DNA of 44,084 nucleotides from Clostridia bacterium. Its GTDB lineage: Bacteria; Bacillota; Clostridia; Oscillospirales; CAG-272. The position numbers were made by a program, and so were the translations under genes. Within the stretch, counting starts at the first letter, position 1. Each line of letters opens with the position of its first letter. The notes beneath the pieces are model-generated. The model worked only from the letters and a program-made list of their open reading frames with translations, searched no databases and was not told the origin of the DNA. The stretch covers positions 1 through 44,084 of the forward strand of contig JAFSSP010000014.1 in the NCBI GenBank assembly GCA_017450945.1, read 5' to 3'. Shown here one piece after another: positions 1 to 44,084 of the stretch.

Positions 1-1075
1 ATCGACGCCGCAAGAGCGGCATACAACGCTCTGACCGCCGATCAAAAAGCGCTCATCACCGAAGCCGAATACAAAGTTCTGACTGATGCAGAAGCGGCTT
101 ACGCAAAGCTGAAAGCCGATCATGAAGCAGCTGACGCTGTCAAGACAAAGATTAACGCTATCGGCACCGTGGTCTACACGACCGAGAGCAAAGCCAAGAT
201 CGACGCCGCAAGAGAAGCGTATGACAAACTGACCGCCGATCAAAAAGCGCTCATCACCGAAGCCGAATACAAGATTCTGACCGACGCCGAAGTGGCATAC
301 GCAAAACTGAAAGCCGATCACGATGCAGCTGACGCTGTCAAGACAAAGATTAACGCTATCGGCACCGTGGTCTACACGACCGAGAGCAAAGGCAAGATCG
401 ATGAGGCAAGAGCGGCATACAACGCTCTGACCAACGATCAGAAAGCACTGATCTCCGAAGCGGAGTACAAAGTTCTGACTGATGCAGAAGCATCCTACGC
501 GAAACTGAAAGCCGATCACGATGCGGCAGACGCTGTCAAGGGCAAGATCAATGCGATCGGTGTCGTGGTCTACACCGCCGAAAGCAAAGCCAAGATCGAC
601 GCCGCAAGAGAAGCGTATGACAAACTGACCGACGATCAGAAAGCGCTCATCACCGAAGCGGAGTACAAAGTCCTGACCGACGCAGAAGCGGCGTATGCAC
701 AAAAGAAAGCTGCAGCCGAAGCGGCATATGCAAAACAGAAGGCTGACCGTGACGCCGCCAACGCCGCGAAAGAAATAATCAACGCCATTGGAACGGTAGA
801 ATACACCGAGGCTTGCAAAGCCAAGATTGACGCAGCAAGAGCGGCATACAACGCTTTGACCGCCGATCAGAAAGCACTCATCACCGAAGCGGAATACAAA
901 GTCCTGACCGATGCCGAGGCGGCTTACGCCAAACTGAAAGCCGATCATGAAGCGGCAGACGCTGTCAAGGCTTTGATCAACGCCATCGGCACGGTGGAAT
1001 ATACCGAAACTTGCAGAGGAAAGATCGGCGCGGCAAGAACTGCCTATAATGCTTTGACCGCTTCTCAAAAAACTC
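1..1075 (+). repeat. Tandem 198-bp coding repeats
   Basis: Five full 198-bp units and a diverging sixth are conserved at DNA level as well as protein level; for example the coding sequence for 'TADQKALITEAEY' recurs nearly unchanged. One unit carries a 33-bp insertion. Such arrays can change copy number by slippage or recombination, so the length may vary between strains and may be compressed in short-read assemblies. Confidence 0.85.
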
Positions 1076-1707
1076 TTGTGGATGAAACCACTCTCCTTGC
1101 CGCCGAAGCGGAATACAAGAGACTCGAACAAGAAGGCAAAGAGAAACTCGAAGAGGGAAATGTTACGGTCACGATCCCGGATGGTAGCGTTTTAATTCCG
1201 CTCGATATCGAACTCAAAGTGGAATTGAAGACAGAGGTCAAATCCGAAAGTGCTTCCGAAGATTATTCGGAGAAGGTCGAAAAGCTCCTTGCGGACAACG
1301 AGGAAATTTTTGCTGTTTACGACGTCAAACTGGTAAGAATCATCAACGGCGTTGAAAAGGAAATCCAGCCGAGCGACATCAAGGAAGGCACCGTTATCCT
1401 TGTAACGATGGAGATCCCCTCCGCACTGAAGGGCAAAGACTTCAAGGTGATGCATATTCACAGCGCAGACGACATTGAATATGTAGAGTACACCGTTGAA
1501 AACGGAGAAATCCGCATCCAGGTCGACAGACTCAGCCAGTTCGCATTTGTCAGCGAAAAGGCCGAAACGACCTCCAAAGGAAGCACAACCGGCATCATCA
1601 TTGCAAGCGTTGCTGTCGTCTTGCTTGTCATCTTCTTCCTCCTCTTCTTCCTGCTGAAAAAGAGAAACAAAGAAGAGGATAAAAAGAAGAAAAACGATAC
1701 CAAATAA
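1..1707 (+). CDS. Repeat-rich, membrane-anchored surface protein (5' end outside the window)
   Basis: The frame is open from the first base, so the start and any signal peptide lie upstream. The visible part is mostly an alpha-helical repeat of 66 residues (198 bp). Successive copies of the 'KIDAAR.AY' block begin at 1, 199, 397, 595, 826 and 1024; the 231-bp step reflects an 11-residue Ala/Lys-rich insertion. The repeat core reads 'AY..LT.DQKALI.EAEY'. A non-repetitive beta-rich region of about 140 residues follows. The protein ends in a hydrophobic segment (about 1585-1660) and a Lys-rich tail, which is a membrane anchor rather than an LPXTG sorting signal. Similar repeats are common in gut Firmicutes surface proteins; the ligand is unknown. 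The C-terminal region resembles that of the minus-strand surface protein at the other end of the window. Confidence 0.85.
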   Translation: MDAARAAYNALTADQKALITEAEYKVLTDAEAAYAKLKADHEAADAVKTKINAIGTVVYTTESKAKIDAAREAYDKLTADQKALITEAEYKILTDAEVAYAKLKADHDAADAVKTKINAIGTVVYTTESKGKIDEARAAYNALTNDQKALISEAEYKVLTDAEASYAKLKADHDAADAVKGKINAIGVVVYTAESKAKIDAAREAYDKLTDDQKALITEAEYKVLTDAEAAYAQKKAAAEAAYAKQKADRDAANAAKEIINAIGTVEYTEACKAKIDAARAAYNALTADQKALITEAEYKVLTDAEAAYAKLKADHEAADAVKALINAIGTVEYTETCRGKIGAARTAYNALTASQKTLVDETTLLAAEAEYKRLEQEGKEKLEEGNVTVTIPDGSVLIPLDIELKVELKTEVKSESASEDYSEKVEKLLADNEEIFAVYDVKLVRIINGVEKEIQPSDIKEGTVILVTMEIPSALKGKDFKVMHIHSADDIEYVEYTVENGEIRIQVDRLSQFAFVSEKAETTSKGSTTGIIIASVAVVLLVIFFLLFFLLKKRNKEEDKKKKNDTK

Positions 1708-1742
1708 TTCTTCATTAGCGTAATTCGCTAAACGAAACATTT

Positions 1743-1790
1743 AGGCGAACAGATGATCTTCTGAAAAGAAGATTCGTCTGTTCGCCTTTT
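1743..1790 (+). terminator. Rho-independent terminator of the first surface-protein gene
   Basis: A stem of about 20 bp (left arm 1743-1762, right arm 1767-1787) with a short A-rich loop is followed by TTTT. It sits 36 bp after the stop codon. A nearly identical copy lies in inverted orientation at 41963-42010 behind the other surface-protein gene. Confidence 0.85.
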
Positions 1791-1830
1791 GTGTTGGCAA
1801 AAAAACTTTTAGAGGATACGGAAACGCAGA

Positions 1831-2175
1831 ATGAAAACAATTTGTGAACTTTTCAGAAAAGTGGAGACTTTTGGCCATTCTCGCTGCCTACCTATTGAGG
1901 GGCTTTTTTTATTTTTCTTCGAAACTGGTTGTGAAAATGGCGTTTTCGTCGGCTACCCATTGAGGGGAAAATCTATTTTCGAGGTTTTGACCCCCAAAAC
2001 GGCGTTTTCAGGACATTTAAGTAGAGGGGTATCGTAAAAGTGGAAACAAATTGTAAACATTGAGATTTCAGCCTTGTTTTTTGCCTAAAAATCGCCCTTC
2101 TTAGTGGAGGACAAAATTATTTATGCCTTTGACCGCCACGTTTTGTCCTTTTTTTGCCCTTCATTATAGAGGGGC
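1831..2175. repeat. Left array of short alternating motifs
   Basis: This gene-free stretch carries five motifs 63-79 bp apart. Type A is CTACCTATTGAGGGG or its variant (1882-1902, 1947-1967). Type B is CATTTAAGTAGAGGGG (2014-2029) with variants CGCCCTTCTTAGTGGAGG (2093-2110) and GCCCTTCATTATAGAGGGG (2156-2174). All but the TGGAGG variant end in GAGGG(G), and all follow T-rich leaders. Some leaders are shared with the right array: the about 45 bp before 1875 resembles 3052-3096. No credible protein-coding frame was found here. Confidence 0.75.
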
Positions 2176-2232
2176 TGATCTGAAAAGAAAAAGGATCCCG
2201 CTAAAACAGCGAAATCCTGATCCTTTTTCCTT

Positions 2233-2544
2233 TTATGCAGTGACAATCCCGGATTTGATCGGAAACGACGGATCCTTCTGCGTCATCGTCAGTAGCCGGC
2301 AAGCTGTGCCTTCAGGATGATTTCTTCCGGCTTCCCATGCTTCCACCGTTTTCGGAGAAACACCCATATATTTGGCGAAAAGTACCTGCGTCAGTCCGGT
2401 TGCAAGCCGAATGCTCTTAATGTCTTCTGCTGAAAAAGACTCCACCGGTTGAATCGAGAGAACCGTAACCTTTGCTTTGCCGCGACCTTTCTCGTAATCA
2501 ATTGCTTGATTCAGTCCGGTTTTCAGATCATCAAACAAACTCAT
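2233..2544 (-). CDS. HigA/NadS-type antitoxin with XRE helix-turn-helix
   Basis: The 103-residue protein has a C-terminal helix-turn-helix: 'RLATGLTQVLFAKYMGVS' followed by 'KTVEAWEAGR.HP.G'. This is the signature of HigA/NadS-like antitoxins, which neutralize a RelE-fold toxin and repress the operon. Its ATG overlaps the toxin stop in an ATGA, so translation is coupled. The toxin-first order is typical of HigBA modules. It probably stabilizes the surrounding mobile element. Its identity as an antitoxin rests on both the fold and the partner. Confidence 0.88.
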   Translation of the reverse strand: MSLFDDLKTGLNQAIDYEKGRGKAKVTVLSIQPVESFSAEDIKSIRLATGLTQVLFAKYMGVSPKTVEAWEAGRNHPEGTACRLLTMTQKDPSFPIKSGIVTA

Positions 2545-2903
2545 TTCTTTTCTCCTTTCTGTGCGTTCTCGGATAATTGATCTTCCAAGACCTTAATCAA
2601 TTGCCGCAATTCGTTGCACTCTTCATCAGATAAGTTTTCCTTTTCGTTCTTAGCATATGCGGTCAAGAGATAGATTTTTTCATAAATCTCGAAGTCCACA
2701 TAAATAACGCGTACGCTTCCGCTTTTTCCTCGTTGCTCAAATGCAAACCGCATTTTACGGATTCCACCGGTTTTCCGCATTACGGCGCCGACTTTCGGAT
2801 CCGCTAACAATTCTTCCTGCAATCTGCGTAAATCGTCGTCGGTTAGCCCAAGTCCTTTCCATTTGGAACTGAACAACGGAAGTTCAACAAACGCTCTTGT
2901 CAT
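2541..2903 (-). CDS. RelE/HigB-family toxin
   Basis: The 120-residue protein matches the HigB2/NadS-partner branch of the RelE/ParE superfamily: 'GGIRKMRFAFEQRGKSGSVRVIYVDF', then 'IYLLTAYAKNEKENLS'. Family members are mRNA interferases that cleave mRNA in the ribosomal A site. The ATG at 2903 has an AAGGAG ribosome binding site 6 bp upstream and a perfect consensus promoter. It is the first gene of a two-gene operon with the antitoxin. The pair sits between two arrays of short repeats, so it appears to be cargo or a maintenance module of the mobile element. Confidence 0.88.
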   Translation of the reverse strand: MTRAFVELPLFSSKWKGLGLTDDDLRRLQEELLADPKVGAVMRKTGGIRKMRFAFEQRGKSGSVRVIYVDFEIYEKIYLLTAYAKNEKENLSDEECNELRQLIKVLEDQLSENAQKGEKK

Positions 2904-2932
2904 ATGAAACTCCTTTTTCTTTTCTCACTAAC

Positions 2933-2961
2933 ATTATACCCTATTAAATAGTAGTTGTCAA
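2933..2961 (-). promoter_or_regulatory. Consensus promoter of the toxin-antitoxin operon with palindrome in the spacer
   Basis: On the minus strand TTGACA (2956-2961) and TATAAT (2933-2938) are separated by exactly 17 bp; both hexamers are perfect. The spacer holds CTATTAAATAG (2941-2951), a palindrome with 5-bp arms and the likely operator for autorepression by the antitoxin. The operator role is inferred. Confidence 0.85.
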
Positions 2962-2998
2962 CAGTTTTTTGAAAAAAGAAAAATTATTTTGTTCCAAG

Positions 2999-3409
2999 AC
3001 CGCCACTTTTTGCCGTTTTTCGCCCATTTAAGTAGAGGGATCTTCTTCAAATGAAAACAATCCGTGAATTTTTCAGAGAAGTGTAAAGTTTTGACCCTTT
3101 TCGCTGGCTACCTATTGAGGGGTACTTGTTAACTCTTTGTGAATTGTGTCTTTTTGGAGCTATATTTTTGCCGTTTTTTTGCCCTTCATTATAGAGGGAT
3201 ATTACAAATTTTTAAAAATCGGTTGTGAAAATGGCAATCTCGCTGCCTACCTATTGAGGGGGATTTGTTAATTCTTCGTGAATTTTGCATTTTAGGGGGT
3301 TCGTTTTTGCCCGTTTTTTGCCCATTTAAGTAGAGAGATCTTTTTGTTAAAAATTTTTTTGCCCTTCGCGTGGACAAATGCCTGTTTTCGCTGGCTACCT
3401 ATTGAGGGG
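2999..3409. repeat. Right array of short alternating motifs
   Basis: Six motifs alternate strictly B-A-B-A-B-A: B at 3021-3039, A at 3101-3122, B at 3181-3198, A at 3241-3261, B at 3320-3337, A at 3389-3409. A is CGCTGGCTACCTATTGAGGGG minus one G in places; B is GCCCATTTAAGTAGAGGG or GCCCTTCATTATAGAGGG. The A-to-B spacers resemble each other (both have a 'TTTGTTAA' type start and 'GTGAATT'), so the real unit is a composite of about 140-148 bp. The array ends just before the relaxase region. No coding frame was supported. Confidence 0.78.
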
Positions 3410-3508
3410 ATATTTTTGTGAAAGGAGATACATATGAACCGACCGAGAGACCATCCCAAGCAGTCAATTTGACCGAACATTTGCGCGCCACCTTTGTGGC
3501 TGAACAGC

Positions 3509-3660
3509 GCAAGCAAAGTGTTAGCAAAATGCAAGCAAATTTTGGTTATCTGTTGCATTTTGGTAGCAGGATAAGAAAAATGCAATTTTTTGCAAAATCA
3601 CATTTTTGAGAGTCCGCCGGCTCGGCGGACTGACGAGCAGGAAACCTGCCTCGTTTTAGA
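3509..3660 (+). other. Candidate origin of transfer (oriT) with twin hairpins
   Basis: Directly upstream of the relaxase are two adjacent stem-loops. The first has a perfect 9-bp stem, AGTCCGCCG/CGGCGGACT, with a GCT loop (3611-3631). The second pairs ACGAGCAGG with CCTGCCTCGT through one bulge and an AAA loop (3633-3654). Upstream lie a TGCAA-TTTT-TTGCA inverted repeat (about 3580-3594) and a direct repeat GCAAGCAAA (3509-3517 and 3531-3539). Inverted repeats beside a relaxase gene are typical of oriT. They could instead act as an attenuator in the relaxase leader. Confidence 0.5.
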
Positions 3661-3676
3661 AGAAAAAGGAGGAAAT

Positions 3677-4927
3677 ATTATCAGCAACAATCCGGTTATT
3701 TTCAACATCCGATACACGCCCTATGCCTTGAAAAAAGGTGCAACCGAACGTGAGATCGCAAAGCACAAAGCAGAGCGAGCTTTCTACGATATGTCTGCCG
3801 AAAAGAATATCTACGGTTACATCAACGCGGAGAAGAAACGAAAGAGAGTAGATACCGCTCAACATTATTTTGAAAAGAACTACGGAGTCTTCAACGGTGA
3901 CGGCTATATCACTCCATCTCAATTGGAAGAAATGAGAAAGCGAGCGCAAGCCGGCGAGAAAAATCTTTGGCACGGTTTCATTTCAATCGATCAGAAGAAC
4001 TCGTACAAGATCGAAACCCCTGAGCAGTGCATGATACTCGTCAAAAAGAACTTCGGACAGTTCTTTCGGGATATGGGACTTGCCCCCGACAATGTCGATC
4101 TGATGTGCGCCTTGCATCTTGATCGCGTCAAACACTATCATATCCATTTTGCCTTTTGGGAGAAGGAACCGAAGTGCAAATACCGTAAGAAAGATCCCGA
4201 ATACCGCCACAAAGGAACAATACAACAGTCTGTCATCGACAATATGAAGGCACGACTGTCGCTCTACATCACAGGTAAGGTTCAGGATCTCTACGATTTT
4301 CGTCAAAGGTCTCTCTACCAATTGCGTAAGTTGGGCGAGTATTACAGCGAAAAGCACGTTGACGACGAGATCAAAGAAGAAATGATGAAACTCTGCAAAG
4401 CTCTGCCTTCAGGCATTCGGTATGAATACGGCAGAAAAGAAATGCAACCTTACAGATGGCAAATAGACAGCATTGCGGTAAAACTGTTCTTGCGCGACAG
4501 GGAGACAAGCAAAGCCGACGAACGTGTGTGGAAAAAATTCAGCGAAATCCGTCAAAAGATCAAAGAGACGTGTGGGGAGAATTCCGAAGCAACCGCATAT
4601 GTGGACAAGCTGGAAGAGGACTATAAGCAAAGAGTCGGAAATATCGTCCTTCGCGCGGCAATGTTCATCAAAGCCGAGCATCGGGAACTGAACCCAAAAC
4701 GAAAGTACAAGGTCAACGACAATCGACTCAAGCGCCGGCTTGCCATTTCCGAGCGGAACGTCGGCAAGCGCTTTCAATATCTTTTCGAGGGCTTTGCAAC
4801 CGGTCTTCTCGAACTGGAACGGGACTACTCCCACAGATTACAGGACATCGAAGAGGAAATAGAGGAAGAACGAAAACAGCAAGAACAAAAAGTGCAAGCA
4901 AGCTCAAAGTATAATTGGAGCAAATAA
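3677..4927 (+). CDS. MobL/MobP-type relaxase
   Basis: Relaxases nick one strand at oriT and pilot the DNA during conjugative mobilization. The 'HLDRVKHYHIHFAFWEKEP' segment holds the HxHxxF-like metal-binding histidines of the family, and the N-terminus 'FNIRYTPYALKKGA' is typical. The C-terminal third is charged and helical. No ATG gives a sensible start. A strong GGAGG (3668-3672) precedes ATT at 3677 and ATC at 3680, so a non-AUG start at 3677 is proposed (416 residues). The frame stays open back to a TTG at 3590, but that would translate through both oriT hairpins and has no ribosome binding site. No conjugation (type IV secretion) genes are seen, so transfer must use a helper. Confidence 0.82.
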   Translation: MISNNPVIFNIRYTPYALKKGATEREIAKHKAERAFYDMSAEKNIYGYINAEKKRKRVDTAQHYFEKNYGVFNGDGYITPSQLEEMRKRAQAGEKNLWHGFISIDQKNSYKIETPEQCMILVKKNFGQFFRDMGLAPDNVDLMCALHLDRVKHYHIHFAFWEKEPKCKYRKKDPEYRHKGTIQQSVIDNMKARLSLYITGKVQDLYDFRQRSLYQLRKLGEYYSEKHVDDEIKEEMMKLCKALPSGIRYEYGRKEMQPYRWQIDSIAVKLFLRDRETSKADERVWKKFSEIRQKIKETCGENSEATAYVDKLEEDYKQRVGNIVLRAAMFIKAEHRELNPKRKYKVNDNRLKRRLAISERNVGKRFQYLFEGFATGLLELERDYSHRLQDIEEEIEEERKQQEQKVQASSKYNWSK

Positions 4928-5059
4928 CATCAAGGCGTCTTTCTACAGTTGCAATCTGTTCACGCCCGAAACAGAACAGAAGCAAAAGGTTCAGCGAGCC
5001 GAATCGCTATGATATGAAAAAACAATCGCATATCTCTATGCTCATTTTTCAATTTCAGC

Positions 5060-5088
5060 TTGACAAACTTCCTCAGGTATGGTAAAAT
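5060..5088 (+). promoter_or_regulatory. Promoter of the tnpV-to-recombinase gene block
   Basis: TTGACA (5060-5065) and TAAAAT (5083-5088) are 17 bp apart. A perfect inverted repeat, TCGTAT-AA-ATACGA, follows just downstream (about 5096-5109). It may be an operator for a repressor or the small ribbon-helix-helix-like protein encoded in the same block. The rest of the gap 4928-5133 shows no gene. Confidence 0.75.
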
Positions 5089-5133
5089 ATAGGTATCGTA
5101 TAAATACGACTATTGCATCACAGGAGGTTTGAG

Positions 5134-5493
5134 ATGAACAGTAACGAAATCTTACGAAAAGCCGAATCCGGACAAGGGCTGACAGTTGAGGAGATCAAGA
5201 TCTATCAACGCCTTGTCAAGCCAACAAAGCACACCTATGGAAAGTACGGCACTTTGGCAAAGAAGTACCTTGAAGAAGATAATCCCGGCAAATACTGGTC
5301 GATTGAAAGTCTGCCTGCGTATTTACACGGGATCGACAAAGCGGCAGACAGTATGTTTGACTCAATGTACGCTAAACTTTCTGCTTCCGAGCGTTACCGT
5401 AAAACCGGAGATTTTCTCCACGACCTACGGATCGAAACAGAAATCCGCAATCGTATTGAAACCGAGATTCTACAAGAAATTGTCTATGTTTGA
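5134..5493 (+). CDS. tnpV: TnpV-like transposon protein
   Basis: The 119-residue protein resembles the TnpV family of Tn4451-like elements, with the typical core 'YGKYGTLAKKYLEEDNPGKYWSI', a following 'YLHGIDKAADSMFDSMYAKL', and a C-terminal helix ending 'ILQEIVYV'. The function of TnpV is not established. The ATG at 5134 follows AGGAGG (5122-5127) at ideal distance. It opens a tightly packed block that runs to the serine recombinase and shares the promoter at 5060-5088. Confidence 0.75.
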   Translation: MNSNEILRKAESGQGLTVEEIKIYQRLVKPTKHTYGKYGTLAKKYLEEDNPGKYWSIESLPAYLHGIDKAADSMFDSMYAKLSASERYRKTGDFLHDLRIETEIRNRIETEILQEIVYV

Positions 5494-5505
5494 GAGGTAC
5501 GGATC

Positions 5506-5646
5506 ATGGAAAAAGAAACGATGCAAAAAACTGTATCCATTGCCGGCAAAACCGCAAGAGTCGGACTTGGTTTTGGGCTGATCCTTTTGGATGTGGCGGC
5601 AAGTGCCGTCGGCGCAATTCTTTGCGCAGTTACTTCGCAAGATTGA
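5506..5646 (+). CDS. Small hydrophobic protein, 46 residues
   Basis: This short gene lies between the TnpV-like gene and the next small gene, 12 bp after the TnpV stop, with a GAGAGG upstream. After a charged N-terminus ('MEKETMQKT') the protein has a Gly/Ala/Leu-rich hydrophobic stretch, 'VGLGFGLILLDVAASAVGAI', which could form one membrane helix. The next gene's ribosome binding site overlaps its stop, which supports translation. I do not recognise a family. Confidence 0.5.
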   Translation: MEKETMQKTVSIAGKTARVGLGFGLILLDVAASAVGAILCAVTSQD

Positions 5647-5656
5647 GGTGAAAGAG

Positions 5657-5869
5657 ATGAAAAAAGAGCAAAAAGTGTCAAAAGACAAGAGATATGAGGA
5701 TAGACACAAGGAAGAACGAAAAGCAAAGTGTATGATCTGGGGGACAAGCGTAGAAAGACCGCTTGCCGAAGAGATTAATGCGTTTCTCAAGGCGAATGGC
5801 TTCACCAAAGTCCAGCTGATTAGGGCTGGCTATAAAACTCTTGCAGAAAAAGCCTCAAAGAACAAATAA
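5657..5869 (+). CDS. Small basic ribbon-helix-helix-like protein
   Basis: The 70-residue protein has a highly basic N-terminus followed by 'MIWGTSVERPLAEEINAFLKANGFTKVQLIRAGYKTL'. That is a short strand, then two helices, the pattern of ribbon-helix-helix DNA-binding proteins of mobile elements. The ATG at 5657 follows GAGGTG at 6 bp. The frame is open further upstream but overlaps the hydrophobic gene. A relaxosome accessory or repressor role is plausible, with the oriT, the inverted repeat near 5100 or the short-repeat arrays as possible targets. This is inference from fold and position. Confidence 0.6.
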   Translation: MKKEQKVSKDKRYEDRHKEERKAKCMIWGTSVERPLAEEINAFLKANGFTKVQLIRAGYKTLAEKASKNK

Positions 5870-5887
5870 ACGCTATCGTCTTTCCTT

Positions 5888-6160
5888 GTGGGAACGGGTA
5901 AAAATAAACGGATTCCCCGCCGTCCGAGAAGGAAAAACATTATAGAAGCAAACAGACTTATCATTTATCAAGAACAGCCCGACGGCTCTCTTGTAAGAAG
6001 TCGGGAAAAGAAAATCGGCAATACGATCTACACCGTGATTGCCAGACAAAAAGAGGACGCCAAAGAAACGGCGTTCGACATCACAAAAAGACTGATCGAG
6101 CGTAGTGCCGAAAGTCTTATCCAACAGAAACCGTTTGAAGGTTGCAATTCGGGAGGTTAA
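5888..6160 (+). CDS. TnpW-like small transposon protein
   Basis: The C-terminal part reads 'KKIGNTIYTVIARQKEDA' followed by 'ITKRLIERSAESL', matching the TnpW pattern (an 'IG.T.Y.V' strand followed by a terminal helix with 'K..RLI'). The gene is immediately upstream of the recombinase, 3 bp before its ATG, as expected in Tn4451-like blocks. The GTG at 5888 has no clear ribosome binding site. An AAGGA at 5929-5933 lies 5 bp before an in-frame ATT at 5939, so the translated protein may be only 73 residues. The function of TnpW is unknown. Confidence 0.62.
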   Translation: MGTGKNKRIPRRPRRKNIIEANRLIIYQEQPDGSLVRSREKKIGNTIYTVIARQKEDAKETAFDITKRLIERSAESLIQQKPFEGCNSGG

Positions 6161-6163
6161 AGA

Positions 6164-7816
6164 ATGAATTTGCAACTACAACAAAACAAACATAAAAGAA
6201 CCAAGAACGCAGAAGAACAGTACACGGCGCTCTATTGCCGCCTGTCATGTGACGACGATCTTCAAGGCGACAGCAACAGTATCAAAAACCAGAAGATTCT
6301 CTTAAAGCAGTACGCCGACGAGCATCGGTTTAAGAACATCCGATACTATGTGGACGATGGCTTTTCGGGAACGAACTTCGACCGACCGGATTTCAAACGA
6401 ATGATTTCAGATATCGACGACGGACTAATCTCCACGGTTATTGTAAAGGATATGTCCCGATTCGGAAGAGATCATATTTTGGTCGGGTACTACACAAAGT
6501 ATTACCTGCCCGAAGCAGACATCAGATTTATCGCTATCTACGACCAAGTGGACAGCGAAACCAATCCCGACGACGATATTACGCCTTTCAAAAATATTCT
6601 CAATGAGATGTATGCAAAGGATTGCAGTCGTAAGATCAAGGCAGTCGTCAAGGCAAAAGGCAATTCGGGAAAACATATCGCATATATTCCACCACTTGGA
6701 TATATGAAAGATCCGAATGACAAGGAAAAGTGGATAATTGAAGAGAACGGCGCGGCAATCGTCAGAGAGATCTTCAGCCTTTGTGTCAAAGGATACGGTC
6801 CTACACAGATTGCAAGAATTTTGACTGAGAACGGCGTTGAAACACCTGTCATTCATTGTAAGCGGTTGGGGTTGCCTATTTCAATTAAGTTAAAAGAAGG
6901 GTCTGAAGTATGGTGTACCGAAAGTGTTTTGCATATTCTTTCCAACATGGCATATCTCGGTCATACAGTCAATTTCAAATCTTTCAAAAAATCTTACAAA
7001 GCTAAGAAACGGATAGACGCGCCAAAGGAAGACTGGGTAATTTTTGAGAACACACAAGAGCCGATTATTGATCAGGAAACGTTCGATACTGTTCAAAAAA
7101 TCCGTCAAGGAAAACGAAGGAATGCCGATATGGGAGAGCCGAATATGCTTTCCGGGATGCTTTACTGCGCCGACTGCGGACAGAAAATGTATCTCTGCCG
7201 TTGCACGACAATGAAACAGGCGGAATATTTTAACTGTTCATCGTATCGGAAAAAGAAAAAGAAGAGTTGTTCTTCTCATCAGATCATGGCGCACACCGTG
7301 GAAGAGTTGATCAAAAACGACTTGCAATACACCATCCGATTTGCAAGCGAGAACAAAGAGGAGTTCTACAACATTCTGAAAAATCGAAGTGACGCAAAAA
7401 CGAAACGCGAACTTAGTCAGTCTTTGAAAGAGGTTGCGGAGATTGAGGATCGGATGAAAACTCTTGATAAGATCATCCAAAGTCTTTACGAAGATAAGGT
7501 TGCCGGAAAGCTCTCCGAAGAACGTTATTTGAAGATGAGTGAGAACTACGAAACCGAACAAGCTGAACTCAAGGAAAAGGCAGAGAAACTGAAAGGCAGT
7601 ATTCAGCACTCCAAAAACCAAATGGACGATATTCTCAAGTTTCTTGCCATTGTGGACAAGTACAGCGATTTTCAGGAACTGACGCCTGAGATCCTTCGGG
7701 CGTTTATCGACAAGGTGCTGATCCACGAGAAGCAGAAGGTTGACGGACATTACAGGCACACCATCGAGATCATCTACAACTTTGTCGGAGCTGTGGAACA
7801 CCCCAATTTCGACTGA
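6164..7816 (+). CDS. TnpX-type large serine recombinase
   Basis: The 550-residue protein catalyses excision and insertion of the element as a circle. It has an N-terminal resolvase domain ('ALYCRLSCDDD', with the nucleophile Ser in 'GDSNSI', then 'DGFSGTNFDRPDF' and 'IVKDMSRFGRD'), a recombinase domain ('IPPLGYMKDP...GPTQIARILTENGV'), a zinc ribbon ('CADCGQKMYLC', then further Cys residues), a coiled coil around residues 415-480, and a C-terminal DUF4368-like end. All parts are intact, so the element may still move. The ATG at 6164 follows GGGAGG. Confidence 0.93.
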   Translation: MNLQLQQNKHKRTKNAEEQYTALYCRLSCDDDLQGDSNSIKNQKILLKQYADEHRFKNIRYYVDDGFSGTNFDRPDFKRMISDIDDGLISTVIVKDMSRFGRDHILVGYYTKYYLPEADIRFIAIYDQVDSETNPDDDITPFKNILNEMYAKDCSRKIKAVVKAKGNSGKHIAYIPPLGYMKDPNDKEKWIIEENGAAIVREIFSLCVKGYGPTQIARILTENGVETPVIHCKRLGLPISIKLKEGSEVWCTESVLHILSNMAYLGHTVNFKSFKKSYKAKKRIDAPKEDWVIFENTQEPIIDQETFDTVQKIRQGKRRNADMGEPNMLSGMLYCADCGQKMYLCRCTTMKQAEYFNCSSYRKKKKKSCSSHQIMAHTVEELIKNDLQYTIRFASENKEEFYNILKNRSDAKTKRELSQSLKEVAEIEDRMKTLDKIIQSLYEDKVAGKLSEERYLKMSENYETEQAELKEKAEKLKGSIQHSKNQMDDILKFLAIVDKYSDFQELTPEILRAFIDKVLIHEKQKVDGHYRHTIEIIYNFVGAVEHPNFD

Positions 7817-7840
7817 ACAACAAACAAAAGCAAACAAAAT

Positions 7841-7875
7841 GAGCACAGGCGTGGCTTCACGCCACGCCTGTGCTC
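7841..7875 (-). terminator. Long perfect hairpin, probable cotJ-operon terminator
   Basis: A perfect 15-bp stem (7841-7855 with 7861-7875) and a 5-nt loop lies between the convergent recombinase and cotJC genes. The T-rich tail is present only when read on the minus strand (complement of the A-rich 7818-7840), so it should terminate cotJC transcription. A second imperfect inverted repeat (TTTACCG...CGGTAAA, about 7890-7923) sits beside it and could mark the element end. Confidence 0.6.
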
Positions 7876-7934
7876 GAATGAGCCGCCGCTTTACCGAAAA
7901 TTCCCTATGGAACTTACGGTAAACTCCCCTTTTT

Positions 7935-8531
7935 TTATTTGTCGTAGGACGGATTGATCGCGTAGAAATTTTTCTGGTTCATCTGTTCGGTCGCTCTGCG
8001 AAGTGCGTCTCCGAAGCGTTGGTAGTGTACGATCTCGCGCTCGCGCAGATAGCGGATCGGGTCGAGAACGTCTGGATCGTCGCAAAGGCGAATGATGTTG
8101 TCGTAGGTGACTCTTGCTTTCTGCTCGGCGGCAAGGTCTTCGTTCAGGTCTGCGATCACATCTCCCTTGACGCCGATGTACTTCATGTCGTCGGGCACGC
8201 CCGAAGCCGAGGCGGGGTAGACGCCGACCGTGTGATCGACAAAATAGGTGGCATACGGCGTGCCGGCAATGTCATCAGGGCTGAGATCGCGCGTCAGTTG
8301 ATAGAGGATGGCGCCGACCATCTCGAGGTGCGCCAGCTCCTCGGTGCCGACGTCGGTGAGAATCCCCACCACATCGCGGTAGGGCATGGAGAAACGCTGA
8401 TTGAGATAGCGCATCGAGGCGGCCAGCTCTCCGTCCGGGCCGCCGAGCTGAGAGATGATGATGCCGGCAAGGTTGTGGTTCGGGGTTTTGATTTTGACCG
8501 GGTATTGCAGTTTTCGATCGTAGGTCCACAT
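7935..8531 (-). CDS. cotJC: Spore coat protein CotJC, manganese-catalase family
   Basis: The 198-residue protein starts 'MWTYDRKLQYPVKI' and contains 'QLGGPDGELAASMRYL' and 'DVGTEELAHLEMVGA', which carry the Glu and His ligands of the di-manganese site in this family. CotJC is assembled into the inner coat of endospores and may detoxify hydrogen peroxide. The ATG has AAGGAG upstream. It is the last gene of cotJABC, here in the usual order, and is strong evidence for endospore formation. Confidence 0.95.
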   Translation of the reverse strand: MWTYDRKLQYPVKIKTPNHNLAGIIISQLGGPDGELAASMRYLNQRFSMPYRDVVGILTDVGTEELAHLEMVGAILYQLTRDLSPDDIAGTPYATYFVDHTVGVYPASASGVPDDMKYIGVKGDVIADLNEDLAAEQKARVTYDNIIRLCDDPDVLDPIRYLREREIVHYQRFGDALRRATEQMNQKNFYAINPSYDK

Positions 8532-8546
8532 AGGCGTATTCTCCTT

Positions 8547-8825
8547 TTAATTCGACTCGACTTCCCACGGCCAGGGGTTTTTGCCCCAGTTCCAGGTGTC
8601 GCCGATGTTGTCGTAGACCGTCAGGGGATGATCGGGCGAAAGTTGCTCCAGAAGTTCCGCCCGTCGCTCAAGGAGCGCATGATAATAGTCAAGCGCCTCT
8701 TTTTCTTCGGGATATGCGTCCAGATAGAGAACGGTATCCTGCAGGGCAAAATCGATCGCCTGCAGGTTTTGGAGCGCAGGTTGATCGCTTTCGTGAAAAG
8801 TCGGGCGAATAGGTCTTCTTGTCAT
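8547..8825 (-). CDS. cotJB: Spore coat protein CotJB
   Basis: The 92-residue protein matches CotJB: a helical 'LQAIDFALQDTVLYLDAYPEEKEALDYYHAL' region and the terminal 'WNWGKNPWPWE' motif. Its ATG overlaps the CotJA stop (ATGA), suggesting coupled translation. It is needed with CotJA for CotJC assembly in Bacillus subtilis. It lies 15 bp before cotJC. Confidence 0.93.
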   Translation of the reverse strand: MTRRPIRPTFHESDQPALQNLQAIDFALQDTVLYLDAYPEEKEALDYYHALLERRAELLEQLSPDHPLTVYDNIGDTWNWGKNPWPWEVESN

Positions 8826-9121
8826 CGTCTTGTCACGCTCCTTCCTTGAAAGGGCAGATCGAGCGCGGAAAACAGCGTGCCGCGGGAAAGCCCTTCCATT
8901 GGTTCGTAAAGGTTTTCAAAGGGTTGCTTCGGCGAATAGACCATGGCAAGCGGGAGACCGCCGGGAAGTGGCGTGCAGTCCGGAGCGGGAGCTTCTTGAT
9001 CCGGCAGGATGCAGGCCGGGATCTCCTCTTCGACCGGCGCCGATTTGGCATCGACCATGCGGCGGCGATACTCGTCGTTTGCCCTGCGTTCGGCTGGCTT
9101 TTTGTTTTGACTGAAGTACAT
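8822..9121 (-). CDS. cotJA: Spore coat-associated protein CotJA
   Basis: The 99-residue protein ends with the CotJA core 'LAMVYSPKQPFENLYEPMEGLSRGTLF..LDLPFQGR'. The charged N-terminal 50 residues are less conserved. It is the first gene of cotJABC, with GGAGG upstream of its ATG. A CATAAAAT about 45 bp upstream resembles a sigma-E -10 element, but the -35 is weak. In Bacillus this operon is sigma-E dependent in the mother cell. Confidence 0.88.
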   Translation of the reverse strand: MYFSQNKKPAERRANDEYRRRMVDAKSAPVEEEIPACILPDQEAPAPDCTPLPGGLPLAMVYSPKQPFENLYEPMEGLSRGTLFSALDLPFQGRSVTRR

Positions 9122-9191
9122 GCGTTCCTCCTAACAAGGTTTTGACCGATGAGCGGCCATTGTCATTTTATGCCGACGCGCCAATGGGAGT

Positions 9192-9226
9192 GAGAAAAGA
9201 AAAAAGACGGCGCCGGGCGCCGTCTT
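9192..9226 (-). terminator. Terminator of the hprK-LRR operon
   Basis: An almost perfect palindrome (AAGACGGCGCC with GGCGCCGTCTT, 9204-9226) is followed on the minus strand by a T-rich tract (complement of 9192-9203). It lies just after the LRR gene stop. Confidence 0.8.
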
Positions 9227-9234
9227 TGCGGTTT

Positions 9235-10776
9235 TTATTGATTTAAGTCCTGTTTGATGAGCGTGGTCGCCGAATCGAGGTTCTGTTTGAGCGACTGCAT
9301 GGAGCCTTTGTTGCGCTTTTTGAACTTTTGCAGATTTTCTTTGATCTCTGCCTGGAGTGCGGCCTTGCGCTCGGGCGTGGTCTCCTCGCTGGTGTATTCG
9401 GCAAAAAGAAGAGAGAGCTTCAGATCGCTGTAGCGGATGATCTGCGTTTTTTCGGGAAGCGCCCAACGCTCGGGCAAACGGCGGAAGGGCAGACGCGAGT
9501 CTGGTACCACCACGCCGCGCAGATCGTTGCAGCCAAAGAAAAGCCCGCGACCGAGTTTTGCCGGCCGATAGGGAAGCAGAACGGTTTGCAGAGAGGAACA
9601 GCCGAGAAACGCGCCGTCTCCGATCCGGGAAAGTCCGGCCGGAAGACTGATCGCCCGGAGACTCCGACATTTTTCAAAGGCCCTGCGGTCAAGCAATTTG
9701 AGCAGTCTCGGAATGTGGATGAGCGGAAGTCGCTCGCAGCCGAAAAAGGCGCGCGCCTCGATGACGCGGATGCTGTTGGGAAGGATCGCTTCGGTCAGAG
9801 AAGTGTCTCCGCGGAAGCACTCTTTTTTCAGGATGGTGAGCGGTGCTTTGATCTCCACCCGCTCGAGCGAGGAGCAAAACGCAAAAGCTTCTTCCCCCAA
9901 ATCCAAAACCGCGGCGGGAACCGCGATCTCTTCCAGCGAAGAACAACCGAAGAACGCGGCTTTTGAAATTTTTGCAAGGCTTTCCGGAAGCGTGATGCTT
10001 TTGAGATTCTTGCAGGCGAGGAAAGAATCGATCCCGATATGGGTAAGCCCTTCCGGCAATGTTACGTTCTCAAGCGAGGAACACTCGCAAAAGGTGTAGT
10101 CGGCGACAAAGCGAACGTCCTTCGGAAGTGTGCAGGATTCCAGAGAGACGCACTGGCTGAAACTTCCTTCGCCGATATAGTGGAGTCCTTCGGGCAGATC
10201 GATCTTGCAGAGGGATTTGCAACGGCCGAACGCAGTGGAACCGATGGCGGCAAGCCGCTTCGGCAGGGTGATCTGTTCGATGGAGCGGCAGTTCCAGAAA
10301 CAGCCGTGGCGAACGCTGTCCAGACTGTCCGGAAGTTTGATTTCTTTTAAGGATTCGCAATCGCAAAAGCAGAAGCGCCCCATGGCCTCCAGCCCTTGCG
10401 GGAGCGTGGCGCTCTCCAGCGATTTACAGCCGGAAAATACGCCGTCTCCGAGCGTCAGAAGAGACGCGGGCAATGCGATTGACAAAAGCGACTCGCATTT
10501 TTCAAAAGCGTAATCGTCGATCAGCCGAAGATGCTGTGAAAAAACGACTTCTGCAAGCTCCGTGCAAGCGCAGAAAGCCCGGCCTTTGATGACCGAGACG
10601 TTTTTGCCGAGCGTGACGCGGCGGATCGATTTGTTGCCGCGAAAGGCGTTCTCTCCCACGATCAGAACGGTTTCCGGGAGCTCCACGCTCGTCTCTTTTC
10701 CGTAGTATTGAATCAGAACTCCGTTCCGGATCTCAAAACTCTTATCGGGACGGGGCCTTTTTGCTTTCGGATTCAT
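9235..10776 (-). CDS. BspA-type leucine-rich repeat protein without a signal peptide
   Basis: The 513-residue protein consists of about 17 LRR_5 repeats of 23 residues with the pattern 'F.GC.SL..I.LP..L..IG', from residue 35 to 430, then a charged helical tail. Most BspA-like proteins are secreted, but this one begins 'MNPKAKRPRPDKSFEIRNG' with no signal sequence or anchor, so it should be cytoplasmic. It starts 12 bp after hprK and is probably co-transcribed with it. Its binding partner is unknown. Confidence 0.88.
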   Translation of the reverse strand: MNPKAKRPRPDKSFEIRNGVLIQYYGKETSVELPETVLIVGENAFRGNKSIRRVTLGKNVSVIKGRAFCACTELAEVVFSQHLRLIDDYAFEKCESLLSIALPASLLTLGDGVFSGCKSLESATLPQGLEAMGRFCFCDCESLKEIKLPDSLDSVRHGCFWNCRSIEQITLPKRLAAIGSTAFGRCKSLCKIDLPEGLHYIGEGSFSQCVSLESCTLPKDVRFVADYTFCECSSLENVTLPEGLTHIGIDSFLACKNLKSITLPESLAKISKAAFFGCSSLEEIAVPAAVLDLGEEAFAFCSSLERVEIKAPLTILKKECFRGDTSLTEAILPNSIRVIEARAFFGCERLPLIHIPRLLKLLDRRAFEKCRSLRAISLPAGLSRIGDGAFLGCSSLQTVLLPYRPAKLGRGLFFGCNDLRGVVVPDSRLPFRRLPERWALPEKTQIIRYSDLKLSLLFAEYTSEETTPERKAALQAEIKENLQKFKKRNKGSMQSLKQNLDSATTLIKQDLNQ

Positions 10777-10788
10777 TTGATTCCTCCG

Positions 10789-11727
10789 TCAGGTTTCTTC
10801 GATTCCCATTTGCTGCATGAGCTTTTTATTGAATTCCTCTGCCGTGTTGTAGCCCATTTTCTTTTGCCGATGGTTCATGGCGGCAATCTCCAGAATGGCG
10901 GCAAGATCCCGGCCGGGACGGACCGGGACGGTGATGGCAGGAAGGTCGATGCCGAGGATGTTCAGATGCTCGTCGTCGGTTCCGAGACGGTCGTACATTT
11001 TGCCCTCCACCCAGTTTTCCAGCTGGACGACAAGGTCGATGCGCTCGGTGTTCTTGACGGCGCCCATGCCGAACAGTCTGCGCACGTCCACAATGCCGAT
11101 ACCGCGCAGTTCGATATAGTGCCTGATGATCTCGGGTGAGGAGCCGACCAGCGTTTTGTCGGATACCCGCTTGATCTCCACCGCGTCGTCGGCGATGAGT
11201 CTGTGCCCGCGTTTGATCAGTTCAATCGCGGTCTCGCTCTTGCCCACGCCGCTGTCGCCGAGCAGGAGCAGACCTTCGCCAAAGACCTCGACCAGCGTTC
11301 CGTGTCGGGTGATGCGGGGAGCCAGATGATTGTTGAGTGAGGCGATGAGAGAGGCCATGATGGGGCTGGTCTTTTCACGGGTGCGAAGCACCGGAACCTC
11401 TTTTTCTTTTGCCCGGTCAAGCAGGATTTTGTCCGGCTCGATCCCGGTGGTGTAGAGAATGGCGACCGGACGGGCATCTACAAATTGCTCCTGAAGCGAG
11501 CGACGGGTCTTTTCTTCAAGCGAGAGGATATAGCGGTTTTCGGCGTTGCCGATCAACTGGATCCGCTCGGGCTCAAAACAGCCGTAAAAGCCGGTCAGCG
11601 CAAGTCCCGGACGGTTGACCTCGTTGGAGACGACGTTGATCTCTTCAAAGCGTTCTGGCCTGACCAGCACTTCAAACTTGAATTCTTCTACCAGCTCCGC
11701 AAGCGAAATTTTGTAGGGATCGCTCAT
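10789..11727 (-). CDS. hprK: HPr kinase/phosphorylase
   Basis: The 312-residue enzyme phosphorylates Ser46 of HPr or Crh and removes the phosphate again, which controls CcpA-dependent catabolite repression. The Walker A motif 'GDSGVGKSE' lies near residue 157. The HprK signature 'ELRGIGIVDVRRLFGMGAV' follows, and 'VPVRPGRDLAAILEIAAMNHR' forms the C-terminal region. ATG at 11727 is preferred over an in-frame GTG at 11736, whose upstream AAAGG is too close. The promoter appears to be an extended -10 type (TGATAAAAT on the minus strand near 11785). The LRR gene follows directly. Confidence 0.96.
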   Translation of the reverse strand: MSDPYKISLAELVEEFKFEVLVRPERFEEINVVSNEVNRPGLALTGFYGCFEPERIQLIGNAENRYILSLEEKTRRSLQEQFVDARPVAILYTTGIEPDKILLDRAKEKEVPVLRTREKTSPIMASLIASLNNHLAPRITRHGTLVEVFGEGLLLLGDSGVGKSETAIELIKRGHRLIADDAVEIKRVSDKTLVGSSPEIIRHYIELRGIGIVDVRRLFGMGAVKNTERIDLVVQLENWVEGKMYDRLGTDDEHLNILGIDLPAITVPVRPGRDLAAILEIAAMNHRQKKMGYNTAEEFNKKLMQQMGIEET

Positions 11728-11840
11728 GTAATCCACCGCCTTTTCCGGGAAAAAACTCCCCTGTTTCTGAATCTGTGTTCATTTTATCATAATTTTTTCA
11801 AGATGAAAAGCCCTTTTTCAAAAATTATCTCCCGCGCGCC

Positions 11841-11869
11841 TTGAAAAATCCTCTTTTTTTCTGTATAAT
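11841..11869 (+). promoter_or_regulatory. Promoter of the foldase-mutL-tgt gene group
   Basis: TTGAAA (11841-11846) and a perfect TATAAT (11864-11869) are separated by 17 bp, 32 bp before the first start codon. Confidence 0.8.
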
Positions 11870-11901
11870 AAAGGAAAAGAGCGAAAGGGGGAGATTTCAG
11901 A

Positions 11902-12930
11902 ATGAAAAAATCGTTTCGTTCCAAGCTCCCCGCACTCATTTTGCTCCTTCTTTTGATCCTCTCCGCGGCGATCTATATTCTCTTTTTTACCACGCTTCCG
12001 GAAAAGCTCGGATGGCGCGAGGACAAAAACGTCGTCGCCTCCTGCGTAGGGTACGATATGACCCTGGATGAAGTGCGCTATGTGACGCTCCTTTACCGCG
12101 CCGAGTTCGAGGCCCGATACGGAGAGGACGTCTGGAAAGACCCCGAAAAAACCGAAGCGCACAGATCCGAGCTGGAAGAGACGGTAACGCGCGAGCTGAA
12201 AAACAATTATGCCGTCCTTGCCACCGCAAAAGACCATCTTTCCAAAGAGGAGATCGAGGACAAGAGCCTCGGCGCGACGGTCGACGCCCAGATCGACGAG
12301 CTCAAAGCCTATTACGGGGATTCTTTTGCGGAGATTCTGAAAGGACAAAACCTGACCGAATCCTTTTTGCGCTTTACCCTTTGGGTGGACGCTCTGCAAA
12401 CAAGACTCTATGAAAAACTGGATTCGAATCAAGAGATCGTCGGGTTTGCCGATACCGCATCCTTTTATGACTGGCTCCGGGACGGCAACTGCGTCTATTT
12501 GCAGTATGTGTATCTTTCCAACGATCCGGGCGAAGATCCCAAAGAAAATCTGGCGCTGGCCGAGCGCATCCGGGAAGAATTGCTTGCGGGAAAAGACATT
12601 GCCGAATATCTCGGAAGCGCCGTCAACGACGATCTTTCCAACGTGGCGCCGCGCTTTTTTGTGAGAGAGCTATGCGAGGACGACCTTTGGCAAACGCTGA
12701 AGGAGCTGATGCTCCCGGGGCAGGTGAGCCGGGTCGTACAGACCGAAAAAGGCTTTTACGTCTTTGTCGCTATGGAGGAGCCGTCAGGGCTTCTGGAGGG
12801 GCAGGCCGACGATCTGTTTTCGGATTTTAAGACCTCCCGCAAAAGCAGACTGGTGGAATCCTATCGTGAAAGGATTGTCATTGACTGGAACGAGCGCGGA
12901 AAAGCGATTGATTTTGTTACTTTGAACTGA
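11902..12930 (+). CDS. Membrane-anchored PpiC/SurA-like foldase
   Basis: The 342-residue protein has an N-terminal membrane segment (residues 10-32) without a lipobox cysteine. A SurA/PrsA-like helical domain follows, then a parvulin-like region ('VYLQYVYLSND', then 'LALAERIREELLAGKDIAEYL', ending 'LMLPGQVSRVVQTEKGFYVFVAME'). Such proteins help secreted proteins fold outside the membrane. The pattern fits a divergent peptidyl-prolyl isomerase, but activity cannot be judged. It heads a tight gene group with the next protein and mutL. Confidence 0.72.
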   Translation: MKKSFRSKLPALILLLLLILSAAIYILFFTTLPEKLGWREDKNVVASCVGYDMTLDEVRYVTLLYRAEFEARYGEDVWKDPEKTEAHRSELEETVTRELKNNYAVLATAKDHLSKEEIEDKSLGATVDAQIDELKAYYGDSFAEILKGQNLTESFLRFTLWVDALQTRLYEKLDSNQEIVGFADTASFYDWLRDGNCVYLQYVYLSNDPGEDPKENLALAERIREELLAGKDIAEYLGSAVNDDLSNVAPRFFVRELCEDDLWQTLKELMLPGQVSRVVQTEKGFYVFVAMEEPSGLLEGQADDLFSDFKTSRKSRLVESYRERIVIDWNERGKAIDFVTLN

Positions 12931-12951
12931 CACTAAGAAAGGAGAGCTGTT

Positions 12952-13824
12952 GTGAAACGGAGCCGTTATCGCAATCGGACGGGACAACGCAAGATCCCGC
13001 TTTTAGGCGTTTTGGGCATATGCTTTGGAGCCGCTCTTCTGATCGCGCTGATTATCGGGCTGATCCTCAACGCCTCGCTGGATGAGGAGACCTACTATCG
13101 CCTGACGACAAAACCGAGGAATAAGCAAGACGATACCATCCTGTTTGTACCTTCCATTTCGGATGTGATCGCACAGCCCTACAGCTTTGGGGAGAGCCTT
13201 TCGGAGATCGGCGGGGCCGCGGCGGTCTCGCTGGCACTCAACAATTCCGACGGAACGTATCTTTATAGCTCCGATGCGCTCGACTATTTTCAAAAAGGGA
13301 AGAGCGGGGGCGCAGCTCTTGATATGACGCTGGCTTCTCTTTCCAACGCCCGGGTCTACGTCAGCGGGATCTTTTATCCCACTTCCTGCGCAGAGAAAAG
13401 CCCGGATCTCCGCTATGCAAAAGAGGCCGTGGAGACCGCGGCGGCAAAAGAGTTTTTCCACCTTGGCGGCAACGATATGATCCTTTGCGGATTGGATCTT
13501 TCCGGCGGGACCTCGGAAAGCGTTTCCTATATCAAGCAACTGAAGCTCGCGGTGGGGCAAAAGGCGGTCGGCGTTGCGCTGTCCTATGAGGTTTTGCTTC
13601 GGGAGGATTCCGGAACAATTCTCGAGCGCATTCTTTCGGTTTGCGATTTTGTTGCGCTCGATCTGCGGCAGGCGGCGACCGATAAGCCGCTCGACGAGGT
13701 GCTCGGAGCCACAACATATTCTTACGCACAGTATCATCTGCGTCTGCTCTTCTCGCAAAAGCAGAATAAATGGGTTGCCGACGCCCAGAGCATGGGCATT
13801 GTGAATTACGAAATTCTGAAATAA
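12952..13824 (+). CDS. Membrane-anchored extracytoplasmic protein of unknown function
   Basis: The 290-residue protein starts at GTG 12952, 8 bp after AAAGGAG. A basic N-terminus and one membrane helix (about residues 20-42) precede an extracytoplasmic domain. Alternating strands and helices with 'ARVYVSGIFYPTS', 'NDMILCGLDLSGGT' and 'VCDFVALDLRQ' recall a TIM-barrel glycosidase-like fold, but I cannot name a family or catalytic residues. It lies 21 bp after the foldase gene and 13 bp before mutL. Confidence 0.6.
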   Translation: MKRSRYRNRTGQRKIPLLGVLGICFGAALLIALIIGLILNASLDEETYYRLTTKPRNKQDDTILFVPSISDVIAQPYSFGESLSEIGGAAAVSLALNNSDGTYLYSSDALDYFQKGKSGGAALDMTLASLSNARVYVSGIFYPTSCAEKSPDLRYAKEAVETAAAKEFFHLGGNDMILCGLDLSGGTSESVSYIKQLKLAVGQKAVGVALSYEVLLREDSGTILERILSVCDFVALDLRQAATDKPLDEVLGATTYSYAQYHLRLLFSQKQNKWVADAQSMGIVNYEILK

Positions 13825-13837
13825 AGGAGGGAGAGAG

Positions 13838-15763
13838 ATGGGAAGAATCAACCTGCTTCCGATCTCGGTCGCAAACCTGATCGCGGCCGGTGAAGTGGTG
13901 GATCGCCCGGCGTCTGCCGTCAAAGAGCTCATGGAAAACGCCATCGACGCGGGTGCCACGCGCGTGACGGTGGAGATCCAGCACGGCGGCGTGACGCTCA
14001 TGCGGGTCAGCGATAACGGCCAGGGCATCTCTCCCGAGGATCTGCCGCTTGCCATCAAGCGGCACGCGACCAGCAAAATCAAAGAGGCAAAGGATCTGGA
14101 CGCCATTTCCACGCTCGGCTTCCGCGGCGAGGCGCTCGCCGCCATCGCTTCGGTCTCGGATCTGCGCATCTTTTCCAAAACGCCCGATGCGGCCTTTGGC
14201 GCCATGCTGGAAGTCCATCCGGGGAAAGAGCCGACGGTGACCGAACAGGGTTGTCCGGACGGCACGACCGTGCTGGTTGAAAATCTGTTTGCCAATATCC
14301 CGGCCCGCCGCAAGTTCCTCAAAAAAGACCAGACCGAGGCCATGGCTGTGACCGCGAATGTTGAAAAGATCGCGCTCTCGCACCCCGAAGTGGCCTTTCG
14401 ACTCATCATCGACGGCTCGGTCAGGCTTGAGACCGCAGGCGACGGCAATCTGATGTCGGCCGTTTACGCCGTGATGGGGAAAGAGTTTTCGCAAAAGCTC
14501 ATTTCCATCGAGGGTGAAAACGAGGGAATCAAGGTTGCGGGGCTCATCGGCAGAACCGACTATTACAAAGGCAACCGCAACTGGGAAAACTGCTATCTCA
14601 ACGGCAGGTATGTCAAAAGCAAAACTGTGACGGCGGCCGTGGAGCAGGCCTATACCTCCTATCTGCCGCCTGAGCGTTTCCCGGCCTGCGTGCTCTTTTT
14701 GACGATTGACCCGAGCCGCGTGGACGTCAACGTGCATCCGGCCAAGCTCGAGGTCAAATTCTCCAACGAAAAACCGGTGTTTGACGCGGTCTACTATACC
14801 GTTCGCTCGGCACTCGAAAACGATACCACGCGCCCGACTTTCTCGCTTGGGCAACGGCTCTCGGAGCCGCAAAAACCGAGAGTTTCGGAGGCAAGAGTCC
14901 CGGTTGAAGACGGAAAGAGAGAGAGCCTTTCTTCTCGCCAGCTTTCCTACGACCAATTGGGGAAAGTCCAAAGACAGCCCGAGGTCAAAGACCGCATGAC
15001 CGCCGCGGAATACCGCAGGTTGGGCAGAGACGAGCCGCACCCCAAAACGCCGCCCACATTTGTCAAGCAGGGTGGCCTGAACATTCCGATGACGCAGACG
15101 CCGCCTCCTCCCAAGCAGGAGGCAAAGGCCGAAAAGCCGGTTCCAAAGATGCCAACCGAAACTGAAACTCCGATCCTGCCCGAATACCGCATCGTGGGCG
15201 AGGTGTTTCACTCCTACGTGATCGTGGAAGTCGGAGAAAAACTGCTCCTCATCGACAAGCACGCCGCGCATGAGCGCATTCTCTTTGAAGGGCTCAAGGC
15301 CAATCTTGCAAAGGCCGAAGTCGTATCGCAGATGCTTCTGTTGCCGCTCGAAGTTATGCTAACCAGAGGCGAAGTCGGCGCGCTTGAGGAGTACCGGAGC
15401 GAGCTGGAAAAGATTGGCTTTGCGATCGAATTCGGCAAGCAAACCTTGACAGTCTCGGCCATTCCAGAAGGCATCGAGAGCGGTGCTGTCGCCGATATGC
15501 TCTCGACCATGGCTGAGCGGATCCTGACCGGCACCGGGAGCGTCAAACTGACGCGTGACATTCTCTTTGAAAAAGCCCTCTACCAGGCCGCCTGCAAGGC
15601 CGCAATCAAAGCCGGCAGGGAATACGCCGACGGACACGTGGAGTGGATCGTAGGCAAGCTCATGGAGCTGCCGGATATCACTTTTTGTCCGCACGGCAGG
15701 CCTGTTGCCATGGAGCTCACTCACAAAACCATCGACGGACAATTTGATCGTATGGGGTTTTAA
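13838..15763 (+). CDS. mutL: DNA mismatch repair protein MutL
   Basis: The 641-residue protein links MutS mismatch recognition to strand incision. The GHKL ATPase motifs are present: 'ELMENAIDAGA', 'DNGQGI', 'GFRGEALAAIASV'. The C-terminal endonuclease domain has 'DKHAAHERILFE' near residue 473, 'ACKAAIKAG' and 'CPHGRP' near residue 617, so it should nick DNA as in other Bacillota. The usual DQHA is DKHA here. The linker (residues 330-440) is Pro/Lys-rich. MutS is not next to it. Confidence 0.96.
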   Translation: MGRINLLPISVANLIAAGEVVDRPASAVKELMENAIDAGATRVTVEIQHGGVTLMRVSDNGQGISPEDLPLAIKRHATSKIKEAKDLDAISTLGFRGEALAAIASVSDLRIFSKTPDAAFGAMLEVHPGKEPTVTEQGCPDGTTVLVENLFANIPARRKFLKKDQTEAMAVTANVEKIALSHPEVAFRLIIDGSVRLETAGDGNLMSAVYAVMGKEFSQKLISIEGENEGIKVAGLIGRTDYYKGNRNWENCYLNGRYVKSKTVTAAVEQAYTSYLPPERFPACVLFLTIDPSRVDVNVHPAKLEVKFSNEKPVFDAVYYTVRSALENDTTRPTFSLGQRLSEPQKPRVSEARVPVEDGKRESLSSRQLSYDQLGKVQRQPEVKDRMTAAEYRRLGRDEPHPKTPPTFVKQGGLNIPMTQTPPPPKQEAKAEKPVPKMPTETETPILPEYRIVGEVFHSYVIVEVGEKLLLIDKHAAHERILFEGLKANLAKAEVVSQMLLLPLEVMLTRGEVGALEEYRSELEKIGFAIEFGKQTLTVSAIPEGIESGAVADMLSTMAERILTGTGSVKLTRDILFEKALYQAACKAAIKAGREYADGHVEWIVGKLMELPDITFCPHGRPVAMELTHKTIDGQFDRMGF

Positions 15764-15871
15764 GGATTGCCCATAAAAAATCCTTTTGTTTCTCCTCTGT
15801 CCTGTTTTGACTCTCGGGGAAACGCAAAAAAAACAGACTGCAAACTGTGCTTTTGCAGGGAAGGGACAACC

Positions 15872-17017
15872 ATGTCAAAAAACTTTGAACTGCTCTCCAC
15901 CGACGGAAGAGCCAGACGTGGCCGCTTTCATACCGTGCACGGCGATATTGAAACGCCGGTCTTTATGAACGTGGGAACTGCCGCCGCCATCAAAGGCGGC
16001 GTGAACACCATGGAGCTGCGAATGATCGGCTGTCAGGTCGAGCTTTCCAACACCTACCACCTCCATTTGCGCCCGGGCGACGACGTGATCTACCGCATGG
16101 GCGGCATCCACAAATTCATGAACTGGGATCGTCCGGTGTTGACCGACAGCGGCGGATTTCAGGTCTTTTCGCTTGCCAAATTCCGCAAGATCACCGAGGC
16201 GGGCGTGCAGTTCTCCTCGCACATCGACGGCAGAAAGATCTTTATGGGCCCCGAGGAGAGCATGCAGATCCAGTCGCATTTGGCCTCGACCATCGCCATG
16301 GCCTTTGACGAGTGCGTCGAAAATCCCGCCCCCTACGACTACTGCAAAAAGAGTATGGAGCGCACCTACCGCTGGCTCGTGCGCTGTCGGGTCGAAATGA
16401 ATCGCCTCAACGCCGATCCGGCCACGATCAACCGCAATCAAATGCTCTTTGGAATCAACCAAGGCGGCACCTACGAGGACCTGCGCATCGAGCACATGAA
16501 GATGATTGCAAAGGTTCCCTGCGACGGATATGCCATCGGCGGCCTTGCCGTGGGAGAAGAGACCGAGGAAATGTACCGCATCATCGACGCGGTCGAACCC
16601 AATATGCCAAAAGACAAGCCGCGCTATCTCATGGGCGTCGGAACCCCTTGCAACATTTTGGAGGCCGTTCACAGAGGCGTGGATTTCTTCGACTGCGTCA
16701 TGCCCAGCCGCAACGCCCGCCACGGAAACCTGTTTACGTGGAAGGGCAAGATGAACCTGACCAACGAGCAGTACACCGACGATCCGCGCCCGATCGAGGA
16801 GGGCTGTGGATGCCCGGCCTGCCGAAATTACAGCCGTGGATACATCCGCCATCTCATCCGCGCCAAGGAGAATGTCGGCTCCAACCTTGCCGTTGTTCAC
16901 AACCTCTATTTCTACAATGACCTGATGAAAAAGATCCGCGAAGCCCTCGACGGCGGCTACTTTGAATCCTTCTATCAAAAGTACCGCAATATCCTCGGAG
17001 AGCGACTCGAAGACTAA
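15872..17017 (+). CDS. tgt: Queuine/preQ1 tRNA-guanine transglycosylase
   Basis: The 381-residue enzyme exchanges guanine 34 for preQ1 in tRNAs with GUN anticodons. It has 'DSGGFQVFSL' with the catalytic Asp near residue 91, 'GINQGG', 'GYAIGGLAVGE', and the second conserved Asp in 'VDFFDCVMPSRNARHG'. The zinc-site cysteines are in 'GCGCPACRNYSRGYIRHL', with a downstream His. ATG at 15872 fits the family N-terminus and an AGGGAAGGG site; the longer frame upstream has no such support. No preQ1 riboswitch was seen in the 108-bp leader. Confidence 0.96.
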   Translation: MSKNFELLSTDGRARRGRFHTVHGDIETPVFMNVGTAAAIKGGVNTMELRMIGCQVELSNTYHLHLRPGDDVIYRMGGIHKFMNWDRPVLTDSGGFQVFSLAKFRKITEAGVQFSSHIDGRKIFMGPEESMQIQSHLASTIAMAFDECVENPAPYDYCKKSMERTYRWLVRCRVEMNRLNADPATINRNQMLFGINQGGTYEDLRIEHMKMIAKVPCDGYAIGGLAVGEETEEMYRIIDAVEPNMPKDKPRYLMGVGTPCNILEAVHRGVDFFDCVMPSRNARHGNLFTWKGKMNLTNEQYTDDPRPIEEGCGCPACRNYSRGYIRHLIRAKENVGSNLAVVHNLYFYNDLMKKIREALDGGYFESFYQKYRNILGERLED

Positions 17018-17052
17018 AAGAAGAACCCCGCGTAGTGCGGGGTTCTTCTTTT
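17016..17052. terminator. Bidirectional terminator between tgt and the phosphatase gene
   Basis: A perfect 16-bp stem (AAAAGAAGAACCCCGC with its complement) has a GTAGT loop, with T-runs on both strands. It serves the convergent tgt and tyrosine-phosphatase genes. Confidence 0.9.
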
Positions 17053-18181
17053 ATCCCTTCAGCATCTTTTTGATCGTTGCGATCTGGTCTGCGGTGACGC
17101 CGCGGGAGAGCAGGTAATTTTCGATTTGCTCAGCAAGCGTATCGCCCGGGGATTCTGACACGATGCCCAGATATGTTGCGATTACACTGCCGGAACGCTG
17201 CTTGCCAAGAGACGCAAAGTTGGAAAAGAGATAGTCGCGATAGAGGCTTTCTTCTTCTACGCCGCAAAGCCCCAAAAGGAGAAACGCGACAAGGCCCGTG
17301 CGGTCGGTCCCGACGTTGCAGTGGAACAGAATGGGGTAGTTGGCTTCGTCGCCGAATACTTCAAACACTTTTAAGAGCGAGGCTTCGTTGACCTTGTCGG
17401 TGAGCAGATTGGAAGCCGCGTCATCCATGGGAGCAAAGACATAGTTGATTTTATCGCCGAGATGGCTCTTGTCGGTTGAATCGCCTTGCGAGGTCACGTG
17501 GGCTTCTGTCCGCAGATCAATCTCGGTTTTGATGCCGAGGTCCTTCAAAAGTACCTGCTCACCATCACTTTTGATTCCGGTCAGCCCGCCCGTGCGGAAA
17601 GCTTTGCCTTGCTGAATGATTCCACCGTCTGCGGTTTTCCAACCGCCGAGGTCGCGGCAGTTTTTCACTCCGTGAACATCGAGATTGCGCGGAGCGGCGT
17701 CGACTACAGTCACGGTTGCAATTTCACTTTTGAAGGTTTCGCCACGAAGCGTTCCTTCCACATACCAGTAAAGCGTTTGCCCGACTTTCACATTGTAAAG
17801 CTCCACGCGCCTGCTGGAGGAAGCGATCCGGATCGGGTCGGAAAAGGTCGCATCTTCGCTGATGACGGCAACCTCCGTGATCTCCCTGGCGCGGGCGCCG
17901 ACTACCGTCGGGTTCCATTTGAGGATGATCGGATTCGGCTTGCTATGTTCCTCTTTTCCGTCCATATCGGCGGTTGGCGTGTCATAATTTTTCGATTGCA
18001 GATAGTTTCTTTGCGCTTCGGTGTGCGGATCGTCGCTATGCACCAACAATTCGTAAGTGACCGAAAGAGCAGGTTCTTCGGCTTGATTTTGCTCGCCTTC
18101 GTCGGTTGCTTTGCAAGCGGAGAGAGCGCTTGCCAGAAGAAGCAACGCAAGGAAAAGCGAAATGATGCGGATTCGTTTCAT
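17051..18181 (-). CDS. Tyrosine-protein phosphatase-like lipoprotein
   Basis: The 376-residue protein begins with a lipoprotein signal ending in the lipobox 'LSAC' (about residue 22). A fibronectin-like beta region follows, where 'PIILKWNPTVVGAR' and 'LYNVKVGQTLYWYVEG' fit a domain I-type fold. The C-terminal half is a Y_phosphatase3 domain: 'GVKNCRDLGGWKTADGG', 'FRTGGL', 'EIDLRTEAH', and the P-loop 'HCNVGTDRTG' with Cys and Arg in place. It should act outside the cell on phosphotyrosine, phosphoinositide or sugar phosphates. It follows fumC by 29 bp on the same strand. Confidence 0.85.
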   Translation of the reverse strand: MKRIRIISLFLALLLLASALSACKATDEGEQNQAEEPALSVTYELLVHSDDPHTEAQRNYLQSKNYDTPTADMDGKEEHSKPNPIILKWNPTVVGARAREITEVAVISEDATFSDPIRIASSSRRVELYNVKVGQTLYWYVEGTLRGETFKSEIATVTVVDAAPRNLDVHGVKNCRDLGGWKTADGGIIQQGKAFRTGGLTGIKSDGEQVLLKDLGIKTEIDLRTEAHVTSQGDSTDKSHLGDKINYVFAPMDDAASNLLTDKVNEASLLKVFEVFGDEANYPILFHCNVGTDRTGLVAFLLLGLCGVEEESLYRDYLFSNFASLGKQRSGSVIATYLGIVSESPGDTLAEQIENYLLSRGVTADQIATIKKMLKG

Positions 18182-18210
18182 AAAAAATTCCTTTTTCTAA
18201 CTGTTTTTGA

Positions 18211-19587
18211 TCAGACCATCTCTTCGGGATGAAAATTCTTGTCAAATTCTTCTTCGGTCAGGTATCCGAGCTCGAGCGTTGCTTCTTTTAAGGTCAGGTC
18301 TTTTTCTTTTGCCGTTTTGGCAATCTTGGCCGCCTTTTCATAGCCGATCAGCGGGGTCAGCGCCGTGACCGTCATGAGCGTGCGGTCGAGGTTTTCTTTC
18401 ATCTTTTCGCGGTTGGCTATAAGACCCGAGAGACAGTTTTTGGTAAAGGATCCGATTGCCTCCGAGAGAAGCCGGATCGATTGCAAAAAGTTATAGGCCA
18501 CGACCGGCAAAAAGACGTTGAGTTCAAAATTGCCCTGTGAGGCGGCAAGCGAGATCGTCATGTCATTGCCCATGATTTGTGCGGCGACCATGGTCATCGC
18601 TTCGCATTGGGTGGGATTGACCTTGCCCGGCATGATCGAGGAACCCGGCTCGTTCTCCGGAATTGAGATCTCTCCAAGGCCGGTTCGAGGACCGGAAGCA
18701 AGCAGACGGACATCGTTTGCGATCTTCCAAAGATCGGCGGCAAGGGCTTTGATGGCGCTGTGCGTAAATACCACCTCATCGAGCGAGGTCAGCCCGTGGA
18801 ATTTGTTTTTTGCGGTTGTAAAGGGAAGGCCCGAAAGATCGGAAACCTTTTCGGCCACAAGCGTATCAAACCCTGTCGGCGCATTGAGTCCGGTTCCGAC
18901 CGCCGTGCCGCCGAGCGGCAGTTCCGAGAGGTCGGGAAGCGTCGTCAGGATGAGCTTGCGATCCTTTTCGACCGAGGCTCTCCAACCCGAGATCTCCTGT
19001 GAAAAGGCAATCGGCGCGGCGTCCTGCAGATGTGTCCGGGCGCATTTGACAACGCCCGCGTTTTCTTCTTCCAGACGCGCAAATTCAGCGATCATGGATT
19101 CCAGGGCAGGGAAGAGGCAGGAGACGATCTTCTCGGCCCCCGCGATCCGGATGGCCGAGGGGAAAACGTCGTTTGAAGACTGCGAGCGGTTGACGTCGTC
19201 GTTGGGGTGCAGGAGCTTTTTGCCGGCCTTTTCATTGGCAAAATTGGCGATCACTTCGTTGACGTTCATGTTTGTCTGCGTGCCCGAGCCGGTTTGGAAG
19301 ACCACGAGCGGAAAATGCTCCGAGAGATCCCCTTTGCGGATCTCTTCGGCCGCGCCGACGATGGCGTTGCATTTTTCTTCGGTCATCTTTTCGGGGATGA
19401 GTTCACGGTTGGCAAGGGCGGCGGCCTCTTTGATGAGAGCGATCGCTTTTACGATCTCGCAAGGCATCTTTTCCTGTCCTTTTCCAATCTCAAAATTGCG
19501 GCGGCTACGCTCGGTCTGTGCGCCCCAGTATTTATCGGCCTCGACGGCGATCTCGCCCATCGAGTCGTGTTCCATGCGTTCTTTCAT
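18211..19587 (-). CDS. fumC: Fumarate hydratase class II
   Basis: The 458-residue enzyme hydrates fumarate to L-malate. It has 'GSGTQTNMNVNEV', 'THLQDAAPIAFSQEISGW' and the superfamily signature 'GSSIMPGKVNPTQCEAM', with the catalytic Ser in the SS loop. The first residues, 'MEHDSMGEIAVEADKYWGAQT', fit FumC rather than aspartase. The ATG follows AGGAGG. Other TCA enzymes are not in the window. Confidence 0.94.
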   Translation of the reverse strand: MKERMEHDSMGEIAVEADKYWGAQTERSRRNFEIGKGQEKMPCEIVKAIALIKEAAALANRELIPEKMTEEKCNAIVGAAEEIRKGDLSEHFPLVVFQTGSGTQTNMNVNEVIANFANEKAGKKLLHPNDDVNRSQSSNDVFPSAIRIAGAEKIVSCLFPALESMIAEFARLEEENAGVVKCARTHLQDAAPIAFSQEISGWRASVEKDRKLILTTLPDLSELPLGGTAVGTGLNAPTGFDTLVAEKVSDLSGLPFTTAKNKFHGLTSLDEVVFTHSAIKALAADLWKIANDVRLLASGPRTGLGEISIPENEPGSSIMPGKVNPTQCEAMTMVAAQIMGNDMTISLAASQGNFELNVFLPVVAYNFLQSIRLLSEAIGSFTKNCLSGLIANREKMKENLDRTLMTVTALTPLIGYEKAAKIAKTAKEKDLTLKEATLELGYLTEEEFDKNFHPEEMV

Positions 19588-19623
19588 TCGTTTTCCTCCT
19601 GTGCGGGGAAGTTCTTATGATCC

Positions 19624-19652
19624 ATTTTAGCACATTCGGTCTTGTTTTTCAA
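19624..19652 (-). promoter_or_regulatory. fumC promoter
   Basis: On the minus strand TTGAAA (19647-19652) and TAAAAT (19624-19629) are 17 bp apart, about 37 bp before the fumC start. Confidence 0.7.
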
Positions 19653-19670
19653 GATTTTTTACAGAACCAC

Positions 19671-19699
19671 TTGTAAAAGACCGAAAAGAAGAGTAAAAT
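19671..19699 (+). promoter_or_regulatory. Promoter of the MATE transporter gene
   Basis: TTGTAA (19671-19676) and TAAAAT (19694-19699) with a 17-bp spacer lie 37 bp before the start, back to back with the fumC promoter. Confidence 0.6.
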
Positions 19700-19735
19700 T
19701 GGTGCGTTCGGATCAAAGAGAAAGGAGGGAAAAGC

Positions 19736-21139
19736 ATGGAACAAACAAAGCCGCAAGGCGTAAAAGATTTGACCGTGGGGCCGCTGTTTTCTAAAATTCT
19801 GTTTTTTTCTCTCCCTTTGATTGCAACCGCTCTTTTGCAGCGCTGCTTTAATATTGCCGACACCATGATGGTGGGACGCTGGGGAGGAGAAACCGCCGAG
19901 GAGTGTGAGATTGCGCTTGCCGCTGTTGGCTCCTGCGGATCGCTCTCCTATCTCATTGTCAATTTCTTTTTGGGACTTTCTGCCGGGGCCGGCGTGCTTG
20001 TTGCACACGCGATGGGAGCCAAAAAATACGAGGACGTGGAAAAGGTGACCCACACGGCGATCCTCGTGTCTTTGGTTGCAGGCCTGTTTTCGACGATCGT
20101 CGGCGTACTTTCCACGCGGATCCTTTTGCAATGGACGGGAGTTGCTCCCGAGGTGCTCGACGAGGCTGTCCCCTATATGCGAGCCGTCTTTTTCGGCATT
20201 ACGGGTACGCTCATTTACAATTATGCGGCCGCCTGTCTGCGTTCGGCCGGAGACTCGGCCCGTCCGCTTGCTTTTTTGACGATTTCTGGGTTTGTCAATG
20301 TGGCGCTCAATTTTGTCTCGGTGGTGCTTCTTGGGCTCGGCGCACTCGGCGTTGGGATCTCCACCGCCATTTCCAACTGGGTTGCGGCAATTCTCGTTGT
20401 GATTTACATGGCTCGCTTAGAGGGGCCTTTACACCTTTCTTTTTCGCGTTTGCGCCCGGACAAACAAAAGCTCGGCGGCATGCTCAAAATCGGGCTTCCG
20501 TCCGGCATTCAGGGGATCTTTTTTTCGGTTTCCAACGTCATGGTGCAGGCAGGGGTAAACTCCTTTCCTGTATCGACCGTTGCGGGAAACACCGCGGCGG
20601 CAACCCTTGGAGATATCATTTATTGCACACAGAATGCCCTATATCATGCGGCGTTGGCTTTTGTCGGTCAGCATGCGGGAGCGGGGAAGTACCGCCGCAT
20701 GGTGAAGAGCTTTTGGTATTGCGTTTTGATCGTGGTTTCGGTCGGCGTTTTGTCAGGCGTCGGCATCTACCTCTTTGGCGAACCGTTGCTCTCGCTCTTT
20801 GCACCGGGGAACGAAGAGGCGATTTCCGCCGGAATGGAGCGGCTTGCCGTCATGGCTCTGCCTTATTTTCTTTGCGGAATGCAGGAGGTTGGCTCGGGTA
20901 CGCTCCGTGCGCTCGGAAAATCCACAACGGCAATGGTCATCGGATTTTTCGGTGTCTGCGTGATCCGGATCATTTGGATCTATACCGTTTTTCGCGCGAT
21001 CCATACGCCGGTCATTCTTTATTTGACCTATCCGATCTCCTGGCTGTTTTTGGTGATTGCAGTCTACGTCTTTTGCTTTGTCGAAATGCGCCGCTACAAA
21101 AGGCGTCTGGACGCTGGAGTGATCACACCGATTGAATAA
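19736..21139 (+). CDS. MATE family efflux transporter
   Basis: The 467-residue protein has about 12 hydrophobic segments in two similar halves. The N-terminal 'PLIATALLQRCFNIADTMMVGRWGGE' is typical of MATE proteins. These export cationic drugs or metabolites using Na+ or H+ gradients. The substrate cannot be told from sequence. The ATG follows AAAGGAGG. It is a single-gene unit with its own promoter and terminator. Confidence 0.92.
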   Translation: MEQTKPQGVKDLTVGPLFSKILFFSLPLIATALLQRCFNIADTMMVGRWGGETAEECEIALAAVGSCGSLSYLIVNFFLGLSAGAGVLVAHAMGAKKYEDVEKVTHTAILVSLVAGLFSTIVGVLSTRILLQWTGVAPEVLDEAVPYMRAVFFGITGTLIYNYAAACLRSAGDSARPLAFLTISGFVNVALNFVSVVLLGLGALGVGISTAISNWVAAILVVIYMARLEGPLHLSFSRLRPDKQKLGGMLKIGLPSGIQGIFFSVSNVMVQAGVNSFPVSTVAGNTAAATLGDIIYCTQNALYHAALAFVGQHAGAGKYRRMVKSFWYCVLIVVSVGVLSGVGIYLFGEPLLSLFAPGNEEAISAGMERLAVMALPYFLCGMQEVGSGTLRALGKSTTAMVIGFFGVCVIRIIWIYTVFRAIHTPVILYLTYPISWLFLVIAVYVFCFVEMRRYKRRLDAGVITPIE

Positions 21140-21168
21140 AAAGCGCCGGCCCTGCGGTCGGCGTTTTT
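21138..21168 (+). terminator. Terminator of the MATE gene
   Basis: A GC-rich stem (GCGCCGGCC pairing with GGTCGGCG, with G-T pairs) flanked by A5 and T5 lies directly after the stop codon. Confidence 0.8.
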
Positions 21169-21202
21169 ATGTTTCTCTTTTTTGACAGAGGTTTTTGAAA
21201 GG

Positions 21203-21239
21203 GGTGCGGGGAAAACTTTTTGCAAAAAGTTTTCCCTGC
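21203..21239. repeat. Perfect palindrome, probable dispersed intergenic element or terminator
   Basis: GGGAAAACTTTTT and AAAAAGTTTTCCC form a 13-bp perfect inverted repeat around GC, just after the minus-strand UPF0210 gene. It could end that operon, but the tract after the stem is not strongly T-rich. Similar palindromes recur between genes in many Clostridia. Confidence 0.55.
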
Positions 21240-21245
21240 AATCTT

Positions 21246-22604
21246 TTAATTCTTGAGGCTATGGATCGGAGCCGGGATGCGGCCGCCGCGGGCAATGAGT
21301 CGCGCGGGGGACTCGGTTTTGACCGGCATGACCGGTGCGTATCCGAGCAGGCCTCCGAATTCGACCCGGTCGCCGGCCTTCTTTCCGTAGGCCGGAATGA
21401 CGCGGACGGCGGTGGTTTTGGTGTTGACGACGCCGATCGAGATCTCGTCGGCGATGATCCCATCGATGACCTCTTCGGAGGTGTCTCCCGGAATGGCGAT
21501 CATGTCAAGGCCCACCGAGCAGACGGCGGTCATGGCTTCGAGCTTTTCAAGTGTGAGCACTCCGCACTCGGCGGCGGCGATCATGCCCGCATCCTCCGAG
21601 ACCGGAATGAACGCGCCGGAAAGCCCTCCCACGTGCGAGGAGGCCATCACGCCGCCTTTTTTGACGGCGTCGTTGAGCATGGCAAGAGCCGCGGTCGTCC
21701 CGTGACAGCCGCAACGCTCAAGCCCCATTTCTTCCAGAACGTGCGCGACCGAGTCGCCGACGGCCGGAGTGGGAGCAAGCGAGAGATCGACGATGCCAAA
21801 AGGCACGCCGAGCTCTTTTGCCGCCTCGCTTGCAACGAGCTGACCCACACGGGTGATCTTGAAGGCGGTTTTTTTGATGACGTCGGCAAGCTCCGAGAGG
21901 TCGCAGTTTCCGGCGCGTTTTACGGCCGAGGCAACAACGCCCGGGCCGCTGACGCCGACGTTGATGACGGCATCCGGCTCACCCACACCACAAAAGGCGC
22001 CGGCCATAAAGGGATTGTCCTCGGGCGCATTGGCAAAGACCACGAGCTTGGCGCAGGCGATCGAGTTGTCATCTTTTGTCAGGTAGGCCGCGCGCTTGAT
22101 GGTTTTGCCCATCAGGGCAATTGCGTCCATGTTGATGCCGGCCTTGGTTGAGGCGACGTTGACCGATGAGCAGAGATTTCTCGTTTCGGTCAGAGCTTCG
22201 GGGATGATCGAAATGAGGTTCTTCGCCCCTTCGGTCATGCCTTTCTGCACGAGCGCCGAAAAACCGCCGATGAAGTTGACGCCAAGCTCATCCGAGGCCT
22301 TTTGCAAGGTTTTTGCAATCTTCAGATAATCCTCGGGCGAGGATTTTCCACCGACGAGCGAGATTGGCGTGACCGAGATGCGTTTGTTGACGATCGGAAT
22401 GCCGTACTTGGTCTCAATGTCTTTTCCGACCGAGACGAGGCGCTCGGCTTTCCTTGTCAACTTTTCGTAAATATTGTTACAGAGGCGGCCCGGATCATCG
22501 CTGACGCAGTCCCAGAGGGAAATCCCCATGGTGATGGTGCGGATATCGAGGTTCTCCTCCCGTATCATCTGGATGGTTTCCAGAATATCTTTTGTGTTAA
22601 TCAT
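21246..22604 (-). CDS. PFL family protein UPF0210
   Basis: The 452-residue protein matches the UPF0210/DUF711 family throughout: '[25 protein letters not shown]' at the N-terminus, '[12 protein letters not shown]', 'GVSGPGVV', '[20 protein letters not shown]' and '[16 protein letters not shown]'. Its structure resembles glycyl-radical enzymes, but the reaction is not known to me. It is coupled to the ACT-domain gene 9 bp upstream, an arrangement widely conserved in Firmicutes, so the small protein is probably its regulatory subunit. Confidence 0.93.
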
Positions 22605-22613
22605 AGGGCTTCC

Positions 22614-22883
22614 TCAAATGTGGTGCATGGTGTTGAAAATATCCTCGTGCATGGCGTGAATGTCGAGGTTCTTGGAGCGGCCGAGCTCAGAGAGCTCGTT
22701 TGCAAATTCGGCAAAGCCCACGTTCAGCTTGTCGATCTCGGTCAGCATGATCATGGCAAAATACTCGTCCAGCACGCTCTGGGTGATGTCCAGAATGTTG
22801 ACGCTGTGCTTGGCGCAAACGCCCGCGACCTCGGCAATGATGCCGACGGTATCTTTTCCGGTGACGGTGATGACGGCTTTCAT
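22614..22883 (-). CDS. ACT domain protein UPF0237
   Basis: The 89-residue protein is a single ACT domain, starting 'MKAVITVTGKDTVGIIAEVAGVCAKH.VNILDI'. ACT domains bind small ligands such as amino acids. It precedes the UPF0210 gene by 9 bp and shares the promoter at 22925-22953. The ATG follows AGGAGG. Confidence 0.93.
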   Translation of the reverse strand: MKAVITVTGKDTVGIIAEVAGVCAKHSVNILDITQSVLDEYFAMIMLTEIDKLNVGFAEFANELSELGRSKNLDIHAMHEDIFNTMHHI

Positions 22884-22924
22884 GTTGGTTCCTCCTGTTT
22901 GTAAAAGCGAATCAATATAGTTAT

Positions 22925-22953
22925 ACTATACCCCTTAGGCCGTGATTTGTCAA
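22925..22953 (-). promoter_or_regulatory. Promoter of the UPF0237-UPF0210 operon
   Basis: On the minus strand TTGACA (22948-22953) and TATAGT (22925-22930) are 17 bp apart. It is divergent from the promoter at 22971-22999. Confidence 0.85.
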
Positions 22954-22970
22954 GAAAAAACGCTTTTTCT

Positions 22971-22999
22971 TTGACAAAAGCCTCCGGTTGTGATAGAAT
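22971..22999 (+). promoter_or_regulatory. Promoter of the small membrane-protein gene
   Basis: TTGACA (22971-22976) and TAGAAT (22994-22999) with a 17-bp spacer lie 25 bp before the start codon. Confidence 0.82.
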
Positions 23000-23024
23000 A
23001 GACGAAGAGAGAAGGTGAATCCTT

Positions 23025-23555
23025 ATGCAAAGTGAAAACAGGTTTGCCTATGAGCGCGCCTTGCCCGGAAGAACGCAACGAAAGAACCGGTTGATCCGGC
23101 TTCTCTTTGTCGCGCTCTGCCTGTTTGCGGGAGCGATCCTTATCTTCGTTTGCTTCTTTTTCGGGCTTGCGTGGCTGCTTTTTATCTCGTTGCCGATCCT
23201 CGAGACGATCTTAATCTTGCTTACAAGAAGATTCTGGAGCCGGCAGTACGAGTATTCCTTTTTTGGCGAGACTTTGACGGTGTCCCGCATCGACGGCGGG
23301 AGCAAGCGGAAGTGCATGGCCGAGATCGATCTGCGAAAGATCTCCGCGGCCTTCCCGTTTGAAGAATCCAACCGCAAAAAGGCCGAAGCCTTCGGCGCGC
23401 GGCATTCGATCTACGCCATTCCCGATCTTGCGGGAGAAAACCTATATCTGATCCTTTTCGGAGAAGGGAAGGAAAGGACTCTCCTTTGCATGGAGCTTGA
23501 CGAGCGCTCGCTCTCGATCATTCGGTTTTACAACCGCGCGGCGCTGACAAAATAA
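23025..23555 (+). CDS. Small membrane protein of unknown function
   Basis: The 176-residue protein has two adjacent membrane helices (about residues 25-45 and 47-66). A cytoplasmic beta-rich domain follows ('YEYSFFGETLTVSRIDGGSKRKC', 'HSIYAIPDLAGENLYLILF'). The pattern resembles DUF6106-like clostridial proteins, but this is a weak memory-based match. It is a single transcription unit with its own promoter and terminator. Confidence 0.75.
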   Translation: MQSENRFAYERALPGRTQRKNRLIRLLFVALCLFAGAILIFVCFFFGLAWLLFISLPILETILILLTRRFWSRQYEYSFFGETLTVSRIDGGSKRKCMAEIDLRKISAAFPFEESNRKKAEAFGARHSIYAIPDLAGENLYLILFGEGKERTLLCMELDERSLSIIRFYNRAALTK

Positions 23556-23558
23556 ATA

Positions 23559-23588
23559 AAGAAAGGCGGCAGGGATGCCGCCTTTCTT
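23559..23588. terminator. Bidirectional terminator
   Basis: AAGAAAGGCGGC pairs perfectly with GCCGCCTTTCTT around AGGGAT. It separates the convergent membrane-protein and AraC-type genes; it overlaps the last codons of the regulator. Confidence 0.8.
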
Positions 23589-24408
23589 ATGTGTTCTTGC
23601 TCTGCCCACGTCCCGCGACCGGCGCGCGCCCTGTCGTTTTTCTGCAGGCTCTGTAAAAGACCGAATAATCGTGAAAACCGGCCTCGAGCGCGGCCTCAGT
23701 TGCCGGTACGCCTTTTTCGATGAGTTCTTTCGCAAATGCCACGCGCTTGGTGTTGACAAAATGCATGACCGATACGCCTGTGCTTCCCCGGAAGACGCGG
23801 CAGAGGTAATATTTGCTGATGAAAAACCGTTTGGCAACTTCGTCGAGCGTCAGCGGGGTGGCAAGGTTGTCATTGAGATAGTCCACAATTCGGGCGGCGA
23901 GCGTTTCCTCGGCTTCACTCGAGGGAAGCTCGTTCTTTCCAAGCAGGAGGAGCACCTGAGTGACGACCGTGCGCGAGAGCGTCCGTTTTGCTCCGTCGGA
24001 GAGCCCTTCTTCCAGGTCGAGGAGCGGGAAAATCTTTGCAAAGCTTTCGCTGTTCTGTCCCGGCGGAAAGAAGGCTCCGGTGCGAACGTCGGTGCCGTGC
24101 TGCAAAAGGGGAAAGCGTGCGGCTTCCTCCATGGGAATATCCTTGCCGAAATTGATGACATATCGCTCGTACGGAGTGGTGTGATCGGGACGAACGTAGT
24201 GGTATTCCAGGGGGCGGAACAAAAAAAGTGCGCCCGGGATAAGCGGATATTCGGCACCCTCCACAACGGCTTTTCCACTGCCTGCCGCAACGTATAAAAG
24301 TTCAAAATAGTTGTGGCAATGCCGTTCAAACACCGAGGCGTCCGGCGTTTCTGTGCGCAGGTGATGGTGCCGAATAAACAATCGGGAATCTTCTTGCATT
24401 TTTTCCAT
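23587..24408 (-). CDS. AraC family transcriptional regulator
   Basis: The 273-residue protein has an N-terminal cupin sensor domain ('HHHLRTETP...HCHNYFELLYVAAGSGKAVVEG', 'LFLFRPLEYHYVRP') and a C-terminal double helix-turn-helix ('TLDEVAKRFFISKYYLCRVFRGSTG', then 'ATEAALEAGFHDYSVFYRACRKTTGRAP'). Family members activate sugar-use genes on binding a sugar. The ATG at 24408 has GAGGGAG upstream; the open frame continues further but has no site. It is divergent from the uronate operon and probably controls it. Confidence 0.92.
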   Translation of the reverse strand: MEKMQEDSRLFIRHHHLRTETPDASVFERHCHNYFELLYVAAGSGKAVVEGAEYPLIPGALFLFRPLEYHYVRPDHTTPYERYVINFGKDIPMEEAARFPLLQHGTDVRTGAFFPPGQNSESFAKIFPLLDLEEGLSDGAKRTLSRTVVTQVLLLLGKNELPSSEAEETLAARIVDYLNDNLATPLTLDEVAKRFFISKYYLCRVFRGSTGVSVMHFVNTKRVAFAKELIEKGVPATEAALEAGFHDYSVFYRACRKTTGRAPVAGRGQSKNT

Positions 24409-24448
24409 GATGTCTCCCTCATTTGAAAGAAACTTTGCTTCTGCTTTT

Positions 24449-24528
24449 AGAATAGCACAACAGGACAATATTTGCAATATATTTTGCAAAAAAGACAATG
24501 GATTTTTTGCGCCAATATATTATAGAAT
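24449..24528. promoter_or_regulatory. Divergent promoters and candidate AraC-type operator
   Basis: For the regulator, TTGCAA (24472-24477) and TATTCT (24449-24454) read on the minus strand with a 17-bp spacer. For the operon, TAGAAT (24523-24528) has a poor -35, GGATTT (24500-24505), as expected for an activator-dependent promoter. GACAAT followed by TTTGC occurs twice as a direct repeat 30 bp apart (24464-24469 and 24494-24499); the second copy abuts the weak -35. Direct repeats there suit AraC-type binding. Confidence 0.6.
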
Positions 24529-24566
24529 AAACTTGAAAGATTTTCTTTCAAAGAAAGGATGATACT

Positions 24567-25328
24567 ATGACACTCGGCGCACAACTGTTTTCGCTCAGAA
24601 ACTTTCTCAAAACCCCCGAAGATCTCAGAGAGACTTTTCGAAAAGTCAAGGAGATCGGCTACGAGAACGTCCAGTTCTCGGGCGCACCGCTCTCGGATCC
24701 CGAGTATATCCGCTCGCTGTCAGATGAGTTTGATCTCCCCATCGTGCTGACCCATTCCTCGCTGACCAGGATGCTTGAGGATACCGACCGCCTCATCGAG
24801 GAGCACAAGATCGTCGGCTGTCCGGTCATCGGCCTTGGAGTTATGACCAAAGAGGCGCTGGCTGATCCGGAGGAGGCGCGCAAATTCGTGGAAAAAATGC
24901 GTGTGCCGATCGCAAAGATGGAGGACGCCGGTCTGCGCTTTGCCTATCACAACCACAATTTTGAGTTCAATCTCAAAATGGAGAACGGAGAGACGCTTTA
25001 CGACTATCTCATTGAGAATTGCCCCAACTGGCAGATGATCTTTGATACCTACTGGGTGCAGTACGCCGGACGTGACGTTTGCGAGTACCTCCGCAAGATC
25101 GGCGGCGAGCGGCTTGTCAACGTCCACTTCAAGGATATGGCCAACAGCAAAAAGCGCAGCATTGTCGCCTGCGGCACCGGCGTGCTCGACTTTGCAAAAA
25201 TTTACGACACCTGCAAAGAGCTTGGTGTTCAACACGTTCTCATCGAGCAGGATAACGCGGTTGAAATGCCCGATCCTTTCGAGCAGATGGAGATCGGCTT
25301 TAACAACCTGCGCCCGATCATTCATTGA
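24567..25328 (+). CDS. Sugar phosphate isomerase/epimerase (TIM barrel), first copy
   Basis: The 253-residue protein is of the xylose-isomerase-like TIM-barrel family. Likely metal and active-site residues are in 'AYHNHNFEF', 'FDTYWVQYAG', 'VNVHFKDM' and 'VLIEQDNA'. Families with this fold include sugar epimerases and enzymes that cleave 3-keto-glycosides by elimination. It is the first gene of the operon; its exact substrate is unknown, but the context suggests uronic acids or uronides. Confidence 0.85.
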   Translation: MTLGAQLFSLRNFLKTPEDLRETFRKVKEIGYENVQFSGAPLSDPEYIRSLSDEFDLPIVLTHSSLTRMLEDTDRLIEEHKIVGCPVIGLGVMTKEALADPEEARKFVEKMRVPIAKMEDAGLRFAYHNHNFEFNLKMENGETLYDYLIENCPNWQMIFDTYWVQYAGRDVCEYLRKIGGERLVNVHFKDMANSKKRSIVACGTGVLDFAKIYDTCKELGVQHVLIEQDNAVEMPDPFEQMEIGFNNLRPIIH

Positions 25329-25337
25329 GGTAACGGC

Positions 25338-26216
25338 ATGGCACAGTTTATTCTTTCGGCTTTTGCCGACGAGGTCTCGCCGCACCTAGAGGAGCAGATC
25401 GCCGCGCTCAAGCGCAACGGCATCCCCTGCATTGAGCCGCGCAACATCGACGGCGGGCTTCTCTCTAAGAGCGACGACGAATTAAAAGAAATCCGCAAAC
25501 AACTTGACAAAGCCGGGATCACGCTCTCGGCCTTTGGGTCTCCGATCGGAAAATACAAGATCGAGGAGCCGCTCGAGGGACACCTGCCCGACTTCCGTCG
25601 CGCGCTCGAGGTTTGCAAAATCCTTGGGACGCCCCGCATGCGGATGTTCAGCTTCTTCCTCCCCAAAGGAGAAGATCCGAAAAGCTACCGCGCCGAGGTG
25701 CTTCGCAGGCTTTCCCGCATGCTCGACGAGGCAGAGAAAGCCGGCGTGCTTCTTTGCCACGAGAACGAATCCGAAATCTACGGAAAAAACCCAGAAGAGG
25801 TCGCCGACCTCTATGCCTCGCTTCCGGGACTTCGCGGCATCTTCGACGGCGCCAATTACGTCAGAGAAGGGCAGGATCCGATCAAGGGATTTGAAGCAAC
25901 CGCAGGATCGCTCGAATATCTCCATGTTAAGGACGCAAAAGCCGACGGTGACAGACCGCTCGTTCCGGTCGGCATGGGAGGAGCGCAGTACGAAGAGGTG
26001 CTTCGCCGCGTAGGCAAGAGCGACAAGACCTATTATCTGACGCTCGAGCCGCACCTGTTTATCTTTGACGCCTACAAAAAAATCGACAATCACAAGCTCG
26101 AAACCGAGCTCGAATTTGAAAGCGCCGACGCGGCTTTTGACGCGGCGGCAAACGCACTCAAAACACTACTTACAAAACTTGGATATCACGAGGAGAACAG
26201 AGTATGGAAAAAGTAA
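25338..26216 (+). CDS. Sugar phosphate isomerase/epimerase (TIM barrel), second copy
   Basis: The 292-residue protein belongs to the same superfamily as the first gene but is quite different in sequence: 'ILSAFADEVSPHLEEQIAALKRNGI', 'LLCHENESEIYG', 'GIFDGANYV', 'EYLHVKDA' and 'TLEPHLF'. The four likely metal ligands (Glu, Asp, His, Glu) are all present. It starts 9 bp after the first copy and overlaps the next gene by 13 bp. Two non-identical copies suggest two steps or two substrates. Confidence 0.85.
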   Translation: MAQFILSAFADEVSPHLEEQIAALKRNGIPCIEPRNIDGGLLSKSDDELKEIRKQLDKAGITLSAFGSPIGKYKIEEPLEGHLPDFRRALEVCKILGTPRMRMFSFFLPKGEDPKSYRAEVLRRLSRMLDEAEKAGVLLCHENESEIYGKNPEEVADLYASLPGLRGIFDGANYVREGQDPIKGFEATAGSLEYLHVKDAKADGDRPLVPVGMGGAQYEEVLRRVGKSDKTYYLTLEPHLFIFDAYKKIDNHKLETELEFESADAAFDAAANALKTLLTKLGYHEENRVWKK

Positions 26217-27388
26217 GATACGGTATTATCGGCGTGGGCAACATGGGTTCCGCACACGCAAAGAATTTTCTTAAGGGAAACATTGAAAACGGCGTTCTGA
26301 CCGCCATCTGCGACATCAAACCGCAGAGAATGGAAGCCGTCACGTCTCTCGAACTCGAAGGCGCAAAGGATGTTGCGACCTTCACCGATTATCATGATAT
26401 GTTCAAAAGTGGACTCATCGACGCGGTGATCATCGCCGTGCCGCACTACTTCCACCCGCCGATGGCGATCGACGCCTTCCACGCAGGCCTGCACGTTGTC
26501 TGCGAAAAGCCTGCCGGCGTTTATACCAAGCAGGTCAAAGAGATGAACGCTGAGGCAGAGAAGACCGACAAGCTCTTTACCATGATGTTCAACCAGCGCA
26601 CCAACTGCTTCTATCGCAAGATGCACGAAATGGTGCAGAACGGCGACCTCGGCGAGATCCGCCGCGTCAACTGGATCATCACCGACTGGTATCGCGCGCA
26701 GTGCTACTACGATTCGGGCGACTGGCGCGCAACTTGGCGCGGAGAGGGCGGCGGCGTGCTCTTCAATCAATGCCCGCACCAGCTCGACCTCATCCAGTGG
26801 ATCCTCGGCATGATGCCCTCGAAGATCCATTCCTTCTGCCACTTCGGCAAATGGCATGACATTGAAGTCGAGGACGACGTGACCGCCTATCTCGAATACG
26901 ACAACGGGGCTACCGGCGTGTTTGTGACCTCGACCGCCGACGCTCCCGGCACCAACCGCCTGGAGATCACCGGCAACAACGGGAAACTCGTCTACGAGAA
27001 GCACAAGCTGACCTTCTGGAAGCTCGACACGCCCGAACGCGAGTTCAACGCGACCTGGCAGGGCGGTTTCGGCGCTCCCAAGGCGACCCCGATCGAGATC
27101 GAGACCGACGGCAAGGATCCCGCACACGTCGGTATCCTCAACAACTTCTCCAACGCCATTCTCGGACTGGAACCGCTCTACGTCAAAGGACAGGAAGGCC
27201 TGCGCGGCGTGGAGATCATGGACGCGATGCTCCTTTCCACCTGGCTCGGCAAGGCGGTCACGCTTCCGATCGACGACGATCTTTACTACAACGAACTCCA
27301 GAAGAGAGTCGCCACCGGCCGCATCAAAAAGGTTGAGGAGAAGGTCTTTGACACCTCCGGAACCTACGGCAACAAAGGAAACAAATAA
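26204..27388 (+). CDS. Gfo/Idh/MocA family oxidoreductase, first copy
   Basis: The 394-residue protein has an N-terminal NAD(P) fold ('YGIIGVGNMGSAHAKNF') and the 'CEKPAGV' motif with the conserved Lys. A C-terminal alpha/beta domain has 'GGVLFNQCPHQLDLIQWILG', with the catalytic His and Asp. Enzymes of this family oxidize sugar hydroxyls, often at C3. The ATG lies inside the end of the preceding gene, so translation is probably coupled. Confidence 0.92.
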   Translation: MEKVRYGIIGVGNMGSAHAKNFLKGNIENGVLTAICDIKPQRMEAVTSLELEGAKDVATFTDYHDMFKSGLIDAVIIAVPHYFHPPMAIDAFHAGLHVVCEKPAGVYTKQVKEMNAEAEKTDKLFTMMFNQRTNCFYRKMHEMVQNGDLGEIRRVNWIITDWYRAQCYYDSGDWRATWRGEGGGVLFNQCPHQLDLIQWILGMMPSKIHSFCHFGKWHDIEVEDDVTAYLEYDNGATGVFVTSTADAPGTNRLEITGNNGKLVYEKHKLTFWKLDTPEREFNATWQGGFGAPKATPIEIETDGKDPAHVGILNNFSNAILGLEPLYVKGQEGLRGVEIMDAMLLSTWLGKAVTLPIDDDLYYNELQKRVATGRIKKVEEKVFDTSGTYGNKGNK

Positions 27389-28389
27389 TGGCAGAAAAAC
27401 TGAAAGTCGCTATCATCGGCTGCGGCGCGATCGGCCCGATCCATGCATCTGCAGTCCTGGCCGCCGGGGAAGAACTGGTCGCGCTCTGCGATCTTCTCCC
27501 CGAGCGAGCCGAAGCACTGAAGGAAAAACTCGCGCTGGAGCATACGAAGCTCTATTCCGACTGGAAAAAGATGCTCGACAAGGAGAAAATCGACGTTCTG
27601 CACATCTGCACCCCGCACGATCTGCATGCAGAGATGTGCATCGAGGCGCTCGCGCGTGACCTCTCGGTGCTCTGCGAAAAGCCGCTTTGCATCTCCTACG
27701 AACAGCTTGACGCGATCCTTGCGGCCGAAAAGAAGAGCCGCGGGCACTTGGCGGTCTGTCTGCAAAACCGCTACGAGGTCAATTCGGGCAAACTCAAAGC
27801 CCTCGTCGAGGAAAAAGGCTTTGACGGAGCCTATGCGACCGTCGTTTGGAACCGCGGAGTCGACTACTATCGCTCGGGCGCATGGCGCGGAACCAAAGCA
27901 CACGAGGGCGGCGGCGTGGCCATCAATCAGGCGATCCACACGCTCGACCTCTTACAATGGGTTTGCGGAATGCCCAAAACCGTCCTGGCGCACGCTTTCA
28001 ACGATCACCTGAAGGGCGAGATCGAAGTCGAGGACACGGTCACGGCAGTCTTTGAGACGGCCGACGGCAAAAAACTCAACTTCTTTGCCACCACCGCGGG
28101 AGCAAAGGACTTTCCGCCCGAAATTTCGGTGCGCCTCTCGACCAAAGAGATCGCGCTCTGCCAGAACGATCTGTTTGCGATCGGCTTGAGCAGTGCATCC
28201 GCAACGCTGCGGCAACCGACGCTCGGCGGCAAGCTGGTCTGGGGCAAAGGCCACGAGGCTCTCATCCGTGATTTTTACGATCATATCCGCATGGGTAGCC
28301 ATTTTCCCATTGATGGGGAAGAAGGCGCAAAATCGGTGCGGATGGTGCTTGGGATCTACCGCTCGGGCGGGGAACCCGTTACGCTCTGA
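27388..28389 (+). CDS. Gfo/Idh/MocA family oxidoreductase, second copy
   Basis: The 333-residue protein has 'KVAIIGCGAIGPIHASAV', 'CEKPLCIS' and 'GGVAINQAIHTLDLLQWVCGMP', so cofactor and catalytic residues are intact. It starts on the last base of the preceding stop (TAATG). It is shorter than and clearly diverged from the first copy. A pair of such enzymes could form a redox cycle, one oxidizing the glycoside and one reducing the keto product. Confidence 0.92.
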   Translation: MAEKLKVAIIGCGAIGPIHASAVLAAGEELVALCDLLPERAEALKEKLALEHTKLYSDWKKMLDKEKIDVLHICTPHDLHAEMCIEALARDLSVLCEKPLCISYEQLDAILAAEKKSRGHLAVCLQNRYEVNSGKLKALVEEKGFDGAYATVVWNRGVDYYRSGAWRGTKAHEGGGVAINQAIHTLDLLQWVCGMPKTVLAHAFNDHLKGEIEVEDTVTAVFETADGKKLNFFATTAGAKDFPPEISVRLSTKEIALCQNDLFAIGLSSASATLRQPTLGGKLVWGKGHEALIRDFYDHIRMGSHFPIDGEEGAKSVRMVLGIYRSGGEPVTL

Positions 28390-28404
28390 AAGGAGAAGCA
28401 GATT

Positions 28405-29442
28405 ATGAAAATGACCTTTCGCTGGTATGGAGAAAAGGATAGCATCCCGCTCTCCTACATCCGCCAGATTCCCGGCATGACCGGGGTCGTCACGGCGGTC
28501 TACGACGTTCCGGTCGGCGAGGTTTGGCCGATCGAAAAGATTGCCCACCTGAAATCGCTCTGCGACGCCGAGTCGCTCGAGATGGAAGTGATCGAGAGCG
28601 TTCCGGTGCATGAGGATATCAAACTCGGACGCCCCTCGCGTGACAAACTGATCAAAAACTACGCCGAAACCATCCGCAACCTTGGAAAATTCGGCGTCAA
28701 GTGCATTTGCTACAACTTCATGCCGGTGTTCGACTGGCTCAGAACCAATCTGCATACCGCCTCTCCCGACGGCTCGAACGCGCTCTCCTACAACCACGAG
28801 GAGCTCATGCGCCTCGATCCGCACAACCTGCATCTGCCGGGCTGGGATGAGAGCTATACCTCGGATGAACTGCAAGGGCTGCTTACCGCCTATTCGGGCA
28901 TGACGCACGAACAGCTCTTTGAGAATCTTGTCTATTTTCTGAATGGTATCATGCCGGCTTGCGACGAGACCGGGATCAACATGGCGATTCATCCGGACGA
29001 TCCGCCGTGGGATATGTTCGGTCTTCCGCGCATCATCACCGGCATGGAGAGCTACAAAAAGCTCTTTGCCGCCGTCCCGAATCTTCACAACGGCATCACG
29101 CTTTGCACCGGCTCTCTCGGTGCCGCGCGCGAGAACGACCTGGTAGAAATGGCGTCTCTGCTTGCAAAACGCTCCTATTTTGCCCACCTGCGGCAGATCA
29201 AATTCTCGGGAGAAAAGGACTTTTGCGAGTGTGGACACAGGACCGACGCGGGCTCGCTCGATATGTACGGCATCGTCAAATCTCTTGTGGACGCGGGATT
29301 TGACGGCTACGTCCGTCCGGATCACGGCAGAAACATTTGGGGCGAGGACGGCAAACCCGGCTACGGGCTTTACGATCGGGCGCTCGGAGCCACCTATCTT
29401 TGCGGCCTCTTTGAAGCCGTGGAAAAAGGAGTCAAATCATGA
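28405..29442 (+). CDS. uxuA: Mannonate dehydratase, UxuA family
   Basis: The 345-residue enzyme converts D-mannonate to 2-keto-3-deoxygluconate. Family hallmarks are 'MKMTFRWYGEKDSIPLSYIRQIPG', 'FMPVFDWLRTNL', 'AIHPDDPPW', 'CTGSLGA', 'HLRQIKF' and the terminal 'DHGRNIWGE..KPGYGLYDRALGA'. Conserved His, Asp and Cys metal ligands are visible. It points to glucuronate breakdown via fructuronate and mannonate. It follows a GGAG site and overlaps the next gene by 4 bp. Confidence 0.95.
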   Translation: MKMTFRWYGEKDSIPLSYIRQIPGMTGVVTAVYDVPVGEVWPIEKIAHLKSLCDAESLEMEVIESVPVHEDIKLGRPSRDKLIKNYAETIRNLGKFGVKCICYNFMPVFDWLRTNLHTASPDGSNALSYNHEELMRLDPHNLHLPGWDESYTSDELQGLLTAYSGMTHEQLFENLVYFLNGIMPACDETGINMAIHPDDPPWDMFGLPRIITGMESYKKLFAAVPNLHNGITLCTGSLGAARENDLVEMASLLAKRSYFAHLRQIKFSGEKDFCECGHRTDAGSLDMYGIVKSLVDAGFDGYVRPDHGRNIWGEDGKPGYGLYDRALGATYLCGLFEAVEKGVKS

Positions 29443-30272
29443 TGAAATTACCATACAAAATCGATCTTTCGGATAAAGTCGCGGTTGTGACCGGCGCCGG
29501 CGGCGTACTCATGAGCGAGTTTGCCAAAGCCCTTGCCGCCTGCGGAGCTAAGGTCGCACTGCTCGACATCAACGAAGCCGCGGCAAAAGCAGTGGCAGAC
29601 GAGATCGGCGCGAACGCCCTTGCCATCGGCACCAACTGTCTCGAAAAAGAAAGTATCAAAAAAGCAAAAGAGACCGTCGCGGAGAAGTTCGGCAGAGTCA
29701 ATCTCCTCATCAACGGCGCGGGCGGGAACAACCCGAGGGCGACCTGCGACAACGAGTATATGACCCCCGACCTCGAGGGTGCCAAAACCTTTTTTGACCT
29801 CGATGAGAGCGGGCTCAAATTCGTGTTCGATCTCAACATCACCTCGGCCTTCCTTGTGACCCAGGTCTTTGCCGAGGATATGGTCAAAACCGGCGGTAAC
29901 ATCATCAACATCTCCTCGATGAACGCCTTCCGCCCTCTGACCAAAATCCCGGCCTACAGTGCGGCAAAGGCGGGTATTTCCAACTTTACCGAGTGGCTTG
30001 CCGTGCATTTTGCGCCCTGCGGCATCCGCGTCAACGCGATCGCACCCGGTTTCTTTGTGACCAACCAAAACCGCGCGCTCCTCTACAACGAGGACGGCAC
30101 GCCGACTGTCCGCACAGGCAAAATTCTTGCAGGAACGCCGCAAAAACGCTTTGGCGAAGTGTCCGACCTCATCGGCACGCTTTTGTTCCTTGCCTCGGAC
30201 GAGGCGAGCGGCTTTGTCACTGGCGTGATCATCCCGGTGGACGGCGGCTTTAACGCTTACAGCGGAGTATAA
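29439..30272 (+). CDS. SDR family oxidoreductase, probable mannonate (fructuronate) oxidoreductase
   Basis: The 277-residue protein has an SDR nucleotide-binding motif ('VVTGAGGVLMSEFAKAL'), 'NGAGGNNP', catalytic 'NIINISSMNAF' and 'YSAAKAG', and 'RVNAIAPGFF'. The 'FFDLDESGLKFVFDLNITSAFL' insertion is typical of SDR-type D-mannonate oxidoreductases found next to uxuA in Bacillus-type operons. It would reduce fructuronate to mannonate. ATG is at 29439, with a second at 29442. Confidence 0.88.
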   Translation: MMKLPYKIDLSDKVAVVTGAGGVLMSEFAKALAACGAKVALLDINEAAAKAVADEIGANALAIGTNCLEKESIKKAKETVAEKFGRVNLLINGAGGNNPRATCDNEYMTPDLEGAKTFFDLDESGLKFVFDLNITSAFLVTQVFAEDMVKTGGNIINISSMNAFRPLTKIPAYSAAKAGISNFTEWLAVHFAPCGIRVNAIAPGFFVTNQNRALLYNEDGTPTVRTGKILAGTPQKRFGEVSDLIGTLLFLASDEASGFVTGVIIPVDGGFNAYSGV

Positions 30273-30284
30273 AAAGGAGCTTTT

Positions 30285-31589
30285 ATGAGCTTTGTTTCTG
30301 CAAACGATCCCCGTTTTTTCGGCGCAACCGACTCTGAGACCATCCAAAATGCGATCGACTTTGCAAAAGAGCAGGGAATTGAAACCGTTTTGATTCCTCG
30401 GGAAAACGAGCGTACAAAAAGCGAGCTTTGGGTGATTGATTCTGCTGTTCTTTTGCCGGATCACATCACGGTCGAGCTGGACGGCGCGCACCTGCGGCTT
30501 GCCGACGGTGTGCGCGACAACATCTTCCGCAATCAAAACTGCGCAACAGAGAAAGGCGCAACGCTCGACGGCGAGCAGTGCGAGATCCACCTTGTGGGGA
30601 AAAACGGTGCTGTGCTTGACGGAGGCACACCGAACGGTATGTCCGAGACGCTTTGCCGCGAGCACCCCGACGAGTATCCTTCCATGAAGGTCAATTTGCT
30701 CGTTTGGTTCTGCAACGTCCGGGATTTTTCGGTCGAAGGGATCTCCTTTATCGAGAGCCGCTGGTGGGCGACCTGCTTCCACTATTGCAGACATGGCCTT
30801 CTCTCGGATCTCGATTTTCACATGGACGCAACGCTCCCCAATCGCGACGGGATCGACATTCGCGTCGGGTGTGAGGAGATTGTCATTCAGAACATCACCG
30901 GCTTGACCGGCGACGACACCATCGCGTTGACGGCCCTCTCGGACGCAGGGCTTGACGGAAGGCTTGTCCGCGTAGAGGGCAAGCACAACGATATTCAAAA
31001 TATCACGATCCAAAACGTCCGCGCCGCTTCCTGCGGTTGCGCTCTGGTGCGTCTGCTCAACGCCGACGGCTATGTAATGAAACACATTCGCATCGACGGC
31101 GTCGAGGACACGGGAGAGGCCATCTCGGCGGCGGGAATCCGCTTTGGGGAAGAGAACGCGCGGTACGCCAAGGTGCGCCCGAGAATCGCGGGCGAGTTTT
31201 CGGATATCACCGTCCGCAACCTGACCACCTCGGCACAGTACGCGATGATCTTTGCCGAGCCGACCGAACGCGTGACGGTTGAACACGTCCGTGCCGAAAA
31301 GACTTGCGCGATCCTTGCCCGCTTTTGCCCGAATTTTACCGGAAACGAGATTCGGATGACCGGCCTTACCATGATGGGAGAGGACGCAAACTGCGTGTTT
31401 TACGTCAAGGACGGAGCTGATCTGTCGGATTGCAAAATTGACGGCGTGACGGTTGGCAAGGTTGTCTCTCTTTTCCGCGGAAACAAAATTCCGGTTTCGG
31501 GTTTTCACTTTTTGGATGAGGTTCCCGACGAGCTTGCATTTGGCTCGCCCGGCCTACCCTCGATTTACACCTATTATCTGAAAAACTAA
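30285..31589 (+). CDS. GH28-like right-handed beta-helix protein
   Basis: The 434-residue protein has the repetitive short-strand pattern of pectin-lyase-like beta-helix proteins. 'NRDGIDIRVG' and 'GDDTIALTAL' match the Asp-bearing motifs of GH28 polygalacturonases. No signal peptide is present ('MSFVSANDPRFFGATDSE'), so it should act in the cytoplasm on imported oligouronides or other glycosides. The third GH28 motif is not clear, so exact activity is open. Confidence 0.78.
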   Translation: MSFVSANDPRFFGATDSETIQNAIDFAKEQGIETVLIPRENERTKSELWVIDSAVLLPDHITVELDGAHLRLADGVRDNIFRNQNCATEKGATLDGEQCEIHLVGKNGAVLDGGTPNGMSETLCREHPDEYPSMKVNLLVWFCNVRDFSVEGISFIESRWWATCFHYCRHGLLSDLDFHMDATLPNRDGIDIRVGCEEIVIQNITGLTGDDTIALTALSDAGLDGRLVRVEGKHNDIQNITIQNVRAASCGCALVRLLNADGYVMKHIRIDGVEDTGEAISAAGIRFGEENARYAKVRPRIAGEFSDITVRNLTTSAQYAMIFAEPTERVTVEHVRAEKTCAILARFCPNFTGNEIRMTGLTMMGEDANCVFYVKDGADLSDCKIDGVTVGKVVSLFRGNKIPVSGFHFLDEVPDELAFGSPGLPSIYTYYLKN

Positions 31590-31614
31590 CGCTTTTTTCA
31601 AAAAGGAGTTTTCA

Positions 31615-32160
31615 ATGAATCGTATCATTCCCGTCGTGACATTAAATAGTGTCGAAGAACGCACCAAGGTACTTTCCGCGCTCAAAAAGAAGGGCATCCT
31701 TTGCGCCGAGATCTGCTTCCGCACCGATTGTGCCGAGGAAGCAATCAAACTTGCGGTCCCCGAATTTCCGGATATGGAGATCGGTGCCGGCACGATCATC
31801 AATAAAGAGCAATGTGTCCGTGCGCTCAAGGCTGGAGCCAAGTTCATCGTCTCTCCCGGGCTTTCCGAGGAGGTAGCCCTCTACTGCAAGGAAAAGGGCG
31901 TGCCGTACTATCCCGGTTGCGTGACCCCGACCGAGATCATGCAGGCGCTTTCTCTTGGCATCACGGTGGTCAAATTCTTCCCGGCCAATATCTACGGCGG
32001 CATGAAAGCCATGAAAGCCTTGGCCGCACCCTTTCCGCAAATCAAATTCATTCCCACCGGCGGAGTGGATTCTTCCAATCTCGACGAGTATCTCGCCTGG
32101 GATAAAATCTATGCCGTGGGCGGAAGCTCTTTCGTTAAAGAAGCGCTCGCAGACGCATGA
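31615..32160 (+). CDS. eda: KDPG/KHG aldolase, short form
   Basis: The 181-residue protein matches the class I 2-keto-3-deoxy-6-phosphogluconate aldolase family. 'GAGTIINKEQCVRALKAGAKFIVSPG' and 'VVKFFPANIYGG' (with the Schiff-base Lys) are intact, and the 'TGGVDSSNLDEYL' phosphate loop is present. It is about 25-30 residues shorter than usual at the C-terminus, ending soon after 'YAVGGSSFV'. It would complete the uronate route to pyruvate and glyceraldehyde 3-phosphate, but the required KDG kinase is not in the window. Confidence 0.9.
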   Translation: MNRIIPVVTLNSVEERTKVLSALKKKGILCAEICFRTDCAEEAIKLAVPEFPDMEIGAGTIINKEQCVRALKAGAKFIVSPGLSEEVALYCKEKGVPYYPGCVTPTEIMQALSLGITVVKFFPANIYGGMKAMKALAAPFPQIKFIPTGGVDSSNLDEYLAWDKIYAVGGSSFVKEALADA

Positions 32161-32888
32161 TGCTCTATTTGCTCCCTTCGGGAGATCACGACTGGGCAAA
32201 GGAGCTTTCCGACAAGACCGGCATTCCGTTTTTGCCGGTTGATAAAGAGCCGGAAGACGATTCTTTGCGCCTTGTCTTATCCGATCGCGGGCTCTTTCTC
32301 TCCGACGGAACACTTTCCTATCAGGGCGATTTTCACACGCTACTTGCGCGCGTGGAAAAGAACCGGCTGAATAGCGAGCTACTCGTTAAAGCGGCAAAGC
32401 CGAAGTCTTTTTCCACGGGCGCGACTCTGCTTGACGCCACGGCAGGACTCGGGGAGGATTCCTTTCTGCTTGCGGCGGCAGGCTTTTGCGTCACACTCTG
32501 CGAGCGCAACCCGGTGATTTTCTCGCTCCTTGCTGACACAATGAAACGCGCAAGAGAAGAAGCGCTTTTGCCGATCCTCTCTCGCATGGAGCTGTATTTC
32601 GGCGACAGCAAAGAACTTTTGCAGAGCGCCGACGGAAAATATGATCTGGTTTATCTTGATCCCATGTTTCCGGCACGAGCCAAGAGTGGGCTGATCAAAA
32701 AGAAGTTCCAGCTTCTCCAAAAGCTCGAGCGACCGGAGGAGAACGGCGAAGAGTTGCTTTCTGTGGCAATTTCGGCGCACCCGAAAAAGATCCTTGTAAA
32801 ACGGCCCAAAAACGCACCATTCCTTGGAGAAAAGGCCCCGAGCTACACGATTGCAGGCGACACGATTCGCTACGATTGCATCGTTTGA
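32157..32888 (+). CDS. RsmJ-like SAM-dependent 16S rRNA methyltransferase
   Basis: The 243-residue protein closely follows RsmJ (16S rRNA m2G1516 methyltransferase). 'LLDATAGLGEDSFLLAAAGF' is the SAM-binding motif, 'ERNPVIFSLLADTMKRA' the second, 'YLDPMFPARAKSGLIKKKFQLLQKL' the catalytic DPMFP region, and 'KILVKRPKNAPFL' the end. RsmJ is best known from gammaproteobacteria. Its ATG overlaps the aldolase stop (ATGATG), so it is the last gene of the sugar operon although its job is unrelated. Activity in this organism is inferred. Confidence 0.82.
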   Translation: MMLYLLPSGDHDWAKELSDKTGIPFLPVDKEPEDDSLRLVLSDRGLFLSDGTLSYQGDFHTLLARVEKNRLNSELLVKAAKPKSFSTGATLLDATAGLGEDSFLLAAAGFCVTLCERNPVIFSLLADTMKRAREEALLPILSRMELYFGDSKELLQSADGKYDLVYLDPMFPARAKSGLIKKKFQLLQKLERPEENGEELLSVAISAHPKKILVKRPKNAPFLGEKAPSYTIAGDTIRYDCIV

Positions 32889-32895
32889 TAAAAAT

Positions 32896-32938
32896 AAAAA
32901 ACGCAGTCTTCCTTTTTGCAAGAAAGACCGCGTTTTTT
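32896..32938 (+). terminator. Terminator of the uronate operon
   Basis: AAAAAACGCAGTCTT pairs with AAAGACCGCGTTTTTT (one mismatch) around a short loop, ending in T6. Confidence 0.82.
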
Positions 32939-32945
32939 GTTTTAC

Positions 32946-33023
32946 CCCTCATCCGTCTGCCTGCGGCAGCCACCTTCCCCCTTTGAGGGGAAGGTGGCAC
33001 GGCGAAGCCGTGACGGATGAGGG
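32946..33023. repeat. Dispersed palindromic intergenic repeat of 78 bp
   Basis: The outer arms CCCTCATCCGTC and GACGGATGAGGG are perfectly complementary. Inside lie the arms CACCTTCCCC and GGGGAAGGTG and two small GC hairpins (CTGCGGCAG and CGGCGAAGCCG). This cruciform-like element is of a type I know from many gut Clostridia, where it is scattered between genes. Only this copy was seen in the window. It may be a MITE- or REP-like sequence. Confidence 0.75.
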
Positions 33024-33036
33024 TATGGAAAATGGT

Positions 33037-33204
33037 TTAGCCTTTATGGCAGGAGCCCTTCATTGCGCAGTTGGCGCATCCGCAACCGCAGGAGGATTTT
33101 CCTTTTTTCTTGTTGCGAACAAGGACAAAAACCGCGCCCGCGACAAGGAGCAGAACCACGCCGCCGATGAGAATACTACCGAGATTGTTTGTAAACCAGC
33201 TCAT
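33037..33204 (-). CDS. FeoB-associated Cys-rich membrane protein
   Basis: This 55-residue protein has an N-terminal membrane helix ('ILIGGVVLLLVAGAVFVLV'), a basic turn ('RNKKKGK') and a Cys-rich tail ('SSCGCGCANCAMKGSCHKG'). That is the pattern of the FeoB-associated Cys-rich family (PF12669). The ATG follows AAAGGAGG and it starts 27 bp after the feoB stop. It probably helps ferrous iron transport; its role may parallel that of FeoC. Confidence 0.9.
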   Translation of the reverse strand: MSWFTNNLGSILIGGVVLLLVAGAVFVLVRNKKKGKSSCGCGCANCAMKGSCHKG

Positions 33205-33231
33205 AAAAATCCTCCTTTCAGATGTAACGGA

Positions 33232-35694
33232 TTATGCCGTTTTCAGGGCTTTTGCCGCCTTTTGCTTTTTGAAGAAGAGCATGTAGATGATTCCTGCCAG
33301 AGCAAGCACAGCAAAGATGATGCCGATGACGTTCGCTTTGCCGATAAAGATGTTGCCGAACTGGTTGATCATCAAGGCCACCACATAGGCAAATGCGCAT
33401 TGATAACCGATGGCAAACCAGGTCCATTTGGCGCTGTTCATCTCTCTGCGGATCGCGCCCATGGCGGCAAAGCAGGGAGCGCAGAGCAGGTTGAAGGCAA
33501 GGAACGCGTAGGCCGAGACACCTGTGAATGCGTTTGCAAGCGCCTGCCAAGCCGTCAATTCGCCCGAGCCGTAGAGAATGCCCATGGTGCCGACGATGTT
33601 CTCTTTTGCCACAAGTCCGGTAAAAGAGGCCACAGTTGCCTGCCAGGTACCAAAGCCCAAGGGAGCGAAGATCCATGCGAGCGCACCGCCGATCTTTGCG
33701 AGAATCGATTGATCAAGCTCTTCCGCGGCCAGCATCCGGAACCCGTCTGCGGTAAATCCGAAGAAGGAGGTGAACCAGACGAGGATGGTCGAGAGCAGGA
33801 TCACGGTGCCTGCCTTCTTGATGAACGACCAGCCGCGCTCCCAGGTCGAGCGGAGAACCGCACCGACGGTCGGCAGGTGGTAGGAGGGAAGTTCCATGAC
33901 GAAGGGTGCCGGGTCACCAGAGAAGGGCTTGGTCTTTTTGAGCATCACGCCCGAGGTGATGATGGCGAGCATTCCGATAAAGTATGCCGAGGTCGCGACC
34001 CATGCCGAGCCTCCGAAAATCGCGCCCGCGATCATGCCGATAAAGGGGATCTTTGCACTGCAGGGGATAAAGGTGGTGGTCATGACCGTCATGCGGCGGT
34101 CTTTTTCGTTCTCGATCGTGCGACTGGCCATGATGCCGGGGATGCCGCAACCGGTACCGATGAGCATCGGGATAAAGGATTTTCCGGAGAGGCCGAAGCG
34201 GCGGAAGATCCGGTCGAGCACGAAGGCGATTCGAGCCATGTAGCCGCAGGCTTCGAGAATGGCGAGGAGCAGGAAGAGCACAAGCATCTGCGGCACAAAG
34301 CCGAGCACGGCGCCCACGCCTGCCACGATACCGTCAAGGATGAGTCCCGAGAGCCAATCGGCGGCGTTCGCTTTTTCAAGCAGATTTCCGAGCAATACCG
34401 GGACGCCGGGGACCCAGACGCCAAAGTCGGCGGGATCGGGTTCGGTGCCGTATTTGGAGAGCGCGTCGAGAATTGCCTCATAGTCGGCCGTCTCTTCGGT
34501 CACTTCCAGCGTTTCCTCGTCTTCGAGCGTGTAGTCGATGCTGCTGTTTGCCGGGATTTTGGAGGTAAGAGTTGCAAGAGCGGTCTTTGCCGCTTCTTCG
34601 TCGTAGTCTTCGCTCTCGGCGTCAAGTGCGGCGGCGATCTCGTCGTCGCCGTACTTTTCTACGAGCGCGTCGAGAATTTGGTTTGTGTCGCCGTATTCTT
34701 CCGCGGCCGCCTCGTAAGCCGAGTCTCCGATGCCGAAGAGGTGGTAGCCGTCGCCAAAGACGCCGTCGTTGACCCAGTCGGTCGCGGGCGTTCCAACGGC
34801 TACCATCGAGATCCAGTAAACAAGGAACATGATGGCGGCGAAAATGGGAAGACCCAGCCAGCGGTTGGTGACTACACGGTCGATCTTATCCGAAGCCGAG
34901 AGTTTTTCTTTGTTTTTCTTTTTATAGCAGTTCTGAACGAGAGAGGCAATGGTGTTGTAGCGTTCGTCGGTGATCACGCTCTCGGTGTCGTCGTCCAGCG
35001 CTTTTTCGGCCTCTGAGACGATCGCGTCGATCGAGGCGAGCGTTTCTTTCTTTTCGGAAAAACTTTCTCTTGCCAGGGTATCCTTTTCAAAGAGCTTGAC
35101 CGAGAGAAAGCGGCGGTCAGGGGAAGCATCGCCGAGGAGCGCGTCGATCTTTTCGAGCGCTTTTTCCACCGGCTCCGAAAAGGTTTTGAAAGTCGGCGCT
35201 TCTTTTGCTTTTGCCGCTTTCAGAACGGCGTTGGTCGCATCTTCAATGCCGGTTCCTTTGAGCGCAGAAATTTCCACCACGGGGCAGCCGAGCGCGGCTT
35301 CCAGCTTCTTTGCGTCGATCTTGTCCCCGCTCTTTTTGACGGCGTCCATCATGTTGAGCGCCACAACGGTCGGGATGCCGAGCTCGAGGAGCTGAAGGGT
35401 CAGATATAGGTTGCGCTCGAGGTTGGTTGCGTCAACGATGTTGAGAATGGCGTCGGGACGCTCGCCGGCAAGATAATTCCTTGCCACCACTTCCTCGGGG
35501 GAGTAGGGCGAGAGCGAGTAAATGCCCGGCAGGTCGGTGATGACGACCTCTTTGTCTTTTTTGAGTTTTCCTTCTTTTTTCTCAACCGTTACGCCCGGCC
35601 AGTTGCCAACGAACTGGTTGGCGCCGGTCAGCGCATTGAACAGCGTTGTTTTACCGCTGTTGGGGTTGCCCGCAAGAGCAATTTTCAGATTCAT
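33232..35694 (-). CDS. feoB: Ferrous iron transporter FeoB
   Basis: The 820-residue membrane GTPase imports Fe2+. The N-terminal G domain has 'GNPNSGKTTLFNALTG', 'DLPGIYSL' and 'NMMD', followed by a helical spacer and the permease core with two Gate domains ('GTGCGIPGIMASRTIENEKDRRMT', 'PCFAAMGAIRREMNS'). ATG at 35694 follows AAAGGA; a TTG 6 bp earlier is less likely. An acidic segment of about 110 residues (34410-34740), rich in Asp, Glu and Ala, sits between the first and second membrane helices, making the protein longer than most FeoB. Confidence 0.95.
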   Translation of the reverse strand: MNLKIALAGNPNSGKTTLFNALTGANQFVGNWPGVTVEKKEGKLKKDKEVVITDLPGIYSLSPYSPEEVVARNYLAGERPDAILNIVDATNLERNLYLTLQLLELGIPTVVALNMMDAVKKSGDKIDAKKLEAALGCPVVEISALKGTGIEDATNAVLKAAKAKEAPTFKTFSEPVEKALEKIDALLGDASPDRRFLSVKLFEKDTLARESFSEKKETLASIDAIVSEAEKALDDDTESVITDERYNTIASLVQNCYKKKNKEKLSASDKIDRVVTNRWLGLPIFAAIMFLVYWISMVAVGTPATDWVNDGVFGDGYHLFGIGDSAYEAAAEEYGDTNQILDALVEKYGDDEIAAALDAESEDYDEEAAKTALATLTSKIPANSSIDYTLEDEETLEVTEETADYEAILDALSKYGTEPDPADFGVWVPGVPVLLGNLLEKANAADWLSGLILDGIVAGVGAVLGFVPQMLVLFLLLAILEACGYMARIAFVLDRIFRRFGLSGKSFIPMLIGTGCGIPGIMASRTIENEKDRRMTVMTTTFIPCSAKIPFIGMIAGAIFGGSAWVATSAYFIGMLAIITSGVMLKKTKPFSGDPAPFVMELPSYHLPTVGAVLRSTWERGWSFIKKAGTVILLSTILVWFTSFFGFTADGFRMLAAEELDQSILAKIGGALAWIFAPLGFGTWQATVASFTGLVAKENIVGTMGILYGSGELTAWQALANAFTGVSAYAFLAFNLLCAPCFAAMGAIRREMNSAKWTWFAIGYQCAFAYVVALMINQFGNIFIGKANVIGIIFAVLALAGIIYMLFFKKQKAAKALKTA

Positions 35695-35757
35695 AGTCAA
35701 ATTCCTTTCTGCCGCTTTTGCGGCTTTGAGCGGCTTTTTGCCGTAGCCTGAATGGGG

Positions 35758-35979
35758 TTATTCTACTTCGATCGTATCTGCGTCGGCTTTGCGGATCGAA
35801 AGCTCGTATCCTCTGACCGATACCTGGATCGGGTCGCCCAAGGGCGCAACTTTTCGCACGTAGACAAGCGTTCCTTTGGTGATGCCCATGTCCATGATCC
35901 TGCGGCGGACGGCGCCCTCTCCGTGGAGTTTGACCACGGTCGCGCTTGTTCCGACCGGCACTTCTTTCAAGGTTTTCAT
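35758..35979 (-). CDS. feoA: FeoA domain protein, second copy
   Basis: The 73-residue SH3-like protein has 'LKEVPVGTSATVVKLHGEGAVRRRIMDMGITKGT' and 'PLGDPIQVSVRGYELSIRKADADTIEV', typical of FeoA, which stimulates or gates FeoB. It lies 63 bp before feoB and 16 bp after the first FeoA gene. The ATG follows GGAAGGAG. Confidence 0.93.
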   Translation of the reverse strand: MKTLKEVPVGTSATVVKLHGEGAVRRRIMDMGITKGTLVYVRKVAPLGDPIQVSVRGYELSIRKADADTIEVE

Positions 35980-35995
35980 CTTCTTCTCCTTCCTT

Positions 35996-36205
35996 TTACA
36001 CTAAGATCTTCCCCGCAAGGTCTTTGCCAAGCGCCAGGCGAGAATCCCGAATCTTTACAATGATGTTTCCCGCAAGGGAATTGACCACCGTCACTTCGCA
36101 TCCGACGGTAAATCCGAGGTCTTCCAGGTGTTTCTTGACTTCGGGACTTCCGCCGACGCGACGAACGATCTGCGGCCTTCCGGGTTCTGCTAAATGTAAT
36201 GGCAT
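35996..36205 (-). CDS. feoA: FeoA domain protein, first copy
   Basis: The 69-residue protein has 'GSPEVKKHLEDLGFTVGCEVTVVNSLAGNIIVKIRDSRLALGKDLAGKI', the FeoA pattern. It heads the feo operon. Two small FeoA proteins before FeoB are common in Clostridia; they are diverged and may form a hetero-pair. The ATG follows AAAGGAG. Confidence 0.92.
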   Translation of the reverse strand: MPLHLAEPGRPQIVRRVGGSPEVKKHLEDLGFTVGCEVTVVNSLAGNIIVKIRDSRLALGKDLAGKILV

Positions 36206-36226
36206 AGCGGTCTCCTTTCGCTTAAA

Positions 36227-36282
36227 GTTAGCCTATGCTAACCTTTCACCGTCATTATAGTTAGCTTACGCTAACTTGTCAA
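36227..36282 (-). promoter_or_regulatory. feo promoter with two DtxR-like operators
   Basis: On the minus strand TTGACA (36277-36282) and TATAAT (36254-36259) are perfect hexamers 17 bp apart. The spacer is almost entirely the palindrome GTTAGCTTACGCTAAC (36260-36275). A second copy, GTTAGCCTATGCTAAC (36227-36242), lies just downstream of the start region. Both resemble DtxR/IdeR iron boxes. Iron-loaded repressor bound here would block polymerase directly. Confidence 0.9.
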
Positions 36283-36342
36283 GAGGATTTTCAAAAAAAG
36301 TTTGAAAAATTTTCGAAAAAGAGGGAAAAAGGAATTTCGGTC

Positions 36343-36371
36343 TTGATTTTTTCCCCCATTTATGATAAACT
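36343..36371 (+). promoter_or_regulatory. Promoter of the DtxR-family gene
   Basis: TTGATT (36343-36348) and TAAACT (36366-36371) are 17 bp apart, 29 bp before the regulator start. No iron-box palindrome overlaps it. Confidence 0.65.
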
Positions 36372-36400
36372 GAAAAAAACAATCAAAGGAGGAGCGAACC

Positions 36401-36775
36401 ATGGCAGTACAGGAATCGGGTGAAATGTATCTGGAAACCATTTTGCTCCTGTCAAAAAAGAGCGACCGCGTTCGCGCGATCGACGTCGGCGAGGCGATGG
36501 GGTATTCCAAACCGTCGGTCAGCCGCGCGTTGGGACTTCTCAAAGCGCAGGGACTCATCGAAGTGGATCCCGCAGGGTATATCACCCTGACTAAGCCGGG
36601 AAGAAAGCACGCCGAAACTATCTATGAGCGGCATACCGTCTTGACAAGGATCTTCCAGCTGCTTGGCGTATCCGAAAAGACAGCCTCCGAGGACGCTTGC
36701 AGGATCGAACACTATATCAGCGACGAGACTTTCCTTGCCATCAAAGAGCATTTGCGCAAATACGACAAACAATAA
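36401..36775 (+). CDS. DtxR/MntR family metal-dependent regulator
   Basis: The 124-residue protein has the winged helix 'ESGEMYLETILLLSKKSDRVRAIDVGEAMGYSKPSVSRALGLLKAQGLIEVD' and the dimerization and metal-binding part 'GRKHAETIYERHTVLTRIFQLLGVSEKTASEDACRIEHYISDET'. Ligand-type His, Glu and Cys residues are in place; it lacks the SH3 domain of DtxR. Divergent position and the palindromes at the feo promoter suggest that it senses iron and represses feo; manganese is the alternative. Confidence 0.92.
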   Translation: MAVQESGEMYLETILLLSKKSDRVRAIDVGEAMGYSKPSVSRALGLLKAQGLIEVDPAGYITLTKPGRKHAETIYERHTVLTRIFQLLGVSEKTASEDACRIEHYISDETFLAIKEHLRKYDKQ

Positions 36776-36778
36776 AAA

Positions 36779-36820
36779 AATCCCCGACTTCGGATGCTTC
36801 CGAAGTCGGGATTCTTTTTT
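36779..36820. terminator. Bidirectional terminator between the regulator and nifU
   Basis: A stem of CCCGACTTCGG and CCGAAGTCGGG (one bulged C) with flanking A- and T-runs lies between the convergent genes. Confidence 0.88.
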
Positions 36821-36825
36821 TTTCT

Positions 36826-37254
36826 TTATTCGTGACAATGTGCGCAGGAGGCGGCAGGGAAGTCGGCAGGATCGTAGGCGACGCCGGTTCTGTCGTAGTA
36901 GTCCTTGATCGCCGCTTTGATCGATTCGTCGGCCAGCACCGAGCAGTGGAGTTTGTGCGCGGGCAGTCCGCCGAGCGCGTCCACCACCTCGCGATTGGTG
37001 AGCTTCATTGCCTCGTCAACGCTTTTGCCCTTGATCATCTCGGTTGCGATCGAGGAAGAAGCGATCGCGCTTCCGCAACCGAAGGTCTCAAATTTCGCGT
37101 CTTCGATGATACCGTTCTCGATTTTCAGATAGAGCTTCATAATATCGCCGCATTTGGCGTTTCCGACTTCTCCCACACCGTCGGCATCCTCAATGCTGCC
37201 GACGTTTCTCGGGTGCAGAAAGTGATCCATGACGGTTTCGCTGTAAAGTGCCAT
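36826..37254 (-). CDS. nifU: Iron-sulfur cluster scaffold NifU/IscU-like
   Basis: The 142-residue protein assembles [2Fe-2S] clusters. The three scaffold cysteines are in 'VGNAKCGDIM', 'FGCGSAIASSS' and 'KLHCSVLA', the first with the usual Asp two residues on. An extra C-terminal 'SCAHCHE' is seen. ATG at 37254 ('MALYSETVMDHFLHPRN') fits the family. It is the last gene of the cysK-nifS-nifU operon, 13 bp after nifS. Confidence 0.93.
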   Translation of the reverse strand: MALYSETVMDHFLHPRNVGSIEDADGVGEVGNAKCGDIMKLYLKIENGIIEDAKFETFGCGSAIASSSIATEMIKGKSVDEAMKLTNREVVDALGGLPAHKLHCSVLADESIKAAIKDYYDRTGVAYDPADFPAASCAHCHE

Positions 37255-37267
37255 GATGGGTGTCTCC

Positions 37268-38452
37268 TTACAAAATGAATTTGCGCTTGCCGGCCACAAG
37301 GTCTTTCCAGACCGGCGACATCGAGCGTAGGTACTCGACCACGCGGGGGACTTCTTTTAGGATGGTATCTACGTCCTCGTCGGTATTCTCTTCGGAAAGG
37401 CTCAGGCGAAGCGAGCCGTGCGCCACCTCGTGTGGCCGACCGATGGCAAGCAGAACGTGGCTGGGATCCAGCGAACCCGACGTACAGGCGCTTCCGGAAG
37501 ATGCGGCAATGCCTGCCATGTCGAGCAGCAAGAGAAGGCTTTCGCCCTCGATCCCTTCAAAGCAGAAGTTCACGGTGCCGGGAACTCTCGCGTAGCGATC
37601 TCCATTGAGTGCCGAGTGCGGGATTTTGGAAAGCCCTTCGATGAGCCTCTCGCGCAGGGCGGTGACTTTTTGTGCGTTCTCTTCGAGGTGTGCCGTGGCG
37701 TCCTCAAGCGCTTTTGCCATGCCGACAATGGCGGGCAGGTTTTCGGTTCCGGCCCTCTTGCCGCGCTCCTGCGCGCCGCCCTCGATGATGCTCGAGAGGC
37801 GAATCCCGCTTCTTGCGTAGAGTGCGCCCACGCCTTTTGGCCCATGGAACTTGTGTGCCGAGAGCGAGAGCAGATCGACGTTGAGGTCTCTTACGTCAAT
37901 GGCAATGTGCCCTGCGGCCTGCACCGCGTCGGTGTGAAAAAGAACGCCGTGGCGGTGGCAGACCTCGCCGATCTCGCCGATTGGCTGGATTGTGCCGATT
38001 TCGTTCTGCGCGAACATCACCGAAACAAGGCAGGTGTCCTCGCGGATCGCCGTCTCGACCTGCTCTGCGGTGACAAGCCCTTCTGGACTGACCGGCAGAA
38101 GCTCTACTGTAAAGCCCTCTTTTTCAAGTGCTTTCAGCGTGTGCAGGACTGCGTGATGCTCAAACGCCGTGGAGAGAATGTGCGTTTTGCCGTTTCTTTT
38201 TCCGAGGTAGGCCGCCGAGCGAAGCGCCTGGTTGTCGGCTTCACTGCCGCCCGAAGTAAAGGTGATCTCCTTAGGAGACGCGCCAAGACAGGCGGCGATC
38301 TTTTCCCTTGCGAGTTGCAGTGCCTCGGCCGCCTTTTGTCCGGGTGTGTGGAGGCTGGAGGGGTTTCCATAGACTTCCTCAAAATAAGGAAGCATAGCCT
38401 CAATGACCGCCTTCGACGGCTTTGTCGTGGCGGCGTTATCTGCGTAGATCAA
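37268..38452 (-). CDS. nifS: Cysteine desulfurase NifS/IscS-like
   Basis: The 394-residue PLP enzyme removes sulfur from cysteine for cluster assembly. It has 'YADNAATTKPSKAV', the PLP lysine in 'SLSAHKFHGPKGVGALY', and the catalytic cysteine loop 'ASSGSACTSGSLDPSHVL'. The length fits NifS of Clostridia. It lies 9 bp after cysK and 13 bp before nifU. Confidence 0.95.
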   Translation of the reverse strand: MIYADNAATTKPSKAVIEAMLPYFEEVYGNPSSLHTPGQKAAEALQLAREKIAACLGASPKEITFTSGGSEADNQALRSAAYLGKRNGKTHILSTAFEHHAVLHTLKALEKEGFTVELLPVSPEGLVTAEQVETAIREDTCLVSVMFAQNEIGTIQPIGEIGEVCHRHGVLFHTDAVQAAGHIAIDVRDLNVDLLSLSAHKFHGPKGVGALYARSGIRLSSIIEGGAQERGKRAGTENLPAIVGMAKALEDATAHLEENAQKVTALRERLIEGLSKIPHSALNGDRYARVPGTVNFCFEGIEGESLLLLLDMAGIAASSGSACTSGSLDPSHVLLAIGRPHEVAHGSLRLSLSEENTDEDVDTILKEVPRVVEYLRSMSPVWKDLVAGKRKFIL

Positions 38453-38461
38453 ATTTGCACC

Positions 38462-39394
38462 TCAATCCGAAAAGAGCGTTGTGGAAAGATAGCGGTCCCC
38501 GCTATCCGGGAGCAGGACGACGATTTTTTTGCCTGCATTTTCGGGGCGTTTTGCCAGTTCCAGGGCGGCAAAGGTTGCAGCTCCCGAGGAGATGCCGACC
38601 AGCACGCCTTCCTTTTTGCCGATCCTCTTTGCGGTGGCAAAGGCGTCCTCGTTGGTGACCGGAATGATCTCATCGTAAATCTTTGTGTTGAGCACGTCGG
38701 GAACAAAACCCGCGCCGATGCCCTGAATCTTGTGCGGGCCGGCCACTCCGGTCGAGAGTACCGCCGAGCTTGCCGGTTCTACGGCAACAACCTTGATGGC
38801 GGGATTTTTGGATTTGAGATATTCGCCAACCCCGGTTACGGTACCGCCGGTGCCGACGCCCGCGACAAAAATATCCACCTTGCCGTCGGTATCTTCCCAA
38901 ATTTCGGGGCCGGTCGCCTCTCTGTGCGCCTTCGGGTTGGCCGGGTTCTGGAACTGTCCCGGGATGAAAGCGCCGGGGATCTCTTTTGCAAGCTCTTCGG
39001 CCTTGGCGATCGCGCCCTTCATGCCCTTTGATCCCTCGGTGAGCACCAACTCGGCACCGTAGGCCTTCATGAGCTTGCGGCGTTCCTCCGACATGGTCTC
39101 CGGCATGACGAGAATGAGTTTGTAGCCTCTTGCCGTGGCGACCGAGGCAAGACCGATGCCGGTGTTGCCGGAGGTCGGTTCAATGATCGTGCCGCATGGA
39201 GCAAGCAGTCCTTTTTCTTCGGCGTCGTCGAGCATGGATTTTGCAATTCTGTCCTTAACCGATCCTGCCGGGTTAAAGTATTCGAGTTTGGCAAAAATTT
39301 TTGCCGGGAGCTTTTCCTCGGCTTCAATGTGGGTTAGTTCCAAAAGCGGCGTCTTTCCGATGAGTTCATCGGCCGAGCGGTAAATGCGAGCCAT
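38462..39394 (-). CDS. cysK: Cysteine synthase A
   Basis: The 310-residue PLP enzyme makes cysteine from O-acetylserine and sulfide. '[15 protein letters not shown]' carries the PLP lysine; '[15 protein letters not shown]' and '[16 protein letters not shown]' bind substrate and phosphate. It heads the operon with nifS and nifU, so cysteine is made and then used for sulfur. Its promoter carries an Rrf2-like palindrome. Confidence 0.95.
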
Positions 39395-39435
39395 TTTGAT
39401 TTCCTCGTTTCGTTTGTTTTTTTTCGTGCAAACTC

Positions 39436-39472
39436 ATTCTATCACTTAAAACCTACTTTGTCAATAGGTTTT
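39436..39472 (-). promoter_or_regulatory. cysK-nifS-nifU promoter and palindromic operator
   Basis: On the minus strand TTGACA (39459-39464) and TAGAAT (39436-39441) are 17 bp apart. A perfect 8-bp inverted repeat AAAACCTA-N9-TAGGTTTT (39448-39472) covers the -35 region. The ACCTAT core recurs at the rrf2 promoter, so the Rrf2 protein probably binds both. Confidence 0.85.
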
Positions 39473-39482
39473 ATAAGAATTC

Positions 39483-39523
39483 GTAAAAAGAGAAAAAAGA
39501 ACAGGGCGGGGAAGCGCCCTGTT
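39483..39523 (-). terminator. rrf2 terminator
   Basis: AACAGGGCG (39500-39508) pairs with CGCCCTGTT (39515-39523). Read on the minus strand it is followed by a T-rich tract (complement of 39483-39499). It separates rrf2 from the cysK promoter. Confidence 0.82.
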
Positions 39524-39541
39524 TGTGCGAAACGGCAAAGG

Positions 39542-39952
39542 TTATTGCTTGGGATTGATCAGATCGGCCAGCGTGATGCCGTCGAGGTAGTCGTCGATCA
39601 CCTTTTGAAGACCTGTCCAGACCGGCAGGGTCTTGCAGGCGGCGCGGCGGGTGCAAGAATTCTGCCCGCCCTCAAGACAGGCGACCGGTGCCGTCGAGCC
39701 TTCGGTGGCGCGCAGAATTTCGCCCACCGTGTAATCGCCGGGCGCTTTTGCAAGGCGGTAACCGCCCTTGTAGCCGCGCGAGGTGGCAAGAAGTCCCGCA
39801 CGCGAAAGCTCGGGAATGATTTGTTCGAGGTATTTTTTGGAGATCTCCTGACGCTCTGCAATCTCCTTGAGCGAGACGTATCCGTCTCCCTGACATTCTG
39901 CCAGGTCTGCCATCATGCGCAGGGCGTAGCGGCCGCGTGTGGAAATGGTCAT
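39542..39952 (-). CDS. Rrf2 family regulator (IscR/CymR-like)
   Basis: The 136-residue protein starts 'MTISTRGRYALRMMADLAE' with a winged helix ('VSLKEIAERQEISKKYLEQIIPELSRAGLLATSRGYKGGYRLA'). Three cysteines in 'CLEGGQNSCTRRAACKTL' are spaced as in IscR, so it may carry a [2Fe-2S] cluster. A CymR-like cysteine sensor is the alternative. ATG at 39952 with GAGGGGTG upstream is preferred over GTG 39961. It precedes cysK-nifS-nifU. Confidence 0.93.
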   Translation of the reverse strand: MTISTRGRYALRMMADLAECQGDGYVSLKEIAERQEISKKYLEQIIPELSRAGLLATSRGYKGGYRLAKAPGDYTVGEILRATEGSTAPVACLEGGQNSCTRRAACKTLPVWTGLQKVIDDYLDGITLADLINPKQ

Positions 39953-39980
39953 GTTTTTCACCCCTCTTTTTTATTACCCT

Positions 39981-40009
39981 ATTTTACCATAGGTTTGATA
40001 GGTTTTCAA
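39981..40009 (-). promoter_or_regulatory. rrf2 promoter with repeated operator half-sites
   Basis: On the minus strand TTGAAA (40004-40009) and TAAAAT (39981-39986) are 17 bp apart. AACCTAT occurs twice as a direct repeat inside this stretch (complement of 39989-39996 and 39998-40006), the same core as the cysK palindrome, which suggests autoregulation. Confidence 0.78.
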
Positions 40010-40027
40010 GAGGCGCGTAAAAATTTC

Positions 40028-40705
40028 TCAGTCGGTTTTCAAAGCATAGCCGTAACTGCGGGCAAACGCGGCGGCATAAGAATTCTCCGCGCAAACGAAT
40101 TGCAGATTTTTGGAGCAGTTTTCAAACGCGCCGTAACCGATCCTTTCCACCGAGGCGGGGATGAAAACGCTTGTCAGATTGGTGCATCCCGAAAAGGCGA
40201 ACCAGCCGATCTCTCTTAGGCCATCCGGAAGGACGACCGAGGAAAAGGAGGAATTTGCGAAGGCGCTCTCGCCGACGGCGATCACCGCTTTTCCGTTCAG
40301 CGCGGCCGGGATCTCCAGAGTCTCGCCGCCATCCGACACCCCGGTGATCACAACGCCATCGTCTTTTTCTTCGTGGAACCAGACGGTCTCGGGTGGTTTT
40401 GGATTGGAAACAGGTTCCGGTGCGTTGGCTTTTGCATCGGTTGGTATGCTCTCTTTTAATTCCTGCAATCTTTTTTCATATGCCGAGCGCTGCAGATAGA
40501 GCTGTACCTTTGCGGCGGTCAATTCGGTTTCCAGATCTTCTGTGCGAGATTTGTAATAGTCGAGTTGCAGACGGAGCGAGGTGACTTCGTCGGGCGAAGC
40601 GCTTTGATTTGCCGATTGTTCGGCAATATCTTTGCAGGCAAGAACGGCAAAGCAGAGGAAAAGCAAAACAAGCGAGAACAGCAGGATCTTTTTTGATCGT
40701 TTCAT
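40028..40705 (-). CDS. Leucine-rich repeat lipoprotein
   Basis: The 225-residue protein has a lipoprotein signal with lipobox 'VLAC' (about residue 24), then a coiled coil (about residues 40-90, 'LRLQLDYYKSRTEDLETELTAAKVQLYLQ'). A Pro-rich hinge and a short BspA-type LRR_5 domain of about four repeats follow ('AFSGCTNLTSVFIPASVERIGYGAF'). It should be displayed on the outer face of the membrane. The ATG follows AAGGAGG. Function unknown. Confidence 0.85.
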   Translation of the reverse strand: MKRSKKILLFSLVLLFLCFAVLACKDIAEQSANQSASPDEVTSLRLQLDYYKSRTEDLETELTAAKVQLYLQRSAYEKRLQELKESIPTDAKANAPEPVSNPKPPETVWFHEEKDDGVVITGVSDGGETLEIPAALNGKAVIAVGESAFANSSFSSVVLPDGLREIGWFAFSGCTNLTSVFIPASVERIGYGAFENCSKNLQFVCAENSYAAAFARSYGYALKTD

Positions 40706-40815
40706 AAAATCCTCCTTTTTTATGGTTGTCCGCCTTTATCCTAACATATAGGAAGAGAAAAAGAATGGGAAACCTGTCGCATGCCCCGTTTTTTTTCCTA
40801 CTTTTTGAAAATCTC

Positions 40816-40844
40816 TTGACTTTCTTTTCTTCCTTCTGTATAAT
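40816..40844 (+). promoter_or_regulatory. tRNA promoter
   Basis: TTGACT (40816-40821) and TATAAT (40839-40844) with a 17-bp spacer lie 11 bp before the tRNA. Confidence 0.88.
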
Positions 40845-40855
40845 AAAATCCTGAC

Positions 40856-40932
40856 GGCCCATTAGCTCAGTTGGTCAGAGCTCCCGGCTCATAACCGGTT
40901 GGTCCAAGGTTCGAGACCTTGATGGGCCACCA
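40856..40932 (+). tRNA. tRNA-Met (CAT anticodon)
   Basis: The 77-nt gene folds as a cloverleaf. The acceptor stem GGCCCAT/ATGGGCC is perfect, the D arm is GCTC...GAGC, the anticodon loop CTCATAA gives CAT, and the T arm is CAAGG-TTCGAGA-CCTTG. CCA is encoded. One pair of the anticodon stem (C-T) is mismatched. A CAT anticodon can also mean tRNA-Ile2 with lysidine; the general sequence favours elongator Met. Confidence 0.93.
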
Positions 40933-40962
40933 TCTAAGTAGTACGAAAATGCTACGCACAAC

Positions 40963-41001
40963 AAAAACCACAAGATATGGTTTCCGTATCTTGTGGTTTT
41001 T
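40963..41001 (+). terminator. tRNA terminator
   Basis: AAAAACCACAAGATA and TATCTTGTGGTTTTT form a perfect 15-bp stem ending in T5. The right arm is repeated once more at about 41004-41020. The stretch 41021-41160 holds no supported gene. Confidence 0.85.
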
Positions 41002-41175
41002 GCTATATCTTGTGGTTTTTACGCAAAAAGCGAGTGCTTCAGAATCATTGATTTTGACTGCTGTCTTTTTGCGTTTTTTCAAAAAAACAGGTTTTGAACC
41101 AGCGACTTTCGTTCAAAGCCTGAAATCCGGCGGGTAAATAACTGCTCAAAAAATGAATTTCATAATTATTCAGTA

Positions 41176-41207
41176 GGTCGTGTGGATATTTCCTCACGGC
41201 CTTTTTT
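41176..41207 (+). terminator. Short terminator before the integrase remnant
   Basis: GGTCGTG pairs with CACGGCC (one G-T pair) and is followed by T6. What it terminates is unclear; it may come from the decayed element. Confidence 0.6.
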
Positions 41208-41264
41208 CATATAAAATTATATTTATGAAGGCGAAAAAATAAAAAACAGAAAAGGAGTGCAAAC

Positions 41265-41667
41265 ATGAAGTACAAAGATTGGTTACAGGAGTGGCTCGAA
41301 CACTACATCGAACCTACGGCAAAGATTAGGACATATAATCGGTATTCTGAAATCGTGAGGCAACATTTGATTCCAAAACTCGGGGAAAGCGAGATGGATG
41401 AAATCACACCGATTGTCCTACAACATTTCGTTACAGAGTTGTTGCAAACAGGGAATTTGAGAACAGGGAAAGGATTGTCGGCAAACTCTGTCGGTAGCAT
41501 CATCAATGTGATGCAAAATTCGTTGCGGACGGCTTATCAACTCGGTTATACAAAGGAATACAGCGCGGACAAGATCAGACGACCAAAGATACAGGAAAAA
41601 GCGGTCAGTTGTTTTTGATGACCTATCCGAGCAATACTCTTTGATCGAAGAAAAAATTGAAATTTGA
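41265..41667 (+). pseudogene. Truncated, frameshifted tyrosine integrase
   Basis: The first 117 codons encode the N-terminal SAM-like DNA-binding domain of a phage/ICE integrase ('DWLQEWLEHYIEPTAKIRTYNRYSEIVRQHLIPKLG', 'ELLQTGNLRTGKGLSANSVGSI'). At 41612-41616 a run of five T causes a frameshift; removing one T restores 'DDLSEQYSLIEEKIEI' before a stop at 41667. The whole catalytic domain is missing. It has an AAGGAG site and lies 330 bp after a tRNA gene, the usual place for such integrases. The stretch 41668-41962 holds no supported gene. Confidence 0.82.
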
Positions 41668-41962
41668 TGTGTTTTTATTGCGACTTTTTCAAGACATTTG
41701 CATGAACTTCCCGTGATATTTAGATGCGTTGTCGCTTGTGTTCAACAACGGATCGCCTTTGGCAATATATTTATGAATTGGCAAGAGATCTGCTTCCCGG
41801 GGAGGAAATACTCCCTGAAAACGATTACCCAGGAGGATTTGAAGCTAAAAAGTGAAAGTTCAGGAATTAAATAATAAGAAAATGATAATTTCCTCTTCCA
41901 ATTTGTCGAAAAAATGTGCGTTTTGAGATAATCTCGAAATCCACACCCTGTTTTATCAACAC

Positions 41963-42010
41963 AAAAGGCGAACAGATGAATCTTCTTTTCAGAAGATCAT
42001 CTGTTCGCCT
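41963..42010 (-). terminator. Terminator of the second surface-protein gene
   Basis: The same hairpin as at 1743-1790 in the opposite orientation, with one substitution in the right arm. Read on the minus strand it ends in TTTT. Confidence 0.85.
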
Positions 42011-42047
42011 AAATTGTTTCCTTATAGCGAATTACGCTAAAGAAGGA

Positions 42048-44084
42048 TTATTCGGTCGTCTTTTTCTTCTTTTTGACTACGAAGAATACGACGATGCAGG
42101 CCGCGATAATCACGACCGCGATAATAAGGATCCACAGCCAGATGAACGACACGTCTTTGTACATCAAAGAATACGTGGAGAACTTATCGGTCTCAAACGA
42201 TACGGTATCTTCGGTGGATTCGCCGAGGACCGTCGTCTCACCGTTGTGAACACGAACGACGTAGAAAGTTCTCTTGATGCCCGGATTGGTGCTGCGGAGT
42301 TCCTCCGGGACTGTGATCGTGACCTTGATCATGTTGCCCTCGGTGTCGTGAACTGCGATAGCTTCGCTTTCACCGATCTGCTTGAGCAGAGACAGGTCAA
42401 GATACATCCCGACCTTCATACCCGAGGTTTCAGCTTCTTTTTCGATCTCGGCCTTATCGCCCGTGGGAACCGTCTTTTCATCGACAGCAATGATTTCAAG
42501 ATAAACCTTGACCTCTTTGCCCTCGTCCATTGCTCGCTTTTCCTCTTCGGTCAAAATAGCGTTTGCAACATCCTCGTTGATACCCTCAACGTTCATTTCG
42601 GGAGCGTTCTCGTCGATGTTGACGTCGGTTTCAACGTGCGTTGCGCAGATAGTAAGTTTTGCGCCGGTGAAGTCCACAACGTAGTTGTTGCCGGCCGTGA
42701 GAGTGCCAAGCGTGATCGCATAGATACCAACGGCTTCGCCCTCGGCTCTTGCAAGAGAACCGGTGAGCGTATCGCCCGCAAGCAGTCCCTCAACCGTGTA
42801 GGTCAGTTCGGGATCGGCGGTTTCAACGTCTTTCTTCTGGTCGTTTGCAACGATTTTTATATTCTTTGTGCCAATGGTCATCGTAGCGCCGGTGAAGCTC
42901 AAAGAATAGTTATCGCTTGCCGCAAGAGTGTCCTGCGTGATCGCATAGGTTCCGGCGTTTTCGCCCACTTCTCTTGCAAGAGAACCTGTGAGCGTGTCGC
43001 CCTCAAGCAGTCCCTCGACCGTGTAGGTCAGTTCAGGATCAGCATCGCCGTAAACCTTGCTCAGATCGTTTGCGGTAACGGTGACAGCCTTCTTGGTGAT
43101 CGTGAAGATGCCGTTCAAGGCAACCACGTCATAGTTGGGATTCTCACCGAGAGTGACAGTAATGATATACTCGCCGGCGTTTTCGCCCTGAACTCTTGAC
43201 AGCGTGTAAGCAAGCGCATCGTCTCCAACGAGTCCGATCGCCGTTGCAGTAAGCTCGGGATCTTCATCGCCGTAGGTCTTGCTCTTGGCATCGGCGGTGA
43301 GAGTAACGACTTTCTTGCCAATGGTCAGTTTCGCGTCTGTTGCAGTCACTTCGTAGTTCGGGTTTTCGCCCAGCGTTACCGTGATTGCATATTCACCGAC
43401 GTTATTGCCTTCGGCTCTCGACAGCGTATAGTTGATGATATCGGTTCCGACAGTGCCTTCAACGGTGGCGGTCAGTGCAGGATCGGCTTCGCCGTAAGTC
43501 TTGGACTTGTTGGCAGCAGTGACGCTTGCGGCTTTCTTGCCGATGGTCAGTTTCGCGCCTGTAACGGCCACTTCGTAGTTCGGGTTCTCACCCAACGTTA
43601 CCGTGATCGCATAATCGCCGACGTTATTGCCTTCGGCCCTCGACAGCGTGTAGTTGATGGTGTCTGCTCCGACGGTTCCTTCAACGGTAGCAGTCAGTGC
43701 GGGATCGGCTTCGCCGTAAGTCTTGGACTTGTTGGCAGCAGTGACCGTAGCCGCTTTCTTGCCGATGGTCAACTTTGCATTCGTAATGGCAACTTCATAG
43801 TTCGGGTTTTCGCCCAGCGTTACCGTGATCGCATAATCGCCGACGTTATTGCCTTCGGCTCTCGACAGCGTGTAGTTGATGATATCGGTTCCGACAGTGC
43901 CTTCAACGGTAGCAGTCAGTGCAGGATCGGCTTCGCCGTAAGTTTTTGCCTTGTTGTTGGCAGTGACCGTAGCCGCTTTCTTGCCGACGGTCACAGTCAC
44001 GTTCACGTTGCTGACAGTATTATAGTTCGCGGTATCCGCCGGAGTGAAGTTCGCAGTAAAGGTATTGCTACCCACGTTGCCCAC
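42048..44084 (-). CDS. MBG-repeat surface protein with C-terminal membrane anchor (5' end outside the window)
   Basis: The frame is open to the window edge, so the N-terminus and signal lie beyond. Six MBG-type immunoglobulin-like repeats of about 74 residues are visible, with the pattern 'K.VTVTA..KSKTYG.ADP.LT.TVEG...D....LSR..GE..G.YAIT...L....NY.V....A.LTI'. A domain of about 170 residues follows, then a membrane helix ('FIWLWILIIAVVIIAACIVV') and a basic tail ('KKKKKTTE'). MBG domains occur in bacterial adhesins. The C-terminal region is distantly like that of the surface protein at 1-1707. Confidence 0.88.
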   Translation of the reverse strand: MGNVGSNTFTANFTPADTANYNTVSNVNVTVTVGKKAATVTANNKAKTYGEADPALTATVEGTVGTDIINYTLSRAEGNNVGDYAITVTLGENPNYEVAITNAKLTIGKKAATVTAANKSKTYGEADPALTATVEGTVGADTINYTLSRAEGNNVGDYAITVTLGENPNYEVAVTGAKLTIGKKAASVTAANKSKTYGEADPALTATVEGTVGTDIINYTLSRAEGNNVGEYAITVTLGENPNYEVTATDAKLTIGKKVVTLTADAKSKTYGDEDPELTATAIGLVGDDALAYTLSRVQGENAGEYIITVTLGENPNYDVVALNGIFTITKKAVTVTANDLSKVYGDADPELTYTVEGLLEGDTLTGSLAREVGENAGTYAITQDTLAASDNYSLSFTGATMTIGTKNIKIVANDQKKDVETADPELTYTVEGLLAGDTLTGSLARAEGEAVGIYAITLGTLTAGNNYVVDFTGAKLTICATHVETDVNIDENAPEMNVEGINEDVANAILTEEEKRAMDEGKEVKVYLEIIAVDEKTVPTGDKAEIEKEAETSGMKVGMYLDLSLLKQIGESEAIAVHDTEGNMIKVTITVPEELRSTNPGIKRTFYVVRVHNGETTVLGESTEDTVSFETDKFSTYSLMYKDVSFIWLWILIIAVVIIAACIVVFFVVKKKKKTTE
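43306..43973 (-). repeat. Three nearly identical 222-bp MBG repeats
   Basis: Units starting (on the minus strand) near 43973, 43751 and 43529 are almost the same at DNA level, while the next three toward the C-terminus are diverged. This points to recent duplication or homogenization, and to a possible copy-number change or assembly collapse. Confidence 0.8.

Follow-up and report, generated by a model that had tools for sequence, protein, structure and literature searches.

The repeats at 1863-3409 of the window, by which we mean the whole stretch of 44,084 nucleotides that was analysed, are eleven copies of a site of about 40 bp. We read them tentatively (probability of about 45%) as a row of promoter-like, activator-dependent control sites, which would face the mobilization genes of a mobilizable element integrated here. 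Such a role in transcription control is suggested by two observations made at related loci, namely the position of the last copy relative to leaders and start codons, and the occurrence of a gene for a sigma-like protein before single copies of the site.

All eleven sites lie on the plus strand and a toxin-antitoxin (TA) pair splits the array into a left and a right part. The features of this region are the following.

1863..1902, plus strand: site 1, type A, leftmost copy of the array (core search, alignment, motif fit)
1928..1967, plus strand: site 2, type A, CTACCCATTGAGGGG (core search, alignment, motif fit)
1990..2029, plus strand: site 3, type B (core search, motif fit)
2073..2112, plus strand: site 4, degenerate second B variant (motif fit, 16.3 bits)
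2135..2174, plus strand: site 5, second B variant, TTCATTATAGAGGGG (core search, motif fit)
2233..2544, minus strand: TA pair, antitoxin-like gene, lying within the array (NadS, NF041265)
2541..2903, minus strand: toxin-like partner gene of the TA pair, cargo (absent from the uninterrupted array of the relative G006)
2933..2961, minus strand: promoter-like TTGACA-17-TATAAT upstream of the TA pair (12/12 matches; unlike the array sites)
3001..3040, plus strand: site 6, type B (core search, motif fit)
3083..3122, plus strand: site 7, type A (core search, alignment, motif fit)
3159..3198, plus strand: site 8, second B variant (core search, motif fit)
3222..3261, plus strand: site 9, type A (core search, alignment, motif fit)
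3299..3338, plus strand: site 10, type B, with GAGAG (core search, motif fit)
3370..3409, plus strand: site 11, type A, last copy (24 nt separate the end of its G-run from an ATG preceded by a Shine-Dalgarno sequence, SD-ATG)
3433..3471, plus strand: short leader reading frame MNRPRDHPKQSI, immediately after the array (by eye)
3686..4927, plus strand: MobL relaxase, encoded by the first long gene after the array (PF18555, E 2.7e-19)
5146..7816, plus strand: rest of the element, with a TnpV-like protein, a 70-aa protein, a TnpW-like protein and a large serine recombinase (Pfam, NCBIfam)

The antitoxin-like gene matched the NadS family with an E-value of 6.6e-16 and 58.4 bits, against a cut-off of 60, and the toxin-like gene had no NCBIfam match at E<=0.01. 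Upstream of the array there is a host-type gene with a terminator-like repeat. An inverted repeat was seen at 3519-3568, near the right end of the array.

The original prediction had described eleven short motifs of two types that lie on both sides of the TA pair and alternate strictly in the right array. The eleven copies are real, but they carry three cores and not two: five are of type A, three of type B and three of a second B variant, one of these being degenerate. The A core, CTACC[T/C]ATTGAGGGG, was found at 1888, 1953, 3108, 3247 and 3395 (five copies against 0.15 expected, a number reached by none of 100 shuffles). The B core, CATTTAAGTAGAGGG, lies at 2014, 3025 and 3323, the last copy reading GAGAG with one mismatch; when up to three mismatches were allowed, five matches were obtained across the window, three of them inside the array (0.55 expected). 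The second B variant, TTCATTATAGAGGG, is exact at 2160 and 3185, and this short core was not above chance at three mismatches, since 38 of 100 shuffles reached three copies. The degenerate eleventh copy, TTCTTAGTGGAGGA at 2098, was recognized by eye and then scored by the motif fit; with the B-core model R3 it scored 34.8 bits, being itself part of the training set of that model. The strict alternation holds for the right array (B, A, second B variant, A, B, A) and fails in the left one (A, A, B, second B variant, second B variant). That the two arrays share leaders was borne out by 82 nt at 1830 and 3050 that are 82% identical, and so was the placement of all copies on one strand. The repeats are also non-coding, as had been proposed: the cores fall in different frames (LPIEG, YPLRG, HLSRG; frames read by eye), which led us to reject a decayed coding gene.

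The conserved unit is the ~40-bp site, and the 15-mers that had been taken for the repeat are the ends of it. In the window and its relatives, 68 A copies aligned without gaps over 40 columns, GTnAnnTTTTnGCCnTTTTCGCTGGCTACCTATTGAGGGG. The site family has GTnAnnTTTTnGCC as its 5′ box and TATTGAGGGG or AAGTAGAGGG as its 3′ box, and the stretch between the two is variable. B and the second B variant share the register of A, with the 5′ box, the variable middle and the G-rich 3′ box. An iterative motif fit on the forward strand of 17 arrays, with the duplicate L059 left out, gave 118 sites, the control counts being two on the reverse strand and one in each of five shuffles. The figure of 118 is a lower bound, since the fit misses C/D-type cores: in L048 one site was found and about six more were seen by eye, and missed cores (TTCCCA..., GTCCTAGG..., GTAAGCAACG...) were likewise seen in L031, L039, L041, L043 and L068. 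A pair in L073 that is 38 bp apart is close to the minimum distance set in the fit.

The site family is limited to the level of the window's order. The exact A core occurred in 5 of the 60 relatives searched, and the site model R1 matched 5 of 35 genomes of the genus and, at the level of the order, 19 of 295, where a genome carries between 1 and 12 copies; the R1 loci viewed from the order sample appear genuine by eye. Among 311 genomes sampled across the class R1 matched three. Two belong to the order, one of them being the genome of the window; the third match (G355) lies at the end of a coding gene, lacks the G-run and was taken as chance. A 19-letter form scanned in 84,980 species genomes returned 28 stretches, of which 25 were kept as real, in Clostridia-type records such as Faecalibacterium, Pseudoflavonifractor, Hominifimenecus and many metagenome-assembled genomes; those from an archaeon, Thalassovita and Gemmataceae (L029, L038 and L056) were dropped by eye as chance matches. 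Over 800 nt the Faecalibacterium prausnitzii locus L050 agrees in every letter with one in G265, a genome of the window's order. The C-core model R2 matched 6 of the 295 order genomes, four of which also matched R1; type-C sites share arrays with A in four of the six, one match being a mixed array with an A-like last copy, and the match in G168, where no array is found, was taken as chance. R3 matched only the window's own genome among the 295. B-like cores were seen by eye in L035, L039, L044 and L049.

As had been anticipated for a mobile-element sequence, the sites are not strewn over the host chromosome: the window's genome (1.47 Mb, 84% complete) contained no further A site within one mismatch and no further R1 match at E<=0.001. 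The tie to mobile elements was likewise upheld by the genes behind the relatives' sites. In 14 loci, 39 of 51 downstream ORFs were compared with Pfam, and among the matches listed ParB occurred six times, serine recombinase five, MobA-type relaxase four, tyrosine integrase three, DUF6291 three, NikA-like three, Mob_Pre two and MobL once. Plasmid sequences gave no match by blastn. Ten single exact 15-mer matches were seen in viral contigs, as expected by chance.

A specific link to MobL was not supported: a MobL relative is present in 4 of the 47 loci scanned, and MobA-type and MobV relaxases as well as both integrase classes also stand behind sites, which led us to discard a MobL-specific oriT element. 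The original prediction had further offered the sites as binding sites of the small protein encoded at 5657-5869, which it called RHH-like. This 70-aa protein had no Pfam match and its relatives occur in 7 of the 47 loci with the window counted, a lower bound because many loci are short, and we do not retain that proposal. R1 sites precede conjugative-type operons and also MobL elements. In four loci (L069, L070, L078 and L079), and by eye in L072, the 3′ part of a pyruvate phosphate dikinase gene precedes the site, which suggests that these elements have inserted downstream of that gene and that the site is close to their left end. For the window's own element, which carries MobL, the large serine recombinase and the TnpV-like and TnpW-like proteins behind the array, flank comparison aimed at its ends and empty site gave a right flank in relatives and no left flank.

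We have then measured where the last copy lies, as the distance from the end of the last PWM site, in the 38 loci that were left once duplicates were removed. In 24 of them the last copy is followed either by an SD-ATG, at 24-49 nt in 8 loci, or by a boxA-like string, at 2-52 nt in 16 others; a chance rate was computed for the boxA-like string only. The SD-ATG distances were 24 nt in the window, 25 in L014 and L035, 34 in L047, 36 in L015 and L118, 39 in L016 and 49 in L073. The remaining 14 loci had neither a leader nor a start codon at the expected distance. Within 160 nt, a boxA-like string followed the site in 19 of 45 loci (16 of 42 without three duplicates), where chance would give 0.02 per 160 nt. 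No boxA-like leader stands behind the array in the window. The pemK RNA (RF02913) stands behind the site in L034 and L050, and in L018, L030 and L075 the order is reversed, the site being behind the leader. Openings similar to the leader frame at 3433..3471 were noted in L014, L015 and L016.

The second line of evidence is the sigma-like gene. In seven distinct loci (L040, L047, L052, L063, L067, L071 and L081) of the 47 scanned (43 distinct), a gene of one sigma-like family ends just before the site. The C-terminal part of these proteins matches sigma-70 region 4: Sigma70_r4_2 was matched at 5e-6 and 9e-6 in two proteins and at 0.015 in a third, PHROG sigma factors were matched down to 4e-10, and one protein matched PRK06930, "positive control sigma-like factor," at 1.1e-7, far below the family cut-off. 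Searching from the protein side at E<=1e-8 gave 13 genes in 12 of the 295 order genomes, and a site stands behind 10 of the 13 by PWM or R1, or 11 when a diverged copy recognized by eye is counted. The site and the protein have a common range (19 and 12 of the 295 genomes, respectively), and their genome sets overlap in five genomes (Fisher p 0.0004), in which the R1 site starts 6-29 bp behind the protein match. Six of the other eight sigma-like genes are strong matches, and five of these six have a PWM site of 20-31 bits located 5-13 nt behind the match, although G121, G175 and G329:C24 among them are the same sequence. The sixth, G329:C10, has the diverged copy together with a boxA-like string, and the two weak matches (about 1e-9) have no PWM site behind them. 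The class sample of 311 genomes contained no match to the protein at 1e-15, an empty answer that by itself is no proof. B and the other cores were never found as a single copy behind a sigma-like gene, save for the diverged G329:C10 copy. At E<=1e-8 the gene was absent from the window's genome and from the array-bearing genomes G167, G222, G247, G263 and G299, and hence no regulator was found for the arrays.

Taken as control sites, the copies would work as follows. A site of ~40 bp has the size of an RNA polymerase promoter footprint; the G-run (GAGGGG) would lie at or near the transcript start and the 5′ box (GTTGTA/GTnAAC/TTGACT) at about -35, so that RNA would begin at the sites. The single sites would be the main-operon promoters, or controls, of conjugative elements of the same order, in the layout sigma-like gene, site, boxA-like leader, and the factor acting at the site would most naturally be the sigma-like protein. 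The window's element, which has no sigma-like gene of its own, would carry in tandem copies of the sites of potential helpers, and an active helper would then switch on the relaxase operon of the mobilizable element. Several observations count against this scheme: the array sites are not canonical sigma-A promoters, no sigma-like gene was found in the window's genome or in five array-bearing genomes, orthologous sites are no better conserved than spacers, and 14 of 38 loci have neither leader nor start codon at the expected distance. An extension of this scheme, which we regard as doubtful, would make the array a receiver of many inputs: the stacked cores would each fit the sigma-like activator of another conjugative element, any such helper could trigger transfer, and the array would grow, shrink and swap cargo by recombination with itself.

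It is unlikely, in our view, that the sites instead act as operators or decoys. They would then bind a regulator of conjugative elements, whether repressor or activator, and their many copies would titrate it or keep the operon off, while the individual copies need not be promoters. A fixed bipartite site in many copies suits this idea, as do its weak sigma-A boxes. Scanning for canonical sigma-A promoters returned none on the plus strand at the array sites and a perfect one on the minus strand for the TA pair; TTGACA-like and TATAAT-like peaks at site columns 2 and 27 were weak and 19 bp apart (16-18 bp in the canonical test), and a canonical sigma-A promoter was therefore rejected. Binding on one face of the DNA would agree with the preferred spacings of 54-66, 71-77 and 81-87 bp and with an excess near an 11-bp period (p 0.0003-0.0005; 0.03 without repeated values per array). 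However, the period that fits best is 11.2 bp, which departs from the helical repeat, and the helical phasing of the sites is weak. Single copies are moreover placed exactly as a promoter should be, and a decoy needs no orientation, yet the fitted copies all lie on one strand.

Partition or incompatibility sites are also rather improbable. The array would then be a centromere-like row for ParB-type proteins, by which the element is segregated or displaces its helper. ParB was the family met most often behind the sites (6 of the 39 proteins, among the matches listed), the single site of L034 has a ParA gene behind it, and SGI1 bears the parS of its IncC helper, as described in the available part of the source (PMC10954446). 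The parS sites given there are inverted repeats, whereas the A profile showed no dyad or internal repeat beyond shuffled columns, its dyad score being below that of 388 of 500 column shuffles; this rejects a dyad-symmetric parS, in a test that covers ParB-type parS and not non-ParB centromeres made of direct repeats. No ParB was among the genes named in the window's element, and parS would not explain the order of sigma-like gene, site and boxA.

Could the array be a relic of tandem duplication and recombination, with a functional last site and the other, non-functional copies kept as a substrate for swapping cargo such as the TA pair? We think this improbable, although recombination itself has left a trace. 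The array of G006, which lacks the TA pair, runs along with the window up to 2097 and rejoins it at 3022; each of these points lies within the GCCC of a copy, which indicates that array copies recombine with one another. The TA pair behaves as cargo between copies; G006 has AbiE-like genes, named by eye, outside its array. Orthologous sites were no better conserved than spacers in eight pairs of relatives (1108/1240 vs 1622/1828, p 0.60), a comparison blurred in the L041, L043 and L062 pairs by C/D cores within the "spacer" class. On the other hand, the end boxes were better kept than the middles (92.2% vs 86.4%, p 0.001) and slightly better than the spacers (p 0.015), and arrays are found again in elements that are unrelated and differ in their relaxases and integrases.

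It is very unlikely that the copies are replication iterons, which had been among the roles first proposed, or that the excised circle has its origin here. The copies are direct repeats in one orientation beside mobilization genes, and AAA_25 (Pfam) proteins, which we take to be of the RepA type, follow the sites in L018, L030 and L048. Against this, most single-copy loci have one site before a leader RNA, and the first gene behind the site varies by element (MobL, DUF6291, ParA, MobC-like or AAA), so no shared initiator was seen.

Promoters of single-subunit polymerases have a start that resembles the G-run of the array. A T7-type promoter array, or a CRISPR-like or small-RNA array of repeated cores with variable middles, nevertheless seems hardly credible: PF00940, the single-subunit RNA polymerase, was found in 0 of 40 relatives (the control genomes being silent too), the copies differ and are spaced at 54-132 bp with no cas among the genes named in the element, neither strand of the right array folded better than shuffles (z +1.39 and +1.26), and all Rfam scores in the array were below gathering level among the matches listed, which gives no support to a structured RNA element or to the small-RNA template put forward at the outset.

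The original prediction had stated that no element of this design was described, and our searches agree: a letter search of 5.39 million papers for six motif strings gave no hit, and a keyword search of literature record listings returned no description of such an array. The site family, its tandem multi-core design and its sigma-like partner are thus undescribed in the literature searched, and the principle of control by a helper is likely known. In the available portions of the literature, most descriptions of such listening to a helper concern Bacteroides elements and a few islands of Gammaproteobacteria. Here we have a large and sharply defined family of putative control sites on mobile elements of gut bacteria, in the order that holds Faecalibacterium. 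The candidate activator gene and the arrays together make it a testable question which helper an element follows, and the site model is a sequence handle by which the main operon and the left end of such an element can be located.

The window's element itself resembles Tn4451/TnpX-type elements in its large serine recombinase and its TnpV- and TnpW-like proteins, and differs in its relaxase, which is MobL and not the MobV of Tn4451; the Tn4451-type literature, in the portions available, mentions no such array. The leaders recall boxA/nut antitermination leaders and the pemK RNA, in that a boxA-like string follows many single sites, whereas the 40-bp site precedes the leader, lies outside the Rfam family and, in the window, occurs without such a leader. 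RinA and ArpU are sigma-like late regulators of phages. As with Xpf of the phage PBSX, a small sigma-region-4-like gene stands directly upstream of an operon that it possibly switches on; unlike the case of phage late regulators, no phage genes were named for the 39 downstream ORFs among the best 25 of 32 families listed, and the putative relation lies below family cut-offs. The parS of IncC on SGI1, in the part of that work available, offers a precedent for helper-linked repeated sites on a mobilizable element, with inverted repeats that the sites here do not have.

The closest parallel for the preferred reading, a row of activator-dependent control sites, is provided by the AcaCD/SetCD-responsive promoters. 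Mobilizable elements such as SGI1 and the other MGIs, islands mobilized by IncC plasmids and SXT-type ICEs, keep promoter motifs that answer to the activator of their helper, according to the available parts of two reports (PMC5704250, PMC4605294). That system, as far as those parts describe it, has single activator sites with a 13-bp inverted repeat at several genes in Gammaproteobacteria, whereas the sites here are tandem, ~40 bp long, without a dyad, of several cores and placed before one operon, and the activator is a candidate only. What the two have in common is that the same motif stands before genes of conjugative-type and of mobilizable elements, and that a candidate activator gene, predicted here, lies beside the motif in the conjugative elements.

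Comparison of the window with G006, a relative that carries an uninterrupted array and lacks the toxin-antitoxin (TA) pair, placed the 2097 / 3022 junction inside two motif copies, with 924 bp, including the TA pair, being gained or lost at this position. Judged from sequence, the junction reads as cargo exchange through recombination between motif copies. Two other features lie in the window:

3188-3216, - strand: TTTAAA-17-TATAAT promoter-like match, from the promoter scan
7882-7942: hairpin-like sequence, from sequence comparison with relatives

The TATAAT of the promoter-like match falls within site 8 (3159-3198, the second B variant), the array itself being on the + strand. Further copies of the hairpin-like sequence were found in genomes G000 (contigs C27, C11 and C17) and G014; it is a repeat of the host genus, dispersed among intergenic regions.

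Inspection by eye revealed very short reading frames adjoining the 3' end of the array at window 3433 and at loci L014, L015, L016, L035 and L044. These frames are of the MNRPRDHPK type, with MC and MR in L035 and L044, and could perhaps encode leader peptides. The string GAATACTGCCCCCAC recurs just 3' of the last site in L041, L043, L030 and L018.

The pyruvate phosphate dikinase gene is apparently an integration point with the elements then lying behind it (L069, L070, L078 and L079; L072 by eye), each containing a single site plus a boxA-like leader. At L031 (one locus with L059), a mobile-element protein encoded at 5604-6233 (- strand), ~600 bp upstream of a long array, joins sigma-70 region 4 to the RNA polymerase alpha C-terminal domain (domain-model search: alpha models to 3.3e-15, sigma70 6.4e-12).
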